Assembly: GCA_019637755.1 (NCBI GenBank)
Contig: JAHBVC010000002.1
Span: 1 to 64,000, forward strand
Direction of reading: 5' to 3'
Origin: Anaerolineales bacterium
GTDB taxonomy: Bacteria > Chloroflexota > Anaerolineae > Anaerolineales > UBA11579
Length of the DNA: 64,000 nt
Positions within the stretch are counted from its first letter, which is position 1; every line of letters starts with the position of its first letter. A program made the position numbers and the translations under genes. Shown in pieces: positions 1 through 64,000 of this stretch. The notes beneath the pieces were generated by a model, which saw only the letters and a list, made by a program, of their open reading frames with translations, ran no database searches and was not told the DNA's origin.

Positions 1-15
1 CTATCTGTATAAGTT

Positions 16-2085
16 CTAGTTGGCTTTGATCAGCTCTTCGGCCAGCTTCTCCGAGACCTGCGTGTAGTGATCGAATTCCATCGTGAAGGCGCCACGGCCC
101 TTGGTGGCCGAGCGCAACTCGGTGGCGTAACCGAACATTTCCGAAAGCGGCATCATGGCACGGATAGCCTGCACCCCACCGGGGCGATGGTCCATACCCT
201 GGATCTCACCGCGGCGAGCGCTCAGCTGGCCCACGATGTCACCCAGGAACTCTTCGGGCACGGTCACTTCCACCTTCATGATCGGCTCCATCAAAACGGC
301 CTTGCCGAGACGCATACCTTCTTTGAAGGCCATCGAGGCAGCCATCTTGAACGCCATTTCATTCGAGTCGACTTCGTGGAACGAACCGTCGTACAGGGTG
401 ACCTTGACGTCAACCACCGGGTAGCCACCTACGGTGCCCGACTCGGAGGCTTCCATCACGCCCTTTTGCACGGCGGGGATGTATTCCTTAGGAATAGCGC
501 CACCGACGATCTTGTTCTCGAAGCTTACGCCCTTGCCGGGCTCATCGGGAACCATCTCGAAGACGACGTGACCGTACTGACCACGACCACCGGACTGCTT
601 GGCGTAGCGCATTTCGGCCTTCTTGACTTTGCGCGTGATGGTTTCGCGGTAGGCGACGCGTGGGCGGCCGACGTTGGCCTGCACGCCATACTCACGCATC
701 ATGCGATCCACCAGGATCTCCAGGTGGAGCTCGCCCATGCCGGAGATGACGGTTTGGGCTGTCTCCGGGTCAGACTTGACGCGGAAGGTGGGATCCTCTT
801 CGGCCAGGCGATGCAAGGCTTCAGCCATCTTGTCCTGGTCAACCGCGGTTTTGGGTTCCACGGCGATCGAGATCACCGGCTCGGGGAAGCTGATCGCTTC
901 GAGCACGATCTGCTTGTTCTCATCACACAGCGTGTCACCGGTGATGGAGTTCTTCAGGCCCAATACGGCGCCGATGTCACCCGCTTCGATGACGTCTACT
1001 TCTTCGCGGCGGTCAGCATACATACGGATCAAGCGGCCGATGCGCTCGCGTTGGCGCTTGACCGGGTTGTATACCGAGCCACCCTTCTCGATCTTGCCGG
1101 AGTACACGCGGAAATACGCCAGGCGGCCGACGTACGGGTCAGCCACGATCTTGAACACCAGCGCCGAGGCGGGCTCGTCGTTGCGCGCGTGGCGCTCCAC
1201 GGGCTGCTCGGTGCGCGGGTCAATCCCCTTGACCGCCGGAATGTCCAGCGGCGAAGGCAGGTAGTCCACTACCGCATCCAGCACCGCTTGCACACCACGG
1301 TTCTTCAAAGAAGAGCCGCAGAAGATTGCGTTGGCCTTGCCGGCAATGATGGCACGGCGCAGGGCTGCCTTGAGCTCATCGATCGAGATCTCCTGGCCAT
1401 CGAGGTACTTGACAGTCAGATCGTCATCGGTTTCGGCGATGGCTTCCACCATCTGCTCGCGCTGCTGGGTGGCCGCGGCCAACAGGTCAGCCGGTACTTC
1501 GCCTTCCACCGGCTTGCTGCCATCGTCTGACCACACGATCGAGCGCATCGTCAGCAGGTCCACCACGCCCTGGAAGCCGGATTCGGCGCCGATCGGCAAC
1601 TGCATCGGGATCGGGTTGGCCCCCAAACGGGTGCGGATGCTCTCGACACTGCGTTCGAAGGAGGCGCCGATGCGGTCCATCTTATTGATGAAGCAGATGC
1701 GCGGCACTTCGTAGCGGTCAGCCTGGCGCCATACGGTTTCAGACTGCGGCTCGACACCCATCACGGCGTCAAAGACCACGATACCGCCGTCAAGCACGCG
1801 CAGCGAGCGCTGCACTTCGGCAGTGAAGTCAATGTGGCCCGGGGTGTCAATAACGTTGATCAGATGGCCTTTCCACTCGGCGGTCACTGCGGCAGACACA
1901 ATCGTGATGCCGCGCTCGCGCTCTTGTTCCATCCAGTCGGTAACGGTGTTGCCCTCGTCTACATCACCCAGGCGGTGGGTCTTGCCGGTGTAGAACAAGA
2001 TACGCTCGGTAGTGGTCGTCTTCCCGGCGTCAATGTGGGCAATAATGCCTATGTTTCTAAACTTCTCAAGTGGGTAATTAGCCAT
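16..2085 (-). CDS. fusA: Elongation factor G
   Basis: Translational GTPase that moves tRNA and mRNA through the ribosome and helps RRF recycle ribosomes; cytosolic. At 689 aa it has the usual family length. The N-terminus carries the G1 loop [12 protein letters not shown], followed by the DTPGH (G3) and NKMD (G4) motifs, then domains II-V ending in a normal EF-G C-terminus ([19 protein letters not shown]). The ATG at 2085 lies 19 nt after the rpsG stop. It is the last gene of the rpoB-rpsL-rpsG-fusA run, the classic str-operon order, and probably depends on that operon's promoter. I saw no terminator in the 15 bases left before the window edge. Nothing in the sequence is degenerate. Confidence 0.98.
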
Positions 2086-2104
2086 TCTGGTCTAAAAGCT
2101 CCAA

Positions 2105-2575
2105 CTAAACACGGTAATGGGAGAAGGCGCGGTTGGCCTCTGCCATCTTGTGGGTTTCTTCTTTCTTGCGCACCGAGGCCCCCTGCCCCTGCGCGGCTTC
2201 GCTCAACTCACCGGCCAGCTTCTCGGCAAAGGATTTGCCGCCGCGGGCGCGGGCTGAGGCTACGATCCAGCGGGCGGCCAGCGCGAAGGCGCGCGAGCTG
2301 CTCACTTCCATCGGCACCTGGTAGGTGGCGCCACCCACACGGCGGGGGCGCACTTCCATGCTGGGGCCAACGTTCTTCAACGCGGTCTGAAAGACTTCCA
2401 GCGGGTTTTGCTTGGTCTTGGCCTCGATCATGTCGAAGGCATCGTAGATCAGGCGCGTGGCCGTGCTCTTCTTGCCATCCAGCATCATGCGATTGATAAA
2501 AGCCTGCACCTCGGTGCTCTTGTAGCGCACATCGGGGGTGCTGACTCGTTTGTCTGGGCGTCTGCGTCGTGCCAT
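2105..2575 (-). CDS. rpsG: 30S ribosomal protein S7
   Basis: Primary 16S rRNA-binding protein that nucleates the head of the small subunit. The 156-aa length and the N-terminus (MARRRRPDKRVSTPDVRYKS), the segment FINRMMLDGKKSTA and the C-terminus KMAEANRAFSHYRV are typical of S7. The ATG at 2575 is preceded by GGAGAT at 9-10 nt. A small perfect hairpin (AGCTCACC-AA-GGTGAGCT, 2603-2620) sits between the rpsL stop and this gene. S7 is the translational repressor of the str operon in E. coli, so this hairpin is a possible but unproven site for that feedback. Confidence 0.97.
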   Translation of the reverse strand: MARRRRPDKRVSTPDVRYKSTEVQAFINRMMLDGKKSTATRLIYDAFDMIEAKTKQNPLEVFQTALKNVGPSMEVRPRRVGGATYQVPMEVSSSRAFALAARWIVASARARGGKSFAEKLAGELSEAAQGQGASVRKKEETHKMAEANRAFSHYRV

Positions 2576-2622
2576 GTACTTACATCTCCATTAACTGCGG
2601 CAAGCTCACCAAGGTGAGCTGC

Positions 2623-3045
2623 TTAGGCGGCCTTAGGCCGCTTGCTGCCATATTTTGAACGGGCTTGCTTGCGGTCATTCACGCCGGTGGTATCCAGCGT
2701 ACCGCGCACGATGTGATAGCGCACACCCGGCAGGTCCTTCACACGGCCGCCACGCACCAGCACTACGGAGTGCTCTTGCAGCGTGTGGCCCTCACCCGGG
2801 ATGTAGGCGGTCACTTCCATACCATTGCTCAGACGCACACGGGCAATCTTGCGCAAGGCCGAATTCGGTTTCTTGGGGGTCATGGTGCGCACGACGGTGC
2901 AAACACCACGCTTCTGCGGCGCACCCTTAGCCTGGCGGATACGGCGCTGCTTGTAGGTGTTCAACACATACTGCAGCGCAGGCGCCTTGGTTTTGCCGCG
3001 CTTGGTCTTGCGGCCCTTGCGAACTAACTGATTGATTGTCGGCAC
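2623..3045 (-). CDS. rpsL: 30S ribosomal protein S12
   Basis: Decoding-centre ribosomal protein. The start is taken as GTG at 3045 ([13 protein letters not shown]), because GGAGA lies about 7 nt upstream and family members begin exactly here. The open frame continues further upstream, but that part (3046-3138) encodes nothing S12-like and falls in a hairpin-rich leader. The product is 140 aa, somewhat longer than the 123-124 aa E. coli-type protein. Conserved segments include [17 protein letters not shown], the streptomycin-site loop and [15 protein letters not shown]. It is followed by rpsG and fusA. Confidence 0.96.
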
Positions 3046-3490
3046 TATCTTTCTCCGTTTTCTACTTGTCGGCAAAAACGCGCTTGCGTTTTGCCGCGGC
3101 GGTGGTTTCCCGCCGCACCATGCTTGTGTTGCCTGCACAGCAAGCTCTCACCCTCGCTGTGATTGTGGGCCGCAGCCCAGCAGTATTCCGTTGTGGGGTT
3201 GCCCGCGCCAGACTGCTACGATCTGCCGGGGCGACCACCAGCGCACCCTCCCCGTTCCTGGTGAAGGTCGCCAGCGGCGGAGCATGTTCTCCGCCTGGCT
3301 CCGTGGGCGGGCTTGTGCAGCCCGCCCACAGAGTACGAGGCCACCTGATGCAGCGGATGGCCTCGTTGTATTACTTGGCTCGGTTCCGCAGCTGTGCTGC
3401 GGGGTATTCAGTTTTCGCGTTCAGCCGTGGGCACTACGCCCATTTCCAGTTGTACGCGAGGATGGATTCTAACCGTGCTCTTTTTAGCCG
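3046..3490 (-). other. Structured 445-bp spacer between rpoB and rpsL
   Basis: No credible gene is present on either strand. Read on the minus strand it holds several strong stems. GTGGGCGGGC/GCCCGCCCAC (3303-3312 with 3320-3329) is perfect over 10 bp. GAGGCCA/TGGCCTC pairs 3337-3343 with 3358-3364. A stem of about 11 bp with one bulged base (CGGCAAAAACGC with GCGTTTTGCCG) covers 3070-3096, ending about 25 nt before the rpsL start. A GC-rich hairpin lies beside it near 3095-3116. None is followed by a clear U-run, so they look more like a structured leader or processing region than simple terminators. Confidence 0.5.
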
Positions 3491-7423
<3,933 letters not shown>

Positions 7424-7450
7424 TCAGCGCCTCCTAAAAGGGTGTACAAC

Positions 7451-7493
7451 GAAAAAAAGACCAGCCGCTCTCAATTTCACAAAGGGCGGCCAG
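7451..7493 (-). terminator. Candidate intrinsic attenuator in the rpoB leader
   Basis: In the roughly 77-nt leader between the predicted transcription start (about 7500) and the rpoB ATG, the minus strand can form an 8-bp stem (CTGGCCGC with GCGGCTGG, two G-U pairs; 486-493 with 461-468). It is followed at once by TC and a run of seven U (complement of 7452-7458). Stem plus U-run directly after the promoter and before the Shine-Dalgarno is the layout of a transcription attenuator. No leader peptide or ligand-binding fold was recognised. Confidence 0.5.
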
Positions 7494-7506
7494 TTTGCGA
7501 CAGGTG

Positions 7507-7536
7507 ATTATAGAGCATGCGGTCTAAAGATGTCAA
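7507..7536 (-). promoter_or_regulatory. rpoB operon promoter (sigma-70 consensus)
   Basis: On the minus strand, TTGACA (7536-7531) is followed by an 18-nt spacer and TATAAT (7512-7507). Both hexamers match the consensus perfectly, and the site lies 84 nt upstream of the rpoB start. It is back to back with the RNase P RNA promoter. Confidence 0.8.
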
Positions 7537-7573
7537 GCGTATTTAAGGAAGAAGTAAGCTGGCTCACTGGCAT

Positions 7574-7603
7574 TTGACTCCCCCGGCTAGCGTGCTGTAT
7601 CAT
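7574..7603 (+). promoter_or_regulatory. RNase P RNA gene promoter
   Basis: TTGACT (7574-7579), an 18-nt spacer and TATCAT (7598-7603) would place the transcription start near 7610. That coincides with the first paired base of helix P1 of the RNase P RNA. Confidence 0.7.
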
Positions 7604-7608
7604 ACCGC

Positions 7609-7947
7609 TTCCAGGTTGGTCGGATGATCGCGGGTTCCCTTCGGGGGGCTCGAGGAAAGTCCGCACTCCATAGGGCATGGCGCCGGGGAAATCCCGGGGC
7701 GGGGAAACCTGCCGGATCGGGCCACAGAAATACACCACCGCGCAAGCGGCCAGGGTGAAATGGTGAGGTAAGAGCTCACCGGCGCGGCAGCAATGTCCGC
7801 GGCCAGGCAACCCCCGCTGGGAGCAAGGCCAAACAGAGGTGAGCAGCGGCCCGCTGCACTTGAGCCTCGGGTAGGCTGCACAGATAGATGATCATCCAAG
7901 CCCGTTCTGCGGGCTGGACAAAATGCGGCTTATAGACCGGCCTGGAA
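7609..7947 (+). ncRNA. rnpB: RNase P RNA, bacterial class A
   Basis: Catalytic RNA that matures the 5' ends of tRNAs. Diagnostic conserved blocks are present in order: GAGGAAAGTCCGCACTCC (7652-7669), CAGAAATACACC, the GAGGTAAGAGCTCACC block, CAAGGCCAAACAGAGG, AGATAGATGATC and the closing ACAAAATGCGGCTTATAGACC. The ends pair as helix P1 (TTCCAGGTTGGTC, 7609-7621, with GACCGGCCTGGAA, 7935-7947), including wobble pairs. The length of about 339 nt fits class A. The ends are set from P1 pairing and agree with the promoter position. Confidence 0.96.
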
Positions 7948-7990
7948 ACAGTGCCGCTGCACCCTCCCCGGGGCAGCGGCACTGTTTCCA
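7943..7990. terminator. 18-bp perfect hairpin after the RNase P RNA
   Basis: TGGAAACAGTGCCGCTGC (7943-7960) and its exact reverse complement (7973-7990) flank a 12-nt loop, lying between the convergent rnpB and ptsH genes. It lacks a clean T-run on either strand. Its left arm overlaps the 3' strand of P1 of the RNase P RNA, so the two helices are mutually exclusive. It probably acts as a bidirectional terminator or 3'-end processing signal. Confidence 0.55.
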
Positions 7991-8035
7991 TTCCAGTCCC
8001 ATTCACGCGTGCGGCCTAGCACATTACCTAACGCA

Positions 8036-8299
8036 CTACTCCCCAAAATTGTTAGCCGCCAGCGCCTGCAATTCCGCCAGCGCCGCCTCGGCGCCCTCCC
8101 CCTCGGCCGAGAGCTGGATCACCCCGCCCTGCCCCACGGCCAGCGTGAGCAAAGCCAGCAGGCTCTTGGCGCTGACGGTGCGCCCCTCGTAGGTGACGGT
8201 GATTTCAGCGGCGTGCTTCTGGGCCGCTTTGACGAACAAGGTGGCTGGGCGTGCATGCAAGCCCACCGCGTTCTCAATGGTCAGCTCGATCGATTTCAT
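8036..8299 (-). CDS. ptsH: Phosphocarrier protein HPr
   Basis: Small PTS carrier that takes phosphate from enzyme I on a histidine and passes it to EIIA. The start is set at ATG 8299, with AGGAGGG 6 nt upstream, giving 87 aa, the normal HPr size. An upstream in-frame extension has no homology. His15 lies in GLHARPAT. Ser46 is also present (TVSAKSLLAL), the position phosphorylated by HPr kinase in Gram-positive-type regulation, so regulatory phosphorylation is possible. It is the last gene of the mannoside PTS cluster. No ptsI (enzyme I) occurs in the window. Confidence 0.95.
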   Translation of the reverse strand: MKSIELTIENAVGLHARPATLFVKAAQKHAAEITVTYEGRTVSAKSLLALLTLAVGQGGVIQLSAEGEGAEAALAELQALAANNFGE

Positions 8300-8344
8300 G
8301 CTGAACCCTCCTATTCTTTTAGTTGGATCGGGAAACAAGCCGCG

Positions 8345-9070
8345 TTAGTACTTGACGTAATAGCGGTACTCACGGCCCACGTAGTAGCAAATGTTGTATT
8401 CGGTGAAGCGCCGGTCTGTGCTGTGGCTGATCTTGACGCTCTTGAGCACCGGCTCCGACGCCGCGATACGCAGCTTCTCGGCCACTTCGGGTGGCGGCAG
8501 CATCGCTTCAAGGTAATCCAGGGCGGAGGTGAAGAAGATGCCAAACTGGCCCAGGTACTCGTAGAAGGATTGGTAATAATCCGCCGGGTTGGTGGAAAAT
8601 TCGCGCGTAAAGGGAAAGGTATTGATCGAATAGCCGATCAATACGCCGTCATCCACGGCACGCACACGTTTAAGCTGAATGATCGGGTCGCCTTCGGCGA
8701 TGTTGAGGATGCCCGCCAGGATCTTGTCAGCCTTGGTTTCAGCAAGCTCGACATCCACGGTGGTGGCCTTCTTGCCCAGGGCGTGCATTTCATTAGTGAA
8801 GCTTTTGAGCACCGGGCGCTCTGCCAGGTTCTCTTGCCAGTCAGTCACAAAGCTACCCTTGCCGCTCTGGCGCACCAGGTAGCCGGCGTTCTCCAGCTCG
8901 TTGAGCGCCTTGCGGATGGTGATGCGGCTCACCTGGTATTGCTCGCACAGCTCCATTTCAGTCAGGATCTGGTGCCCGGGCTTCCAGTGCCCAAACAGAA
9001 TCTTATAGCGCAGCTCTTCTTCGATCTGGCGATACTTTGGCAGGGATGGTTTGGCGCTTGAATTCTGCAT
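8345..9070 (-). CDS. GntR-family regulator (HutC/UTRA type)
   Basis: Transcription factor with an N-terminal winged-helix GntR domain (PKYRQIEEELRYKILFG...VSRITIRKALNELENAGYLVRQSGKGSFV) and a C-terminal UTRA effector-binding domain. Position within the PTS/mannosidase cluster parallels E. coli MngR, so a phosphorylated sugar is the likely effector. The start at ATG 9070 (MQNSSAKPSLPKYRQ) gives 241 aa. A second ATG at 9115, 2 nt after the EIIA stop, would add 15 residues. Neither has a good Shine-Dalgarno, so the start is uncertain. A candidate operator lies upstream of manA (15629-15640). Confidence 0.88.
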   Translation of the reverse strand: MQNSSAKPSLPKYRQIEEELRYKILFGHWKPGHQILTEMELCEQYQVSRITIRKALNELENAGYLVRQSGKGSFVTDWQENLAERPVLKSFTNEMHALGKKATTVDVELAETKADKILAGILNIAEGDPIIQLKRVRAVDDGVLIGYSINTFPFTREFSTNPADYYQSFYEYLGQFGIFFTSALDYLEAMLPPPEVAEKLRIAASEPVLKSVKISHSTDRRFTEYNICYYVGREYRYYVKY

Positions 9071-9117
9071 GTGGCCCGTATCAGATGATGGAAAGCGAAT
9101 GCCCCACAGCCCCATAG

Positions 9118-9555
9118 CTAGGCCAACAACGCATCCAGAATGGCTTGTTTGGCGGAGGATTCTTCAAGTAACTGCCTGATTTTATCATCAAGCAATTTCT
9201 TGGCCACCGAGGAGAGGATCTTGAGGTGCAAGTTATCCGTATTCTCTTCGGGCACGGCGATGCCGAACACCAAGCGCGCCTGCTCATCCTCGTTCCAAGC
9301 CACCGGGGCCGCCAGGCGCAGGTACACCAGGCCCGAATGCGCCACACCCGCCGAACGTGCATGCGGAATGGCGATCAGGTTGCCGATGCCCGTAGGCACC
9401 ATCGCCTCACGTTCATACACATCCTCGATGTAGCGCGCCGGGTCACTCAGCCGGCCGGCGGCATCCAGCAAGGCAGCCACCTGGGCGATCACCGCCGCCT
9501 TATCCGCCAGGGCTACATCCAGGGCGATCAACTGTTCATTAATGATTGTGTCCAT
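9118..9555 (-). CDS. PTS fructose-type EIIA component
   Basis: Cytosolic EIIA of the fructose/mannitol class, which accepts phosphate from HPr. The ATG at 9555 has GAGG about 8 nt upstream and gives 145 aa. The phosphorylatable His65 is in the diagnostic IAIPHA motif, and TGIGNL just before it is typical. It is a separate protein, whereas E. coli MngA has A, B and C fused. It lies downstream of EIIC on the same strand, so the order of transcription is EIIB, EIIC, EIIA. Confidence 0.93.
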   Translation of the reverse strand: MDTIINEQLIALDVALADKAAVIAQVAALLDAAGRLSDPARYIEDVYEREAMVPTGIGNLIAIPHARSAGVAHSGLVYLRLAAPVAWNEDEQARLVFGIAVPEENTDNLHLKILSSVAKKLLDDKIRQLLEESSAKQAILDALLA

Positions 9556-9671
9556 ACAAGTATCCTCGCAGCGCCTGTTCTGGCTGGCTGGGGTTGCCAG
9601 CCAGCCAGAATGAGGAGGTGCACATCCGGCCATGCGCCAGGGGAATCGCGCACGGCCAGTGTAAAACCGAA

Positions 9672-10709
9672 CTACTTGGCTTCTTGGTGATCCTTCAACA
9701 GCATGCCCATCATCACCGCCGCCACAATCGTGCCAATAGCACCAAAGACGAGGTAGAGAGGGATGTTGTTGACCAAGGGGATGGTGAAAATACCACCGAT
9801 CGGAGCGCTGAGGGTGATGCCAAACATACCCGCCAACGCACCGCCCACCGCCGCGCCGATCATGATCGAAGGCAGCACCACCTTAGGATGAGCAATCACG
9901 AAGGGAATGGCGCCTTCAGCGATGAAGCTCAGGCCCATGATGGCGGCCGGCTTGCCGGCGTCACGCAGCTCAGGCGAGAACTTCTTGGGGAACAGGAAGG
10001 TGGCCAGGGCGCAGCCACCGCTGATGGCGAAGGCAGCGGCGCCGATGGCACCCATCGCCACGGAAGGCACGGCGCTGCCATCGGCGGCAGTGAGGGTAGC
10101 CACCGAGAAGAGGTAGGCAGCCTTGTTGACCGGGCCACCGACGTCAAAAGCGGCCATGGCGCCAATGACAGCGCCCAACAGGGCGGCGTTACCAGTGCTG
10201 AGGCTCTGCAGGAAGCCGTTGACGGCGCCGTTGAGCGGGGTCACGAAAGCGTTGATGGCGATCATGCCCAGGGCCACCAGGATGGTACCGACCACCGGGT
10301 AGATGATCAGGGTCTTAGCACCCTCAAAGGAGCGCGGCAGGCCCTTGGTAGCTTTCTTGAGCAGGTTGATCAGCCAGCCGGCCAGGAAGGCGCCGGCGAT
10401 GGTGCCCAGGAAGCCGGAGCCACCATCACGCGCCAGCAAACCCACCACTACACCAGCCAGCAGGCCGGGGCGATCAGCGATGGAGTAGGCAATGTAGCCA
10501 CCCAGGATGGGCAGCATCATGCCGATGGTGGTGGCGCCGACGGTCAGCAGCCAGGCCGAGACGGGGTTGCTGGCGCCGAAGCTGGCCGCACCCGAGTTGG
10601 ACGCATCAAACAGGAAGGCGAACGAAATAAGTACGCCGCCAGCCACGATGAACGGGATGAAATACGAGACACCCGACATCAAATGGCGATAGATAGCTTT
10701 TCGATCCAT
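9672..10709 (-). CDS. PTS fructose-type EIIC permease
   Basis: Integral membrane sugar channel of a fructose-family PTS. The 345-aa protein is almost entirely hydrophobic helices. It begins with the typical HLMSGVSYFIPFIVAGG segment and carries SFIAEGAIPFVIAHP, the conserved EIIC loop that forms the sugar site. The ATG at 10709 has AAGGAGA 7 nt upstream. Context with the GH38 mannosidase suggests an alpha-mannoside (for example mannosylglycerate) rather than free fructose, but specificity cannot be read from the sequence. Confidence 0.94.
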   Translation of the reverse strand: MDRKAIYRHLMSGVSYFIPFIVAGGVLISFAFLFDASNSGAASFGASNPVSAWLLTVGATTIGMMLPILGGYIAYSIADRPGLLAGVVVGLLARDGGSGFLGTIAGAFLAGWLINLLKKATKGLPRSFEGAKTLIIYPVVGTILVALGMIAINAFVTPLNGAVNGFLQSLSTGNAALLGAVIGAMAAFDVGGPVNKAAYLFSVATLTAADGSAVPSVAMGAIGAAAFAISGGCALATFLFPKKFSPELRDAGKPAAIMGLSFIAEGAIPFVIAHPKVVLPSIMIGAAVGGALAGMFGITLSAPIGGIFTIPLVNNIPLYLVFGAIGTIVAAVMMGMLLKDHQEAK

Positions 10710-10801
10710 GTCTTTCTCCTTATGGGGCCAACCCTAGCGGGTTGGCCAAGCGAAAATCAAACGCAACGACTCCTCGATGATATTTGTGTGCGACCGCCTC
10801 C

Positions 10802-11125
10802 TTAGGGGTTGTAGACTTCGGCTTTGCCGTCTACGATCTGTTGGATCACTTGCTCGCCACGATGAATGGCGTCAGAAGATGACACGGTGAGTATTGGCTT
10901 GCCACGGAAGCGTTCCATCTCCACCATGGTGTCGACGGCCAGCACAATCGCTTCGGCTTCCTGGATGTCTTCATCCGTGAGGCGGTTTTCCACGCCCCCT
11001 GCCCCATTGGTCTCCATCTTCAAGTCGTAGCCGTGCTGCTTGGCAAACTTGATCAGGGTCTCGGCTGCAATGTAGGTATGGGCAATGCCTGCCGGGCAGG
11101 CGGCCACGCCAACGAGTTTCTTCAT
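10802..11125 (-). CDS. PTS fructose-type EIIB component
   Basis: Carries phosphate from EIIA to the incoming sugar. The 107-aa protein starts MKKLVGVAACPAGIAHT, and Cys10 in the CPAGIAHT loop is the phosphocysteine of fructose-family EIIB. The start lies directly after the alpha-mannosidase stop (one gene ends at 11126, the other starts at 11125), indicating translational coupling. The final residues read VDGKAEVYNP. Confidence 0.94.
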   Translation of the reverse strand: MKKLVGVAACPAGIAHTYIAAETLIKFAKQHGYDLKMETNGAGGVENRLTDEDIQEAEAIVLAVDTMVEMERFRGKPILTVSSSDAIHRGEQVIQQIVDGKAEVYNP

Positions 11126-13813
11126 CTATGCATCCTTTCCGGTTTTGGTGATGACGAGGTTGAGTAGTTCACCCGCGGCAAACTGCTCAGCGAGGGTGTG
11201 CATGGGAGTGTGGTTCTCTTCCACCAGGTCGGTCTTGCCAGTCAGCGCCAGGCCAGCGCCCAGCGAGAGCGAACCAGAGGGCTGCGGCGCGGCCTCGGCG
11301 TTGAACATGCGCAGGATGTAGCCTTCGCCACCGTCAGACTTGATCAGTGTGCCAAAGCTGGCATCTGAGTCGATCGAGGCGAACTTGAAGTGCGCCGGCA
11401 GCGCCGGTACCCACGGGTTGATGGGGAAGTAGCTGATCAGGAAGAAAGTGGGATCGATCTTCTGCTTCTGGCTGTAGATCGGGTCTACGGCGAAGATGGC
11501 GTACTCGCGGAAGAGCTTGTTGCCATCCAGCGTGGCCGAGAAGCCAATACCAAAGTCAAACTCCACCGTCCCCTGCATTTGATGGGTGGGCGCGGGCAGC
11601 AGGCGCTCCGGCATGCCGCTGGGGCGGCCTGGACGGCGGTGGCGGTCGGGCAGGCCCACGTAGCCCATGGCACGCAGTACGGTGAGCATCAGGTCACCAA
11701 AGCCCTCACCCACGAATTCGTATTCCTTGAGGCTGCGAGTGAAGACGGTGAGCACGCCCTGCTCGTCCTGGGTGCTGACATGGTTGAGCAGCGGGCCGGT
11801 GGCGCTGGGCTCTTCGAAGTACTTCAGTTCCTTCCAGATCGCCATTTCCTCGCGCACACAAGGGCGCTCAATGAGGCTGTACTGCGCCCCGGCATGGAAG
11901 GTTTCGATGGTTTTGTGGGTGCGAATGCCGATGCGCAGGCGGTGGTCTACGCTGCTGTTGACCACCTCGCCGCGCACGCGTAGGATGCCACTGTCATCCA
12001 GGCTGAGCTTCACCCAGAACGGCAGCGTGTGATCAGCTACCTTCAGCTTGCGCTGCTCCAGATTGCTGGGGATGGCCATCTCGCCTTCGAAGAGCATCTC
12101 GGCGTGCAAGCCAGTCTGCGTGCTGGTCTTGAAGTCGGCGGCGGTGATTTCGCGCGTCACCAGCCACTCGTCTTCGGGGGCCGGATAGTCGTAATCGTAG
12201 CTGTCACCTTCGTCGCCGCCGTCCTGCAGGAACAGCGCACGCTGCACGCTCTGGCCGGTGCGCTTGTCAGTGATGGTGATGCCCTCAGCATCGCAGCTCA
12301 CGCTGAGGAACTCATTCTCGATACTGTGCTGATTCTGTGGGACGACCACTTCGGGAGCCTGGTCGCCCTGCTCCACTACGGAGAGGGTCTTGTAAGAGAT
12401 ACCGTCAAACTCGCCCAGGTTGCAAACAATTTCTGTGCGGTAGAACCACACGTCTTCGTTCATATCGGCCGGATTCTTGCGTGCCACGCCCCAATAGTGC
12501 TTGACCTGCTCCAGCACGGTGTACGGCAGGGTCTTGCCCTCCAGCTCCAGAGTGAAGCCGGGGCCGCGCGACACGATGGAGAGGCGCTGCACCATCTCGC
12601 GCTTCCACGGCAGGCTGTTGATGACCACCAGCGCCATACCGGGCAGCTGGCTGTCATCTACTGAGAAGGACAGCAGACGGCACAAGTAATCACGCGTGCC
12701 ACGCATGATGTTGTACGAGATGGTGGCCATGTCTTTGATGGCTTTGTTGGTCTCATCACCGTGGGTGGCGGAGCCGTGGGTCTGGCAATTGACCAGCTTG
12801 TACCAGGTCTCATCGATGAGGCCCTGGTCGTAAGGGATACCCACCGCATCCAGCATGGCCATCATGGGCTGCACTTCGTAGGAGATGCGGCGCTCTACGC
12901 GGTCAATCAGGGTCTTGATGTCCGAGCGCGCCGAGTGCATGCCATTCATATGAAGGCGGTGATATTGCGGCGAGAGGATCTCGCCCACATGTGTCTTTAG
13001 GTCTTTGCCGTTCTTACGTACATGCTCAAAATACTCGGCCCAGGTGGTGTACTTGAATTCAATGCGGTCTTGAATGCTGTTGTAGTGCTTGATCTTCTCG
13101 GGAATGTCCAGCATGACTGGGTTCTGGTCAAAGCCCAGCGGGAAGACGAACTCGTTCTTGAGCGTGCTGCGTTCTACGAGGCGGTCGATCAGCTTAGCGA
13201 CATCGATCTTGTTGTAGTCCTCGGCCTCGTTGGTGAACAGCTTGCCGTCACGGAAGGCGTGGGCGCCGTAGCCGTAACCAGACAGCAGCACATTGCACAG
13301 TACCTGGCTGCCGTCATTGGATTTGAAGTAAAACTCATTACCGAGCCCGTAGATATCGCCCACCCCACGGGTGAAGACGAACTCTTTTATGCCGAACTGG
13401 TTGTAGATCTTGGGCATGTCGCTGGCGGCGCCGAACGGGTCTGCCAGATAGGCAATGCGTGAGGCTTTGCCCAGCTTCTTGGCGTTCTTGATGCCTAGGC
13501 GCAGGTTGTTAACCACCGACTCAGCGGAGCTCATGTAGGTATCGAGCTGAGACACAAACGGCCCAATGACCAGCTTGCCACTGGACACCAGGCCGCGCAC
13601 CTCTTCGGTATCCTCAGGGTGGAGCTGAAGATATTCGTCAATCGCCACGGTTTGTCCGTCAAAGAAGAAATCTTTGACGCGGCCATCAGCAAAGGCGCGC
13701 ATCATCTCGCGCATGTTGTAGGCAAACACCACCATCGACTCTTGCGAGCTAAACCACCAATACGGGTCCCAATGGGTATGGTGAATACCGTGAGCGATCA
13801 GTTTCTCAGACAT
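11126..13813 (-). CDS. GH38 alpha-mannosidase (MngB-like)
   Basis: Family 38 glycoside hydrolase, 895 aa, close to the size of E. coli MngB. The metal-binding HTHWDPYW motif is at residues 12-19, and Asp125 in YLADPFGAASD is the likely nucleophile. The central three-helix and C-terminal beta domains follow. Family members cleave alpha-mannosides or, in MngB, 2-O-(6-phosphomannosyl)-glycerate after PTS uptake. With no signal peptide it is cytosolic, which suits hydrolysis of a PTS-phosphorylated mannoside. Mannose-6-phosphate would then go to the isomerase just upstream. It sits between manA (4-nt gap) and EIIB. Confidence 0.9.
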   Translation of the reverse strand: MSEKLIAHGIHHTHWDPYWWFSSQESMVVFAYNMREMMRAFADGRVKDFFFDGQTVAIDEYLQLHPEDTEEVRGLVSSGKLVIGPFVSQLDTYMSSAESVVNNLRLGIKNAKKLGKASRIAYLADPFGAASDMPKIYNQFGIKEFVFTRGVGDIYGLGNEFYFKSNDGSQVLCNVLLSGYGYGAHAFRDGKLFTNEAEDYNKIDVAKLIDRLVERSTLKNEFVFPLGFDQNPVMLDIPEKIKHYNSIQDRIEFKYTTWAEYFEHVRKNGKDLKTHVGEILSPQYHRLHMNGMHSARSDIKTLIDRVERRISYEVQPMMAMLDAVGIPYDQGLIDETWYKLVNCQTHGSATHGDETNKAIKDMATISYNIMRGTRDYLCRLLSFSVDDSQLPGMALVVINSLPWKREMVQRLSIVSRGPGFTLELEGKTLPYTVLEQVKHYWGVARKNPADMNEDVWFYRTEIVCNLGEFDGISYKTLSVVEQGDQAPEVVVPQNQHSIENEFLSVSCDAEGITITDKRTGQSVQRALFLQDGGDEGDSYDYDYPAPEDEWLVTREITAADFKTSTQTGLHAEMLFEGEMAIPSNLEQRKLKVADHTLPFWVKLSLDDSGILRVRGEVVNSSVDHRLRIGIRTHKTIETFHAGAQYSLIERPCVREEMAIWKELKYFEEPSATGPLLNHVSTQDEQGVLTVFTRSLKEYEFVGEGFGDLMLTVLRAMGYVGLPDRHRRPGRPSGMPERLLPAPTHQMQGTVEFDFGIGFSATLDGNKLFREYAIFAVDPIYSQKQKIDPTFFLISYFPINPWVPALPAHFKFASIDSDASFGTLIKSDGGEGYILRMFNAEAAPQPSGSLSLGAGLALTGKTDLVEENHTPMHTLAEQFAAGELLNLVITKTGKDA

Positions 13814-13817
13814 ACTG

Positions 13818-15602
13818 CTACTTATCCTCTCTTACAAAGGCCTTGTGCAGCACTACCGGCTGCTTGCCTTGTGCAATCACTTCGTAACGGCCCAGGCTGG
13901 CGGGCACCAGAATGACATCCAGGTACTTGGCGTCATAACCTTTGCTGGGGTCTGCTACTGATTGGACGCGAACGGCCTCGCCGTCTACCACGGTGAGCAC
14001 GCAAAAATCGCCGTGGTTGTCACCCGGGTAGCGGCTGCCGGTTTCCATTTCGATGCGATGGGTCTCGAAAAAGATCTCTTCGTGCTGCCCTACCAGCAGC
14101 TCACGCCAGCCTTCGCCAGTGGCAAAAGGACGCGGCTCAAAGGCAATGTTCTCCATCACCCACTTTTCATCGCGCTCAAAGCGCAAGGCCTGCTCACCCA
14201 GCTTGGTGTGCAGCGGGCGGGGCTTGCCGGTGATGTCCATGCGCGTGTAGTCATACATCTTATAGGTGTAGGCGCTCATCGTCAGCGTGCCGAGTTCCAA
14301 CACCAGCTGGTTGCGGCCAGAGGCGTGGACTGTACCCGCTGGCAGGAGGATTTGGCGGCCCACGTTGGATGGGATGGCATGCACATAGGCCTGGTAATCC
14401 ACCAGCGAGCTGTCTTTCTCAGACTGGCGCACCAGCTCCAAGAACTTGTGCGGATCGGCATCCGAGCGGAAGCCGCAGTAGGTAGCCGCGCCGTGCCCGG
14501 TGAGCACGACGTAATAGGCCTCGTGCTGGGCGGCGTAATCACCATACAGCTCACGCGCCATGGCGTCGTTGGGATGGCACTGCACCGACATATTGCCGTT
14601 GCTGTGCCATGTATCATCGTAGTTGAAGCGGATGGGCAGGTAACTGCCAAAACGGGCGTGCAGCTTGGGGCCAATTACGCCCTGCGCCACCGCATCCATA
14701 AAGGTAAGGAAGGGGATGTCGATGAGGTGCTCACCACTCTGCGCCAGCAAGCTGGCTTCGGTATGAATGAGCTCAAACGACCAGGCTACTTTGTCTACCA
14801 GGTCTTTGGGCACGTTGCGGTAGCGCTGCAGGAACTGGCCGCCCCACACACCCTCGACATATACGGGCTTGGCGCGCAGCGGGCGCGCTTGCAACTGCTC
14901 ACACACCGCCTGCAGGGAGCGGCCGCTGAGCAGGCTGAACGAGAGGCTAGAGTCAAGCAGGTAGTGGTCAATCAGCCCCCCCTGCACCAGTTGCTTACGC
15001 AAACCCACGGCCAACTCATTGTCAATGAAATAGGTCTGGCGCACGGTGGTATCCATGTCGTATTCGCCGTTGCTGCCCAGGCACTGATACTGGCCGGCGA
15101 ATACACGCCACGCTTCGTCTTTGGGCGTTACGTCAACGAAGGCGATTGCGGCAGCCGCGTGCCGCGGCTGGGCGGCTGCGCTGCCCAGGCCGAAGAGCAC
15201 CGTGCTAGCATCCGCCGGCACGCTGGCGAGGAAGGCGGCAAGCGCCTGGCTATCGAAGAAGGGCTCATAGCCCTGATCGAACAGCCTGCCGAAGATCAGC
15301 TCCGGATCGGTTTCGCGATCCATGGGCAGATACGGGGCGAGCAGATTTCGGATGTCTTGTGGGGAGCGATAGAATTGGGAAACGTCTTGGAAGGTAACGG
15401 AAGGTGCGGCTTGGCGAATGGCATCCACCAGGCCGTTGATATTGGCGCCAGGCATACCGTCCAGCACCAACAAGCCGGTGGGAAGCTGGGCAGCCAGGGC
15501 ATTGGCAGCCTCGGTAAGCGAAGTTTTGAGATCAGCCACAGGAGCCACAGGATTAACGGCGGTGAGATCATCAAATGGAATTGGTTTGTACGCAAAGCCC
15601 AT
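13818..15602 (-). CDS. Class I mannose-6-phosphate isomerase with long N-terminal extension
   Basis: Predicted to convert mannose-6-phosphate to fructose-6-phosphate. The 594-aa protein is far longer than the usual 300-400 aa enzyme. Residues from about 300 on carry cupin metal-site motifs: NGNMSVQCHPND, then GTVHASGRNQLVLELG. The first 250 residues resemble a degenerate nucleoside-kinase-like domain (LLVLDGMPGANINGLVDAI has a P-loop-like turn without GKS/T). The ATG at 15602 has AGGAGG, but at an unusually long 15 nt. It is the first gene of the mannoside operon, facing the divergent GarR-type gene. Isomerase assignment is good; substrate and role of the extension are unknown. Confidence 0.82.
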   Translation of the reverse strand: MGFAYKPIPFDDLTAVNPVAPVADLKTSLTEAANALAAQLPTGLLVLDGMPGANINGLVDAIRQAAPSVTFQDVSQFYRSPQDIRNLLAPYLPMDRETDPELIFGRLFDQGYEPFFDSQALAAFLASVPADASTVLFGLGSAAAQPRHAAAAIAFVDVTPKDEAWRVFAGQYQCLGSNGEYDMDTTVRQTYFIDNELAVGLRKQLVQGGLIDHYLLDSSLSFSLLSGRSLQAVCEQLQARPLRAKPVYVEGVWGGQFLQRYRNVPKDLVDKVAWSFELIHTEASLLAQSGEHLIDIPFLTFMDAVAQGVIGPKLHARFGSYLPIRFNYDDTWHSNGNMSVQCHPNDAMARELYGDYAAQHEAYYVVLTGHGAATYCGFRSDADPHKFLELVRQSEKDSSLVDYQAYVHAIPSNVGRQILLPAGTVHASGRNQLVLELGTLTMSAYTYKMYDYTRMDITGKPRPLHTKLGEQALRFERDEKWVMENIAFEPRPFATGEGWRELLVGQHEEIFFETHRIEMETGSRYPGDNHGDFCVLTVVDGEAVRVQSVADPSKGYDAKYLDVILVPASLGRYEVIAQGKQPVVLHKAFVREDK

Positions 15603-15628
15603 GCTTACCGGCCGCAGCCTCCTGAGTA

Positions 15629-15640
15629 CATAATGTTATG
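15629..15640. promoter_or_regulatory. Candidate operator in the manA/garR divergent region
   Basis: The perfect 12-bp palindrome CATAATGTTATG lies in the AT-rich 112-bp gap between the divergent manA and GarR-type genes. The AT-rich stretch beside it (15641-15660) holds possible -10 elements on the manA strand. A site for the cluster's GntR regulator is a reasonable guess; no second copy in the window supports it. Confidence 0.35.
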
Positions 15641-15714
15641 ACAATATATTATTATCAAACAAGCCTGTCAAGGGTAGTTCGCCCCACAAACGCAGCCACA
15701 AGGAGCAGCAGCAT

Positions 15715-16608
15715 ATGAGCAATTCCCCCACCCTCGGTTTTATCGGTCTGGGCCTGATGGGCAAACCGATGGCCGCCCATCTATTGAAGGCCGGCTTCCC
15801 GCTGTGGGTACACAACCGCAGCCAGGCCGCCGTCGACGAGCTGGTGGCCCAAGGCGCCCACCAAGCCGGCTCGGCTAGAGAAGTGGCCGAACACGCCGAG
15901 ATCATCATGACCTGCCTGCCTGACTCGCCCGATGTAGAAGGCTGCGTGTTAGGCGAAGATGGCATCCTCTCCGGCGCACAGCCCGGCCTGATCGTGATCG
16001 ACCACTCGACGATCAAACCGGCCACGGCGCGGCACCTGGCCGCGGCGCTGGCCGCGCGCGGCATGCACTTCCTCGATGCGCCGGTGAGCGGCGGCCAGAT
16101 TGGCGCGCAGAACGGCACGCTGACCACCATGGTGGGCGGTGACGCCGCCGCGCTGGAAACGGCCCGACCGGCCCTGGCAGCCTTTAGTAAGGCGATCACG
16201 CACATCGGCGGGCCGGGGGCGGGCCAGGTAGCCAAGTGCTGCAACCAGATGATGGTGGCGGCGCAAATGGCGGTCATGGCCGAGCTGCTGATCCTGGCTC
16301 GCAAAGCCGAGGTGGACGCGCAGAAGGTGGTGGCCGCCATCCGCGGCGGCGCCGCCCAATGCTGGACGCTGGACAATAAGCCGCAGCTGCTCTTCGAGGG
16401 CAAGCGCCAGCCAGGCTTCAAAGCCTATATGCAGGTGAAGGATCTGGGCATCGTGATGGAAACCGCCAAGGAGTTGGGCATGCCGCTGCCCGCCACCGCT
16501 GCCAACACACAACTTTTCAACGCCATGATGGCGCTGGGCATGCAAGACCTGGATAACTCCGCCATAGTAGGCGTGATGGAGCAGTTAGCAGGCGTGGAGC
16601 TGCTATGA
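15715..16608 (+). CDS. Beta-hydroxyacid dehydrogenase, GarR/GlxR (tartronate semialdehyde reductase) type
   Basis: NAD(P)-dependent dehydrogenase of 297 aa. The N-terminal Rossmann motif is GFIGLGLMGKPMAAHLLKAG, the substrate loop is FLDAPVSGGQIGAQNGTLT, and the catalytic Lys lies in AGQVAKCCNQMM; these are hallmarks of the 3-hydroxyisobutyrate/tartronate semialdehyde reductase family. GarR interconverts tartronate semialdehyde and D-glycerate. If the adjacent operon releases glycerate from mannosylglycerate, this enzyme would handle that half of the molecule, though this is inference. The ATG at 15715 follows AGGAG at about 9 nt. Confidence 0.88.
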   Translation: MSNSPTLGFIGLGLMGKPMAAHLLKAGFPLWVHNRSQAAVDELVAQGAHQAGSAREVAEHAEIIMTCLPDSPDVEGCVLGEDGILSGAQPGLIVIDHSTIKPATARHLAAALAARGMHFLDAPVSGGQIGAQNGTLTTMVGGDAAALETARPALAAFSKAITHIGGPGAGQVAKCCNQMMVAAQMAVMAELLILARKAEVDAQKVVAAIRGGAAQCWTLDNKPQLLFEGKRQPGFKAYMQVKDLGIVMETAKELGMPLPATAANTQLFNAMMALGMQDLDNSAIVGVMEQLAGVELL

Positions 16609-17126
16609 GCCTGAGTAACGAAGCGCTGTGGCGCCAATACGGTGCAGCGATCGACGAGCTGGCTCTAGTGATTGCCGATTGCCCTGCGGAACTGTGGCAG
16701 GCCAGGCTGTGGAACGACCACCCCGACCAATGGATGGCCAAGGGCTTCTCGACCTTTTGGTATCTGGGCTATCACGCCATCTTCTGGCTGGATATTCACC
16801 TGTTTGGCACAGAAGAAGGCTTCGCCCCGCCCGCGCCGTACCCATTGGTGGAGATGCAGCCACACGAAACTCTGCCCGCGGTACTCTCGAAACAAGCGCT
16901 GCTCGATTATCTGGCCATCTGCCGCCAGAAGTGCAAGGACATCGTGCTGAACCTGACGCCGGAGCAGGCCGCCCGCGTGTGCAGCTTCCCCTGGGGTGAG
17001 CCTAGCTACGGCGAACTACAGCTTTATAACCTGCGCCATCTGCAAGAGCACGCCGCGCAACTCAAGCTCTTCCTAGGCCAGCAAACCGGCTACCAAAGCC
17101 AATACGTCACCCGTGCAGAACTGTAA
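16605..17126 (+). CDS. DinB-like four-helix metal-binding protein
   Basis: A 173-aa helical protein with the DinB/YfiT-like pattern of spaced histidines: a first His in YLGYHAIFW and a pair in NLRHLQEHAAQL near the C-terminus, which together bind a divalent metal in this fold. Family members include thiol transferases and many of unknown role. It overlaps the dehydrogenase by 4 nt (ATGA), so the two are co-translated. The function cannot be specified. Confidence 0.7.
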   Translation: MSLSNEALWRQYGAAIDELALVIADCPAELWQARLWNDHPDQWMAKGFSTFWYLGYHAIFWLDIHLFGTEEGFAPPAPYPLVEMQPHETLPAVLSKQALLDYLAICRQKCKDIVLNLTPEQAARVCSFPWGEPSYGELQLYNLRHLQEHAAQLKLFLGQQTGYQSQYVTRAEL

Positions 17127-17144
17127 ATAAAAAAACGCAAAACG

Positions 17145-17873
17145 CTAAATAAATCCCTGATACACAAAGAACGCGCCCACCACCATCAGCAGCACGCCCG
17201 CCTGCAGGGTCAGGCGGCGCAGCCAGGCGGGTGCGTGCTCCTGGCGCAGCAATACCTGGCGTGCCCACCACAACTGGGCCAACGCAAACAACAGGCTGCC
17301 GCCGGCCGCCGCATACGCGCTGGCCATCGGCCAGCCGCGCTCGATGAGCTTATACAATGCCGCATACACCAGCATGCCGATCGCACTGATGTACAGCGTG
17401 CGCCATTGCACCTGGCTGGCACTGGGCTTGCTACGCCCGCGCTTGGCCTGTGCCAAGCGGCGGCTGGCTTGCACCATCACCGCCAGCACCAGGACTACCA
17501 AAATCAGCGCTGGCACCGGGGCATAGGGATGCAACTCGAAGATCTTGAAGCCCAGCGCCAGGAGCACCGCGGCGATCGCCGTGGCCGCTGGGGCACGCGC
17601 CGCCCAGGCCAGGCTGCCCCAGCCTGCCAGCAACTCGCCCGCCGCCAGCACCAGCAGCGCCACCACAAAGTTGCCCAGGTAGCGGCTTTCCGAACCGGTG
17701 AAGGTGCGCACGCCAGCCTGGCCCACGATCCACAGCGCCAGCAGCAAGTACAGCGTTAGCGCGGCGGCATGCGCCAGGCCGCGGCGTTCAGCTTCGTCTT
17801 CCAGGCGGCCAGCCGCCCAGGCGCCAACCGCAATCGCTACCACAGCAAGCACAAGCAATCCCGACCACACCAT
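17145..17873 (-). CDS. Polytopic membrane protein, possibly YhhN/lysoplasmalogenase-like
   Basis: A 242-aa protein with about seven hydrophobic helices and a basic cytoplasmic loop (RRLAQAKRGRSKPS). The last third (IGMLVYAALYKLIERG...AAGGSLLFALAQLWWARQ) is reminiscent of the YhhN fold, whose members hydrolyse lysoplasmalogens, but the match is by eye and weak. It overlaps the era stop by one nucleotide (TGATG), so it is co-expressed with era. Confidence 0.6.
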   Translation of the reverse strand: MVWSGLLVLAVVAIAVGAWAAGRLEDEAERRGLAHAAALTLYLLLALWIVGQAGVRTFTGSESRYLGNFVVALLVLAAGELLAGWGSLAWAARAPAATAIAAVLLALGFKIFELHPYAPVPALILVVLVLAVMVQASRRLAQAKRGRSKPSASQVQWRTLYISAIGMLVYAALYKLIERGWPMASAYAAAGGSLLFALAQLWWARQVLLRQEHAPAWLRRLTLQAGVLLMVVGAFFVYQGFI

Positions 17874-18778
17874 CAGTCTTTCCTCCGGGCGTAGCCCATG
17901 CGCTCCAACTGCAGCTCATCATCACGCCAGCCTTCGTTTACTTTCACGCGCAACTCCAAAAACACGTTACGTGCGCTCATTTTCTCGATCTCTTCACGCG
18001 CCGCCTGGCCAATTTTCTTGATCATGCGCCCGCCCTCGCCCACTACGATGCCCTTATGCGAGTCGCGCTCTACGAACAGGGTGGCCTCGATCTTGGCGCC
18101 CTGCTCGCCGCGTTCGAGGTACTCGTCGATGCGCACAGCGATGCCGTGGGGCACTTCATCGCGCAGCGATTGCAACGCCGCCTCGCGGATTAGGTCGGCG
18201 GCGATCTGGCGCTCCCAAAAATCGGTAATTTGGTCCGGCGGGTAGAAGGGATCGCCCGCGGGCAGCAAGGCTTCCAGCGTTTGCAGCAGCTCGGGCAGGC
18301 CGGCGCCGCTACTGGCCGAGAACTCCAGCAGCTGGACTGCGCTGGCCAGCGCGCCATACTGCTCACGGCGTGCGCTGCGCGTCTCCTCATCGCTCACCAG
18401 GTCGATCTTGTTCAGCGCCAAGAGCAGCGGCTGCTGGCGCTGGCGCGCCGCCAGGCGTTCCGCCAGGCCGCGATCCTCCTCGGTGGGCGGGGTGGAAGCA
18501 TCCACCAGGAACAGCAAGACATCGCCATCATCGAGGGCGTAGAAAGCATCGGCGTTCATAAAATCGCCCAACTTGCTGCGGCGCTGGTGCACGCCAGGGG
18601 TATCAACAAAGATCATCTGGGCCTTTTCGGTGGTCAAGATGCCCAGTTGGTTGCGCCGCGTGGTTTGCGGCTTGGAAGATACGGCCGCCACCTTTTGCCC
18701 CAACAGGGCATTCATCAAGGTGGATTTGCCCACATTGGGGCGGCCCAAAACGGATACGTAACCTGCTTTAAATGTCAT
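17873..18778 (-). CDS. era: GTPase Era
   Basis: Essential GTPase that checks 16S rRNA 3'-end maturation during 30S assembly. It contains GRPNVGKST (G1), DTPGV (G3), NKID (G4) and SAS (G5), followed by a C-terminal KH domain ([13 protein letters not shown]). The start is placed at ATG 18778 ([12 protein letters not shown]), giving 301 aa. A TAAAAT hexamer (18791-18786 on the minus strand) ends 7 nt before it and overlaps the other possible ATG at 18787, so transcription would begin at or next to this ATG. There is no Shine-Dalgarno. This looks like a leaderless mRNA. Confidence 0.95.
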
Positions 18779-18809
18779 TACTTTCATTTTATCAGGGGTG
18801 GGAAAAGCG

Positions 18810-18939
18810 AGTGAGCAGGGAACGGTGATTAGTAAACAGGGGGAACGAGTAATCAGGAATAAGGGAGCAGTGATCAGTGATCAGTGATCAGTGAACAGGG
18901 AACAGGGAACAGGGAACAGGAACAGGGAACAGGGAACCC
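18810..18939. repeat. Heptanucleotide tandem repeat array
   Basis: Between era and rpsT, degenerate 7-bp units run in tandem: AGTGATC three times, AGTGAAC, then AGGGAAC repeatedly with one 6-bp slip. The upstream part (18810-18870) is a more decayed version. It does not encode protein. It resembles the other heptamer patches in this window (49268-49320 and 62188-62375). Confidence 0.85.
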
Positions 18940-19017
18940 AAAGGGTAAACCACCCACTCCTCCCAAACGGGTGAGAATTGCTCATGCACTGCTCCCTCCT
19001 CACCGCTCACCAGGCTC

Positions 19018-19046
19018 TGGACAAAGCCGCGCCAATCATGTAAAAT
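19018..19046 (+). promoter_or_regulatory. rpsT promoter
   Basis: TGGACA (19018-19023), a 17-nt spacer and TAAAAT (19041-19046) would start transcription near 19053, leaving a 5' leader of about 29 nt that contains GGAGGA. Confidence 0.7.
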
Positions 19047-19081
19047 CCCTCCGCTTTCATATAGGATTCGGAGGAATTACT

Positions 19082-19354
19082 TTGGCAAACATTAAATCTG
19101 CCATCAAGCGCAACCGGCAGAACGAGAAGCGCCGTCTGCAGAATCGTGTTTATCGCAGCTCGGCCAATACGTTTGTGCGCAAGGCCAATGCCGCCATCGC
19201 CGCGGGCGATGTAGAGCAGGCCAAGGAAGCCACCAAGGTGGCTGTGGTCGCCCTGGACAAGGCCGCCAAGAAGAGCATCATCCACGCCAACAATGCCGCT
19301 CGCCGCAAAGGTAACTTGATGAGCAAGCTGCACGCGTTGGAAACCGGCAAGTAA
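19082..19354 (+). CDS. rpsT: 30S ribosomal protein S20
   Basis: Early-binding 16S rRNA protein. The start is a TTG at 19082 ((M)ANIKSAIKRNRQNEKRRLQN), with GGAGGA 6 nt upstream; family members begin with exactly this ANIKSA segment. An open frame extends upstream, but only through repeat and promoter sequence. The 90-aa product is the normal length and strongly basic. TTG starts on rpsT are known in other bacteria, where start-codon quality matters for S20 feedback. An intrinsic terminator follows. Confidence 0.95.
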   Translation: MANIKSAIKRNRQNEKRRLQNRVYRSSANTFVRKANAAIAAGDVEQAKEATKVAVVALDKAAKKSIIHANNAARRKGNLMSKLHALETGK

Positions 19355-19374
19355 CCTGCTTACACCTGCCACCC

Positions 19375-19404
19375 AATAGGCCTGCTCACGCAGGCCTATT
19401 TTGT
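19375..19404 (+). terminator. Intrinsic terminator of rpsT
   Basis: An 11-bp perfect stem (AATAGGCCTGC / GCAGGCCTATT) with a TCAC loop runs into TTGTT, 21 bp after the rpsT stop. Confidence 0.8.
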
Positions 19405-19448
19405 TGCCAGGCGGCGCAGCCCCCTCACCTGCCGTATAATCACGCCCT

Positions 19449-21224
19449 ATGTTCACTGCTGAAAAGGCCGCCGCTGAGGCGCGCATCCTCGAATTTTGCC
19501 GCGCCGCCAGCTTGCCCGCCCCCACGCTGAGCTGGAGCCAGATCCCCTTCGCAGGGGAATGGGGCATTGCCACCTCGCTGTTCCAACTGGCTTCGCAGGA
19601 AGCCAAGCAATCCGGCCAGAAGATCAACGTGCCGCAGCGCGCCACGCAGCTGGCCGAGCAACTGGCTGCCGAACTCGCCAGCCTGCCCGGCTTCACGCGC
19701 GTGGAAGCCGTGAAGGGCTACCTGAACCTGTATTTCGACACCGCCGAATTTGCCGGGCGCGTGCTGACCAACGTGCTCAGCCAAGCGGAGCGCTACGGCT
19801 GGGGCGAACCCAAGCAGCAGCGCGTGATGCTCGAGTTCTCGCAACCCAATACCCACAAAGCCTTCCACGTCGGCCACCTGCGCAACATGATCCTCGGTGC
19901 GGCGTTGAGCAACATCCTCGAAGCCGCCGGCTACGAGATGGTGCGCGCCAACTATATTGGCGATTATGGCAAAGACGTAATGAAGTGGATGTGGAACTAC
20001 ACCCGGCGCCACGCCGGCGAGCAACCGCCCGTCAAGGACGTGACGCGCTGGATGGGCGATCTCTACTCCGAATCCAGCCGCGAGCTGGAAGCCGACCCCA
20101 ACGGCGAGGCTGAGATCCGCACGCTGTTCTCCCAGTGGGAAGCCGAAGACAAAACCGTCTACGACCTGTGGCTGCAGACGCGCCAATGGTCGCTGGATGG
20201 CTTCAACGAGATCTACGCGCAGATGGGCATTCACTTTGACCGCATCTACTTTGAGAGCGAGATGGAGCGGCTGTGCAAGCCGATCATTGATGAGCTGATC
20301 GCGCGCCAGATCGCGGTAGACGAGCGCGCCGAAGGCGGCACCGTAGTCGTCAAGCTGGATGAGTTGCTGGGGCTGCAGGAGAAGTATCGCGTGCTGGTGC
20401 TGCAACGCTCAGACGGCACCTCTCTCTACGGCGCCTGGGATCTGGCACTGGCGCTGCAGAAATTTATTGACTACGCCCTCGACCAGTCGATCTATGTCGT
20501 CGATGTACGCCAAAGCCTGCACTTCACCCAGGTGTTCAAGACCCTGGAGCTGGCCGGGCACGAGGCGCTGATGCAAAAGGTGCTGCACCTGCCCTACGAG
20601 ATCGTCAATCTGCCGGGGAACGTGATCATCTCCTCACGCGAGGGCGTCGTGGTGCTGCTGGAGGAGCTGATCGAGCAGGCCACTCAGCGCGCCGCGGCCA
20701 TCGTGGCCGAGAAGAACCCGGAGTTGGATGAGGCCACGCGCCTGAGCGTAGCCCAGCAGGTGGGCCTGGCGGCGATCAAGTACCCGATGCTGGCCCGCGA
20801 GACCACCAAGATCGCCACCTTCGATTGGGAAGCCGCGCTGGATTTCAACGGCCAGGCCGCCCCGTATATCCAATACGCCTGCGTGCGCGCTAACAGCATT
20901 TTGCGCAAGGCCGCCGCCGAAGGCGCCGCGAGTGCGCAACAACCGCCGCAGCACGCACTGGAGCCGAGCGAGATCGAGCTGATCGAGCTGATCTCGCGCC
21001 TGCCGGATGCGATCCAGCGCGCCGCCAACGAGCACAAGACACTGCACATCACCAACCTCACCTACGAGCTGGCCAAGGGCTTCAATGATTTCTACAATCA
21101 GTGCCCGGTGCTGCAAACCGAGGAGCCGCAGCGTAGCTTCCGCCTGGCCCTGGTGGCGGCGGCGCGCCAGGCGATGCGTAATGGTTTGGCGCTGCTGGGG
21201 ATTGTTGCTCCAGAAGTAATGTAA
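19449..21224 (+). CDS. argS: Arginyl-tRNA synthetase
   Basis: Class I synthetase that charges tRNA-Arg. The 591-aa protein has an N-terminal Add-1 domain, then the HIGH-type motif in PNTHKAFHVGHLRN (about residues 136-149), a KMSKS-equivalent loop that in ArgRS is degenerate (here GNVIISSREG), and a C-terminal DALR anticodon-binding domain (AAPYIQYACVRANSILRK onward). The ATG at 19449 has no Shine-Dalgarno. TATAAT (19435-19440) ends 8 nt before it, so the mRNA is probably leaderless. A tRNA-Arg gene with anticodon GCG lies in the same window. Confidence 0.96.
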   Translation: MFTAEKAAAEARILEFCRAASLPAPTLSWSQIPFAGEWGIATSLFQLASQEAKQSGQKINVPQRATQLAEQLAAELASLPGFTRVEAVKGYLNLYFDTAEFAGRVLTNVLSQAERYGWGEPKQQRVMLEFSQPNTHKAFHVGHLRNMILGAALSNILEAAGYEMVRANYIGDYGKDVMKWMWNYTRRHAGEQPPVKDVTRWMGDLYSESSRELEADPNGEAEIRTLFSQWEAEDKTVYDLWLQTRQWSLDGFNEIYAQMGIHFDRIYFESEMERLCKPIIDELIARQIAVDERAEGGTVVVKLDELLGLQEKYRVLVLQRSDGTSLYGAWDLALALQKFIDYALDQSIYVVDVRQSLHFTQVFKTLELAGHEALMQKVLHLPYEIVNLPGNVIISSREGVVVLLEELIEQATQRAAAIVAEKNPELDEATRLSVAQQVGLAAIKYPMLARETTKIATFDWEAALDFNGQAAPYIQYACVRANSILRKAAAEGAASAQQPPQHALEPSEIELIELISRLPDAIQRAANEHKTLHITNLTYELAKGFNDFYNQCPVLQTEEPQRSFRLALVAAARQAMRNGLALLGIVAPEVM

Positions 21225-21285
21225 ACTTATCCTATCCAGCCACCGCGTATGCGGTGGCTGATTCATCTCACTCACTGGAAACCTG

Positions 21286-22101
21286 ATGCCCAATACCCCG
21301 CCACGTCGCTTTTACCTCACCCGCCCTAGCCAGTTTGAGATCACCTACAGCATTAACCACTGGATGGACCCCAGCAATGCGGTTGACCGCCCCCTGGCGC
21401 AACAGCAGTGGGATGCGCTTTACCAGTTGTATCAAGCGCAGGGCGTGGCGGTAGAAGTGCTCGATCCGATGCCGGGATGGCCTGATTCGGTGTTCACCGG
21501 CGATTCGATCTTTCTGTATGGCACGCAAGCCATCGCCAGCCGCTTCCGGCACGCCGAGCGCGCCGGCGAGGTGGAGCCCCAGGTAGCGCGCTTCGCTGAG
21601 CGTGGCTACACCATCCACCGCCTGCCCGAGGATGTGCTCTTTGAAGGCAACGGGGATGCGGTCTACTGGAACGGGCGCATATTCGCCGGGTATGGGGTGC
21701 GCAGTGATAAGCAAGCACACGCCCACCTCGAGCGCATCCTCAACGTAGAGGTGCTGCCGATCGAAGTACTGGCGCCCCATTTCCATGTAGATACCGTGCT
21801 GTGCCCACTGAATGCCACTACCCTCGCCTACGCGCCTGCCGCCATCGGCGCCGCCAGCCTGGAGCGCCTGCGCAGCCTGGGGGTGACGCTGATCGAGGTG
21901 GCCGCCGAGGAAGCCGAGCTGCTGGCCTGCAACTCCATCGTGCTGGGTGATCAGGTGATCATGAGCACGCCGCATGCCCCGCGGCTGCAGGCCGCTTTGC
22001 ATGCCGCTGGTTTCCAAACCCATGCGCTGGAGATGAGCGAATTCACAAAGTCCGGTGGCGGGGTCAAATGCCTGACGCTGGAAGCCTACCAACCTGCGTA
22101 G
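21286..22101 (+). CDS. Amidinotransferase-fold hydrolase, DDAH-like
   Basis: A 271-aa member of the guanidino-group-modifying superfamily (dimethylarginine dimethylaminohydrolase, arginine deiminase, amidinotransferases). The repeated beta-beta-alpha-beta propeller segments carry DSVFTGDSIF, the acidic pair in FEGNGDAVYW, the catalytic His in PHFHVDTVLCPL and the C-terminal nucleophilic Cys in KSGGGVKCLTLE. The size fits DDAH-like hydrolases of about 255-285 aa. The substrate cannot be told from sequence alone. It lies downstream of argS on the same strand, 61 bp apart. Confidence 0.85.
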   Translation: MPNTPPRRFYLTRPSQFEITYSINHWMDPSNAVDRPLAQQQWDALYQLYQAQGVAVEVLDPMPGWPDSVFTGDSIFLYGTQAIASRFRHAERAGEVEPQVARFAERGYTIHRLPEDVLFEGNGDAVYWNGRIFAGYGVRSDKQAHAHLERILNVEVLPIEVLAPHFHVDTVLCPLNATTLAYAPAAIGAASLERLRSLGVTLIEVAAEEAELLACNSIVLGDQVIMSTPHAPRLQAALHAAGFQTHALEMSEFTKSGGGVKCLTLEAYQPA

Positions 22102-22120
22102 ACTGAATATCGGCGAAGAC

Positions 22121-22156
22121 AAAGGCCCTTGCATCTGCAAGGGCCTTTTTTTGTTT
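22121..22156. terminator. Bidirectional intrinsic terminator
   Basis: The stem AAAGGCCCTTGC / GCAAGGGCCTTT with an ATCT loop and a T-rich tail on the plus strand separates the convergent DDAH-like and copCD genes. It reads as a strong terminator for the former. Confidence 0.85.
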
Positions 22157-23841
22157 TACGGCTTCAGCGGCAAGATAAAGCGCGTGCTGACATCATTGGC
22201 GCCGCCGCGGCGCAAGATCACCTCCACCTGCCAACTCCCCGGCAGGCTCAAGTAATTTCCAGTCACGGCGTAGCGCCCAGGCGCATCGCCGGCCGCGGCC
22301 TGCGCCTCGATAATGCCCAGGCTGGAGCCCGGCTGAGAAAAGCGCAGCAACACCTCACTGGGCAGCTGCTGCGGGTTGCGGCGCGCGTCGTTTACATCTA
22401 CCGTGAACTGGTTCACGCCCACCTGTGCCGGGGCAATGTAGACGGTCAGGCGCACCTCATCCCCGGCGTATTCGTGCACTTGCACGCGCGCGTAGGCTTG
22501 GGCGTGGGCCGCCCAGGCTGCCTGGCTGGGTGCGATGCTGGTCATCGCCCCCACCAGCAGCAACACCAACAGGCCCAGCAGCAACTCAGTGCGGATGGTG
22601 CGGCCAAAGGCGCTGAGGGCCGGCGCGGCATGTTTGCGTAAGCGCGGCGTAAGGATGCGCAGGTTGATCGCCCCCAGCCCTAGCAAGCCAGCGAACAGCA
22701 CGGTCTTCGCAATCAGGGCACGGCCGTAGCTGGTAGTCGGCAGCAGCCAGAGCTGCCCAATGTGCAGCCAATAGCTGAGCAGGCCGGTGAGCGCCAGCAG
22801 CACCACGGCAGCGATCGCCAGGCGCGAGAAACGCGGCACCAATACCGCCATGCGCGCTCGTGACGCCTGGCGGCTGCGCACAACCGCGTCCAGCAAGGGC
22901 AGCAGGCCACCTAACCAGCTCACCGTGGCGGCCACATGCAGCCAATCGGCCACGATGGCCAGGGGCGCCAGTGGCCGCAGGGCCGCAGCGTGCGCGGTGA
23001 GACTGACAGTGAGCACGGCCAAGCCCCCCAGCCCGGCGAGCAAGCGCCATGTGCGCGGCGCGGCCGCGGGCAAGGCTCGCCAGGCCAGCACGCCGCTGGC
23101 CAGGGCCAGCGCGGAGCGTGCCCACCACAGGCGGCCGATGTAGCCGCTGCTGATGCCGGCCAGCGTCACCCACAAGTCTGCGCCGGCGATGTTGAGCGCC
23201 TGCACCGCCAGCAGGCCAAGCGTAGCCAGCAGCAGCAGCCCGCTGCCGGCCAGCGTGCTGCGGCGAATGCTCCGCGCCACCCCGGCCACCAGCGGCTGGC
23301 CCAGGCTGGCCGCCAAGGGTTGCACGACCAACAGCCAAAACACCACGCCGCCATAGGCCAGCGCCAGGCCCACAAAATTGAGCCAACGCACGCTGCTTTC
23401 CAACAGCGGCGGAAAGCGCAGCGCCGGATCGACGAAGCCCGGCGGCGGGGTCAACTCATCCAGCTCGGCGTCCACGCCCACCCCAAACGGAATGGCGCCT
23501 TCGGTCACGTGGCCATCGGCATTGGAGCGCACGCGCCACACCGCCGTGTAGCTGTCCTGCGGCAGCGGCTCCAGCGGCAGGCGCAGCACGCGCGGCGCAC
23601 TGGCATCCACGTTGCCCGGCCCGGGATTGACCAGCTGCTTGGCAGAGTTGAATAGCTGCACTTGGCTGAAGGCAGGGTCGATCTCTTCGGTAAAGGTCAG
23701 GATGATTTCCGCTGGTGCGGCCTGCAACAGCTCGCCGCTGGCGGGCTGCGAGGAGAGGATGCTGGCATGTGCCCACACACCCCACACCAGCGCCGCCGCC
23801 GCGCTCAATGCCAACCCACTGGCAATGAAAACTCGCTTCAT
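22156..23841 (-). CDS. CopC-CopD fusion, putative copper transport/resistance protein
   Basis: A 561-aa membrane protein. After a signal peptide ending near WAHA, residues 27-125 form a CopC-type cupredoxin-like domain that starts at the mature His (HASILSSQPASGELL) and includes VRSNADGHVTEGAIPFGV. About eight transmembrane helices of the CopD domain follow (VRWLNFVGLALAYGGVVFW...). A C-terminal extracytoplasmic beta domain ends the protein. The start is ATG 23841, with AAGGA about 10 nt upstream; a TTG two codons earlier is too close to it. The secreted-protein gene on the same strand just upstream is a likely partner. Confidence 0.85.
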   Translation of the reverse strand: MKRVFIASGLALSAAAALVWGVWAHASILSSQPASGELLQAAPAEIILTFTEEIDPAFSQVQLFNSAKQLVNPGPGNVDASAPRVLRLPLEPLPQDSYTAVWRVRSNADGHVTEGAIPFGVGVDAELDELTPPPGFVDPALRFPPLLESSVRWLNFVGLALAYGGVVFWLLVVQPLAASLGQPLVAGVARSIRRSTLAGSGLLLLATLGLLAVQALNIAGADLWVTLAGISSGYIGRLWWARSALALASGVLAWRALPAAAPRTWRLLAGLGGLAVLTVSLTAHAAALRPLAPLAIVADWLHVAATVSWLGGLLPLLDAVVRSRQASRARMAVLVPRFSRLAIAAVVLLALTGLLSYWLHIGQLWLLPTTSYGRALIAKTVLFAGLLGLGAINLRILTPRLRKHAAPALSAFGRTIRTELLLGLLVLLLVGAMTSIAPSQAAWAAHAQAYARVQVHEYAGDEVRLTVYIAPAQVGVNQFTVDVNDARRNPQQLPSEVLLRFSQPGSSLGIIEAQAAAGDAPGRYAVTGNYLSLPGSWQVEVILRRGGANDVSTRFILPLKP

Positions 23842-23915
23842 GTGCAACCCGTCCTTAATATGAGCAAAGAGCCTGGCCCGCGGGCCAGGCTCTGAATTGA
23901 TGTGCGGCGCGCAGC

Positions 23916-24503
23916 TTACTTGGATTTGCCGCGCTTGGCCTGGCCGCGGGTTAAGCTTACTACCAGCCCGGCCACACCAGCGACAGCGCCCAGCGCACCC
24001 AACAGGGTCGCCGTCTGCAGCTTGCCGGCCAGCTCAGCCACGCTAGGCTCGGCGGCGGGGAAGGCGATATCGGACTTGACATTGATGCTGCTGAAGGTGT
24101 GCGGCCCGCTGGTCATGCTGGCATCCACCGGCGTGCCATTGATCTCACCATAGATACGCACGGTATAGTCACCGGCGGCGGTGGGCAAGGCATGTGCAAT
24201 GTAGCCGCCCGGCTGGCCCCAGCGCGCCGCCAACGGCAGCTCGCGGGTGGTGCTGCCATAGGTCAGCTCCAGGTGCAGGGTCGCTTCGGCGCCTTCCACC
24301 GGCTCCCCAGTGACCGAGTTGGTGATGCTCAGTTCAATGCCATTGACATCGCCCTGATAAGCGGGCTCTATGTCCCACCCCACCACGATCTCATAGTCAC
24401 CGGCTTCAATATGGCCGTGGGCAAATGCCGCCAGCATGCCTACGGGGCTGGCCAGCAGAGCCAAAACAACCAGGGCTGCAACCAAAACACTTAATTTACG
24501 CAT
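23916..24503 (-). CDS. Secreted, C-terminally anchored protein next to copCD
   Basis: A 195-aa protein with a clear signal peptide (MRKLSVLVAALVVLALLASPVGM...FAHGH). The mature N-terminus is His-containing (HGHIEAGDYEIVVGW). A beta-rich domain of about 100 residues follows, then a single C-terminal transmembrane helix and a basic tail (TRGQAKRGKSK). The His start resembles CopC/YtkA-type copper ligands, and the gene precedes copCD by 74 bp, so a role in periplasmic copper handling is plausible. I do not recognise a named family. The ATG has GAGGAG upstream. Confidence 0.6.
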   Translation of the reverse strand: MRKLSVLVAALVVLALLASPVGMLAAFAHGHIEAGDYEIVVGWDIEPAYQGDVNGIELSITNSVTGEPVEGAEATLHLELTYGSTTRELPLAARWGQPGGYIAHALPTAAGDYTVRIYGEINGTPVDASMTSGPHTFSSINVKSDIAFPAAEPSVAELAGKLQTATLLGALGAVAGVAGLVVSLTRGQAKRGKSK

Positions 24504-24671
24504 AACTCTCCTCTTTCTTTGGGCACATCATGCCTGCACAGGCAAGTCCCCCCTTATCTACCTTTAGGCGCCGGGCAGCCAGTGTGAAAGCTCACCAATT
24601 TTTTGGGACAATTGTAGGACAAAGCCGCGCAACTCAGGCTGCCGGGAAGATGCTCGCGTGGGTGGTTCCAG

Positions 24672-24698
24672 GCAAAGAAAAAGCACCCAGAGGGTGCT
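24672..24698 (-). terminator. Terminator of the OmpR-like regulator gene
   Basis: On the minus strand, AGCACCC-TCT-GGGTGCT is followed by TTTTTCTTT. A second imperfect copy of the stem lies immediately upstream (24699-24718). Together they close transcription 42 nt after the regulator gene. Confidence 0.75.
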
Positions 24699-24740
24699 AG
24701 CATCCAGAGGGTGCTAAAAGCTATGGCCGGCGCGTAGGAG

Positions 24741-25424
24741 CTAGATATCCAGGCGGTAACCTACCCCGCGCACGGTGACCAGCAGCTTAGGCTTCTTGGG
24801 GTCTTTCTCGATGGCGTTGCGCAGCCAACTGATGTGCACATCCAGTGTGCGCGTATCCCCTGTGTAGTTGGTGCGCCATACTTTCTTGAATAGCGCGTTG
24901 CGCTCCACCACTTCGCCCTTGCTATCAATGAGCAATTGCAGCAGGCGCACCAAGCGCGGCGTGAGCACGGTCTTCTTGGCGCCCACTTTGACTGCGTGGC
25001 TATCCAGATCCAGCTCGATCGGGCCGGCCTTGAGCAGGCGGCCCTCTTCCGGCGGCAGCAAGGGGGCGATGCGGTTGAGCAGCTTGCGCTGGGTGAAGGG
25101 CAGCACCAACACCGCGTTGGCGCATTCGAATTCAGCTTCCAGCGGGCGGGCGGGGTCAGAGATCAGCAGGATCGGCATCGTGCTGACCCGGCTGCGGATC
25201 GAGGTGCAGATGCGGCGCCCATTGGTGCGCATCGAGGCCGCATCCAAGATCACCAGGTCGAACTTGGCCTGGCCGACGCGCTCCAACGCGTCTTTGCCGC
25301 TGGGCACGCGCTCCACCTGGAAGCCCTTCTTAAGCAAGGCAGGCACAAATTCGCCGTTGCTGATCCAACGGCCTTCCACCCACAATATCTTTGTTTTACT
25401 TGCCTGAGATAGTTTACGCGCCAT
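24741..25424 (-). CDS. OmpR/PhoB-type regulator with a degenerate receiver
   Basis: A 227-aa protein. Residues 12-120 are receiver-like and 130-227 form a winged-helix DNA-binding domain (PRLVRLLQLLIDSKGEVVERNALFKKVW...LDVHISWLRNAIEKDPKKPKLLVTVRGVGYRL). The phospho-acceptor Asp is retained (LVILDAASM), but the usual acidic pair near the start is replaced (ILWVEGRWIS instead of ILVVDDE), so Mg2+-dependent phosphorylation may be impaired. No cognate kinase is adjacent. A TATAAT (25497-25492, minus) could drive it with a leader of about 60 nt. Confidence 0.85.
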   Translation of the reverse strand: MARKLSQASKTKILWVEGRWISNGEFVPALLKKGFQVERVPSGKDALERVGQAKFDLVILDAASMRTNGRRICTSIRSRVSTMPILLISDPARPLEAEFECANAVLVLPFTQRKLLNRIAPLLPPEEGRLLKAGPIELDLDSHAVKVGAKKTVLTPRLVRLLQLLIDSKGEVVERNALFKKVWRTNYTGDTRTLDVHISWLRNAIEKDPKKPKLLVTVRGVGYRLDI

Positions 25425-25689
25425 GTGCCAATACCCCCAACGTGCTTAAGAGAGACCTGCGCCTAAACTCATTCATCCGTACCGAGCAAAAATTATAACG
25501 CACAAACCTTAAAGAAAAGCAGGACTTTCAGGCTACCCGCCAGCACTCGTTAAGGTTGAGGGTTGTGCGGCTGGCGCCAGGCACGCGGGACGGATGATAA
25601 AATAGCGCACTATTCGCTGGCCATCGCACTGCCTCTGCGTGCGGCCAGCCTTTCAGGCCTGGGCTGTTTGGCCCGGAGGCATACACAAA

Positions 25690-26280
25690 ATGAGCGAAAT
25701 GATCGAAGTGGTGATTGATAGCATCCGCGTAGGGCTGATGTCGCAGCAACGCGTGGTGATCTTGCGCGAAGCCGAAGCAGATCGCTACCTGGCGATCTGG
25801 ATCGATCCCTACATGGCCGAGCAGATCACCTTTGCGCTGCAGGAAGTGGAAGTGGCCCGCCCGATGACGCACGACCTGATCCGCGAAGTGGTGCGCAGCC
25901 TGGATGGCCGCGTGGTGCGCGTGGAAGTGCACGACCTCAAGAACGATGTGTTCTACGGCAACATTGTGGTGGAAGCCAACGGGCGCACGATCGAGATCGA
26001 CTCGCGCCCCTCGGATGCGCTGGCGGTGGCCGTGCGCACGCATGTGCCCATCCTGGTGGCGCGCAGCGTGCTCGACGCGGCCGGCATCGTACCCGAGGAA
26101 GATATGGATCAGGGTGCCCATTCGGATGGCGATCGGCCGCTGCTCGAAGAAACCGAGATGACCGATACTCGCGTGAACCCGGAAGAGCGCCTGGAAGCCT
26201 TCGAAGATTTTCTCTCCCAGCTCGACATCAGCGATGATGATGACGAGAACGGCAAGCCCACCAAGGGCAAGAACAACTAG
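25690..26280 (+). CDS. Bifunctional nuclease (BFN/DUF151) domain protein
   Basis: A 196-aa protein. The BFN domain spans residues 1-140, with VVILREAEADRYLAIWI, the MTHDLI segment and the signature IEIDSRPSDALAVAVRTHVPI. An acidic low-complexity tail follows (ISDDDDENGKPTKGKNN). Family members in other bacteria and plants have nuclease activity. The start is ATG 25690 (MSEMIEVVIDSIRVG), with CGGAGG 10 nt upstream. The gene ends immediately before the dnaB ATG (no gap), so it is coupled to the helicase genes. Confidence 0.85.
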   Translation: MSEMIEVVIDSIRVGLMSQQRVVILREAEADRYLAIWIDPYMAEQITFALQEVEVARPMTHDLIREVVRSLDGRVVRVEVHDLKNDVFYGNIVVEANGRTIEIDSRPSDALAVAVRTHVPILVARSVLDAAGIVPEEDMDQGAHSDGDRPLLEETEMTDTRVNPEERLEAFEDFLSQLDISDDDDENGKPTKGKNN

Positions 26281-27690
26281 ATGAGTGACGCCTACGCCTC
26301 AGACAGCCCGCCCCCCAGCGGCCCGCAGCAACTGGTGCCGCACAGCCGCGAGGCCGAAGAAGCCGTCATCGGCTCGGTGCTGATCAACCCTGAGGCGTAC
26401 TACGACGTTGCCGATTTCCTCACCGCCGAAGACTTTCACATTCACCGCCTGCGCTGGGTGTGGGAAGCCTTTACCCGCCTGCACGAGCAGCGCATCCCCA
26501 TCGATCTGCTCACCGTCACCGAAGACCTGGATAAGAACGGCCACCTCGCCGAGATTGGCGGCCCGGCCTACATCACTGGGCTGATCAACAACGTGCCCAG
26601 CTCGCTGCACGCCGAGGCCTACGGCCGCCTGGTGCAGCAGACCAGCATCCGCCGCCGCCTGCTGGAAGCCGCCAACAAGATCGCCAAGACCGCCTATCAG
26701 GAGAACCTGAGCGTCGAGGCGGCTATCGAGGAAGCCGAGAAAGCCGTCTTTGGCGCCAGCGACCACCAGCTCTCCACCGACCTCAAGCCGATCAAGCAGG
26801 TCATCAGCGATTATTACGACCGCATTGACCAGCTCTCGCGGCGCAGCGAGGAATTTTACGGCGTGCCGACCGGCTTTATTGACCTGGACCGCTTGCTGAG
26901 CGGTATGCAGCCCTCCGATCTGCTGATCATCGCCGGCCGCCCTGCTCAGGGTAAATCCAGCTTCCTGATGTCGATCGTCAAGAACGCCGCCCAATTGCAT
27001 AAAAAGCATGTGGCCATCTTCTCGATGGAAATGTCCAACGAGCAGTTGGTGGCGCGTTTGCTCTCTCAGGAAACCGGCATCAACTCCCAGAAAATGCTGA
27101 GCGGCAAGCTGGAACAGCGCGAGTGGGATCTGTTCGCCCAGGCGGTGGAAACGCTGGGCGGCATCAAAGTCTTTTTGGATGATACGCCGGGCATCTCGCC
27201 CACGCAGATGCGCGCCAAGTGCCGCCGCCTGCATATGGAGTTTGGGCTGGACTTGGTCGTGGTGGACTATTTGCAGCTGATGCAGGGTGACGGGCGCAAC
27301 GACAACCGCGTGCAGGAAGTCTCGCATATTTCGCGCAGCTTGAAAGTGCTGGCGCGCGAGCTGAACGTGCCGGTGCTGGCCGCGGCGCAACTCTCGCGTG
27401 CGGTGGAGCAGCGCGCCGACAAGCGCCCGATGCTGTCGGACCTGCGCGAGTCGGGTTCGCTGGAGCAGGATGCCGACATCGTGATGTTCATCCATCGCCC
27501 AGACCAGTACGAAGAAGACAGCCTGCGCAAAAACATCGCCGAGATCATGGTCAGCAAGCACCGCAATGGCCCTACCGGCGTGATCGAGCTGGTCTTCCGT
27601 GAGCAACTGGCCAAGTTTGAAAATGCAGCCACGCGCACCGTGGATTTTGCGGGGTTCAATGAGCGCCAAGCCGGGCAGCAGCCACAGTAG
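26281..27690 (+). CDS. dnaB: Replicative DNA helicase DnaB
   Basis: Hexameric helicase at the replication fork, 469 aa. The N-terminal DnaB domain begins PHSREAEEAVIGSVLINPEAY. The RecA-like core has the Walker A variant GRPAQGKSSFLM (about residues 219-230), the Walker B VVVDYLQLM and the arginine-finger region RESGSLEQDADIVMFIHR. No intein interrupts it. The ATG directly follows the BFN stop. The two downstream genes look like primosome loaders, giving a helicase-loading cassette. Confidence 0.97.
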   Translation: MSDAYASDSPPPSGPQQLVPHSREAEEAVIGSVLINPEAYYDVADFLTAEDFHIHRLRWVWEAFTRLHEQRIPIDLLTVTEDLDKNGHLAEIGGPAYITGLINNVPSSLHAEAYGRLVQQTSIRRRLLEAANKIAKTAYQENLSVEAAIEEAEKAVFGASDHQLSTDLKPIKQVISDYYDRIDQLSRRSEEFYGVPTGFIDLDRLLSGMQPSDLLIIAGRPAQGKSSFLMSIVKNAAQLHKKHVAIFSMEMSNEQLVARLLSQETGINSQKMLSGKLEQREWDLFAQAVETLGGIKVFLDDTPGISPTQMRAKCRRLHMEFGLDLVVVDYLQLMQGDGRNDNRVQEVSHISRSLKVLARELNVPVLAAAQLSRAVEQRADKRPMLSDLRESGSLEQDADIVMFIHRPDQYEEDSLRKNIAEIMVSKHRNGPTGVIELVFREQLAKFENAATRTVDFAGFNERQAGQQPQ

Positions 27691-28378
27691 CTTCGGCGGC
27701 TTCCCCGCGGGCAAGGTGCGCTTCACGCGCCTGCCCGGCCCCTTTTTCAGCGAGCTGCTGCCGCAGATCGACAGCCTGGCCGAGCTGAAGGTGACCCTGT
27801 ACGCACTGTGGAAGCTGGAGCGCATGGAAGGCGAAGCGCGCTACCTGCAGCCGCAAGACTTCACCGAGGATGCGCTGTTCCTCTCCGGCCTGCCCGGCGG
27901 CCAAGCCGACCTGGACGCGGGGTTGGCCGCAGCCGTACAGCGTGGCACGCTGCTGCAGGCCCAGCTAGAATTAGATGGTCAGCCGCGCCAGTTTTATATG
28001 CTCAACTCGGCGCGCGGCCGGGCGCTGTACGAAGCCGTGCAAAACGGCGAGTGGCAGCCCAGCGGCGATGGGCGCTACCCGATCGAGCTGGCCCACGAGC
28101 GCCCCAACATTTTTGCGCTCTACGAACGCAACATCGGCGCCATCACCCCGATGATGGCGGATGCGCTCAAGGATGCCGAGCGTGAGTACCCCCAAGAGTG
28201 GCTGGAGGAGGCGATGCGCATCGCCGTTGAAAACAACGCCCGCTCGTGGAGCTATGTACAAGCCATCTTGCGCCGATGGCAGGAAGACGGACGCGATGAG
28301 CGACGAACTCAAGGGAATTCTGAAAAAGATCGGCGAAGCTACGTCGAAGGCGAATTCTCAGACTTCATCGAACACTAA
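27659..28378 (+). CDS. DnaD-domain primosome protein
   Basis: A 239-aa protein with an N-terminal winged-helix-like region (VRFTRLPGPFFSELLPQIDSL) and a C-terminal DnaD/DnaB_II domain (NIFALYERNIGAITPMMADALKDAEREYPQEWLEEAMRIAVENNARSWSYVQAILRRW, in part), the DNA- and helicase-loader-binding module of Firmicutes DnaD. The start is ATG 27659, inside the dnaB reading frame (32-bp overlap), because homology begins shortly after. It overlaps the loader gene at its 3' end by 83 bp. Its role in helicase loading is inferred from domain and context. Confidence 0.85.
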   Translation: MSAKPGSSHSSFGGFPAGKVRFTRLPGPFFSELLPQIDSLAELKVTLYALWKLERMEGEARYLQPQDFTEDALFLSGLPGGQADLDAGLAAAVQRGTLLQAQLELDGQPRQFYMLNSARGRALYEAVQNGEWQPSGDGRYPIELAHERPNIFALYERNIGAITPMMADALKDAEREYPQEWLEEAMRIAVENNARSWSYVQAILRRWQEDGRDERRTQGNSEKDRRSYVEGEFSDFIEH

Positions 28379-29687
28379 CCAGAACAGCCACATGCAGCCG
28401 GATACGGTTGGCGACCCCAACTGCCCCCATTGCGGCGGTCTGGGCTACGTGCGCGCTGACAAGCCGCTGGGGCACCCGGAGTTTGGCCGCACGGTCATCT
28501 GCACCTGCCGCAAGGATGAGGTGGCGCTGCAAGCCCGCCGCCGCCTGTACGCCATCAGCCGCCTGGACGAGCTCAACGAGCTCACCTTCGAGAACTTTGA
28601 GCCGCGCGGCCGCGTGGGCCTGCCCGCCCGCCAGGCCGATTCGTTGGAGCTGGCCTTCAACCAATCGCAACAGTTTGCCCAGAATATGGAAGGCTGGCTG
28701 CTCTTTGAAGGCGGCTACGGCAGCGGCAAGACCCATCTGGCGGCTGCCATCGCCAACTTCGCCGTGCAGATTGGCCTGCCCACGATCTTCATCACCGTGC
28801 CCGATTTGCTGGACAGCTTGCGCTTCACTTACGGCTCCGCCGAGGAAAGTTTCGAAGAACGTTTCGAAGAAATTCGCCAGGCACCGCTGCTGATCCTGGA
28901 TGATTTCGGTACGCAGAACGCCACGGCCTGGGCGCAGGAAAAGCTGTTCCAGATCATCAACCACCGCTACATCAACCGCCTGCCGCTGATCGTCACCACG
29001 AATTTGGCCCTCGACCAGATCGAGGGCCGCATCCGCTCGCGCCTGAGCGACCCGGAGCTGGTGACCCAGATCCGCATGCTGGCCCCTGACTTCCGCCGCC
29101 CCACCGACGACAGCGCCAACGAGCTTTCCTCGCTGCACCTGCTACGTGAGCGCAACTTTGCCAGCTTTGACCTGCGCGAGGGCGAGGGGCTGCCGGCTGC
29201 CGACAGCCGCAGCCTAAAGAAAGCCTTCGACGCGGCACGCAAGTTTGCCGAGAAGCCCAAGGGCTGGCTGGTGTTCACCGGCGGCCACGGCAGCGGCAAG
29301 ACGCACCTGGCCGCCGCCATCGCCAACTACGCCCAGGACCTGGGGCGCATGCCGCTGTTCATCATGGTGCCAGATCTGCTCGACCATCTGCGCGCTACCT
29401 TCAACCCCAACAGCCCAGTGAGCTACGACCAGCGCTTCGAAGAGATGCGCAACGCCGAACTATTGGTGCTGGACGATTTGGGCACGCAATCCGCCACCCC
29501 CTGGGCGCGCGAAAAGCTGTATCAGCTCTTCACCCACCGCTACAACGCCCAGTTGCCCACGGTGATCACCACCGCCGACCGGCTGGAGGACATGGACTCG
29601 CGCATCAGAGCGCGCATGCTGGACACGCGCCTGTGCACGATATACGCGCTGACTGCGCCGGCCTACACCGGGCGCAAGAAGCGGTAG
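28296..29687 (+). CDS. DnaC/DnaI-like helicase loader with two tandem AAA+ domains
   Basis: A 463-aa protein starting at ATG 28296. After a Ser/Thr/Asn-rich tail there is a zinc-finger-like pair, CPHC (43-46) and CTC (69-71). Two full AAA+ modules follow: Walker A GGYGSGKTH (139-147) with Walker B LLILDDFGTQ, and Walker A GGHGSGKTH (329-337) with LLVLDDLGTQ, about 190 residues apart and clearly duplicated. Usual DnaC/DnaI loaders of about 250-310 aa have one. Both modules keep their ATPase motifs. It follows dnaB and the DnaD-like gene, supporting a loader role. Confidence 0.88.
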   Translation: MSDELKGILKKIGEATSKANSQTSSNTNQNSHMQPDTVGDPNCPHCGGLGYVRADKPLGHPEFGRTVICTCRKDEVALQARRRLYAISRLDELNELTFENFEPRGRVGLPARQADSLELAFNQSQQFAQNMEGWLLFEGGYGSGKTHLAAAIANFAVQIGLPTIFITVPDLLDSLRFTYGSAEESFEERFEEIRQAPLLILDDFGTQNATAWAQEKLFQIINHRYINRLPLIVTTNLALDQIEGRIRSRLSDPELVTQIRMLAPDFRRPTDDSANELSSLHLLRERNFASFDLREGEGLPAADSRSLKKAFDAARKFAEKPKGWLVFTGGHGSGKTHLAAAIANYAQDLGRMPLFIMVPDLLDHLRATFNPNSPVSYDQRFEEMRNAELLVLDDLGTQSATPWAREKLYQLFTHRYNAQLPTVITTADRLEDMDSRIRARMLDTRLCTIYALTAPAYTGRKKR

Positions 29688-29716
29688 CAACTCATACTAG
29701 TTTAGGGCAGGGAAAG

Positions 29717-30529
29717 ATGAATTTTAGTCAGCGCATGGGAATTAGCCCAGTTAATGAGACTATTCAAGTTGCAGAAATGTCCGATTCTTTGCGAAATAGA
29801 CTTTGGAATGTAATTTACACATTTGTCTTCAACGAAGGTCACGTTGGCTTCAAAGGTATGGATATCAGAACAGTAAGCATTAAGTTCTACCATTCATTTT
29901 TGAAGCTCCCTGTTGACCATGTACCCAGCAACCCAGTTGCACAACTTGAATTTTTTCGTAATTTCTTTTTTACATCTGCTTGGCATGGGGTGTATGATTT
30001 TATTGAATGGCTAATCTCAAAAGATCTAATGTCAACTGATGCAATCGAGATTCTAGAGGATGTTCTTGTTAGCGAGTTTTCTGGCTACAGAATTATCGAC
30101 GGAAATTTTCTTCCAATTACGAGCCCTGAGGAAATCTCGACCATTCAAGCTGCCATAGATCAAACAGAGATACCCGGAGCTTCCACCCATCTAACTCGGG
30201 CAATTGAATTGCTATCTGATAAAGAGAAGCCCGATTACCGCAATTCAATTAAAGAATCAATTTCTGCAGTGGAAAGCGCTGCCCAAAAACTTGCTAACTT
30301 ACCCAAGGCTACTTTAGGCGATGCCATCAAGTTAATTGAACAGAAACATCGCATTCATCCCGCCCTCAAAGATGGTTTGCTCAAAATTTATGGATACACG
30401 AGTAATGAAGAGGGAGTAAGGCATGCAATGCAAGATAGTCCAGATTTGCGCCAAGAAGATGCATTATTGCTTTTGGTTATGTGCTCAGCCTTTGTGAACT
30501 ATCTAAGCGCAAAGTCGAAGCAATCTTAA
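29717..30529 (+). CDS. AbiJ-like (HEPN/AbiJ-NTD) protein, putative phage defence
   Basis: A 270-aa protein. The N-terminus (FSQRMGISPVNETIQVAEMSDSLRNRLWN) matches my memory of AbiJ N-terminal domain proteins. The second half (LSDKEKPDYRNSIKESISAVE...ATLGDAIKLI...HPALKDGLLKIYGYTSNEEGVRHA) is the typical C-terminal segment of that family. Lactococcal AbiJ gives abortive infection, but activity here is unproven. The gene is visibly AT-richer than its neighbours (for example 29945-29985) and uses codons such as ATA, TTA and AGA that they avoid, which suggests recent transfer. The ATG at 29717 is preceded by AGGGAAAG only. There is no partner gene. Confidence 0.75.
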   Translation: MNFSQRMGISPVNETIQVAEMSDSLRNRLWNVIYTFVFNEGHVGFKGMDIRTVSIKFYHSFLKLPVDHVPSNPVAQLEFFRNFFFTSAWHGVYDFIEWLISKDLMSTDAIEILEDVLVSEFSGYRIIDGNFLPITSPEEISTIQAAIDQTEIPGASTHLTRAIELLSDKEKPDYRNSIKESISAVESAAQKLANLPKATLGDAIKLIEQKHRIHPALKDGLLKIYGYTSNEEGVRHAMQDSPDLRQEDALLLLVMCSAFVNYLSAKSKQS

Positions 30530-30936
30530 ATTTGCCAATCCTCACCACCTGCGTGCATCCTTCCTTCCCCAGCCGCTAGTTGAAGCCAGTCTTGGCAATC
30601 TACCACCGAACTCCGTAGGGGCGCAGCATGCTGCGCCCCTACTAATCACCCAAACCGACATGCCTCGCGTGTCGCCCTGAGCGCAGCGAAGGGCATCCGC
30701 AGACCCAATTCCATAAAAACCACCCCGCCGGAAACGCGTGAGGGTGCAGCCCAGTGACCCCCCAACTGCAGCCGGTTCCCGCTTCCCACTATACGAGGAG
30801 CAACAGGGCGAGCAGGCCTTTTGTAAGCCGCTTGTTGCGACGTGGCAATCTGCCTTTACTGATCCACCCAAACAAAAAAAAGCGGCCAGCTTGCGCCAAC
30901 CGCTCTCAACTCTCAACTCAAACCACAATGCCTAAC
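30530..30936. repeat. Gene-free 407-bp spacer with repeat remnants
   Basis: No convincing gene. It contains the 28-bp palindrome listed separately and, at about 30671-30705, a segment related to the 147-bp array at 49381 (CCTGAGCGCAGCGAAGGGC compared with CCTGAGCG...AGCGAAGGATC). A block of mixed sequence with an A-run (30870-30880) follows up to the dtxR-like stop. It separates the foreign-looking AbiJ gene from core genes. Confidence 0.5.
30615..30642. repeat. 28-bp perfect palindrome
   Basis: The half-site GTAGGGGCGCAGCA is followed directly by its reverse complement TGCTGCGCCCCTAC, with no loop. Palindromes of this style (GTAGGGGCGC...GCGCCCCTAC) are, from memory, scattered repeats in many environmental bacterial genomes. 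It could extrude as a hairpin or act as a transcription stop. Confidence 0.8.
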
Positions 30937-31614
30937 TTAGCTCGCCTTGGTCTCTTCCACCCACAGGCTGCTGGCCAGCTCATAGCCGATCACCTGGTCG
31001 TTGCGGCCCATCTGCAGACGCAGCGGGCCGTTGAACGGCGCCCGGCTCACCAGGGTGAACTCCACGCCCGGGGTCAGGCCCAGGTTGGCAATGTAGCGCA
31101 GCTTATCCATATCATGGGTGCGCACCCGCGTTAGCTTGCAGCTCACGCCCACTTCTTTATCCACCAGCGGGCCATCGTTGGGGAACGTGATCGTGCCGTC
31201 CTTGGTCGGGATCGGCTCGCCGTGCGGGCAATTAGTCGGGAAGCCGGCAAGCTGGTCAATACGGTCTTCGAGCTCCTCGTTGATGCCGCGCTCGAACACA
31301 TCGGTGAGCTCGTGGGCCGAGGCCCAGTCGTAGCCCATCACCTTCACCAGGAACACCTCGCCCAGGCGGTGGCGGCGCAGCGCCGGCATGGCGATGCGTT
31401 CGCCTTCTTTGGTGAGACGCACGCCGCGGTACGGCTCGTAGGTGGCAAAGCCAGCATCGGTAAGACGCTTGACCATGCGGGCAATCGCCTGCGGCGAGGA
31501 TTCCACTTGCTCGGCCAGGTGCGAGAGCGACACTTTGCCCTCATCCTGCTGGATGCGGAACACCTCGGCAGCATAGCGCTGCATGGCGGGGCTTACCTGG
31601 GAGCTACTCGTCAT
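30937..31614 (-). CDS. DtxR/MntR-family metal-dependent regulator
   Basis: A 225-aa iron- or manganese-responsive repressor. An N-terminal winged helix (VSLSHLAEQVESSPQAIARMVKRLTDAGFATYEPYRGVRLT) is followed by the dimerisation and metal-binding domain with RRHRLGEVFLVKVMGYDWASAHELTD and GFPTNCPHGEPIP, in which the Cys, His and Glu ligands of the family are recognisable. A C-terminal FeoA/SH3-like domain completes it. A TATAAT on the minus strand near 31670 would give a leader of about 50 nt. It is divergent from phoU. Confidence 0.9.
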   Translation of the reverse strand: MTSSSQVSPAMQRYAAEVFRIQQDEGKVSLSHLAEQVESSPQAIARMVKRLTDAGFATYEPYRGVRLTKEGERIAMPALRRHRLGEVFLVKVMGYDWASAHELTDVFERGINEELEDRIDQLAGFPTNCPHGEPIPTKDGTITFPNDGPLVDKEVGVSCKLTRVRTHDMDKLRYIANLGLTPGVEFTLVSRAPFNGPLRLQMGRNDQVIGYELASSLWVEETKAS

Positions 31615-31818
31615 AGGTTCGTTTCAACCTGGGTGTTAATATGATTTTTCTGATACAAATTCAGTCTATTATACTAGCAAAGCCGCAAACTGGCACAGCC
31701 ACCTGCCCACCCGCCCCTCTGCTAAGGCCGAAAACAAACAATTAACCATTTAATAAAGCACCGTGGCTGCGCCTCAGCATATACTGAGGGCCTATGTATA
31801 ATGAGGGCTGAGGTGGCT

Positions 31819-32514
31819 GTGAACGCAAATACGCGCGAAACATTGGAACGCAAACTAGGGGAATTGATGGATGAGGTGCTGCTGCTCGGCAGCATGGTGG
31901 AGCAAGCCACGCTGCAATCGGTGCGCTCGCTGCGCGAGCGCAATTTCGTCCTCTCCGAAGAGGTCTACAAGAACGATAAGCGCATCAATACCAAGCGTTT
32001 CGAGATTGAAGAGCGCACCATCACGCTGATCGCCACCCAGCAGCCTATGGCGCGCGATCTACGCATGCTCACCGCCGTGCTGGAAGTGATCACGGAGCTG
32101 GAGCGCATGGGCGATTATGCCAAGGGCATTGCGCGCATCACCCACAATCTCGGCGGCCAGACCCGCCTCAAGCCGCCCAGCGGCCTGAGCACGATGGCCG
32201 ATATCGGCGTGGACATGCTGCACAAGGCGCTTGAAGCCTTCGTCTCCGGCAAGGTGGAGCTGGCACGCAGCGTGCCCAAGCAAGACGATGAGGTGGACGC
32301 GCTGTTCAACGAAGTGCAGCGCGAAATTCTCGACCAGATGATCGCCGCCCCCGAGAGCATCGATCAGATCAATCATCTGCTGTGGGCCTGCCATAACCTG
32401 GAGCGCCTGGCCGACCGCGTGATCAACATCTGTGAGCGCACCGCCTACATCGCCACCGGCGAGATGCGCGAGTTTGACGTAAGCGACGACGAGAAGTGGC
32501 AGCCGGCCGAATAG
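31819..32514 (+). CDS. phoU: Phosphate-signalling protein PhoU
   Basis: A 231-aa all-helical protein with two PhoU repeats, including ERMGDYAKGIARI and NLERLADRVINICERTAY, whose acidic clusters bind metal. PhoU dampens PstSCAB/PhoR phosphate signalling. I place the start at GTG 31819 (VNANTRETLERKLGELM), which has GAGG upstream. An ATG at 31801 is inside the -10 hexamer TATAAT (31797-31802) and so is unlikely. No pst or phoR genes lie in the window, so it is detached from the usual operon here. Confidence 0.9.
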   Translation: MNANTRETLERKLGELMDEVLLLGSMVEQATLQSVRSLRERNFVLSEEVYKNDKRINTKRFEIEERTITLIATQQPMARDLRMLTAVLEVITELERMGDYAKGIARITHNLGGQTRLKPPSGLSTMADIGVDMLHKALEAFVSGKVELARSVPKQDDEVDALFNEVQREILDQMIAAPESIDQINHLLWACHNLERLADRVINICERTAYIATGEMREFDVSDDEKWQPAE

Positions 32515-32539
32515 CGCCGCGGCTCAGGTCACTTTCGGT

Positions 32540-32568
32540 TTGACACCCGCGCATGGCTGTGTCATACT
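32540..32568 (+). promoter_or_regulatory. Promoter of a short transcript
   Basis: A perfect -35 hexamer TTGACA (32540-32545), a 17-nt spacer and CATACT (32563-32568; 4 of 6 consensus bases) would start transcription near 32575, in the gap between phoU and the response regulator gene. Confidence 0.6.
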
Positions 32569-32574
32569 CCAGTC

Positions 32575-32725
32575 AGTTCCCACCCCCGCTATCCCACTCG
32601 CGAGGAGGTGTTGCCCATGGATAGTATCCGTCTTAGCGCAGCGGCAGCACTCCTCACCATTGTGAGCTAACGCTGTCGCTGCGCAACAAAACCAAAGAGC
32701 CCGTTACCGGGCTCTTTGGCTTTTT
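32575..32725 (+). ncRNA. Candidate small RNA or micro-ORF transcript with own terminator
   Basis: A self-contained unit of about 150 nt. It has the promoter above, a strong Shine-Dalgarno (GAGGAGGTG, 32602-32610) and an ATG at 32617 opening a 17-residue frame (MDSIRLSAAAALLTIVS, stop at 32668-32670). A perfect terminator closes it (CCAAAGAGCCCG-TTAC-CGGGCTCTTTGG with a T5 run, 32692-32725). The micro-ORF overlaps a strong stem: GCGCAGCGGCAGC (32636-32648) pairs with GCTGTCGCTGCGC (32672-32684), enclosing a second hairpin CTCAC-CATT-GTGAG. It could be a regulatory RNA, a peptide gene or both. No known family was recognised. Confidence 0.5.
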
Positions 32726-32742
32726 AAAACTAGCTGATCAAT

Positions 32743-33183
32743 CTAGTCCGGCGTGGGCAGCTTCACCACGCTGAGCCAATATTGCTTGAACGAGCTGACC
32801 ACTTTCAAGAACTTATCCATGCTCACCGGCTTGACGATATACGAGCTGGCAAACTGGCGATAGCTCTCGGTGATATCGGCCTCATCTTGCGAGGTGGTCA
32901 GCACCACCACCGGAATGCGCTTCAAATCTGCATCCTGCTTGATGGCCGCCAATACCTCACGCCCATTCATGCGCGGCAGGTTTAGATCCAGCAAGATCAG
33001 ATCGGGGCGCGGTGCATCGGCAAACTGGCCGCGGCGGTGCAAAAAATCCATCGCTTGTTCACCATCCATGGCCACATGCAGGTTATTGGTCAGCATGCCA
33101 TCCTTGAAGGCTTCCTGCGTCAAGCGCACGTCACCGGGGTTGTCTTCAACCAACAGAATATCGATCAATTGAGCATTCTCCAT
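32743..33183 (-). CDS. Single-domain response regulator (Rcp1-like)
   Basis: A 146-aa CheY-like receiver with ILLVEDNPGDVRLTQEAF (acidic pair), phospho-acceptor Asp in LILLDLNLPRMNG, Thr in VVVLTTSQDE and Lys in YIVKPVSMDKF. The EDNPGD start and length are typical of Rcp1-type regulators that work with phytochrome-like kinases. It has no output domain. It lies 14 bp downstream of the histidine kinase gene on the same strand, so the two are almost certainly a pair. Confidence 0.93.
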   Translation of the reverse strand: MENAQLIDILLVEDNPGDVRLTQEAFKDGMLTNNLHVAMDGEQAMDFLHRRGQFADAPRPDLILLDLNLPRMNGREVLAAIKQDADLKRIPVVVLTTSQDEADITESYRQFASSYIVKPVSMDKFLKVVSSFKQYWLSVVKLPTPD

Positions 33184-33197
33184 CGTACTCCTCCTGT

Positions 33198-35237
33198 TTA
33201 GATCAGCCGGCGGGCGCGCTGTTCAATGCTTTCGGCGGCCGGGGCAGCCACGGCGTCCTCGGCCGGCTGGGCCTCCGGGCGGTCCATCAGCTTGGGGTCA
33301 GGTTCGGCGGGCAGCGTAAAGTAAAACGTGGTGCCCTGCCCCGGCGTCGATTCGACCCAGATGCGGCCGCCGTGGCGCTCGATGATCTTCTTGCAGATCG
33401 CCAGGCCGATACCGGTGCCCTCGTAGACCTCACGGCTGTTCAGGCGCTGGAAGATGACAAAGATGCGCTCAGCATGCTTGGGGTCAAAGCCAATGCCATT
33501 GTCTTGCACGCTGAACAAGTAGTGCTCGCCATCGCGCACCGCATTGATCGCCACAATCGGTTGGCGCTCGGCACGGAATTTGATCGCATTGCCCACCAGG
33601 TTCTGAAACACCTGGGTGAACTGGTTACGATCCACGAACACCGCCGGCAGGCTGCCATACTCAATGCGGGCCTCGTTCTCCTTGATACGCATCGAGAGGT
33701 TCTGCAGTGCCTCTTCCAGCACACTGCCAGATTGCACAACTTCCGGATCGCGCCCACGCGTCCCCACGCGTGAGAAGGCCAAAAGATCCTGGATCAAACG
33801 CTGCATGCGCGAAGCGCCATCCACGGCGAAGCCAATGAATTCGCGCGCATCATCATCCAGCTTGTCGCTGTAGCGTGATTCGAGCAATTGCATATAGCTG
33901 CTCACCATGCGCAAGGGCTCTTGCAGATCATGCGAGGCTACATAGGCGAACTGCTCGAGCTCTTTGTTCGAGCGCTCCAGGTCCAAATTTTTGCTGCGCA
34001 GATCGTCTTCCAGCTTTTTCTGGTCAGTAATATCCGTCCAGATCCCGCCCAGGCCCAGCAACTCCTCTGCTTCATTGAACAGCGGAAACTTGAGATTGAG
34101 GTAGGTGCGCTCAACCCCATCCACCACGGCGCTGAGCTCGGCGCTGGCTGGCCGCCGGGTCAGCAAGGCCTGGACTTCGTTTTCCAGCACGCCTTCCAGC
34201 AGCGGCTCCTTGAAGACGGCATCCGCCTCCTGGCCAATGATCGCCGCGGTGGGGAGCTGCACCAGCCGGCTGAATTGCGAATTGGCCATCTGGTAGCGCC
34301 CGGCCACATCTTTGATCGAGATTGCCGAAGGCGAATTCTCGATCAGCGAACTTAGCTGGCGCGACACCGCATCCAGGTTGATCTCCAGGGTGCGTTGGGC
34401 CTGCCCGGCCAGGTACATACGCTCTGCACTGGTGATCACGATGAAGCCCAACAGCAGCATGGCCGTGATCGTATAAGTAGAGCGACTGATCGCCGCCTCG
34501 TACCAACCACGGTCTTCACCATAGTAAATCAGCCAGCCCAGCATAAATGGCACCAACAGTACGGTAGCCAGCAGGCGGCGCGTGGCGGCGCCGTGCGGCG
34601 TGGGCGCGATTAAACGATCCATCCAGCCGCGATCTTCCATCTGTAGTAAAAGCACCAGCGTGGCGAACACCATCAGCAGCGAGGTGTTGAGTGCCATGCC
34701 AAAATACAAAAAGATACTATCGCCAAAGGCCAGGCTGAAGGGGAAGCTGAGGAACACGCTCAAGCTGATGATCTGCACCAACACGAGGATGTAGCGGCGC
34801 GTCTTCTCAGACCAGGCCTTTTCCATTATGACGGTCAGCGAGATCAAGCTGAGGGAGATAGCCGTAGGCGCCGACATACGCCCAAGCGCATCCGTTGCTA
34901 CCGAGCCCATATCGTCTACAAATGGGAATTCATCAATGCCCAAATTGATCTTGAAAAGAAACTGCACCAGGGTGAGCAGAGCGAGCAAACATACCAGGCT
35001 AGCCAGTAGCCGCGCGGCGCGCTGCTTGCGCAGGCTGGGCTGCTGGTGCAACACCAGCGCCGCGCCGAGCAAGATGAAGCACAAGGCCGTGTTGGCCTTC
35101 ATGGTGGCTTGATCAGGCAGAATGGAGGTGAGTGCCGGGCTGTGAACCGCCCAACCCAGATAGACCAGCAGGCCGAAGAACAGTACCAGCCAACTGAGCA
35201 CCAGAGGAATACGTTTGGTTGTGATGGCGGCCTCCAC
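33198..35237 (-). CDS. Membrane histidine kinase with PAS domain
   Basis: A 679-aa sensor. About seven or eight transmembrane helices occupy the first 270 residues (a MASE-like integral sensor). A PAS domain follows (around 300-410), then a HisKA dimerisation helix with the phospho-His in [16 protein letters not shown] and an HATPase_c domain with NAIKFR (N box), DNGIGFD (G1) and [12 protein letters not shown] (G2). The HDLQEPLR form of the H box is that of phytochrome-like kinases that pair with Rcp1 regulators, and such a regulator follows. It starts with GTG at 35237. Confidence 0.92.
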
Positions 35238-35320
35238 TCAGCAACAACTTGCAGTTATGCAAGCTGCCCGCCCCAGCTTACCTGATTTCTGAAACCCGCC
35301 TGCTAACAGATTTGCAAGGG

Positions 35321-36907
35321 TTACGCTGAGAGGATTACGGCGCTGTTCTTGCCTTGCTGCTTGGCCTGATACAGGGCCTGGTCTGCCACCTGCAACAACG
35401 CCTCGCCAGTTTGGGCGTGCAGCGGGAAGCTGGTCACCCCGGCGGAGATGGTGGTGCGTATCGTCTGGCCCTGGATCACGATTGGCTGCTCGGCGAAGCG
35501 CCGGCGGCACTCATCAATGCGCTCGCGCGCTCTTTCGGCGCTGGCGCCCGGAAACATGACGATGAACTCGTCCCCGCCATAGCGGCACACGATGTCGCCG
35601 GCGCGGGTGTTCTCCATCAGAATATGGCCCAGGCTCTGCAGCACCGTATCGCCAATCCCATGGCCGTAGACATCATTGAAATTTTTGAACAGGTCAATAT
35701 CCAACATCACCAAACTGAGCGGCTCGTTCTTGCGCGTGGCGTTGGCCAGCTCGCGCGGCAATGATTCCTCCAGATAGCGCCGGTTGAACACCCCGGTCAG
35801 CGAATCGCGAATGCTTTGCTCGCGCAGCTGCGCTTGCAAGGCTTCGTTATGGGCGATCTGCTCACGCAGGCGGCGCTCCACCTCAACGCGCTGCGAGATA
35901 TCGCGCATCACGATCAGGCGGCCCTCAAACCCCCCGGTCTGGTCATACAGCGGCACAACGTGCAGCTCGATCGTGCGGGCGGGTTGGCCCGGCCAGGCCA
36001 GCTCCTGGCTGGCCGGGCGCATCTGCAGCAACAGCGCCGCCAACTGCGGCCAGGCGCCAAACAGCTCGGCTCCCGACCGCCCAATCGGCACTTCATCGCC
36101 GAGGCCAAGCAATTGGCGCGCCGCCGGGTTGTAATCCACCAGGCGGTCGCGTGCATCCAATACCACCAGGCTGTCGCTCATCTGCTCCACCAGCGTGTGA
36201 CGTGCAATCGGCACAATATCCAGCAGGCCCAGGCGGAAGATGGCATAGGCAAAAATGATGCCGGTGAGCGTGAAGGTGAAGGGAGTGAGATCCAAATTGG
36301 GAAAGGGAGCCAGCCCGGCCACGCTGGCCACATTGACCACCAGGGGAATCGCCAAGCCGATCAGGACCGCCAGGATCTGGTTGCGATACAAACCGCGCGA
36401 GGTCACCAGGGCGCGCAACAGGAACCCAATCGCCACCAGGATCAGGCCATAGCCGTAGACCAGGTTGGCGTAGAAACCAAAGCCGCCATCGAAGATCACC
36501 CCCTGCCCTGTCACCCGCTTGCCAGCAAAGAAGACGCCATGCAGCGGATCCGTCCATAGCAGCACCAGGGTCAGGAGCGGGATGGTGATGAGTAGCAGGA
36601 AGCTCAGCCCATTGAGGTAGCGGCCGTGGCCAGTGAACTGCAGCGCGAAACAAAATAGCGCCGTGGGCACACTCAGCACGCCGATATAGGTAAGATCCAG
36701 CCAAAAGAAGGGCGTTGGGCCAGGCAGGCGCAGCCAAAACAACGCATAGGTCAGTGACCACCAGCTCAGGCCCAGCAGCAACACCATCAAGGCGCGCCCG
36801 CCGCGATAGGCCTGCTGGCGCCAATTGGTAAGCGCTACCCCAGCCGACGTGAGGCCGGCAACCGCCAGAGCCAGCGCATATCCCCATTCAATCGTCAAAA
36901 TTGGCAC
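35321..36907 (-). CDS. Membrane diguanylate cyclase (7TM-PAS-GGDEF)
   Basis: A 528-aa protein predicted to make cyclic di-GMP. An N-terminal seven-helix domain of the histidine-kinase 7TM type (about residues 1-220) leads to a PAS domain, a coiled linker and a GGDEF domain with intact active site RYGGDEF (about residue 450) and the upstream SLTGVFNRRYLEE signature. A typical RxxD inhibitory site is not obvious. GTG start at 36907. It lies upstream of the kinase/regulator pair on the same strand, with an 83-bp gap, so signalling genes cluster here. Confidence 0.93.
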   Translation of the reverse strand: MPILTIEWGYALALAVAGLTSAGVALTNWRQQAYRGGRALMVLLLGLSWWSLTYALFWLRLPGPTPFFWLDLTYIGVLSVPTALFCFALQFTGHGRYLNGLSFLLLITIPLLTLVLLWTDPLHGVFFAGKRVTGQGVIFDGGFGFYANLVYGYGLILVAIGFLLRALVTSRGLYRNQILAVLIGLAIPLVVNVASVAGLAPFPNLDLTPFTFTLTGIIFAYAIFRLGLLDIVPIARHTLVEQMSDSLVVLDARDRLVDYNPAARQLLGLGDEVPIGRSGAELFGAWPQLAALLLQMRPASQELAWPGQPARTIELHVVPLYDQTGGFEGRLIVMRDISQRVEVERRLREQIAHNEALQAQLREQSIRDSLTGVFNRRYLEESLPRELANATRKNEPLSLVMLDIDLFKNFNDVYGHGIGDTVLQSLGHILMENTRAGDIVCRYGGDEFIVMFPGASAERARERIDECRRRFAEQPIVIQGQTIRTTISAGVTSFPLHAQTGEALLQVADQALYQAKQQGKNSAVILSA

Positions 36908-36980
36908 CTCGCGCCCACAAAGTAGGCTGACTATATCAAAAATGCCAAAATTTGCCTAAGCCAGGCAAGGGCAACCCACA

Positions 36981-37014
36981 AAAAAAGGCGCCGGTGTTGG
37001 TTACCGGCGCCTTT
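36981..37014 (-). terminator. Terminator of the zinc-binding lipoprotein gene
   Basis: On the minus strand a 12-bp stem (AAAGGCGCCGGT / ACCGGCGCCTTT) with a 7-nt loop is followed by a T-run (complement of 36979-36986), 12 nt after the stop codon. Confidence 0.9.
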
Positions 37015-37026
37015 GCAATGTGTTGC

Positions 37027-38103
37027 CTACTTCAGCGCATCCACGATGGCGCTCGCGTTGTAGCGCATCATCTCCAGGTAGCTGGGCGCTGGCCCTTGGG
37101 CTTCGCTTAAGCTTTCTGCATATAGTGTCACCAACTGTACGCCGATGTCGTCGGCAATGCGTTCTGCCAGGCTGGGGTTGATCGAAGAGGCGATGAAGAT
37201 CGCCGGCACCGCATGGCTACTCAAGCTTTGCTCCAAGGTTGCCAACTCCCCAGCCGAGACTTCACTGAGTGAACTGAAGCTGGGAATGAGCACCCCGACG
37301 ATCTCAAACTGGTAGCGCCGCGCAAAGTAGTTGAACGACTCGTGATCGGTTACCAGTTGGCGCTGCTCCACGGGGATCGCCGCAACCTGCTCTGCAATCC
37401 AGCCATCCAACTCTTCGAGTTGTGCTTGGTAGCGGGCCGCGTTGGCCTGGTACTCTGCCGCATGGGCAGGGTCCGCCTGGCTCAGCGCCGTGCTGATCAC
37501 AGCGCTCCAGGCCTGCACATTGTGGGGGTCCATCCACACATGCGGATCTTGCCCGCCATGATGGTGATGTTCACCTTCATGCTCGTGTTCACCTTCATGC
37601 TCGTGGTCCCCTTCATGCTCATGCTCGCCCTCGTGCTCCCCTTCACCTTCGTGCTCATGCTCCCCTTCACCCTCATGCTCGCCTTCGTGCTCGTGCTCCC
37701 CTTCGTGCTCGTGTTCCCCTTCGTGCTCGTGTTCCCCTTCCGCATCTTCCTCAAAGGCAAGCAGGTCAAGGTCTTGCGAGACCACTACCACTTTGCCATC
37801 CGCGCTGGCCTGAGCCAATACGCTCTCGATCGATTCTTCCAAACCCAAGCCGTTGACAAAGACCAGCGCGGCGCCTTCCAGCTTGGCCGCATCTTGCGGC
37901 GTCGCCTCAAACGCGTGCGGATCTGCCCCGGCGGGCACCAGCACGGAGAGTGCGATGTGCTCGCCCCCCACCTGGGCGACGACATCGGCAATGATGGAGT
38001 TGGCCGCCACTACCTGCAATTGCCCGCCCGGCGTGGCCTGCCCGGCGGCCTGCGGAGCGCAAGCTGCCAGCAAGAGCACAATGGCTGCTAAGAAAATACG
38101 CAT
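37027..38103 (-). CDS. Zinc/manganese ABC transporter substrate-binding lipoprotein (ZnuA-like)
   Basis: A 358-aa cluster A-I metal-binding protein. The lipobox is LLLAACAP. Metal-ligand regions include the His in AGADPHAFEATP, HVWMDPHN, TDHESFNYFARRY and a C-terminal Asp-containing loop. Between residues about 127 and 190 there is a long run of Glu-His-Glu-Gly units ending in HHHH, the charged flexible loop typical of zinc chaperoning in ZnuA, here unusually long and repetitive. No permease or ATPase gene is adjacent. A consensus promoter with an overlapping palindrome suggests repression by a Fur/Zur-type regulator. Confidence 0.92.
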   Translation of the reverse strand: MRIFLAAIVLLLAACAPQAAGQATPGGQLQVVAANSIIADVVAQVGGEHIALSVLVPAGADPHAFEATPQDAAKLEGAALVFVNGLGLEESIESVLAQASADGKVVVVSQDLDLLAFEEDAEGEHEHEGEHEHEGEHEHEGEHEGEGEHEHEGEGEHEGEHEHEGDHEHEGEHEHEGEHHHHGGQDPHVWMDPHNVQAWSAVISTALSQADPAHAAEYQANAARYQAQLEELDGWIAEQVAAIPVEQRQLVTDHESFNYFARRYQFEIVGVLIPSFSSLSEVSAGELATLEQSLSSHAVPAIFIASSINPSLAERIADDIGVQLVTLYAESLSEAQGPAPSYLEMMRYNASAIVDALK

Positions 38104-38122
38104 ATGAAAACCTCTTTCTTAT

Positions 38123-38170
38123 TGAAAATGAATTTCATTTTCATTATACAGAGAAACCTGGCCCGGTCAA
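38123..38170 (-). promoter_or_regulatory. Promoter with overlapping Fur/Zur-like operator for the zinc-binding protein
   Basis: On the minus strand, TTGACC (38170-38165), a 16-nt spacer and TATAAT (38148-38143) form a strong promoter. A perfect inverted repeat, TGAAAATG-N5-CATTTTCA (38123-38143), abuts the -10 and covers the start site. The AT-rich repeat with ATG/CAT cores resembles Fur-family boxes, so binding would block transcription when metal is plentiful. The DtxR-type regulator nearby is an alternative binder. Confidence 0.65.
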
Positions 38171-38242
38171 GGCCAATTTGGGTGTTTATTCAGACACTTC
38201 TAAGCCAAGCATGGTGAAATAGCGGTGCCTGGAGGCATTGCA

Positions 38243-38707
38243 ATGCAACGCATCTACACTTTATTCACCAGCATCGCCCTCTGCCTGGCGGCATGCAGCC
38301 CACTGGCCACCACCCCCACTGCGCAAGCTATTGCACCTGGCGAAGAAGCCCAAGTGCGTGCGCTCATTGAAGAATTCGGCACACGGCTCAAGAATGTGTC
38401 GCTGCTGGGGCCAAACGTAGAGCAAGAAATGGCAACACATTACGGCCCACTGGTGAGCCCGGAGTTGCTGGCCGCCTGGCAAGCCGCACCCACGCGGGCG
38501 CCGGGCCGCCAAACCTCCAGCCCGTGGCCGGAGCGCATCGAGATCCAGCAGGTTCAGCTACGCTCTGCCACTGAGTATGCAGTGAGTGCTGAGATCATCG
38601 AGCTGACCAGTGATGGCCAATCTTTCAGCTACCCCGTGGCCCTGTGCGTTCGCAAGATTGCAGACAACTGGCTGATCGATGGCTACACTGCGCAAGGGCA
38701 ACCCTAA
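38243..38707 (+). CDS. Small lipoprotein of unknown function
   Basis: A 154-aa protein with a signal peptide and lipobox (LCLAACSP), then a domain of about 120 residues. The pattern AQVRALIEEFGTRLKNVSLLG at the front and ALCVRKIADNWLIDGY at the end resembles secreted NTF2-like alpha+beta proteins, but I do not recognise a family. The ATG at 38243 has GGAGG 7 nt upstream. It stands alone between the zinc-binding protein gene (divergent) and a strong terminator. Confidence 0.7.
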   Translation: MQRIYTLFTSIALCLAACSPLATTPTAQAIAPGEEAQVRALIEEFGTRLKNVSLLGPNVEQEMATHYGPLVSPELLAAWQAAPTRAPGRQTSSPWPERIEIQQVQLRSATEYAVSAEIIELTSDGQSFSYPVALCVRKIADNWLIDGYTAQGQP

Positions 38708-38733
38708 GCACGCAAGATGCGCTCCAAAAGCGA

Positions 38734-38766
38734 AACGCCCCAAATTTGGGGCGTTCTGCTTTTTGT
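38734..38766 (+). terminator. Intrinsic terminator after the small lipoprotein gene
   Basis: A loopless 22-bp palindrome (AACGCCCCAAA and its complement) is followed by CTGCTTTTTG. Confidence 0.8.
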
Positions 38767-38788
38767 GCTTAGCGGGATGCCCACCAAG

Positions 38789-38971
38789 CCAATGTGTGGA
38801 ATTCCTTTACTGGTCGAAGCCCAGTAGGAGCTCCTTGAAGCTGTAAAAGGAATGCCCCTTTGTGGATGTGTACCGAACCAATGCGTGGAGTTTCGTGACT
38901 CGGCACAGCCGAGTAGAAACTCCCTAAAGCTGTAGAGGGGATGTGCCCAAAGGGCACATCCCCTCTACAGC
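38789..38971. repeat. Two diverged 89-bp hairpin repeats beside tRNA-Glu
   Basis: Units starting at 38789 and 38878 share CCAATGNGTGGA at the left and a region like CTCC-TNAAGCTGTANAGGNATG at the right, and each folds on itself. In the second, GGAGTTTC pairs with GAAACTCC around an inner ACTCGG/CCGAGT stem. The array ends in a perfect 20-bp hairpin with a 3-nt loop (arms 38929-38948 and 38952-38971) that lies 3 nt past the 3' end of tRNA-Glu and is followed on that strand by TTTAGGG. It probably serves as the tRNA terminator. Confidence 0.65.
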
Positions 38972-38974
38972 AAT

Positions 38975-39046
38975 GCCCCCACGGGGATTCGAACCCCGGT
39001 TTTAGCCTTGAAAGGGCCACGTCCTAGGCCTCTAGACGATGGGGGC
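38975..39046 (-). tRNA. tRNA-Glu (anticodon TTC)
   Basis: Complete cloverleaf: acceptor stem GCCCCCA/TGGGGGC, D arm GTCT...AGGAC, anticodon loop CTTTCAA giving anticodon TTC, and T arm CGGGGTTCGAATCCCCG. The 3' CCA is not encoded. The 72-nt length is normal for tRNA-Glu. Confidence 0.96.
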
Positions 39047-39048
39047 GT

Positions 39049-39093
39049 AGCCAATTGCTTCGCAATTGGCTCTGGAGTTCGCAAGCGAACTCC
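39049..39093. repeat. Two adjacent short hairpins upstream of tRNA-Glu
   Basis: AGCCAATTGC-TTC-GCAATTGGCT (39049-39071) is followed by GGAGTTCGC-AA-GCGAACTCC (39074-39093). Both are perfect. They lie directly 5' of the tRNA on its strand and would be in its leader or promoter region. Confidence 0.6.
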
Positions 39094-39177
39094 AACGGTC
39101 ACTCGTAAGTATGAGGCTGATCTCATACTTGAGCAAGGCGAGATTTTACCATGCCTATGTGGAAAATTTGCAGCAGT

Positions 39178-39804
39178 TTACGGTTGGGCAGGCAAAAGTA
39201 CCGGGTGAGCTACCACGGTCATATTGGTGAGTGGCCAATAGCGAAAGATCGCTTTGCCAACGATCTGCTCAATCTGCAAAAAGCCCCAGGTGCGCGAATC
39301 ATCGGAGTTGTTGCGATTATCGCCCATCACAAATACTTGCCCGGCGGGCACGACGTGCTCGGCGTAATTGCCATTCTGCGGGCCAAGGATGTAGGGCTCT
39401 TGCAGGGTGACCCCGTTCACCACCACCGCACCGTTGTAAATGGCAATATGATCGCCAGGCAATGCGATCACGCGCTTGATGTAATCCAGCTCTGGGTTGC
39501 TGGGCGCCGGGAAGACGATCACATCGCCGCGCTCGATAGCGCCGGCGCGATACGCCAGGCGATTGACGACGACATAATCGCCCAACTGGAAGGTGGGCTC
39601 CATGCTCACCCCATCCACGCGCACCCGCGCCGAAACAAAGTTGATCGCCAGGAACAGGAACAGTGCCAGCAGGATGGTTTCGATCGTCTCGACCAGGAAG
39701 CGGCGCAGTTGTGAGGGGGGCTGAGTTTCCAGCGCCACCACATTCTGGCGTTCGAGTGGGCTAACGTCTTCGGAGGGAGGCAATGCAGAAGGAGGGAGTG
39801 CCAT
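39178..39804 (-). CDS. lepB: Signal peptidase I
   Basis: Membrane-bound serine protease that removes signal peptides. The 208-aa protein has one N-terminal transmembrane helix (ETILLALFLFLAINFV). The catalytic Ser67 is in VDGVSMEPT and Lys110 in YIKRVIALPGD, and box E is MGDNRNNSDDSRTWG. It lies just downstream of the microcompartment operon on the same strand. A TATAAT (39823-39818) 13 nt before the ATG suggests its own promoter and a very short leader; no Shine-Dalgarno is visible. Confidence 0.95.
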   Translation of the reverse strand: MALPPSALPPSEDVSPLERQNVVALETQPPSQLRRFLVETIETILLALFLFLAINFVSARVRVDGVSMEPTFQLGDYVVVNRLAYRAGAIERGDVIVFPAPSNPELDYIKRVIALPGDHIAIYNGAVVVNGVTLQEPYILGPQNGNYAEHVVPAGQVFVMGDNRNNSDDSRTWGFLQIEQIVGKAIFRYWPLTNMTVVAHPVLLPAQP

Positions 39805-39840
39805 GAGTGAAGTTGCGATTATACAGCCGCAACCGAGAAC

Positions 39841-40119
39841 TTAGTCGAGCTCTGGAATTGAGAGCGAATCCACAATGCCCACGATCACCGAGGTGACCGG
39901 GGCGTCTGGGTTAGCTAAGACTTGGCGGGCGCCATTGCCCTCACGATTGACCAGCACCGTGTCCCCCACCCCGGCCTGCGTGCTGTCAAGGGCGATGAAG
40001 TCACCGCTGGGCTTCTCGCCCGGCAAGGTCAGCGGCTGCACGACCAGCAGGCGGCGGTGTTTGAAGGCCGCATGACTGAGCGTGGTGACTACCGTTCCGG
40101 TAACTTTGCCAATGATCAT
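39841..40119 (-). CDS. Microcompartment pentamer shell protein (BMC-P, EutN/CcmL family)
   Basis: A 92-aa vertex protein that caps the corners of a polyhedral shell. It has the family start MIIGKVTGTVVTTLSHAAFKHRRLLVVQPL, the turn IALDSTQAGVGDTVLVNREG and the C-terminal VIVGIVDSLSI. It is the third pentamer paralogue of the operon and the most promoter-distal gene. Its start overlaps the stop of the preceding BMC-P gene by one nucleotide. Having several different BMC-P proteins is common in these operons. Confidence 0.95.
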   Translation of the reverse strand: MIIGKVTGTVVTTLSHAAFKHRRLLVVQPLTLPGEKPSGDFIALDSTQAGVGDTVLVNREGNGARQVLANPDAPVTSVIVGIVDSLSIPELD

Positions 40120-40439
40120 CAGCTGTAACGGGCCGTGCCCACCTTGAGGGTGAAATCAAAATCGCCGTCGGGGCGCACTTGCAATTCGTCTACCAGGCCC
40201 ACCAACGCCAGGTCCACCGGCACGAACTTGACGTCCGGCAGCGCCAGGGCGGCCTCACGCGAGCGGGCCATGACGCACAGATCGCCCTCGCCCGCTTCGA
40301 CCACGTCCACCGCCACCTGCAAGCCGCCCACCGGCTCCAGCTTGCTGTTCAGCGGCTGCACTACCAGCAGGCGGCAGCCGGCCATGTCGGGATACTTGAT
40401 GGTGCTGATGGCGACGCCGCGCACACGCCCGAAGATCAT
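40119..40439 (-). CDS. Microcompartment pentamer shell protein (BMC-P, EutN/CcmL family)
   Basis: A 106-aa shell vertex protein: MIFGRVRGVAISTIKYPDMAGCRLLVVQPL at the start, AVDVVEAGEGDLCVMARSREAAL in the middle and ALVGLVDELQV near the end. It has a longer C-terminal tail (RPDGDFDFTLKVGTARYS) than its neighbour. Its ATG directly follows the stop of the 117-aa protein gene, so the genes are translationally coupled. Confidence 0.94.
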   Translation of the reverse strand: MIFGRVRGVAISTIKYPDMAGCRLLVVQPLNSKLEPVGGLQVAVDVVEAGEGDLCVMARSREAALALPDVKFVPVDLALVGLVDELQVRPDGDFDFTLKVGTARYS

Positions 40440-40793
40440 CTACTTGCCCAGACTCTTAACGACGCGCTGCACAATGGTGCGCAACAGGGTTTCGTCCACC
40501 TGCCCACCCAGCTTGGCCTTGACCGCGGTGAACACGCGCGCTTCCAACTCGCTGCCAGCGGCGGCCGGTTTGGCCGGCGCACTGGCGGCGGGCGATGGGG
40601 TCTCGTTGATGTACGGGCGCGCCGGTGCCGAAGAAGGACGGCTGTCCTTCTCGTCCACCAGGGCAATGCCCGCCCGGCGCGCTTTCTCGCGCGCCAGCTC
40701 GGTGAGCACGGTGTCGTCCGTGATGGTGAGCGAGGTCACACCCTGGCGCGCCAGGTCTTCAATGTCTCGCTCGGTGTAAAAGACCTTGGCCAT
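40440..40793 (-). CDS. Microcompartment-associated protein with encapsulation-like C-terminal helix
   Basis: A 117-aa protein with a compact N-terminal module (MAKVFYTERDIEDLARQGV, TSLTITDDTVLTELAREKA, RRAGIALV), a disordered Ser/Pro/Ala linker (about 50-80) and a C-terminal amphipathic helix (SELEARVFTAVKAKLGG...TLLRTIVQRVVKSLGK). Linker plus helix is the layout of an encapsulation peptide. I recall the first module from other microcompartment operons, but no enzymatic function is known to me and no catalytic motif is visible. Shine-Dalgarno AAGGAG precedes the ATG. It could be an adaptor that ties cargo to the shell. Confidence 0.7.
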   Translation of the reverse strand: MAKVFYTERDIEDLARQGVTSLTITDDTVLTELAREKARRAGIALVDEKDSRPSSAPARPYINETPSPAASAPAKPAAAGSELEARVFTAVKAKLGGQVDETLLRTIVQRVVKSLGK

Positions 40794-40802
40794 ACCTACT
40801 CC

Positions 40803-41432
40803 TTAGCCTTCAATGCCGTCCAGCGCGTTCAGCGCCTTGGTAGCCGCTTCGCTGGCGGTAACAATTTCAGACTCGCTGCCCGCCAGCCACATGCGGCCAA
40901 AGCGCCCCACCGAGGAGACGTGCATGACTTTGATATTGGCGCTCTTCTCGGCTTCGTTGCAGGCCAGGTTGATGTAGGCGGCCGGGGCCACTTCCATCAC
41001 CAGCATGGTCTCGCCGGGCACCAACATGCTGCCCTTGCGGAAGCGGTTGAGCAGCTGCGCCTGATACGGGTCCACATTGGTAATGATCTGCTGTGAAGCG
41101 ATCTTAGGCTTGATACGGTCTTGCACCGTCAGCCCCAATCGATCCAACACGGCCTGACCGGCTTCTTTGACGGCGGCCTGGTTCATGGAGTGCACTTCGA
41201 ACATGCCGAACTCGCGTTCGACCAACTGGGCGCCGGGGCGGGCTTCGGTGGCCTTGACGGCGATGTCCACCATGCGGAAGGCTTCGTTGCCGGGGGCCAT
41301 TTCCACATACAGCGAGGCCATGCCCTCCGTGGGCAGGTCACCCTGGGTGATGGTGCCGACGAAGGCGGCGTATTGCGGCTGCATGCGGTCCAGATAGCAG
41401 TAGCAGCGTAATGAGAATTTTTCTTGTGCCAT
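40803..41432 (-). CDS. Tandem-domain microcompartment shell protein (BMC-T)
   Basis: A 209-aa protein made of two BMC domains (about 1-100 and 105-205), which assemble as trimers equivalent to hexamers. Recognisable segments are VDIAVKATEARPGAQLVEREFGMFEVHS in the first half and KGSMLVPGETMLVMEVAPAAYINLACNEAEKSANIKV in the second, the latter a typical permuted-BMC edge. BMC-T trimers often carry gated central pores for large substrates or cofactors. The ATG at 41432 has GAGGAG 6 nt upstream. Confidence 0.9.
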   Translation of the reverse strand: MAQEKFSLRCYCYLDRMQPQYAAFVGTITQGDLPTEGMASLYVEMAPGNEAFRMVDIAVKATEARPGAQLVEREFGMFEVHSMNQAAVKEAGQAVLDRLGLTVQDRIKPKIASQQIITNVDPYQAQLLNRFRKGSMLVPGETMLVMEVAPAAYINLACNEAEKSANIKVMHVSSVGRFGRMWLAGSESEIVTASEAATKALNALDGIEG

Positions 41433-41492
41433 AGAACTCCTCTAATATTCGTCCTGCGAGCTATCCGCAACACGAGCTTGCCAAACGGGCTC

Positions 41493-41545
41493 GGAGATTG
41501 CCACGTCGCTCAGCGGCTACGCCGCCTCACGTCCTCGCAATGACA
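41493..41545. repeat. Short inverted-repeat element overlapping the EutJ-like 3' end
   Basis: The segment from GGAGATTGCCACGTCGCT to CCTCGCAATGACATCC forms imperfect inverted ends (GGAGATTGC with GCAATGACATCC). It is a family that I know, from memory, as a scattered bacterial intergenic repeat. The last residues of the EutJ-like protein (RDVIART) and its stop codon are encoded within it. Confidence 0.55.
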
Positions 41546-42417
41546 TCCCTACTGTGCAACGCCATGCCGATCGGCGTGACGAAGACCGGGTGCGGCGGAA
41601 CGCTGGTAGCGATGCCGGTGTACTCCTGCACCACCTGCGCCATGCCCGGAAAGTTCACCGTGCCGCCGACCAGGGTGAGCTGCTCCACCGTACCACCTTG
41701 CTGCTCATACGCAGCGATGTGGCGGGCGGTGATACTGGCGACCTTCTCCATTACCGGGCGCACCACGGGCAGCAAGCGAGCCTGCTGCGCCGGGTCGGTC
41801 TTCATTGCCTCGGCGTCCTCAAAGCTGACACCGTGCGCCCCAGCGATCACCAGCGTGAAGTGCGTACCGCCGGTGGCTTCGTCTGCGGTGTAGACCACCT
41901 CGCCGTCGCGCAGGATGGCGATGCCGGTCGTGCCGCCGCCTACATCCACGATGGCGCCGTTGTGGATGCCCAGCAGCGCATTGGCGGCGCTGGGCTCATC
42001 CACCAGGGTCTCGCAGCGCAGGCCAGCCGCTTCCACCACGTTGGCGGTGGCGCGTACTTCGGCCAGTGGGACGCCGGGTGGATAGGCGCTGGCGGCGTAC
42101 TCCAGCGGGCGGCCGATGCGTGCTTCCACGCGGGCCTTCATACCCGCCAGGCGGTCTACCGCACCGGCATAATCCACCACCAGGCCGTCACGCACCACCT
42201 GGGCGAACTGGTATTCGCCCGCCACGGGTGTGCCGCTTTCATCCAGCACCACCAGCGTCAGGTAGGCCGTGCCCAGGTCCGCGCCCACATACAACGCGCC
42301 TTGCGGCGGCTCGGCCAGCGGCGCCGGCTCGGGGTCACCCAGCCAGCGCAGCACTTCGGCGGCGCGGGCTAAGACGGCAGCCGGGTCACGCGTAACGGCG
42401 ATCGGCGGAACGGACAA
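41527..42417 (-). CDS. EutJ-like actin/Hsp70-fold protein
   Basis: A 296-aa ATPase-fold protein. The phosphate-1 loop is VGADLGTAYLTLVVLD, phosphate 2 is AIVDVGGGTTGIAIL and the adenosine loop is LTLVGGTVNFPGM. EutJ homologues occur in ethanolamine and other microcompartment operons, where a chaperone role is presumed. The predicted start is TTG 42417, 11 nt after the BMC-H stop with GGACG upstream; no ATG gives a full N-terminus. The C-terminal residues run into a short intergenic repeat. Confidence 0.88.
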   Translation of the reverse strand: MSVPPIAVTRDPAAVLARAAEVLRWLGDPEPAPLAEPPQGALYVGADLGTAYLTLVVLDESGTPVAGEYQFAQVVRDGLVVDYAGAVDRLAGMKARVEARIGRPLEYAASAYPPGVPLAEVRATANVVEAAGLRCETLVDEPSAANALLGIHNGAIVDVGGGTTGIAILRDGEVVYTADEATGGTHFTLVIAGAHGVSFEDAEAMKTDPAQQARLLPVVRPVMEKVASITARHIAAYEQQGGTVEQLTLVGGTVNFPGMAQVVQEYTGIATSVPPHPVFVTPIGMALHSRDVIART

Positions 42418-42428
42418 ACTTGCGTCCG

Positions 42429-42752
42429 TTACTTAGCGCCGGAGCGGCCGCCCAGGCTGCCGCGGGTCTGCTGCGGCAGGATCATCTCAACATTCTCGTG
42501 CGGGCGCGGGATCACATGCACAGACACCAGCTCGCCAATACGTTTGGCAGCCGCGGCGCCAGCGTCAGTGGCGGCCTTGACTGCACCGACATCGCCACGC
42601 ACCATCACGGTGACATAGCCGCCGCCTACGTACTCAGAACCAATGAGCACGACGTTGGCAGCCTTCACCATAGCATCTGCGGCTTCCACCGCGCCGATCA
42701 GGCCACGGGTTTCCACCATTCCCAAAGCAATCAAACCCAAATCTTGTGCCAT
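42429..42752 (-). CDS. Microcompartment hexamer shell protein (BMC-H)
   Basis: A 107-aa BMC domain protein that tiles the facets of the shell. It begins [31 protein letters not shown] and continues with [24 protein letters not shown] and [17 protein letters not shown], all standard for PduA/EutM-type proteins. It is the only single-domain hexamer gene in the window. AAGGAG lies 6-7 nt before the ATG. The spacer up to the aldehyde dehydrogenase stop contains a small heptamer-type patch (GTGATGAGTGATTAGTGAG). Confidence 0.96.
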
Positions 42753-42797
42753 TTCTTTCTCCTTCTACTTTCTTAGTGATGAGTGATTAGTGAGCAG

Positions 42798-44270
42798 TTA
42801 GTTACTCCGCAGGATTTGCTGAACTACTTCTTGAACAATACTTTCAATCTCAGTGACGGACGGCGCATGGCTGGGGCCAGCCGGCACGCTGCCAGGCCGC
42901 ATGGCGGCTTCAGGTGGCGGCGTGGTTTCGTAGGCCATGCGCTTGATATTGAAGAGATGATAGACAGTGATGTTGTCACCGGTGATGGCACCGCCGATAC
43001 CGCCAGAGCCGAGGGTCAGCGAGGGCATCACCTTGGTGGTGAGGCCGATGGTGCCCAGCGTGCCCATGGTGTTGACGCCGATGCGGAACACTGGCTTCTC
43101 CAAGCCGAAGGCCATAGCGATCTTGTCATCGCCCGTGTGCAGGATGACGCTATGGCCACGCCCGCCGAAGAGGATCATCTCGACGCAGCGGTCACAGCCC
43201 TGCTCCCAGCCGTCCACCTCGTACCAGCCCAGCACGGTGGTGAGCTTCTCGCGCGAGAGCGGCTCTTCCCGCCCGATCTTGCGCAGCTTGGCTACCAAAA
43301 TGCGCGCATGGCTGGGAATGCTGATGCCCGCCAACCCTGCCAGCACCTGCGGCGACTTGCCCACCGTGGCGGTGTTGATGCTGCCATCCGGATGGAACAG
43401 CGTGGTGCGCATGGCCTGGGTCTGCGACTCAGTCATGAAGTACGCGCCTTCGTTCTCCATCAGTTGCTGCAGGCGGGCGGCAATCGGCCGATCAGCGATG
43501 ACGGCCTGCTCGGTAGCGCAGATGACCGAGCAATCAAACGACTTGCTGGCCACGATATAGCGGGCGGCGCGCTCAATATCGGCGCTGCGGTCAACATACA
43601 CGGGCACGTTGCCGGGGCCAACGCCGTAGGCCGGCTTGCCCTGCGAATGGGCGGCGCGCACCATGGGGCTGCCGCCGGTAGCCAGGATCACCGCGGTGCG
43701 TCGGTGGCTCATGAGTTCATTGGTACCCTGCAGGCTGATGTGCGACATGCACTGCACCAGCCCCTCGGGCGCGCCAGCCGCCACAGCGGCTTGCGCCATC
43801 AGGCGTGCCGTCTCCACGCAGCAGTTCACCGCCGCCGGATGCGGGGCGACCACTACCCCATTGCGCGCCTTGACCGAGATCAGGATCTTGTTCATGGTGG
43901 TGGAGGTAGGGTTGGTGCTGGGGGTCAGCGCCGCCACTACGCCCATCGGCCAGGCAATTTCGTACACACGCGTCTGTGGGTCATGGCGCACCACGCCCAC
44001 GGTCTTGATGTGCTTGATGCTCTCCCACACATGCTTGGAAGCGAATTCGTTCTTGAGCTTCTTGTGCTCAGGCACGCCGTAGCCGGTTTCCTCGCTGGCC
44101 ATACGGCCGAGGCGCTCGGAGGCCTGATAGGCCGCATCCGCCATGGCCTGGCACACGCGGTCCACCTGTTCTTGTGTAGCCGTGGCCCAAATGCGGTGGG
44201 CAGCATAAGCCGCTTCCACCATGTGGCGGGCCTGCTGGATGGACTGGAGGTCTTTGTCGAGTTCAGCCAT
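42798..44270 (-). CDS. CoA-acylating aldehyde dehydrogenase with encapsulation peptide
   Basis: A 490-aa enzyme expected to oxidise acetaldehyde (or another short aldehyde) with NAD+ and CoA to acyl-CoA inside the microcompartment. The catalytic Cys251 is in SFDCSVICATEQAVI, like AdhE/EutE enzymes. The motif TPSTNPTSTTMNK is that of the CoA-acylating subfamily, and GVGPGNVPVYVD is the cofactor region. The C-terminus has a Pro/Ala/Gly linker (about 450-470) and then an amphipathic helix SVTEIESIVQEVVQQILRSN, a classic encapsulation peptide. It is flanked by BMC-P and BMC-H genes. Confidence 0.94.
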   Translation of the reverse strand: MAELDKDLQSIQQARHMVEAAYAAHRIWATATQEQVDRVCQAMADAAYQASERLGRMASEETGYGVPEHKKLKNEFASKHVWESIKHIKTVGVVRHDPQTRVYEIAWPMGVVAALTPSTNPTSTTMNKILISVKARNGVVVAPHPAAVNCCVETARLMAQAAVAAGAPEGLVQCMSHISLQGTNELMSHRRTAVILATGGSPMVRAAHSQGKPAYGVGPGNVPVYVDRSADIERAARYIVASKSFDCSVICATEQAVIADRPIAARLQQLMENEGAYFMTESQTQAMRTTLFHPDGSINTATVGKSPQVLAGLAGISIPSHARILVAKLRKIGREEPLSREKLTTVLGWYEVDGWEQGCDRCVEMILFGGRGHSVILHTGDDKIAMAFGLEKPVFRIGVNTMGTLGTIGLTTKVMPSLTLGSGGIGGAITGDNITVYHLFNIKRMAYETTPPPEAAMRPGSVPAGPSHAPSVTEIESIVQEVVQQILRSN

Positions 44271-44272
44271 GG

Positions 44273-44560
44273 TTACTTCTTATAGGTGTTGGCGCCATCC
44301 ACCTGCAGCGAGTCGATGACGGCCATGATGACGGCATCCACCGGCGTGTCTTTGGTGATGTCGGTCTGGCGCCCGCTGGAGCCGTGCGCGGTGAGCACCA
44401 GGTCGCCGACACCGGCATTGACGGTGTCGATAGCAACATAGGGCTTGCCGGTGGCTTTGCCAGTCTCATCGGCCTCACGGCAGATGAGCAATTTGCGGCC
44501 TTCCAGCTTGGGGTCTTTGATAGTGGCCACAGTCGTGCCGATGATCTTTGCGATTAGCAT
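44273..44560 (-). CDS. Microcompartment pentamer shell protein (BMC-P, EutN/CcmL family)
   Basis: A 95-aa vertex protein, MLIAKIIGTTVATIKDPKLEGRKLLICREAD at the start, AIDTVNAGVGDLVLTAHGSSGRQT in the middle and AVIMAVIDSLQVD at the end. The start is ATG 44560 with GAGG 6 nt upstream; a TTG two codons earlier is not needed. Its stop is 2 nt from the aldehyde dehydrogenase start. Of the three pentamers it is closest to the canonical EutN form. Confidence 0.95.
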   Translation of the reverse strand: MLIAKIIGTTVATIKDPKLEGRKLLICREADETGKATGKPYVAIDTVNAGVGDLVLTAHGSSGRQTDITKDTPVDAVIMAVIDSLQVDGANTYKK

Positions 44561-44578
44561 AAACAACCTCGCTGCTCA

Positions 44579-44713
44579 GTCATTCCGACGAAGCCGAAGG
44601 CTGCGGAGGGATCCTTTAGGGCAAGAAAAGTCCACCTGGACTTCAAATGGCCTAAAGGATCCCTCGTCGCCGTAGTGTCGCTTTGCGCCACTACATAGCT
44701 CGCTCGGGATGAC
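44579..44713. repeat. 135-bp nested inverted-repeat element in the microcompartment operon
   Basis: The outer ends are GTCATTCCGA (44579-44588) and TCGGGATGAC (44704-44713), with one wobble mismatch. Inner arms GAGGGATCCTTTAGG (44606-44620) and CCTAAAGGATCCCTC (44651-44665) are perfect over 15 bp. A central palindrome AAGTCCA-CC-TGGACTT tops the stem. There is no open reading frame. It fits a MITE or REP-like element, or an RNA hairpin that adjusts expression between deoC and the downstream shell genes. Confidence 0.7.
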
Positions 44714-44738
44714 AATGCAAAATATGTTTGCGTGGACA

Positions 44739-45677
44739 TCAATACGCCTTTGCCGGTTCAGGAGCCGCCACGGCGCTGACGCGCGTGCTGCTCATTTCTT
44801 TTTCGCCCGCCACGATCTTGACCCCTGCGCTGGCGCCGATGCGCGTGGCGCCCGCGTCCACTAGCGTTTTAGCGTCAGCGTAATCACGCACGCCGCCGCT
44901 GGCTTTCACGCCCATGTCTGGGCCAACCACGCGGCGCATCAGGGCAATATCGGCGGCGGTAGCGCCCCCACCCGAGAAGCCGGTAGAGGTCTTGACGAAG
45001 TCTGCACCGGCTTCTTTGGCCAGCAAGCAGGCAGTAACCTTTTCTTCTTCTTCCAGCAGCGCCGTTTCAATAATCACTTTCACCAGCACACCCGCGGCGT
45101 GCGAGATGTGCACTACGCCGGCAATGTCACGGGCGACCAGAGTAAAGTCACGCCCCTTGAGTGCACCGATGTTGATAACCATGTCGATCTCGGTAGCGCC
45201 GTCACGCAGGGCCGTCTCGGTCTCGAAGACTTTGACATCGGGCGCATCGGCACCTAGCGGGAAGCCAATGACGGTGCAGACTTTGACATCCGTGTTCTTG
45301 AGCAAATCAGCACACAGCTTGACGTAGCCCGGGTTTACGCACACCGAGGCGAAGCCGTGTTTGCGTGCCTCGTAGCACAACTGGGCGATCTGGTCTGGCG
45401 TGGCGTCTGGCTTGAGCAGCGTGTGGTCGATCAGCTTGGCCACGCTGGGGTCTTCAGGGATACCACCCAGCGAAGAGGTTAGGCGCTCGGCGCCGGCGTT
45501 GAGCACATGGCCCACGCGGTCAAAGCAGGTCTTGACGCAGATGCCATCGGCACATTCCTGCGTGCAGTGCTCGCAGTTGTCATGCGTGTGGGTGTGTTCC
45601 TGCTCCGCCAGCGCGTGCAAAACCTCACGCGTGACGATCTCCACAATTTTGCGCACTTGTTCGCTATCGTATGCCAT
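44739..45677 (-). CDS. deoC: Deoxyribose-phosphate aldolase with N-terminal targeting helix and Cys/His-rich linker
   Basis: A 312-aa protein. The C-terminal class I aldolase barrel (about 75-300) has the Schiff-base Lys229 in [11 protein letters not shown] and Lys257 in GVKASGG. It cleaves 2-deoxyribose-5-phosphate to glyceraldehyde-3-phosphate and acetaldehyde. The start is ATG 45677. Residues 4-26 ([22 protein letters not shown]) form an amphipathic helix typical of an encapsulation peptide. A segment rich in His and Cys follows (HTHTH at 28-32; Cys 35, 38, 42, 47, 51) that could bind Zn or an Fe-S cluster and is not part of normal DeoC. It overlaps the rpiB-like gene by 14 bp. Confidence 0.93.
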
Positions 45678-46266
45678 TGTTTGCCTCTTTTTCGATGGCC
45701 GATCGCTCTTCGATCGCCATGATCTTGTCCACACGCCCGGCGTGGCGGCCGCCGCCAAATTCGGTGGCCAGCCAAGTGTCAGCAATCTGCTTGGCCAGCG
45801 CCATGCCAATCAGCCCGGCGCCCAGCGTGAGCACATTCGCATCATTGTGCTCACGGCTGTTGACCGCCGTAGCGTAGTCGTAGCACAAGGCGGCGCGCAC
45901 GCCGCGCACTTTGTTGGCAGCCATACAACTGCCGATGCCAGCGCCATCCACAATGATGCCGCGCCAGGCTTCGCCGCTGGCCACTTTGCGCGCCACCGCG
46001 GCGGCAAAATCAGGATAATCCACCGCTTGGGTGCTGTTGGTGCCACAGTCCACAATGGTGTAGCCATTGGCCTGCAAGTGCTCCTTGAGCACCTCTTTCA
46101 TGGCGTAACCGCCATGATCAGCGCCCAGAGCTACCACGCGAACCTTCAAGCCTTCACGCTGGGTGGGTGTGGCGGGCTTGGCCGCCGGCACATCGCCAGC
46201 CGCGCCGAGCTGGGCAGTCACGCGCTGCACGATGGCTTGAACTTGCTCGTCGCTCACGGGAGGCAT
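45664..46266 (-). CDS. RpiB/LacAB-family sugar-phosphate isomerase homologue, microcompartment type
   Basis: A 200-aa protein. The RpiB fold (about 42-185) has [29 protein letters not shown] and [16 protein letters not shown]. Where E. coli RpiB has its catalytic Cys (CGTG), this protein has Asp107 (IIVDGAGIG), so ordinary ribose-5-phosphate isomerisation is uncertain. The N-terminus ([19 protein letters not shown] followed by an Ala/Pro/Thr linker) looks like an encapsulation peptide. The start is ATG 46266; TATAAT ends 6 nt before it and no Shine-Dalgarno is present, so the mRNA may be leaderless. Confidence 0.87.
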
Positions 46267-46272
46267 AGTCAG

Positions 46273-46278
46273 ATTATA
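46273..46278 (-). promoter_or_regulatory. -10 element for the microcompartment genes
   Basis: A perfect TATAAT on the minus strand, 6 nt before the rpiB-like ATG, lies in the 42-bp gap after the GntR gene. No good -35 is visible at 16-18 nt. If used, it would uncouple shell and enzyme expression from the regulator gene. Confidence 0.5.
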
Positions 46279-46308
46279 GGGCAAGCGCGTCGCTCAATGC
46301 GCAGCGCA

Positions 46309-47109
46309 CTACCCTCGCCCGCTCCCGGCGGGCACTGGCAAACGGCGGAAGCCAAAATCCTGCACAGGCGCATGCAGTTTGAGATTGGCATAGAAGCGGA
46401 AGTGGTCCGCGCGCACTTCAGAATCGACATATTCGATGACGCGGCCTTCAGCCGTGCGCGTCTCGCGATGGAAGACAAAGACCACGGCGGGCTGCGGCAG
46501 GCCGAGCAGCTCGGCTACCTGGTCGCTGGCCAGGCTGGCTTCGATCTCCTGCTCGGCATGGTCAGGGCGCTGGCCATATCCATCGGCCAGAATTTGATAC
46601 AGGGAGGTGCTGGCAAAGTCATGCTCAAGGATGCCGGGGAAGAGTTCGTGCGGCAGGTAGGCGCGCTCGATAGCAGTCGGCTCACCGTCCATAAAACGCA
46701 GACGGTTGAGGAACGCGACCGGGCTGCCCAGTTGCACCTGCAGGCGGCGTGCCAAAAACGCATCCGCCGGCACCAGGCTGGCTTCCAGCACGCGGCTGGC
46801 TACCTGGCGGCCTTGCATCTGCATCTCTTGCGTGAAGCCTAGCAGGTATTCGGCGGTCTTGCTGACGCGTGGCTCAGTGACGAAGCTGCCCACGCCTTGC
46901 AGCGTGCGCAGGTAGCCCTGGGCGGTGAGGTCAGCAATGGCGTGGCGCACGGTGTTGCGCCCCACCCCGTACAGCTCGCACAGCTCGCTTTCGGAGGGGA
47001 TGCGCTGGCCGGGCTGCAGGTGGCCGCTGCGCATTTGCTCGCGCAGCTCGTCAGCCATGGCTTCGTATAGTGGCTTGGCGGCGCGTGACTTCTCGTTCAG
47101 CAGCGTCAT
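46309..47109 (-). CDS. GntR-family regulator (HutC/UTRA type) of the microcompartment operon
   Basis: A 266-aa transcription factor. The winged helix (PLYEAMADELREQMRSGHLQPGQRIPSESELCELYGVGRNTVRHAIADL, in part) is followed by VGSFVTEPRVSKTAEYLLGFTQEM, which opens the UTRA ligand-binding domain. It lies directly upstream of the enzymes on the same strand and overlaps the DHFR-like gene by 4 nt (ATGA). A phosphorylated sugar such as deoxyribose-5-phosphate is a plausible inducer, by context only. Confidence 0.9.
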   Translation of the reverse strand: MTLLNEKSRAAKPLYEAMADELREQMRSGHLQPGQRIPSESELCELYGVGRNTVRHAIADLTAQGYLRTLQGVGSFVTEPRVSKTAEYLLGFTQEMQMQGRQVASRVLEASLVPADAFLARRLQVQLGSPVAFLNRLRFMDGEPTAIERAYLPHELFPGILEHDFASTSLYQILADGYGQRPDHAEQEIEASLASDQVAELLGLPQPAVVFVFHRETRTAEGRVIEYVDSEVRADHFRFYANLKLHAPVQDFGFRRLPVPAGSGRG

Positions 47110-47669
47110 TGGCCGGCCGCCTTGTTGACTTCGTAGCGTAGCTCCACCATGCCGGTGCCCATTTGCTGCACAGCGCGGAGGCGCAGGGCGTTGCTAGGCA
47201 GGCGGCGCGGAAACAAAGGCTTGCCCTGCCCCAAAGTGACTGAGGCCACTTGCACGATGATTTCATCCAGCAAGCCGGCATCGTAAAACTGGCCGGCCAG
47301 CTCGCCGCCGCCCACCACCCACAGATTCTTATCGCCGGCCTGGGCGCGCATCTCCGCGTAGACAGGGCGCACGTCGCCGCGGCAAAAGCGCAGATCTGCC
47401 TCAGCCAGCACTGGCAAGGTGCGGCTGGAGAATACCCAGGTGGGTTGTGTGTAAGGCCAGGCCGAGCCCGTTTCGGCGATCACTGCGTCTGCGTTCTCTT
47501 GCAACCATTGGTAGGTCGTGGAACCCATTGCCAATGCCCCCACTTCTGTAATGAAGGCGGGGTAGCTGCTCTCGGCTAGTTCACCCAGCGAGAACAGCCA
47601 CTCCAAGGAATCATCCTCGGTGGCAATGAAGCCATCCAAACTGGTGGCGGTGTAGTATTGAGTCTTCAT
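47106..47669 (-). CDS. Dihydrofolate reductase-like protein (RibD C-terminal family)
   Basis: A 187-aa protein of the DHFR/RibD-C superfamily: it starts YYTATSLDGFIATEDDSLEWL, with GALAMGSTTYQWL, the nucleotide-binding NLWVVGGGELAGQFYDAGLLDEI and a closing strand. YyaP/YwjB-like relatives are mostly uncharacterised reductases. It probably shares an mRNA with gntR because of the ATGA overlap, but a link to microcompartment metabolism is not apparent. Confidence 0.88.
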   Translation of the reverse strand: MKTQYYTATSLDGFIATEDDSLEWLFSLGELAESSYPAFITEVGALAMGSTTYQWLQENADAVIAETGSAWPYTQPTWVFSSRTLPVLAEADLRFCRGDVRPVYAEMRAQAGDKNLWVVGGGELAGQFYDAGLLDEIIVQVASVTLGQGKPLFPRRLPSNALRLRAVQQMGTGMVELRYEVNKAAGQ

Positions 47670-47807
47670 GCACTCATACCTACATGTTCCAACATGTCCC
47701 TATGATAGATAAAAACCAGATGTGAGTCAACCCCTGGCGATAACTTGGTCTCGCGGTTGCCGTTGTCCCCTATAGCTGGCCGCCCGGCCAGCAGAATAGG
47801 AGGATGT

Positions 47808-47972
47808 ATGCTTAACTGGGCACTTACCTTTTTGATTGTGGCGCTCATCGCCGGTGCATTGGGCTTCGGTGGTATTGCCGGCACGGCCACTGAGATTGCC
47901 AAGATCTTGTTCGTGGTGTTTTTGGTGCTGTTCGTGATCTCGCTCATCTTTGGGCGCCGGCCACGCATGTAG
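47808..47972 (+). CDS. Small DUF1328-type membrane protein
   Basis: A 54-aa hydrophobic peptide with two transmembrane helices ([20 protein letters not shown] and the segment [17 protein letters not shown]), a pattern typical of the YtjA/DUF1328 family of stress-associated small membrane proteins. AGGAGG is 4 nt before the ATG at 47808. It stands alone, with a strong terminator after it. Confidence 0.88.
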
Positions 47973-47984
47973 CCCAGGCACCAC

Positions 47985-48016
47985 AAAAAAAGCCCGCCAA
48001 ATGGCGGGCTTTTTTT
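47985..48016. terminator. Bidirectional intrinsic terminator
   Basis: A 14-bp arm pair (A7 then GCCCGCC, with GGCGGGC then T7) around an AAAT loop separates the convergent DUF1328 and HlyIII-like genes, giving U-runs on both strands. Confidence 0.95.
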
Positions 48017-48027
48017 GTTGCTAGCAC

Positions 48028-48687
48028 TCAGGCCGCCAGCGGAATCACATAGAAGAGAATAGAAAAGTAGTGCAAGGCGCTGCCCAGCAACACAAAACCG
48101 TGCCAGATAGCATGGTTAAAGGGCAGCTTCTTCCACACATAGAAGATCACACCCACCATGTAAGCCAAGCCACCGCCGGCCAGCAGCCACAGGCCACCAG
48201 GGGCCACGTTCTCCAGCAGCGGGCGAATGGCCACCACCACCAGCCAGCTCATGCCGATGTACGGAATGGCATTGACCCAACGCGGCAGCTTGAGCATGAC
48301 GCCCTGCATGGCAATGCCGGCAATGGCCAGCGTCCACACCACCGCCAGCAGGCTCCAGCCCCACGGCCCGCGCAGATTCACCAGCAGGAAGGGCGTATAC
48401 GTTCCTGCGATGAGCAAAAAAATCGCCGAATGATCCAGCGCGCGCAGCCATTTCTTGGCGCGCTCCAGCGGGATGCCGTGATACAGGGTGGAAGTGGTGT
48501 ACAGCATGATCTGGGTGGCCCCATAGATGCTGCAACTGACAATGTGCCAGGCCGTCCCGTGCAGGCTAGCGAAGCTGGCCAGCACGGCCAAACCGGCAAT
48601 CGACAAGACGATGCCAATACCGTGCGAGATGCTGTTGGCCAGCTCCTCCGCCGGGGTGTAGCGATTGGCGTGAATGTTTACGCTCAT
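48028..48687 (-). CDS. Hemolysin III/PAQR-family membrane protein
   Basis: A 219-aa seven-helix protein. It opens with YTPAEELANSISHGIGIVLSIAG and contains STLYHGIP with the family His, ALDHSAIFLLIAGTYTPF and the C-terminal LPFNHAIWHGFVLLGSALHYFS; the conserved Ser/His/Asp set is that of the PAQR hydrolase-like superfamily. The start is ATG 48687. TATAAT (48700-48695, minus) ends 7 nt before it with no Shine-Dalgarno, another probable leaderless gene. The cellular role in bacteria is poorly known. Confidence 0.9.
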   Translation of the reverse strand: MSVNIHANRYTPAEELANSISHGIGIVLSIAGLAVLASFASLHGTAWHIVSCSIYGATQIMLYTTSTLYHGIPLERAKKWLRALDHSAIFLLIAGTYTPFLLVNLRGPWGWSLLAVVWTLAIAGIAMQGVMLKLPRWVNAIPYIGMSWLVVVAIRPLLENVAPGGLWLLAGGGLAYMVGVIFYVWKKLPFNHAIWHGFVLLGSALHYFSILFYVIPLAA

Positions 48688-48817
48688 TGAGTTAATTATA
48701 GCCAAGTGCTGGCCGCCCAGGCAGCCCTTTACCAAGCCTTAACCTGATTGCACCAAGCGCAAGGGCGCAAGGTTGTTATACTGCCGCCAAATTTACCTTT
48801 CCCAACAGGAGCTATCC

Positions 48818-49267
48818 ATGCGCAACGCCCGCCCTACCTCGGCCGCTTCCAAAACCGGCTACGTCAAATTCTCCAACAAACTCTCCAGCTCGCTCGACCA
48901 GATCTCCAGTACGGTGCGCGAGAACGCCCAGATGATTGACTCCATTCAGGAAGTAGCGCTGGAGCTCACCACAACCTTCGGTAGCCTGCACACGGTGGCC
49001 GTCAAATACGCCCGTAGTGCCAACCAGGTGCTGGATGTGATCCTGCCCATCGTGAAGAACCTGCCCATCGTGCCCAAGAACGCCCAGACCATGCTGGTCA
49101 ACCTGGAGAAATGGACGCAGCTGATCATCGACAACGAGGCCAAGACCTCGGCCACGGTGAGCTCGGTGCGCAGCGGCCTGCAGTCCGGCGATGTGAACAA
49201 ACTCAAGACGCACGCTGCGGATCTGAAGTCGGTAACGGCGGCGCTGTCGAAGTTGGCAGTGAAATAG
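48818..49267 (+). CDS. Helical protein of unknown function
   Basis: A 149-aa soluble protein, predicted almost wholly alpha-helical, starting at ATG 48818 with AGGAG 7 nt upstream. Heptad-like hydrophobic spacing (YVKFSNKLSSSLDQISSTVRENAQMIDSIQEVALEL and further on, in part) suggests a coiled-coil bundle. No membrane helix, signal peptide or catalytic motif is present. No family recognised. It stands alone between HlyIII-like and the repeat array. Confidence 0.65.
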   Translation: MRNARPTSAASKTGYVKFSNKLSSSLDQISSTVRENAQMIDSIQEVALELTTTFGSLHTVAVKYARSANQVLDVILPIVKNLPIVPKNAQTMLVNLEKWTQLIIDNEAKTSATVSSVRSGLQSGDVNKLKTHAADLKSVTAALSKLAVK

Positions 49268-49380
49268 CTGTTAGCTGTTAGTTGTTAGTTGTTAGCTATA
49301 AGCTGTCAGCCATAAGCTAAAGACAAAATCAAAACAAAAACAAACCGCAGAAATGTGCGGCTTGTTTGCTAATTACGCGT
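49268..49380. repeat. Heptamer patch and hairpin after the helical protein gene
   Basis: 49268-49320 is built from variants of the 7-mer GTTAGCT/GTTAGTT. It is followed by ACCGCA-GAAATG-TGCGGC (about 49344-49362) with a T-rich continuation that may terminate the upstream gene. A related patch (CTAATCGCTAACAGCTAATAGCTA) occurs at about 50150-50180, on the other side of the long repeat array. Confidence 0.6.
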
Positions 49381-50111
49381 GTCATCCTGAGCGGGTTTTG
49401 CATCACACACCCGGGCGCCGAAGCCAGAACAGCGAAGGATCATTGCTGGCGCATCTTCCACGCTACGCATGTTTGAAACACGCGCCGTAGATGTTCTTCG
49501 CTTTGCTCAGAACGACACGCGCCCTTTGTCATCCTGAGCGGGTGTTGCATCTCACACTGGGACGCCGAACCCGCACCAGCGAAGGACCTTGCTGGCGCTT
49601 CTCCCACGCTACGCACGTTTGAAACACGCGCCGTAGATGTTCTTCGCTTTACTCAGAACGACACGCGCCCTTTGTCATCCTGAGCGGGTGTTGAATCTCA
49701 CACCGGGGCGCCGAACCCAGAACAGCGAAGGATCATTGCTGGCGCTCCCTCCACGCTACCCATATGAAACACACATCGGGATGTTCTCCGCTTTGCTCAG
49801 AACGACACGCGCCCTCTGTCATCCTGAGCGGGTTTTGCATCACACACCGGGGCGCCGAGCCTTGGTCAGCGAAGGATCCTTGCTGGCACCTCTTCCACGC
49901 TACGCATGTTTGAAACACGCGCCGTAGATGTTCTTCGCTTTGCTCAGAACGACACGCGCCCTTTGTCATCCTGAGCGGGTGTCGAATCTCACACCGGGGC
50001 GCCGAAGCCAGAACAGCGAAGGATCGTTGCTGGCGCATCTTCCACGCTACGCACGTTTGAAACACGCGCCGTAGATGTTCTTCGCTTTGCTCAGAACGAC
50101 ACGCGCCCTTT
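49381..50111. repeat. Five-unit tandem array of 144-147-bp repeats
   Basis: Units begin with GTCATCCTGAGCGGGT at 49381, 49528, 49674, 49818 and 49965 and end with AACGACACGCGCCCTTT (CT in the third). Lengths are 147, 146, 144, 147 and 147 bp. The ends of each unit (CATCCTGAGCG and CTTTGCTCAGAACGAC) are partly inverted, and internal AGCGAAGGATC is shared with scattered repeats elsewhere in the window. The units differ by small substitutions, most in the third. Open frames across the array follow the repeat period and look non-coding. Confidence 0.92.
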
Positions 50112-50187
50112 GTAACCCAGCCCACAGGAACGCAAGCCCACAAGCTGACCGCTAATCGCTAACAGCTAATAGCTAAATAGCTATCCA

Positions 50188-51561
50188 CTACTCTCGCTGT
50201 TTCGCCACAATGCGTATCGGCGTACCCAGGAAGCCGTAGGCTTCGCGGATGCGGTTTTCCAAGTAGCGCTCGTAGGTAAAGTGCAGCAACTTGGGGTCAT
50301 TGCAATACAACATAAACGTAGGCGGATCGCTGCGCACCTGCGTGCCGTAGTAAATACGCAGGTTGCGCCCGGCACGGTTGGGCGCCGGCTGGTGCGCCTG
50401 GGCCTCTTCCAACACACGGTTGACCTGCGAGGTACTGAGCTTGACCATGCGCTCGGCGCCAACTTTGATCGCCATCGGCAGCACGTCTTGCACGCGCTGG
50501 CCGGTTTTGGCCGAGATGAACAGCAAAGGTGCATAGTCAATAAATTTCAGCACATGGCGAATGTTGCGCGTGTATTGATCCATACTATAGGAGTCTTTAT
50601 CCACCGCGTCCCACTTGTTCACCAGCACTACCGCGCTTTTCCAGGCGTCCTGCACATAGCCGGCAATGTGCGCATCCTGAGCGGTGATGCCCGTGGTGGC
50701 GTCGATCACCAACAGCACCACTTCGGCCCGCTCGATGGCGCGCACGGAGCGGATCGCCGAGTATTTTTCCACGCCGGGCTCGATCTTGCCACGGCGGCGC
50801 AGCCCGGCGGTATCGATCAGCTTGACACGCTGGCCCTCAAACTCCACATAACTATCCACGGTGTCACGGGTGGTGCCAGGAATATCACTGACGATAGCGC
50901 GCTCCTCGCCCGCCAGCGCGTTGAGCAGCGTCGATTTGCCGGCATTGGGCTTGCCCACGATAGCCACCGAGAGATCTGCATCCAGACCCTGCGGGTCTTC
51001 TGGCTGCGGCGGCAGGGCAGCCACCAGCGCATCCAGCATATCGCCGGTGCCAGAGCCGTGCACGGCGGACACCGGATGCGGGTCGCCCATGCCCAGCTCA
51101 TAGAACTCAGCCAGATGGTCACGGCGCTGCACCGAATCGACCTTGTTGACCACCAGCAGCACCGGCGGCTCGAGGCGCTCTTCCACTTTGCGTTGGCTGC
51201 GGCGCAGGATGCTGGCCACTTCGCGATCCGCCGGGGTGACGCCGCTTTCCACATCCACCACGAACATCACCAGATCGGCATCGCTTACCGCCTGCTGGGC
51301 TTGCTCACGGATCTGCTCGATGAACTCGGCCGAGCCGATGGAGAGCGGCTCGCGGCCACGCGTGACCGCCGTGGGGTCAATGCCGCCGGTATCCACGATG
51401 ATGAACTGCACGCCGATCCAATCCGATTCGGCGTACAGGCGGTCACGCGTAGTGCCGGCCACATCATCCACCACGGCCAGGCGCTGCCCAGCCAGGCGAT
51501 TAAACAGGGCACTCTTGCCCACGTTGGGGCGGCCCACAATAGCAACAACAGGTTTTGACAT
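50188..51561 (-). CDS. der: Double-domain ribosome assembly GTPase Der (EngA)
   Basis: A 457-aa protein with two GTPase domains: [12 protein letters not shown] and DTGGID in the first, GKPNAGKSTLLN and DTAGLRRRGK in the second. A KH-like C-terminal domain follows. It works in 50S maturation. It is the last gene of a minus-strand run kbl-coaE-cdaA-ybbR-der, 13 bp after ybbR. No terminator was identified between it and the repeat array. Confidence 0.97.
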   Translation of the reverse strand: MSKPVVAIVGRPNVGKSALFNRLAGQRLAVVDDVAGTTRDRLYAESDWIGVQFIIVDTGGIDPTAVTRGREPLSIGSAEFIEQIREQAQQAVSDADLVMFVVDVESGVTPADREVASILRRSQRKVEERLEPPVLLVVNKVDSVQRRDHLAEFYELGMGDPHPVSAVHGSGTGDMLDALVAALPPQPEDPQGLDADLSVAIVGKPNAGKSTLLNALAGEERAIVSDIPGTTRDTVDSYVEFEGQRVKLIDTAGLRRRGKIEPGVEKYSAIRSVRAIERAEVVLLVIDATTGITAQDAHIAGYVQDAWKSAVVLVNKWDAVDKDSYSMDQYTRNIRHVLKFIDYAPLLFISAKTGQRVQDVLPMAIKVGAERMVKLSTSQVNRVLEEAQAHQPAPNRAGRNLRIYYGTQVRSDPPTFMLYCNDPKLLHFTYERYLENRIREAYGFLGTPIRIVAKQRE

Positions 51562-51574
51562 AAAATCCGCTTCT

Positions 51575-52807
51575 TTATTTACGCGCGATCACAACTTCGA
51601 TGGCGCTGGGCGTGATCGATGAAATTTGCACGCCATTGGGCAAGATCTCCGCCTCCGGCTCCAGCATATGCGTGCCCAACGCCAAATCGCTCACGTCCAC
51701 GATGAGCCGCACATCCGCTGCCGATAGATTTTGCAGCACCGTCAGCGGACCAGAGATGATAACGCTGATGCTCTGCGGCGAAAGTGTGGCCGTGCGGTTG
51801 GCCGCCAGGCCGATGACTTCCACATTGAGGTTGAGCAGCACGCTGCTCTCCACCGGGGCGATGCCCACGGTCACCTGCACGTTCTGCTCCTCGCCCACTA
51901 CGATGACGCCCTGCGGCAGCGCCAGCAGCAAACGCGTTTCCAGATCATCATTCAAATTGGTCAGATCGAGCGGCTGCGTGGTAACGAAGCCGGGCAAGTT
52001 GGCCACTACTTGCGGGTCGGCCGAGAACAGGGTCACCACCGGCGGGGAGACGGAAATATCGGTGACGCGGAAGCCGCTGGCGGGTTGGCCGCTGGTCTCC
52101 ACTTTCACCGCCACATCGCGATAGCCGCCGGATTGCAAGATGCTTACATCCAGGGTGGCTTCACTGGGTTCGATGGTCAAGCCACTCAGCACGACGCCAT
52201 TGGCATCCACCGCCTGCAGGGTCACTGGCAGGCTGATCGGTTCACGCGCCTGGCTAATATCCAGCACGGCGTGCACGCCGGCCACCTGCGCCATCAAGCT
52301 CAACGGGCCAACCACGGTGGCATTGCTGGGCGCCACGCTGACGCCATCCAACTGGAAGCCCAGCGCCAACTGGCCCTGCAATTGCGGCGTGATCATCACT
52401 TCGCGCACCGCCCGCGGCTCCAGCGCCACGCTGATCTGCTGTAGGGTGAGGCTGACGACGCGGATCGGCCGCAAACTCGATTCGACCTTGATCTCTACCT
52501 CGTGTTCGCCTTCCTCCAGCCCGCTCAAGTCAACATACGCCTTGACCGGGCGCGGCTGGGCCACGAGCTGCGCCCACAATGAGCTGGGCGCGCCCAAGCG
52601 CACACTGACCTCGCTGGGCAGGCTGCCGATCACCATCAGCTCAGGATCGAGCCCACGCACCTCCAGGGCCAACGGCACGGGGTAATCACGCACCTCGTTG
52701 GGATCAGCCGCCACCACGGCCGAGATCCACACCGCGAAGGCCAGCAGGAAGGCCAGGGCCAGGGTGCCGATGTTGGCCCACAGTCGTTGCCATAGCGTGC
52801 GCAGCAT
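51575..52807 (-). CDS. YbbR-domain protein, CdaA regulator (CdaR-like)
   Basis: A 410-aa protein with one N-terminal transmembrane helix (IGTLALAFLLAFAVWISAVVA) followed by about four extracytoplasmic YbbR repeats, for example YPVPLALEVRGLDPELMVIG and ISLPVTLQAVDANGVVLSGLTIEPSEATLDV (in part). In Firmicutes CdaR sits next to CdaA and modulates c-di-AMP synthesis. Here the ATG at 52807 overlaps the cdaA stop by one base (TGATG). The pairing strongly supports the same role. Confidence 0.9.
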   Translation of the reverse strand: MLRTLWQRLWANIGTLALAFLLAFAVWISAVVAADPNEVRDYPVPLALEVRGLDPELMVIGSLPSEVSVRLGAPSSLWAQLVAQPRPVKAYVDLSGLEEGEHEVEIKVESSLRPIRVVSLTLQQISVALEPRAVREVMITPQLQGQLALGFQLDGVSVAPSNATVVGPLSLMAQVAGVHAVLDISQAREPISLPVTLQAVDANGVVLSGLTIEPSEATLDVSILQSGGYRDVAVKVETSGQPASGFRVTDISVSPPVVTLFSADPQVVANLPGFVTTQPLDLTNLNDDLETRLLLALPQGVIVVGEEQNVQVTVGIAPVESSVLLNLNVEVIGLAANRTATLSPQSISVIISGPLTVLQNLSAADVRLIVDVSDLALGTHMLEPEAEILPNGVQISSITPSAIEVVIARK

Positions 52808-53688
52808 CAAGCCTCCGAATCCTCTGGCGGGTCAGGCAGCAGGAAGGGCAGATAGCGCGTCAGCAAGCGATCCAATACGCTCTCGGATTCCACCGGGCGA
52901 TAAAAGGCACGCAGCACGCCTTCCAGGCGCTCGCGGCCCAGGCGCTGGATCATGCGCCCACCAAAGGCTACCGAGATGGCGCCGGTCTCCTCGGAGACCA
53001 CCAGCGCCACGGCATCACTGATCTCCGAGGTGCCTAGGGCGGCGCGGTGGCGCAAGCCCATGCGCCGCCCGGCGCTCTCCGACAGCACGCCGCTGGAAGA
53101 CAGCGGCATCACACAGGAGGCGCCGATAATGCGGTCATCCGCCACGATCACTGCGCCATCGTGCAACGGCGTGTTCGGATAGAAGATCTGTAACAATAAT
53201 TCCGGCGTCACCTGGGCGCCCATCGGCACCCCGGTTTCCACGTACTCCTCTAGGCTGTCCAAACGCTGCAGCACGATCAGGGCACCGAAGCGACGCTCGG
53301 AGAGGCGGATGGCGGCGTGCGCCAGCGATTCGATCACATCACGCCCGGCGCCTTGCCGCGTGCTGCGCCCGCTGAGGATCGTGCTGGCGCGCCCGAAGCG
53401 CTCCAGCACGCGGCGGATCTCGGGGGCGAAGATCACCGGGATAGCGACCAGGATGGCCGGCACGGAGTTGCGCACCAGCCAGGAGAACGCCGGCAACTCA
53501 AAGATCACGGTGAACAGACTGATCATGATGTAGAGCAGCAGGAAACCGCGCAGCAACACCATGGCGCGAGTGTTGCGAATAAACAACAAAGCCGCAAAAA
53601 TGATGAGCGTCACCAGCGCCAGGTCAACAAAGCTGGCCAGGCTAAAGCGCTGCAAAATAAACGTGAGCTCGTCAAATAGATTACGCAT
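52807..53688 (-). CDS. cdaA: Diadenylate cyclase CdaA
   Basis: Makes the second messenger c-di-AMP from two ATP. The 293-aa protein has three N-terminal transmembrane helices (first 80 residues) and a DAC domain with the two signature motifs: DGA in NTPLHDGAVIVADDRI and RHRAA in MGLRHRAALGTSEISDA. The ATG at 53688 follows the coaE stop by 2 nt. Together with YbbR this is the conserved cdaA-cdaR pair. glmM, often third in that group, is absent here. Confidence 0.96.
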   Translation of the reverse strand: MRNLFDELTFILQRFSLASFVDLALVTLIIFAALLFIRNTRAMVLLRGFLLLYIMISLFTVIFELPAFSWLVRNSVPAILVAIPVIFAPEIRRVLERFGRASTILSGRSTRQGAGRDVIESLAHAAIRLSERRFGALIVLQRLDSLEEYVETGVPMGAQVTPELLLQIFYPNTPLHDGAVIVADDRIIGASCVMPLSSSGVLSESAGRRMGLRHRAALGTSEISDAVALVVSEETGAISVAFGGRMIQRLGRERLEGVLRAFYRPVESESVLDRLLTRYLPFLLPDPPEDSEA

Positions 53689-53690
53689 AA

Positions 53691-54839
53691 CTAGATCGGT
53701 CGTAGCACCCGGTCAGCCCGCAACTGCTTAAACAGCATCACCGTATCGGGGCGGCTGGATTCCTGGGCGGCTTCATGCCAGGCGCTGACCTGCAGTTCCT
53801 GCGGCAGGCGCTCTTCGTAGCCCAATGCCAGCCACAGATCGCGCTGGGCCGCCAGCCGCGGGCTGACGAACAGCAAGATCACCTCGCACTGCAATTCACG
53901 CGAGGCCTGCTCCACTTCGCTAACGAGGAAGGGGATGTATTCAGCATGCGCCAAACCACGCTGGACGAACAGCCCATCCACGCGCGCCACCAGGTTTTCC
54001 ACTTTCCAGCCCAGCAAGGCCTTCAGCCCATCCAGGGTATGCAGCAATAAAAAGGCCTTCTCGCCAAAGGCATCCACTACCTGGGCGGCCTGCAACTGTG
54101 CTTGATCAGCATTGGCATTGATGAACTCGGCAATCTCCTGCGCCTGGCGCGGCCGGGCGCGCATCACTTGCATGCCATTGGCCAGCCCGGCCGTCACCGC
54201 CCCGCGCAAGCGCGTCGGCACGGTTTCGCCGGTCGCCTGTGGGAACAGCGCGCGCCAGGCAGCCTTGACTTGCTGCCAGGTCTGCTCGATCGAAACACTG
54301 TTCTCGATCACCGTATCCGCCTCAGCCGCTTTCTCTGCTTGCGGCGTCTGGCTGGCCATGCGTTTGCGCGCTTCCTCTTGCGTCATACCGCGCTTGTTTT
54401 CCAAGCGCGCCAGTTGCACGGCTTCGCTAGCGGTCACCACCCAGATCACATCACACATCTGGCGCAGCGGCGATTCGAGCAGCTTGATCGCCTCGATCAC
54501 GATGACCTGGTGCGAGCTGCGCCGCGCCAAATGGTCTACTCCCTGGCGCACCGCCGGGTGGATCAAGCTCTCGAGCAGCTTCAAGGCCTGCGGGTCTGAG
54601 AATACGATCTGGCCCAGCTTCTTGCGGTCGATCTCGCCATCGTCTTTGAGCACAAATTTGCCAAAATGCTCCACCACGGCCGCATAGGCCGGGCCATTGT
54701 GTTCAATGGCGCGGTGCGAAAGCGCATCCGCATCGATGCCAAAGGCGCCGGCATGCTCCAGCATGCGGCGCACCACACTCTTGCCGGTGGCGATGTTGCC
54801 GGTCAGGCCGATGACAAACTTCCCAGGCCAGGCGCTCAT
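53691..54839 (-). CDS. coaE: Dephospho-CoA kinase fused to a GNAT-like domain
   Basis: Last step of coenzyme A synthesis. Residues 1-200 are CoaE: P-loop GLTGNIATGKSVV, GIDADALSHRAIE and LLESLIHPAVRQ. Residues from about 215 to 382 form an extra domain (MQVMRARPRQAQEIAEFINANA...VILLFVSPRLAAQRDLWLALGYEERLPQEL) whose pattern resembles a GNAT acyltransferase, including a C-terminal LGYEER strand. Standard CoaE has about 200 aa. The start is ATG 54839, 1 nt after the kbl stop; an upstream TTG is less likely. A CoA-using domain joined to a CoA-making one is notable. Confidence 0.87.
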   Translation of the reverse strand: MSAWPGKFVIGLTGNIATGKSVVRRMLEHAGAFGIDADALSHRAIEHNGPAYAAVVEHFGKFVLKDDGEIDRKKLGQIVFSDPQALKLLESLIHPAVRQGVDHLARRSSHQVIVIEAIKLLESPLRQMCDVIWVVTASEAVQLARLENKRGMTQEEARKRMASQTPQAEKAAEADTVIENSVSIEQTWQQVKAAWRALFPQATGETVPTRLRGAVTAGLANGMQVMRARPRQAQEIAEFINANADQAQLQAAQVVDAFGEKAFLLLHTLDGLKALLGWKVENLVARVDGLFVQRGLAHAEYIPFLVSEVEQASRELQCEVILLFVSPRLAAQRDLWLALGYEERLPQELQVSAWHEAAQESSRPDTVMLFKQLRADRVLRPI

Positions 54840-54840
54840 C

Positions 54841-56025
54841 TCAGCCAATCACCCCCAGCTTGCGGCCCACATCGGCGAACGCCTGCAAGCCATGTTCCAG
54901 GTCACTGCTGTCATGCGCCGCTGAGATCATCACGCGTAAGCGCGCCGTGCCACGCGGCACCGTGGGGAAGGCGATCGCCATGGCAAACACGCCCGCGGCG
55001 AACAGCTCACGGCTGAATTGCTGGGCCAGCTGCTCATCCCCCAGCATCACCGGGGTGATCGGGGTGACGCTCTTGCCGGTGTCAAAGCCCAGCGCTTGCA
55101 TTTCTGTTTTGAAGAATTGGGTATTGGCCCACAAGCGGTCCACCAGCTCACTGGATTCCTCAAGCAGGTCCACCGCCGCCAGGCAGGCGGCCACATCCGG
55201 CACAGTCATCGCCGAAGAGAACAGGAAGGGGCGGCCGCGTTGGCGCAGCCATTCCACAATGCGCTCATTGCCGGCCACCACCCCACCCACTACGCCGAAG
55301 GCCTTGGAGAAGGTGCCTACCTCAACATCCACCTTGCCGTGCAGATTAAAGTGATCCACGATGCCGCGGCCGCCCTTGCCCAGCACGCCTTCACCGTGGG
55401 CATCATCTACCATCAGGATCGCATCTGCCTGGCTGGTGACGGCATAGATCTCCGGCAGCGGGGCTACATCGCCATCCATGCTGAACACGCCATCGGTCAC
55501 CACCAGGGCGCGGCGAAACTCGCCGCGGCGCTCGGCCAGCACGCGCTGCAAATCGGCCGGATCGCAATGCTTGTAGCGAATGATGCTGGCCCCGGAGAGC
55601 CGGCTGCCATCAATGATGCTGGCATGGTTGAGCTCATCCGAAAAAATGGCGTCTTCCTTGCCCACCAGCGCCGGCAACACGGCCAGATTGGCGGTAAAGC
55701 CGGATTGCAAAGTGATGGCCGCTTCCACACCCTTGAAGGCGGCCATACGCGTATCCAGCTCGACGTGCAAATCCATGGTGCCGGCGATGCTACGCACCGC
55801 CCCGGGGCCCAGCCCATACTGGCGCATGGCGGCTTCGGCGGCGGCGAGCAGGCGTGGATGGTTGGCCAGGCCCAGATAATTATTGGAGCAGAAGTTGAGC
55901 ACGCGCTGGCCGTCTACCTGTAGCCAGGCGCCCTGGGGCGATCCCAGGGTACGGATGTGGTTGTACAGCCCTGCATCACGCAAGGCCTGTAGTTCTTCGC
56001 CAATCCAGGCCAATCGATCCGTCAT
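54841..56025 (-). CDS. kbl: Alpha-oxoamine synthase, 2-amino-3-ketobutyrate CoA ligase type
   Basis: PLP-dependent enzyme of 394 aa. Key segments are [51 protein letters not shown] and the PLP lysine in [15 protein letters not shown] cleaves 2-amino-3-ketobutyrate with CoA to glycine and acetyl-CoA in threonine breakdown; the paralogous BioF makes 8-amino-7-oxononanoate. The sequence (start [38 protein letters not shown]) fits Kbl better, but the two are hard to separate by eye. ATG 56025 with AAGGAG 4-5 nt upstream. Confidence 0.85.
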
Positions 56026-56195
56026 CGCGCTCCTTGTGCGTGTACTGAGATTAACTCGCGGCGCGCACCAACGGCGCGCAAATGCCCTGATTCTTATTAT
56101 ACGCTCAGGCACTGCGCTGCGCCGCTTTAGCCACGGGGCAAGCGCTGCGCCGCGCATACAGCAGCAGAAAAAGGCGAACTGTATAATTTATCGAC

Positions 56196-57206
56196 ATGCG
56201 AAAATTACTGATCGGCCTGGCGCTAATGGTGGGGGTGTTGTTCATCCTCAACCACTTCACCCAATTTGATGAGATCCTGGTGGTGCTGCAGCGCAGCGAT
56301 TGGCGCTTCATCGCCCTGGCGCTGCTGTGCGTGGCTGGTTGGCTGCTGTGCACCGCGGCCACCTACCAGAGCGTCTTCGCCGCGCTGGGCGTAGAACGCC
56401 CCCTGGGGCCGCTGGTGCCGCTAGCCGCCGCGGCCAACTTCGTCAACGTGGTGGCGCCTTCGATGGGCATGAGCGGCATGGCCGTGATCATCTCGGATGC
56501 ACACCGCCGCCAACTGCCCTCGGCGCACGCCACCGTGGCTGGCGCGCTCTTCGTGTTGTTCGAGTACGCGGGGTTTGCGCTCTACCTGGTGCTGGGGCTG
56601 CTGGTACTCTTCCGCCGTGATGACATCAGCGGCCCGGAACTGGCCGCCTCGGGTGTGCTGCTGGCGATGACCGGCGTGCTGCTGGTGATCTTGTACCTGG
56701 GCATGCGCGCCCCGGCCGAGCTGGGGCGCCTGCTACGCTGGATCGCGCGCAGCACTAATACGCTTAGCGCACCGTTGACCAAGCGTAAAGCCATCTCCGA
56801 AGAGCGCGCCGAGCAGTTCGCCCATGACATCGCCACCGGGCTGCACTCTGCGCGCCAGCCGCGCAAATTATGGAAGCCGCTCTTTTACGCGCTGCTCGGC
56901 AAGGGCCTATTGCTCGGCGTGCTGACCTCCGTATTCCTGGCCTTTCAAGTGCCGCTCTCGATCGGCACGCTGATCGCCGGCTTCGCCATCGCCTACCTGT
57001 TTCTGATCGTTTCGCCCACCCCGGCCGGCGTGGGCGTGGTGGAAGGTGTGCTGACCCTCTCGCTTTCCTCGATGTTCGTGCCACTGGAACAAGCCGCCGT
57101 GATCACGCTGAGTTACCGCGTGCTCACCTTTTGGCTGCCCCTGTTCTTCGGTTTCCTCAGTTTTCAATTTCTGCAAATTCGCAAACCATTTCCGGCCAGC
57201 TCGTAA
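56196..57206 (+). CDS. Flippase-like/LPG-synthase-type membrane protein (UPF0104)
   Basis: A 336-aa protein with about eight transmembrane helices in the lysylphosphatidylglycerol_synthase_TM/AglD-like pattern: WRFIALALLCVAGWLLCTA, PLAAAANFVNVVAPSMGMSG and the conserved loop FLIVSPTPAGVGVVEGVLTL. Relatives are putative lipid-linked sugar flippases. The ATG at 56196 has TATAAT (56182-56187) ending 8 nt upstream and no Shine-Dalgarno, so it is probably leaderless. The exact substrate is unknown. Confidence 0.88.
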   Translation: MRKLLIGLALMVGVLFILNHFTQFDEILVVLQRSDWRFIALALLCVAGWLLCTAATYQSVFAALGVERPLGPLVPLAAAANFVNVVAPSMGMSGMAVIISDAHRRQLPSAHATVAGALFVLFEYAGFALYLVLGLLVLFRRDDISGPELAASGVLLAMTGVLLVILYLGMRAPAELGRLLRWIARSTNTLSAPLTKRKAISEERAEQFAHDIATGLHSARQPRKLWKPLFYALLGKGLLLGVLTSVFLAFQVPLSIGTLIAGFAIAYLFLIVSPTPAGVGVVEGVLTLSLSSMFVPLEQAAVITLSYRVLTFWLPLFFGFLSFQFLQIRKPFPASS

Positions 57207-57258
57207 CTCTTTTCCCCCGAACATGGTAAAATGTGCCGCTCACCGTTCAATCGGTGTG

Positions 57259-57346
57259 GGAGGGATGGCCGAGTGGTTTAAGGCGGCGGTCTTGAAAACC
57301 GTTGTAGGTCTACGACTTACCGGGGGTTCGAATCCCTCTCCCTCCG
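57259..57346 (+). tRNA. tRNA-Ser (anticodon TGA)
   Basis: 88 nt with the long variable arm of class II tRNAs. Acceptor stem GGAGGGA/TCCCTCC, anticodon loop TCTTGAAAA giving TGA, T arm GGGGGTTCGAATCCCTC. CCA is not encoded. Confidence 0.96.
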
Positions 57347-57359
57347 CTGAACAGATACT

Positions 57360-57450
57360 GGGGAGGTCGCATAGCCCGGTCTAGTGCGCCCGCCTGCTAA
57401 GTGGGTTCCGGAGGTTTCTCCGGACGAGGGTTCAAATCCCTCCCTCCCCG
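57360..57450 (+). tRNA. tRNA-Ser (anticodon GCT)
   Basis: 91-nt class II tRNA. Acceptor stem GGGGAGG/CCTCCCC, anticodon loop CTGCTAA giving GCT, long variable arm (GTTCCGGAGGTTTCTCCGGAC) and T arm GAGGGTTCAAATCCCTC. It lies 13 nt after the other tRNA-Ser, so the two are probably co-transcribed. Confidence 0.96.
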
Positions 57451-57452
57451 CC

Positions 57453-57480
57453 TTGAATTGTGCTGCAGTAGCGGTACAAT
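57453..57480 (+). promoter_or_regulatory. Promoter candidate before the structured RNA region
   Basis: TTGAAT (57453-57458), a 16-nt spacer and TACAAT (57475-57480), directly after tRNA-Ser(GCT), would start transcription near 57487. Confidence 0.5.
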
Positions 57481-57486
57481 TCCCCG

Positions 57487-57697
57487 CCGAGTCAGGATGG
57501 CATCTGAGCCTGACTTAACAACAGATGTGAGGACTAGCTCCTCGTCTACTCGTCATACCGCAGACGCGTAGAAAGCTGAGGTCTAAGTCACCTCGCTGCC
57601 AGTACTGCCGCCACGCGGCGTTCGCTGCCCTTGCGAACGCCAAAGTGTGAGGCGGTTGTTGGTGAATTACTAGCTGAGGCTATAACCGCCTCACACA
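57487..57697 (+). ncRNA. Candidate structured RNA between tRNA-Ser and tRNA-Arg
   Basis: About 210 nt without a credible gene but with consecutive stems on the plus strand. They are GTCAGG/CCTGAC near its start, GAGGA-CTAGC-TCCTC, a CTACTCG/CGCGTAG stem with one mismatch, GAGGT/ACCTC, a perfect 9-bp GGCGTTCGC/GCGAACGCC (about 57618-57642) and a perfect 13-bp GTGTGAGGCGGTT/AACCGCCTCACAC (57645-57657 with 57683-57695) just before tRNA-Arg. A promoter precedes it. I do not find the conserved blocks of tmRNA, SRP RNA or RNase P RNA. It may be a lineage-specific RNA or a long tRNA-processing spacer. Confidence 0.45.
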
Positions 57698-57698
57698 A

Positions 57699-57771
57699 GC
57701 TCTCGTAGCTCAGTGGATAGAGCACTTGCTTGCGGAGCAAGGGGTCGCGTGTTCGAGTCGCGCCGAGAGCG
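57699..57771 (+). tRNA. tRNA-Arg (anticodon GCG)
   Basis: 73 nt: acceptor stem GCTCTCG/CGAGAGC, D arm GCTC...GAGC, anticodon arm CTTGC-TTGCGGA-GCAAG, T arm GCGTG/CGCGC with TTCGAGT loop. The anticodon is GCG, reading CGC and CGU. Most bacteria use ACG (deaminated to ICG) for these codons, so this is an uncommon form. CCA is not encoded. Confidence 0.93.
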
Positions 57772-57784
57772 CTACGCTGCGCAG

Positions 57785-57952
57785 CAGCGTCTAAAGTTGC
57801 TTCGCAACTTTCCAGAGACCGCCGTTTTTACGGCGGTTTTTGGTTTAACCGTCCACTTGGTGGGCTACGTTGCTGCGCAGCGTTTAAAGTTGCTTCGCAA
57901 GTTTCCAGAGACCGCCGCTTTTACGGCGGTTTTTGGTTTAACTACCCGCTTG
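57785..57952 (+). terminator. Duplicated terminator unit after tRNA-Arg
   Basis: Two copies of a unit of about 75 bp follow the tRNA: GCAGCGT-YTAAAGTTGCTTCGCAA, then TTTCCAGAG and ACCGCCG-hairpin-CGGCGGTTTTTGG. Each ends in a good intrinsic terminator (stems at about 57819-57840 and 57911-57935). A third partial start (CTGCTGCGCAGCGT) is at 57962-57976. The units also contain the small hairpin AGTTGC-TTC-GCAACT in the first copy. Confidence 0.75.
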
Positions 57953-58049
57953 GCACACAGCGCTGCTGCGCAGCGTACCAGTCTGCCCACTACCTGGCAG
58001 GCATCCTGCATCTGGGAACCAAACCCTGTACAATCGAGTCTTACAGCGT

Positions 58050-59282
58050 ATGCCTAGCAATCTCAACGACACTCAGGCCACCCAGCCTAACCGGCGCAGC
58101 AGTGAGCCTGCCACCACCCGCCCGCAGCGCGGCGTGCCGCCCCAAGCCCCGCGGCCACGCCGCGCCTGGCTGCGCACGCCGGCGCTGGTGTTCGGGCTGG
58201 CCGGCTTGGCGGCGCTGCTATTGGTCACCAGTGCCAGCGCCGCGCTAGGCTGGAGCGAAGGCCGCACCATCCTCTACGCCACCGCCACTATGCAGGCTGG
58301 CATGCAAATGCTGGAGCAGTACAACCTGGCCATGGAAGACATCACCGCCGGCCGCTACGACCTGGCGCGCCAACGCCTCGAATTCATCTACTACGAGAAC
58401 CCGCGCTTCCTCGACACCGGCAGCAAGCTGATCGAGGTATTGCTGGTCTTGCAAAACACCCCCGAAGCGCCCACCAGCGCCCCGCTGCAGGCCAGTGCTA
58501 CCCCCACCCAGGATCCGCGCACCAAGGAAGAGCTGCTGCAGGCGGCCCGCCAGCAGTTGGCCGCCCGCGAATGGAGCGCCGCCATTGATGCGCTGCTGGC
58601 GCTGCGCAAAGCCGATGCTGGCTACTTCACCGCCGAAGTGGACGGCATGCTCTATGCCGCTCTGCGCAACCGCGGCGCCAACGAGATCACCCAGCAAGGC
58701 TTATTCGAACCGGGTCTGTACGATTTCTCGCTGGCGGCCAATTTCGGCCCGCTGGATGCCCAGGCCAGCAACTATCGCCAATGGGCACGCCTCTACTTGT
58801 ATGGCAATGCCTTCTGGCTGGCCTATCCGCAAGATGCTGCTTACTATTACGGGCAGTTGGTCGGCATGGCGCCTGATCTGCGCGATGCGCAAGGCAATTC
58901 AGCCTTCTATCGCTATTGGCAATCGCTGGTGCACTGGGGCGATAGCCTGGCCACCAAAGAAAGCTGGTGCGAAGCCAGCGAGGCCTACCAACAGGCGCTA
59001 GCGGCCCGCAACGATGCCGGTCTGCAGCCCACTGGCGAATACGCCTACCTAAAATGCCTCGGCCCCAGCGCCACGCCCACCTTCACCAGCACCGCCTCGC
59101 TGACCCCCTCGCCCACCAATGCCACCGCCCTAGCCAGCGCCACGCTGGCCAGCCCGGGTGCCAGCGAGACGCCCAGCGAGACCCCCGCCGCCAGCCTGAC
59201 GCCCTCGGCCACCTTCACGCCTTCACTCACTTTCACCCCCTCGGCTACGTTTACCCCGCAGCCGCCAACGGCGACGCCATAA
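58050..59282 (+). CDS. Single-pass membrane protein with TPR-like region and Thr/Pro/Ser-rich tail
   Basis: A 410-aa protein: a basic, disordered N-terminus, one transmembrane helix (PALVFGLAGLAALLLVTSASAALG) and an extracytoplasmic helical region with TPR-like repeats (TAGRYDLARQRLEFIYYENP; AREWSAAIDALLALRKAD; CEASEAYQQALAARN). A tail of about 70 residues of Thr, Pro, Ser and Ala (TPSATFTPSLTFTPSATFTP) ends it. No enzyme motif. The LCP transferase gene starts 1 nt after the stop, so a role in cell-envelope assembly is likely. TACAAT lies 15 nt before the ATG. Confidence 0.75.
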   Translation: MPSNLNDTQATQPNRRSSEPATTRPQRGVPPQAPRPRRAWLRTPALVFGLAGLAALLLVTSASAALGWSEGRTILYATATMQAGMQMLEQYNLAMEDITAGRYDLARQRLEFIYYENPRFLDTGSKLIEVLLVLQNTPEAPTSAPLQASATPTQDPRTKEELLQAARQQLAAREWSAAIDALLALRKADAGYFTAEVDGMLYAALRNRGANEITQQGLFEPGLYDFSLAANFGPLDAQASNYRQWARLYLYGNAFWLAYPQDAAYYYGQLVGMAPDLRDAQGNSAFYRYWQSLVHWGDSLATKESWCEASEAYQQALAARNDAGLQPTGEYAYLKCLGPSATPTFTSTASLTPSPTNATALASATLASPGASETPSETPAASLTPSATFTPSLTFTPSATFTPQPPTATP

Positions 59283-59283
59283 T

Positions 59284-60684
59284 ATGCTCCGCCGCCTGAA
59301 CCCTCTCCCCTATCTGCGGGCTCACCGCCGCAGCGCCTGGATCACCCTGGCGCTGTGCGTGCTGCTGTCACTGCTGGTGGTGCCCAGCGCGTACTCTTGG
59401 GCGCGCTACTTCGGCGCTGCCCCCAGCGGCCTGTTCGGCCTGCCCAACATCGCCATTGCACAGGCGCCAGACAGCCAGCCACTGCAGGTCGACGATATTT
59501 TACAAACCAGCCCGGATGTGGCCTTGCCGCCAGCCTGGGACGGCGCCGAGCGTGTCACCATCTTGATCATGGGGCTGGATTACCGTGATTGGTCTGCCGG
59601 GCAAGGCCCCTCGCGCACGGATTCAATGATGCTGCTGAGCATCGATCCCGTCAGCAAGACCGCCGGCATGCTCTCGATCCCGCGCGATCTGTGGGCGGTG
59701 ATCCCAGGCTTTACGCCCAACAAGATCAACACCGCCTACTACTTCGGCGAGCTCTACAAGGTGCCCGGCGGCGGGCCGGAGCTTGCCCGCCGCACGGTGG
59801 AGCAAACCATCGGCGTGCCGATCGATTACTACGCCCAGATCGACTTTAGTGCCTTCGTGCACTTCATCGATCTGCTCGGCGGGGTGAAGATCACCATCCC
59901 CGAGCCGATCCGCGTGGACCCTCTGGGAGAATCGCCGCCGCGCACGCTCGATGCGGGCACGCAGTTGCTGCCCGGCGATCTGGCGCTGGCCTATGCGCGC
60001 GATCGCCACTCCGGCGGCGGCGATTTCGCCCGCGCCCAACGCCAGCAGCAGATCGTGCTGGGCGTGCGCGATCGTATTGTGGATTTCAACTTGCTGCCCG
60101 GCCTGGTGGCCAACGCCCCTGCCATCTATGCCGAGCTCTCCAACGGTATCCGCACCAACCTCAGCCTTAACGATGCCATCCGCCTGGCGGTTTTGGGCAC
60201 CCAGATCGCACGCGAGCAGATCGAGTATGGCGTGATCGGCGAGCAGGACGTGATCTACGGCAACTCGCCGGATGATCTGGCGATCCTCATCCCGGTGCCA
60301 GATCGCATCCACGCACTGCGCGATCGTATCTTCGCCGCCACCGGTGCGCTCAGCCCGCTCACCCCGGGCTCGCCCGCCGAGCGCATGGCGGCCGAAGCGC
60401 CGGCCATCGCCATCCAGAATGGCAGCGGCGATGCCAGCCTGGGGGCGCGCACGCAGGAGTATCTCAACAGCCTGGGCGTCTATGTGGAGCAGGTGGGCGC
60501 GGCCCCCGCCAGCAGCGTCACCGTGCTGGTGGATCACCATGGCAGCCCGCACACGCTGAGCTTCCTGGCCGAGCTGATGGGCGTGCCCAGCAGCCGCATC
60601 CTGCACGAATTCGATCCCAGCCACGCTTACGCCGTGGAAATTCGCCTGGGCAGTGACTGGGCGCAGGCCAATCAACTGCCCTAA
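59284..60684 (+). CDS. LytR-CpsA-Psr (LCP) family envelope glycopolymer transferase
   Basis: A 466-aa membrane-anchored protein. It has an N-terminal helix (SAWITLALCVLLSLLVVPSAYSW) and an LCP catalytic domain, with ILIMGLDYRDWSAGQGPSRTDSMMLLSIDP, the arginines of SIPRDLW and the region LALAYARDRHSGGGDFARAQRQQ. A C-terminal LytR_C domain follows (AIAIQNGSGDASLGARTQEYLNSLGVYV). LCP enzymes transfer lipid-linked glycopolymers to the cell wall or to proteins. Coupled to the upstream TPR membrane protein. Confidence 0.93.
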   Translation: MLRRLNPLPYLRAHRRSAWITLALCVLLSLLVVPSAYSWARYFGAAPSGLFGLPNIAIAQAPDSQPLQVDDILQTSPDVALPPAWDGAERVTILIMGLDYRDWSAGQGPSRTDSMMLLSIDPVSKTAGMLSIPRDLWAVIPGFTPNKINTAYYFGELYKVPGGGPELARRTVEQTIGVPIDYYAQIDFSAFVHFIDLLGGVKITIPEPIRVDPLGESPPRTLDAGTQLLPGDLALAYARDRHSGGGDFARAQRQQQIVLGVRDRIVDFNLLPGLVANAPAIYAELSNGIRTNLSLNDAIRLAVLGTQIAREQIEYGVIGEQDVIYGNSPDDLAILIPVPDRIHALRDRIFAATGALSPLTPGSPAERMAAEAPAIAIQNGSGDASLGARTQEYLNSLGVYVEQVGAAPASSVTVLVDHHGSPHTLSFLAELMGVPSSRILHEFDPSHAYAVEIRLGSDWAQANQLP

Positions 60685-60751
60685 GCGCTAAAACAGCCCT
60701 AACCATTCCTTTACCAGCCAGGCCTATGCCTGGGGGTACAATCTAACGTTC

Positions 60752-61570
60752 ATGGAAAACAAAGACAGACCCCAAATTCTCTTAACCAACGATGACGGCA
60801 TCAACTCGCCCGGCCTGTGGGCCGCCGCCGAGGCACTCTCGGCGCTGGGCTATGTATGGGTAGCCGCCCCGCGCGAGCAGTCCTCCGGCATGGGGCGCAG
60901 TATGCCCAACAGCTCGGATGGCATCATCACCACCCAAACGCTCAACGTGCACGGCAATGACTGGACGATTTACGCCGTGGGCGGCACGCCCGCCCAGGTG
61001 GTGCAGCATGCCATCCTTGAGATCATGCCGCCCTTCACGCCGGATCTGGTGGTGGCGGGTGTGAACTATGGCACCAACTTCGGCACCGGCGTCACCATCT
61101 CCGGCACGGTGGGCGCGGCGCTCGAAGGCGCCTCCTACGGCGCTCCGGCGCTGGCCGTCTCGCTGGAGACTGAGCACAAGTACCACCTCACCCACTCCAC
61201 CGAGATCGATTTCAAGCCCGCGGCATACTTCACCGCGCTGTTCGCCCAGAAGTTGCTCACCCAACAGTTCCCCGAAGATATGCAGGTGCTCAAGATCGAG
61301 GTGCCGGCCAACGCCAGCCTGGATACCCCCTGGGAGCTGACGCGTCTCTCGCGCATGCGCTTCTACGCCGCCACCGCACCACAACGTGCCTCGTGGTCTG
61401 AGCCGGGTTCCACCGGCTATGCCGAGCCCAGCGATACCAGTATCTTCGGCGCCGGCACGGATGTGCACGCCACCCTGGTGGAGAAGAAGGTGGCCGTCAC
61501 GCCGCTCAGCCTCGATCTGACCGCCCGCGTGGATTTTGCTGCGCTGGAAAAGGCGCTGCGCGGGGGCTGA
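60752..61570 (+). CDS. surE: 5'-nucleotidase SurE
   Basis: A 272-aa metal-dependent phosphatase. The signature ILLTNDDGINSPG holds the metal-binding Asp pair. Ser in APREQSSGMG and the Asn-rich loop VVAGVNYGTNFGTGVTISGTVGAALEG complete the active site. Usual SurE proteins are about 250 aa. The ATG at 60752 lacks a Shine-Dalgarno; TACAAT (60737-60742) ends 9 nt before it, suggesting a leaderless mRNA. It is followed at 9 nt by the C39-like gene. Confidence 0.94.
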   Translation: MENKDRPQILLTNDDGINSPGLWAAAEALSALGYVWVAAPREQSSGMGRSMPNSSDGIITTQTLNVHGNDWTIYAVGGTPAQVVQHAILEIMPPFTPDLVVAGVNYGTNFGTGVTISGTVGAALEGASYGAPALAVSLETEHKYHLTHSTEIDFKPAAYFTALFAQKLLTQQFPEDMQVLKIEVPANASLDTPWELTRLSRMRFYAATAPQRASWSEPGSTGYAEPSDTSIFGAGTDVHATLVEKKVAVTPLSLDLTARVDFAALEKALRGG

Positions 61571-61579
61571 GCGACAGCG

Positions 61580-62182
61580 ATGGCCAAGCCCAGCGCACCG
61601 CTCAGCCTGCCTGAAGTGCTGCAGGTGCACCAATACCAGTACGACGGCAGCCACCGCAACCCGAATGAATGCGCCCTGTGCGCCATGACCACGCTGACCA
61701 ATATGGCGGCCCGCCGCAGCGGCCAGCCGGGCTTTAGCCTGGCGGCCGTGCAGCTGGGCCGCTTTTTGGATCATATTCCCTTTCGCTTTCCGCGCTTCCC
61801 GGCCTGGTTCCCCGGCCCGGGCGGCGCAACCCACCCGCTGGCCGCGCTGTGGGGCTTGCGCGCCTATGGGCGCATGCTGCGCAGGGAAGGTATCAGCTTC
61901 CCGTGGCGGCCGGTGCTGCGCCGCCGCCAAACCCCGGCGGAGCTGCGCGCCGTGCTGGCCGCCGGCCAACCCACGCTGATCTACGGCGTCGGCGCCACCG
62001 GGATACCGCATGTCGTTGTGCCACTGGAATACAGTGCCCCGCACTGGCTAGTGCTCGACCCTGGCGCGCCGCGTGAACAGAACCCGGCGCGCTGGAGCGA
62101 AGAGCAACTGCAGCGTTGGTGGAAGAATTTCCTATTTATTTACCCAGCGGGGACGATGCTGACGTTGGAAGTTGTTGAGTAA
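61580..62182 (+). CDS. C39-like papain-fold protein
   Basis: A 200-aa protein with the order of a C39-type cysteine peptidase: Cys in NPNECALCAMTTLTNM (about residues 28-43), His in GIPHVVVPLEY and Asp in HWLVLDPG. It has no signal peptide, and no partner ABC exporter or double-glycine precursor is nearby. Many C39_2-like proteins are secreted or of unknown target, so activity is unproven. The start used is ATG 61580; no strong Shine-Dalgarno is visible. Confidence 0.7.
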   Translation: MAKPSAPLSLPEVLQVHQYQYDGSHRNPNECALCAMTTLTNMAARRSGQPGFSLAAVQLGRFLDHIPFRFPRFPAWFPGPGGATHPLAALWGLRAYGRMLRREGISFPWRPVLRRRQTPAELRAVLAAGQPTLIYGVGATGIPHVVVPLEYSAPHWLVLDPGAPREQNPARWSEEQLQRWWKNFLFIYPAGTMLTLEVVE

Positions 62183-62187
62183 TGAAA

Positions 62188-62375
62188 AGAAATCAGTGAG
62201 CAATAATCAGTGAGCAGTGAGCAGTTAACAGTTAACAGTAAACCGTAATCGATGATTAGCGATTAACGATTAGTGATTAGGGACTAGTAATCAGCGATTA
62301 GCGATTAACGATTAGTGATTAGGGACTAGTAATCAGCGATTAGCGATTAGCGATTAGCGATTAGCGATTAGATTT
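62188..62375. repeat. Heptamer repeat array with 42-bp duplication
   Basis: Almost pure 7-bp periodicity. Variants of GTGAGCA and GTTAACA lead into GATTAGC-type units. A 42-bp block (six heptamers) at 62254-62295 is repeated exactly at 62296-62337, and then GATTAGC recurs about five times. The array sits in the gap after the C39-like gene and reaches the convergent glycosyltransferase stop region at 62368. Confidence 0.9.
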
Positions 62376-63438
62376 TAGCTGAAACATTTCTAGTAGCTTG
62401 CACGCTACTTAGGCTCAGCCCCAATATCAGCAGCAACACCACACACCAATAGTCTGACTCCTGGGTCAGGCGCCATTGCAAATTCCCCATCAGCCCATAA
62501 GGGATATTGGCCGCGGCGAAAAGCAGTACGCCGCGCGCCGGGAGCGTCGCCCACAGCGCACTGCCGGCCAGCGCCAGCGGGGTGAGCACACTGTTGCTGG
62601 CAGCATACGGCGCCAGCAACAAGCCCGCCGCGACCAGCGCACCGGCTTGCAACTGGGTCAGCGTGCTGGCCTTATGCACACCACTGCGCCATAGTGCCGC
62701 CAGCGTGATCGCCAACACCGCCGGCCAGAGCAGCCACAGCAGCCAGCCCGCATGCCGCCCGCTAACGGCTGCCAGGCTGCTATCGATCAGCGTGCCACCC
62801 CAGGGGAAGGTGCGCATCGCCAGCCACCACTCGCCGCCCTTCCAGGCCAGCAAGGGCAAAGCCAGCGCCAGCACCAGCCCAGCCGCCTGCAGCAGTGGGC
62901 GCCGCGGCCAACAGCGCAGGGTCTGCCAGCCATACACCAGCAAGAACAGCCAGGTTTCCTGGATCTTGGCGCTGGCCAGCAGCACGCCAGCGGCCAGCAG
63001 CCAGGCATTATGGCGGCGGGCGGCGGCCAGCAATAGCAGAATGCCACCGATCACCAGCAACTCCAGGTTGCCATCGGCCAGTTGGCGCAGGGCGGGGTAG
63101 CTGCTGCACAGCAGCAGCACGCCTGCCGCCCAGCGCAAGCGCCCGGTGCGCGGCACGCAGAGTGCGAGTACGCACAAGCACAGCAAGCCTAGCAGCGCCC
63201 AACTGCTGGCGAGGGGCAGCAGACTCAGCGGCCATAGAAACGGCAAAGCCCAGGGAGGTGTACGTAATTCAGTAAGGCCGTAGTGTGCGGAGAAGTGGCG
63301 CGTGCCGGACCAGATATGTTTCCAATCGATCGCCAGCCCGCTATCCGCAATCGGCAGGCGGGCAAAGCCACGCACCAGCAAGGCCGCCGCCAGCCCAAGG
63401 GCGGCTACGACGGCTAGGCTGCGCCACGGCGCTCTCAC
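62368..63438 (-). CDS. Polytopic glycosyltransferase, GT87/DUF2029-like
   Basis: A 356-aa protein with about nine or ten transmembrane helices. Features of the GT-C fold family 87 include an acidic residue in the first outer loop (SGLAIDWKHIWSGTRHF), TPPWALPFLWPLSLLP, QLADGNLELLVIGGILL and LASAKIQETWLFLLVYG. Such enzymes use polyprenyl-phosphate-mannose. The start is placed at GTG 63438 (VRAPWRSLAV), which overlaps the stop of the GT2 gene as GTGA. Donor synthesis by that GT2 makes functional sense. Confidence 0.8.
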   Translation of the reverse strand: MRAPWRSLAVVAALGLAAALLVRGFARLPIADSGLAIDWKHIWSGTRHFSAHYGLTELRTPPWALPFLWPLSLLPLASSWALLGLLCLCVLALCVPRTGRLRWAAGVLLLCSSYPALRQLADGNLELLVIGGILLLLAAARRHNAWLLAAGVLLASAKIQETWLFLLVYGWQTLRCWPRRPLLQAAGLVLALALPLLAWKGGEWWLAMRTFPWGGTLIDSSLAAVSGRHAGWLLWLLWPAVLAITLAALWRSGVHKASTLTQLQAGALVAAGLLLAPYAASNSVLTPLALAGSALWATLPARGVLLFAAANIPYGLMGNLQWRLTQESDYWCVVLLLILGLSLSSVQATRNVSAKI

Positions 63439-64000
63439 GCCGGCGGCCGCCAATTGCGATAATGCCAGCGCACCTGCCAGACGCGCACGGCAGCCTCAAT
63501 TTGCACGCGCATGCGCATTTTGGATTTGCCTTCGGTGCGATCCGCAAAATAGAAGGGCACCTCGCCAAAGCGCGCCCCGGCCCGGTGTGCCAGGAACAGG
63601 ATCTCATACAGGAAGACGTAGCCACTCGAGACGACATTCTGATAAGGAATCTTCTCGAGCAGTTCACGCCGCCAGAGGCGGAAGGCGCCGGTAACATCTT
63701 TGACCGGGATGCCCAGAATGCTGCGGGCGTAAAAATTGCCCCAGCGCGAGAGCGCTTTGCGCCACAGCGGCCAATGGCGGTCAATACTGCCGCCGGGAAT
63801 GTAACGCGAGCCCAACGCCAGATCACACTCGGCCAGTTTGGCCACCAGCTCAGGCAGCTTCTCCGGCGGGTGCGAAAAATCGCAATCCATCTGGCCGATG
63901 GCTTCGGCGCCGCGCTGCAGGGCGTACTCGAAGCCGTAGATGTAGGCGCGCCCCAGGCCACGCGGCCCCTGGCGGTGCAACACTTCCACATTGGCATGCT
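63435..64000 (-). CDS. Polyprenol-phosphate mannosyltransferase (GT2), partial
   Basis: The reading frame runs off the window at 64000, so the N-terminus with the nucleotide-sugar motif is missing. What remains (about 187 codons) has GLGRAYIYGFEYAL, the metal/catalytic MDCDFSHPPEKLP, GSRYIPGGSIDRHWPLWRK, NFYARSILGIPVKDVTGAFRLWRR and RTEGKSKM, all standard for soluble dolichol/polyprenol-phosphate-mannose synthases. It supplies a lipid-linked sugar for GT-C enzymes such as the one encoded directly downstream. Confidence 0.92.
   Translation of the reverse strand, partial: HANVEVLHRQGPRGLGRAYIYGFEYALQRGAEAIGQMDCDFSHPPEKLPELVAKLAECDLALGSRYIPGGSIDRHWPLWRKALSRWGNFYARSILGIPVKDVTGAFRLWRRELLEKIPYQNVVSSGYVFLYEILFLAHRAGARFGEVPFYFADRTEGKSKMRMRVQIEAAVRVWQVRWHYRNWRPPA

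Follow-up and report, generated by a model that had tools for sequence, protein, structure and literature searches.

The window analysed here is a stretch of 64 kb (64,000 nucleotides) belonging to a 2.26-Mb genome assembled in two contigs, and the locus of interest lies between phoU on one side and a convergent response regulator gene on the other, as Pfam matches confirm. The original prediction had placed a complete miniature transcription unit here, with a promoter, a strong ribosome site, a 17-codon frame, a 13-bp stem and a terminator, and all of these parts sit where it put them, within 32540-32725. Beyond it, the Shine-Dalgarno (SD) segment was found to have two complementary partners: an element upstream of it, at 32588-32595, and the 5′ arm of the stem (32643-32655). 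The features of the unit are as follows:

32540-32568, + strand: sigma-70-type promoter with TTGACA (32540-32545), a 17-nt spacer and CATACT (32563-32568), and an extended -10 (TG)
32588-32595, + strand: W, GCTATCCC, the 5′ element that pairs with the SD segment (helix W:X)
32602-32615, + strand: X, GAGGAGGTGTTGCC, the SD segment, including the strong ribosome site GAGGAGGTG (32602-32610)
32617-32670, + strand: micro-ORF of 17 codons, from ATG at 32617 to TAA at 32668-32670, encoding MDSIRLSAAAALLTIVS
32623-32625, + strand: AGT serine codon, 21 nt 5′ of the Y anchor (32644)
32636-32655, + strand: Y, inside the micro-ORF, able to pair with Z or X; its stem 5′ arm GCGCAGCGGCAGC (32636-32648) overlaps a second anti-SD, GGCAGCACTCCTC (32643-32655)
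32653-32666, + strand: P3, the apical hairpin CTCAC-CATT-GTGAG, immediately 5′ of the stop codon
32672-32684, + strand: Z, the stem 3′ arm GCTGTCGCTGCGC, beginning directly after the stop codon and pairing with 32636-32648 (13 bp, 92% complementary, one G-T)
32692-32725, + strand: terminator-like hairpin (32692-32719) followed by a T run

Transcription would be expected to start near 32575, and the terminator-like hairpin is probably shared, on the opposite strand, with the convergent response regulator gene. X is complementary to W, to Y and, across AGGAGGTG, to the 3′ tail of the 16S rRNA of the same genome. Among 191 distinct members, the order of elements is constant: near-consensus promoter, W, X, micro-ORF with Y, stop codon, Z and terminator hairpin. 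Elsewhere in the window, a single long ORF (28161-29687, + strand) contains two ATPase-like halves that follow one another, resemble each other and look DnaC-like to the eye, and a class A RNase P RNA and four tRNA genes are found at 7612-7948 (+ strand), 38974-39046 (- strand) and 57259-57771 (+ strand).

Taken alone, neither promoter nor terminator matches exceed chance within 4 kb (2 promoters found vs 2.0 in shuffles; 4 terminators vs 3.0); the folding of the unit does (z -7.9; 0 of 200 shuffles equally good), and conservation across genomes rules out a chance origin. BLAST recovered the unit from 10 of 61 genomes at E<=2e-12, its own genome counted, and weaker pieces from other genera of the same family. 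A covariance search in related genomes had been suggested together with the original prediction, and a model built from 23 sequences (R1) matches 277 of 400 genomes of the order, including 165 of the 210 of good quality, and 112 of 130 genera; the remaining 123 genomes without a match are in part incomplete, and many of the genomes surveyed are fragmented. At the class level, matches occur in 215 of 396 genomes (128 of 223 genera), and at the phylum level in 47 of 400, all except three from the same class. Those three have E values between 3.5e-4 and 4.6e-4 and possess the SD, the ORF and the hairpins. Most of the genomes listed contain a single match, and the extra matches in the fetched loci mostly represent the palindromic hairpin read backwards. 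In a second class, a further model (R2) matches 45 of 150 genomes at E<=0.01, where the scores of genus-mates are partly circular because R2 includes the second-class loci L124 and L126, and the matches extend to other families (8.8e-6, 9.9e-5). By parser and reading, 15 of 20 second-class loci, six of them from one genus, show the SD, the micro-ORF and the hairpins; both their Y arm and their peptides, for example MNDSKRMGVAAGEAR, are different.

Outside the phylum, the distribution was covered by a narrow pattern scan of genomes, which fits only the U variant of X and is therefore no test of absence elsewhere. It returned 20 stretches, 13 of which coincide with loci already in the set, and on this ground the class is taken to be Anaerolineae; 19 are titled Anaerolineales, Anaerolineae, Anaerolineaceae or Chloroflexi and one Flavobacteriaceae. 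The last of these is a complete member (L031, at about 4471-4591 of CP070731.1, a record titled Flavobacteriaceae bacterium) whose upstream gene falls into the same cluster as its counterpart at the Anaerolineales locus L015, and the label of this record is probably wrong, or the assembly mixed. A mobile or repeat element was considered and rejected, with one copy in the own genome and no match in phages and plasmids; of two scans of viral contigs, one gave 0 hits and the other 2 hits that on reading lacked the anatomy. No Rfam 15 family reaches its gathering threshold at the locus or on the RNA in 16 further loci. The 6S RNA model RF00013 finds no match in the own genome, which carries little weight, since the same model gives a match in only 5 of 14 control genomes. 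No published account of the RNA was found in the available parts of the literature searched, including PMC2864571, PMC11109978 and PMC6429828. It is very likely that the RNA gene is real.

The counts given below derive from 195 matching loci, mostly picked among the best-scoring. Five weak BLAST hits (L018-L022) looked like chance matches when read and were excluded, as were L216, where no X was found, and three duplicates. In L072, L104, L138, L209 and L123 the Y anchor set by the script was judged wrong by eye; these five remain in the 191-member frame count, and together with L128, which has an early stop, they are excluded from the folding, codon, AGT-lack and representative-set counts and, along with others, from the codon-place and terminator/antisense counts. 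L124-L126 are also absent from the folding and terminator counts, L121, L122 and L124-L126 from the codon-place count, and members with >=20 nt between stop and Z from the terminator count.

The helices show distinct patterns of change. In an RNAalifold analysis of 23 sequences, a W element of the form GCYAYYCC pairs with the SD segment with all 8 pairs intact in 23 of 23 and changes that are one-sided only (C/U), Y:Z covaries, and all three helices together hold 47 both-side cells vs 19.1 after shuffling, a control which, like the other shuffle controls here, is inflated by sequence relatedness. In a model-based alignment of 96 class-wide members, both-side changes occur at each of the 14 Y:Z pairs and each of the 5 P3 pairs, giving 363 both-side cells for Y:Z with P3 vs 121.0 shuffled. 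The X:Y helix was never in any model (A3 had been fitted to a structure comprising W:X, Y:Z and P3), and 95.5% of its cells are paired across five alignable pairs, with 28 both-side cells vs 7.3 shuffled. One pair, appearing as A-U, G-C or U-A with G-U forms, contributes 26 of these 28 cells; in the 191 members it is A-U in 117, G-U in 26, G-C in 18, U-G in 12, U-A in 10 and unpaired in 8, and the pattern persists in 109 representatives with <75% ungapped identity. X:Y and Y:Z are mutually exclusive through their common arm, and both covary: Y tracks X as well as Z, and two exclusive helices are therefore under selection. No conserved junction of the kind expected for a riboswitch-type aptamer was seen outside the pairings described. 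Between the end of the stop codon and Z, most members have 0-9 nt. At L107, L112 and L114, an extra hairpin-capable insert separates stop and Z, and the distance is 31-34 nt.

The order in which these pairings may form was explored by running RNAfold on growing prefixes of 183 members, which yields equilibrium folds, not kinetics. In prefixes that end before Y, the partner of X is W (P>0.5) in 170 of 183; once Y is made and Z is still absent, X is paired to Y in all 183 and to W in 0; at full length, Y:Z is predicted in 182 of 183, and the SD core is again on W in 162. The SD is predicted to have a mean accessibility of 0.04 in prefixes lacking Z and of 0.13 in the full-length RNA, and the anti-SD part of Y is predicted to lie mostly unpaired between the stem and P3 in the Y:Z state. 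The folds thus predict a relay from W:X to X:Y and then to Y:Z plus W:X, which would conceal the ribosome site at each stage.

The micro-ORF is maintained as a frame. Of 191 members, 188 start with ATG, and in 181 the distance from ATG to Y is divisible by three. The ten exceptions comprise four anchoring errors (L104, L123, L138 and L209), two second-class members (L124 and L125), the early stop of L128 (genome 77% complete, one contig), perhaps a sequencing error, and real frame changes in L121, L122 and L204, where Y is read in another frame and an open frame of similar extent ends near Z. The encoded peptides have 14-22 residues. In the largest length class (104 members), entropy between start and Y is 1.14, 1.39 and 1.24 bits at codon positions 1, 2 and 3, with similar values in two other length classes; no third-position excess is seen, position 2 varying no less than position 3. 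Taken with the maintained frame, the lack of a third-position excess indicates that translation is conserved and the peptide is not. The original prediction had offered two interpretations, a regulatory RNA with a translated switch or a small membrane-active peptide, and had asked whether stem or peptide is the conserved part; it was to be refuted if neither was conserved in close relatives, which is not what is observed. The stem, the alternative pairing, the frame and the AGU codons are conserved and the peptide is not, so that only the former interpretation is supported, with stem and frame conserved class-wide and an alternative pairing that conceals the ribosome site. Against the latter speak free variation outside the RNA-constrained arm with position 2 varying at least as much as position 3, the frame changes around Y, and the unrelated peptides of the second class.

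A strong codon bias accompanies the frame. Between start and Y, AGT accounts for 289 of 1160 codons (249 per 1000), a 53-fold enrichment over the flanking ORFs of 90 loci, where it makes up 4.7 per 1000 codons and 9% of serine codons; the alternative serine codons in this stretch are AGC (33) and TCN (20), and TGT is enriched 13-fold. Of 293 AGT occurrences, 289 are in frame and 4 out of frame, and 164 distinct segments contain 256 AGT, whereas their shuffles average 22 and reach at most 38. AGT is absent from 12 of 185 members. At a fixed place 21 nt 5′ of the Y anchor, which as set in the scripts lies 12 nt before the stem base, 144 of 180 members have AGT or AGC. The leading edge of a ribosome reaches about 12-13 nt past the first base of the A-site codon, and a ribosome decoding the codon at the fixed place would therefore touch the stem. 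AGU may be favoured because UCN or AGC would pair with X or the stem arm, not for slowness. According to the available part of their paper, Elf and Ehrenberg argued that attenuators are sharpened by rare codons and by a particular synonym (PMC1183508).

The borders of the unit were compared among members. A promoter-like site matching at least 9 of 12 positions lies upstream in 171 of 190 members, vs 164 of 1900 shuffles, with an exact TTGACA in 149 of 190. A hairpin of at least 9 pairs follows Z at a median distance of 3 nt in 177 of 179 members vs 26 of 179 shuffles, and at least 4 T within 9 nt after the hairpin are found in 114 of 179 vs 26 of 179 for background. By mechanical ORF calls, the downstream ORF is convergent in 61 of 93 loci. 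Neighbouring genes form clusters of up to 20 loci, the genes differ among clusters, and PhoU, response regulator, phosphofructokinase, rhodanese, AIR synthase-like, class-V aminotransferase and QueA proteins share no common theme. Because the neighbours vary and most downstream genes are convergent, no operon depends on the RNA.

In the trp and his attenuators, a short leader ORF is combined with the exclusive pairings 1:2, 2:3 and 3:4, which correspond here to W:X, X:Y and Y:Z. The present RNA resembles ribosome-mediated attenuators in its short leader ORF with a ribosome site, its enriched regulatory codons and its exclusive stems; unlike in them, the SD takes the place of region 2, the terminator is a hairpin of its own at a median of 3 nt after Z and not the Y:Z stem, and no regulated operon lies downstream. 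Since neither a regulated operon nor a terminator acting as one of the alternative stems was found, the RNA is not filed as an attenuator. Regulatory codons of attenuators are rare in bulk mRNA, according to the available text of PMC1183508. For a trans-acting attenuator product, the nearest precedent is rnTrpL/peTrpL of Sinorhizobium meliloti, which the accessible portion of PMC7298713 describes as a terminated attenuator-type transcript, a small RNA with a 14-codon ORF, of which RNA and peptide both act in trans; in that description rnTrpL precedes trpE(G) and its ORF is leaderless, whereas the present RNA has no operon and a very strong, masked SD. The nearest precedent for sequential SD masking is AapA3 of Helicobacter pylori, where, in the part of PMC6733600 available, successive hairpins hide the SD (through an anti-SD in the 5′ UTR and then one within the ORF) before a more stable final fold. 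Unlike that AapA3 account, no antisense antitoxin and no conserved toxin peptide are seen here, and the final fold is a local Y:Z hairpin instead of a 5′-3′ interaction. Among published motifs, the Downstream-peptide motif/yfr6 likewise combines a structured RNA with a short ORF whose indels occur in multiples of three (PMC2864571, as far as available); in that motif the structured part serves as 5′ UTR to the ORF, whereas here structure and ORF overlap, and no Rfam match is found. The fthC motif has an SD-like region and AUG between two stems, a stop codon in the second and a third hairpin that is the terminator, and the ilvB-II motif a codon-enriched uORF with alternative stems; in the available part of their description (PMC11109978), both are fixed before one gene in Streptococcus or Corynebacterium, whereas no fixed gene follows the RNA here.

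Several rival explanations were weighed. That the unit is a cis-acting leader for adjoining genes, or merely a decorated bidirectional terminator, has largely been refuted already and appears highly improbable: hairpins shared with a convergent gene are common and at 25 of 93 loci an ORF in the same direction lies within 150 nt, but the prevalence of convergent downstream ORFs and the lack of a theme among neighbours do not fit a leader, and a terminator has no need of a conserved SD, ORF and codon bias. It is unlikely, too, that the unit is a micro-mRNA whose product is the 14-22-residue peptide, with co-transcriptional SD masking as in type I toxin mRNAs. The conserved start and frame, an N-terminal part that is serine-rich in both classes, and the precedent of AapA3, whose SD is hidden by a 5′ UTR element and then by an in-ORF element (available part of PMC6733600), would suit such a role. 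Sequential SD masking during transcription, one criterion of type I systems, is indeed found in silico in the prefix folds of 183 members; a conserved hydrophobic toxin peptide, another, is not found, the codon positions carrying no peptide-level signature, which also led us to reject a conserved-peptide reading. L121, L122 and L204 place Y in other frames, and the second-class peptides are unrelated. A toxin-antitoxin arrangement was likewise rejected, antisense promoters being not in excess (4 of 179 vs 4 of 537 shuffles, by a consensus scan that can miss unusual promoters), and for this reason the RNA is not filed as a type I system.

A base-pairing small RNA, in which the unpaired CCUCC-type stretch of Y, or Z, would bind mRNAs in trans and the ORF would merely tune exposure or decay, seems about as unlikely as the micro-mRNA. 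The stand-alone unit with its strong promoter and terminator, the mostly unpaired anti-SD part of Y predicted in the Y:Z state, and the precedent of rnTrpL as an attenuator-derived sRNA active in trans (available part of PMC7298713) speak for it; yet the pairing with X and Z already accounts for Y, and the codon bias is left unexplained. Set against these rivals, and built on parts, covariation, frame, codon bias, a terminator and the absence of a common operon that are all observed in silico, the reading we prefer is an ‘orphan attenuator’, a stand-alone translation-sensing RNA gene resembling the leader of an attenuated operon without the operon, to which, with the mechanism proposed below, we give about an even chance. 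That translation is the input of the RNA is fairly likely, given a frame kept without its peptide, a rare codon at a fixed distance from the stem, and an arm that covaries with two partners.

As an orphan attenuator, the gene would be transcribed from its strong promoter into an RNA of roughly 150 nt ending at its own terminator. During transcription, W would bind the SD segment X, the emerging Y would then capture X from W, and Z would in turn capture Y, allowing X to return to W. The ribosome site would be open mainly during these exchanges, or when a 30S subunit outcompetes W, for which its anti-SD, matching X well, may equip it. A ribosome that has loaded would meet rare serine codons, AGU, some 12 nt short of the Y:Z stem: waiting on AGU, it would cover X and face the intact stem, whereas running on, it would open the stem and halt just before Z. 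AGU decoding would be the signal, and the resulting fold, by setting how stable the released RNA is or which of its arms are exposed, might report AGU decoding speed or ribosome availability, with the RNA presumably acting in trans.

Absent from Rfam 15, the RNA gene is widespread and normally single-copy in a large bacterial class that is for the most part uncultured. More tentatively, such genes may be deep-rooted, free-standing translation sensors, in which a released RNA records in its fold the speed of AGU decoding or the availability of free 30S subunits and serves as a global trans regulator, a possibility that we hold to be somewhat short of even. Trans action of the RNA would mean that a sensor working by attenuation can stand on its own.

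Follow-up and report, generated by a model that had tools for sequence, protein, structure and literature searches.

In Escherichia coli, the protein subunit of RNase P touches leader nucleotides lying 5' of N(-3), and leader stem-loops near the cleavage site act as anti-determinants for the enzyme (PMC9433436; PMC10731613). The tRNA-valV leader of the valVW operon has a stem-loop just 5' of the site at which RNase P cleaves (PMC9433436). By inhibiting cleavage, this stem-loop sets the order in which its operon is processed (PMC9433436; PMC10731613). What was known before is the slowing of RNase P by leader stem-loops on single E. coli precursors.

Two other described systems invite comparison with the locus treated here. 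Mitochondrial double-hairpin elements place two adjacent hairpins in spacers; they are repeated or mobile elements. The second is 6S (SsrS) RNA (RF00013), which came into question because a structured RNA about 200 nt long had been suspected at this position. The suspicion arose in a first-pass annotation of the window, by which we mean the whole 64,000-nucleotide stretch of Chloroflexota DNA that was analysed. It concerned positions 57487-57697, between tRNA genes.

Here we report that this stretch is very probably the 5' leader of the tRNA-Arg(GCG) transcription unit and not a separate RNA gene. Its conserved core consists of two hairpins, H_A and H_B, with an A-rich linker between them, and is maintained despite the turnover of its sequence. 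As in valV, a stem-loop immediately precedes the tRNA, with 2 nt separating the end of H_B from tRNA-Arg. The valV case is one leader in one operon, whereas here a two-hairpin module recurs on the same isoacceptors within a Chloroflexota family and its sequence turns over in pairs; an effect on RNase P would be an analogy drawn from E. coli. Unlike the mitochondrial elements, these hairpins are unique to each locus and fixed before particular tRNAs. The best explanation overall, to which we assign a probability of roughly 70%, is a recurring two-hairpin pre-tRNA leader, whose most likely role would be to limit the access of RNase P.

The tRNA-Arg(GCG) leader in the window

The features of the locus are collected in Table 1, together with those of a second instance of the module described below. 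Much of the first-pass description held. The promoter-like hexamers reported ahead of the stretch are there, with one such pair in the region where shuffling would predict 0.2. So are both perfect stems, one of 9 bp and one of 13 bp, the longer (57645-57657 with 57684-57696) lying within H_B. Because the promoter-like pair ends at 57480, a transcript start near 57487 is plausible, and from the position of this promoter we infer that the leader stem-loop is transcribed. The absence of a coding frame was likewise borne out: the open frames that overlap the stretch, at 42-56 amino acids, are of chance size.

Table 1. Positions of the two module-bearing leaders and neighbouring features in the window
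Feature	Position	Strand	Remark
tRNA-Ser(GCU)	57360-57452		upstream flank of the stretch
Promoter-like pair TTGAAT-N16-TACAAT	57453-57480	+	
H0, 12-bp hairpin GAATTGTGCTGC-AGTA-GCGGTACAATTC	57455-57482	+	overlaps promoter; hairpin kept, sequence changing
Variable leader part	57487-57616	+	extra stems not kept across the genus
Example of a non-conserved stem, AGTCAGG/CCTGACT	57490-57496/57509-57515	+	within the variable part
H_A, perfect 9-bp hairpin GGCGTTCGC/GCGAACGCC	57617-57641	+	followed by AAA
H_B hairpin GTGTGAGGCGGTT/AACCGCCTCACAC	57645-57696	+	15 pairs including one G-U; 2 nt short of tRNA-Arg
tRNA-Arg(GCG)	57699-57772	+	gene owning the leader
Terminator-like hairpin with T run	57818-57842	+	likely end of the tRNA-Arg transcript
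tRNA-Glu(UUC)	38974-39046	-	gene of the second instance
tRNA-Glu(UUC) leader	39049-39130	-	second module instance
H_B of tRNA-Glu(UUC) leader, CCAATTGC-GAA-GCAATTGG	39049-39071	-	2 nt before tRNA
H_A of tRNA-Glu(UUC) leader, TGGAGTTCGC/GCGAACTCCA	39073-39094	-	nearly the same as tRNA-Arg H_A
Third hairpin of tRNA-Glu(UUC) leader	39107-39130	-	
TAAAAT upstream of tRNA-Glu(UUC) leader	about 39143-39148	-	

The stretch folds far more stably than its composition would suggest. The minimum free energy of 57487-57697 is -88.7 kcal/mol (z = -5.3; equally low in none of 200 shuffles), and z falls to -5.6 once the promoter hairpin is added to the folded stretch. An Rfam scan, which the first-pass annotation had proposed as a check, places no family over the stretch at gathering score; at E values up to 10 it yields only fragments far below that score. 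The tmRNA and SRP RNA features that had been called absent indeed find no Rfam match here.

Downstream of the tRNA, at 57771-57956, a 93-nt unit of hairpins and a terminator-like stem is present as a tandem duplicate whose copies are 85% identical.

The locus across the genus and beyond it

We compared the locus in the genome that contains the window (G000) and in ten more from its genus. All 11 share the order tRNA-Ser(UGA), tRNA-Ser(GCU), spacer, tRNA-Arg(GCG), and the spacer measures 246 (G000), 300, 272, 208, 194, 190, 187, 159, 108, 90 (G005) and 73 (G010) nt. In alignments, its middle is unconserved. What is conserved is H0 over the promoter-like site and, beside tRNA-Arg, H_A and H_B with the A-rich linker between them. 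H_B ends 1-2 nt before tRNA-Arg, and a flush stem stands there in every genome of the set. The roughly six stems noted in the first pass agree with the predicted fold, but only the last two and the promoter hairpin hold their place in relatives. The -10-like TACAAT is likewise retained in all 11 genomes. Several of them have a weak -35-like hexamer or have lost it, which leaves room for read-through from tRNA-Ser.

Could the stretch nonetheless be an independent, lineage-specific stable RNA gene, perhaps a divergent 6S RNA, as first proposed? It has a promoter-like site of its own and folds strongly, and 6S RNA (RF00013) has no match elsewhere in G000, nor at the stretch itself, at gathering score or at E up to 10. 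Neither fold nor length is fixed, however: across a single genus the spacer ranges from 73 to 300 nt, with only the promoter and the tRNA-proximal hairpins kept, and it carries separate hairpins where one long, centrally bulged rod of similar length would be expected of 6S RNA. Moreover, in three of the 11 genus genomes, and only in those, a 6S candidate is found at another place. The one in G010 (L008, G010:C1:106619-106781) scores 37.7 bits, below gathering score, and has its own promoter and terminator; its homologues lie in G009 and G002 (L130, L131). We consider a separate RNA gene very improbable.

Other families were compared as well. The bacterial SRP RNA models (RF00169, RF01854) do not match the stretch; among the candidates scored in the 11 genus genomes they give no clear match, the best reaching 19 bits (G006, L014) and 23 bits (G000, L023). 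tmRNA (RF00023) is found elsewhere, at G000:C1:445735-446118, and is present in 11 of 11 genus genomes.

Covariation, another check proposed in the first pass, is indeed present, though it comes from separate leader hairpins and not from one fixed fold. All cells are paired both in the H_A arms of 11 leaders (99 of 99) and in the outer H_B arms of 11 distinct stems, percentages that are circular, because the arms were hand-picked for pairing and their loops swapped for a fixed GAAA. Left out of the H_A set were G003 (a 10-bp stem), L098 (one G-G mismatch) and L102 (in which the outer pair fails). Five of the nine H_A pairs have changed on both sides, with a covariation score of 0.469 against 0.134 in shuffles; for H_B, seven of seven pairs have done so. 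Clean double substitutions between close relatives, in stems that are otherwise alignable, are free of this circularity: GTGTGAGG/CCTCACAC, GTGCGAGG/CCTCGCAC and GCGTGAGG/CCTCACGC. Leader stems turn over by paired substitution or by wholesale replacement.

Genera g3, g7 and g9 of the family likewise have the pair H_A-H_B upstream of tRNA-Arg(GCG), built from quite different stems. One example (L099) reads GGTGTTTGC-AGA-GCAAACACC and then AATAAAAATGC-GGA-GCATTTTTATT ahead of tRNA-Arg. In g9 the module stands before tRNA-Arg(GCG) though no tRNA-Ser is adjacent; the element therefore goes with tRNA-Arg. The alternative first-pass label, a processed tRNA spacer, comes near this reading, in which the stretch is a 5' leader owned by the tRNA-Arg unit and carried by it also at loci that lack tRNA-Ser genes. 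In genera g8 and g2 the Ser-Arg spacers are short, most with TATAAT-like boxes. A contig scan for tRNA-Arg(GCG) returned 24 loci, with a flush hairpin at eight, which belong to the same genus species as the 11-genome set and are not independent evidence. The 16 loci without one come from other Anaerolineales and Chloroflexota, and many have a -10-like box shortly before the tRNA. Since tRNA-Arg(GCG) works behind short leaders in other genera, the module is dispensable in evolution.

These patterns might also arise without any function, if a mutational process (template switching at quasi-palindromes, with tandem duplication) keeps producing perfect short palindromes. Such a process would account for stems that are often perfect, with 3-nt loops, for the complete turnover of their sequence and for the loss of hairpins at some tRNA genes. 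It would also account for tandem hairpin duplicates, which occur in the tRNA-Arg leaders of G007 and G008 and in the Glu leaders of G010. An undirected process, however, would not be expected to put hairpins so close to the tRNA (0-4 nt), or to favour the same isoacceptors in different genera. Nor does it fit H_A, which is partly conserved in sequence across genera, retaining GTTYGC. We regard this explanation as unlikely, if worth keeping in view.

The same layout before other tRNA genes

We called a hairpin flush if its end lay 0-4 nt from the tRNA and it had no fewer than 7 Watson-Crick pairs closing a loop of at most 10, or 10 where the loop was longer. With this definition we compared tRNA genes and their flanks in three genomes of the genus (G000, G004 and G010) and one of another genus (G016). 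Flush hairpins precede 10 of 48 tRNA genes in G000, 6 of 48 in G004, 4 of 46 in G010 and 6 of 46 in G016. At eleven other offsets the same test gave 0-3, with means of about 0.7, 1.5, 0.6 and 0.6, respectively. All four genomes have a flush hairpin on Arg-GCG and Glu-UUC; on Glu-CUC, Thr-GGU and Ala-GGC it is present in three of the four. None of 20,000 permutations reached five isoacceptors in at least three of four genomes, a figure that ignores the shared ancestry of the three same-genus genomes. In G016, where the stems differ in sequence, four of the five recurring isoacceptors have the hairpin. Single cases on Ile and Met may be chance.

An H_A-like hairpin stands ahead of H_B in many of these leaders, among them that of tRNA-Glu(UUC) in the window (Table 1). 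A -10-like box lies within 26 nt of none of the 26 hairpin-bearing tRNAs, versus 93 of 162 others. The promoters of the former would therefore be more distant, which makes it most likely that the hairpins are part of the transcript. The upstream regions of tmRNA and RNase P RNA have no flush hairpins; tmRNA has an ordinary close promoter. A search elsewhere in the window for the H_A motif with fixed flanks found no match, a negative that says little because the pattern demanded GTGG and missed known copies.

The hairpins might instead be copies of a dispersed palindromic repeat, or of a mobile hairpin element that has landed between tRNA genes. Some genomes carry tandemly duplicated hairpins, and further hairpins are present near tRNAs, both of which would suit this idea. 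Yet in each genome the leader hairpin patterns are confined to their own locus, apart from one match with 1 mismatch in G004, and the few further matches in the window are at chance level. Many similar copies per genome, the mark of such repeats, were not seen. We give this origin very little credence.

Two structures near the Glu genes may be recorded here. Directly 3' of tRNA-Glu(UUC) in the window, at 38929-38971 on the minus strand, is a perfect stem of 20 bp, capped by a 3-nt loop and lacking a clear T run. The G010 leaders of tRNA-Glu(UUC) and tRNA-Glu(CUC) (L166, L182) contain tandemly repeated hairpins, as does the tRNA-Arg leader in G007 and G008.

Possible effects on tRNA maturation

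How might such a leader act? By analogy with the known anti-determinants, RNase P should bind the leader less readily when a helix stops 0-4 nt short of the tRNA. In the precursor RNA, H_B would abut the acceptor stem and conceal the single-stranded leader held by the RNase P protein. The tRNA 5' end would then be freed slowly, or only after a prior cut in the A-rich linker, and the hairpins would meanwhile shield the 5' side of the precursor. We propose this limiting role tentatively, at somewhat less than even odds, on the strength of the E. coli precedent.

Alternatively, the hairpins could protect or insulate the precursor, keeping the leader off the tRNA and blocking the entry of a 5' exonuclease or endonuclease, with RNase P not slowed at all. 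Folds of full-length leader plus tRNA, for both Arg and Glu, are in keeping with this, as they show the cloverleaf beside separate hairpins. In partition-function calculations the acceptor stem is better preserved with native than with shuffled leaders in only 13 of 20 cases, some of them confounded by neighbouring tRNAs. Pure protection is a close rival, though on balance unlikely. Less probable again, and frankly speculative, is that a lineage-specific two-hairpin leader marks the Arg-GCG, Glu, Thr-GGU and Ala-GGC tRNAs for shared, regulated maturation, perhaps with H_A recognised by a protein dedicated to it, and that their supply is thereby tuned after transcription.

We found no description of the module in the open-licence papers searched, and the data hint that the two-hairpin leader is an undescribed way of handling tRNA precursors. 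If this is true, a lineage in which several isoacceptors retain flush hairpins although the sequence of these is replaced would offer a natural experiment on how leaders control tRNA maturation. The locus also carries a caution: strong covariation beside tRNA genes need not signal a separate non-coding RNA gene.

Some further observations concern the genome at large. A class A RNase P RNA lies at 7612-7948 (217 bits). The Arg anticodons seen are CCG, CCU, GCG, UCG and UCU; ACG was not seen, so CGU and CGC may be read without inosine. At 30615-30642 there is a perfect palindrome, GTAGGGGCGCAGCATGCTGCGCCCCTAC, and the tmRNA gene (L128) has a similar one, GGCGCAGCATGCTGCGCCCC, in its upstream region; the former may therefore be a dispersed repeat.
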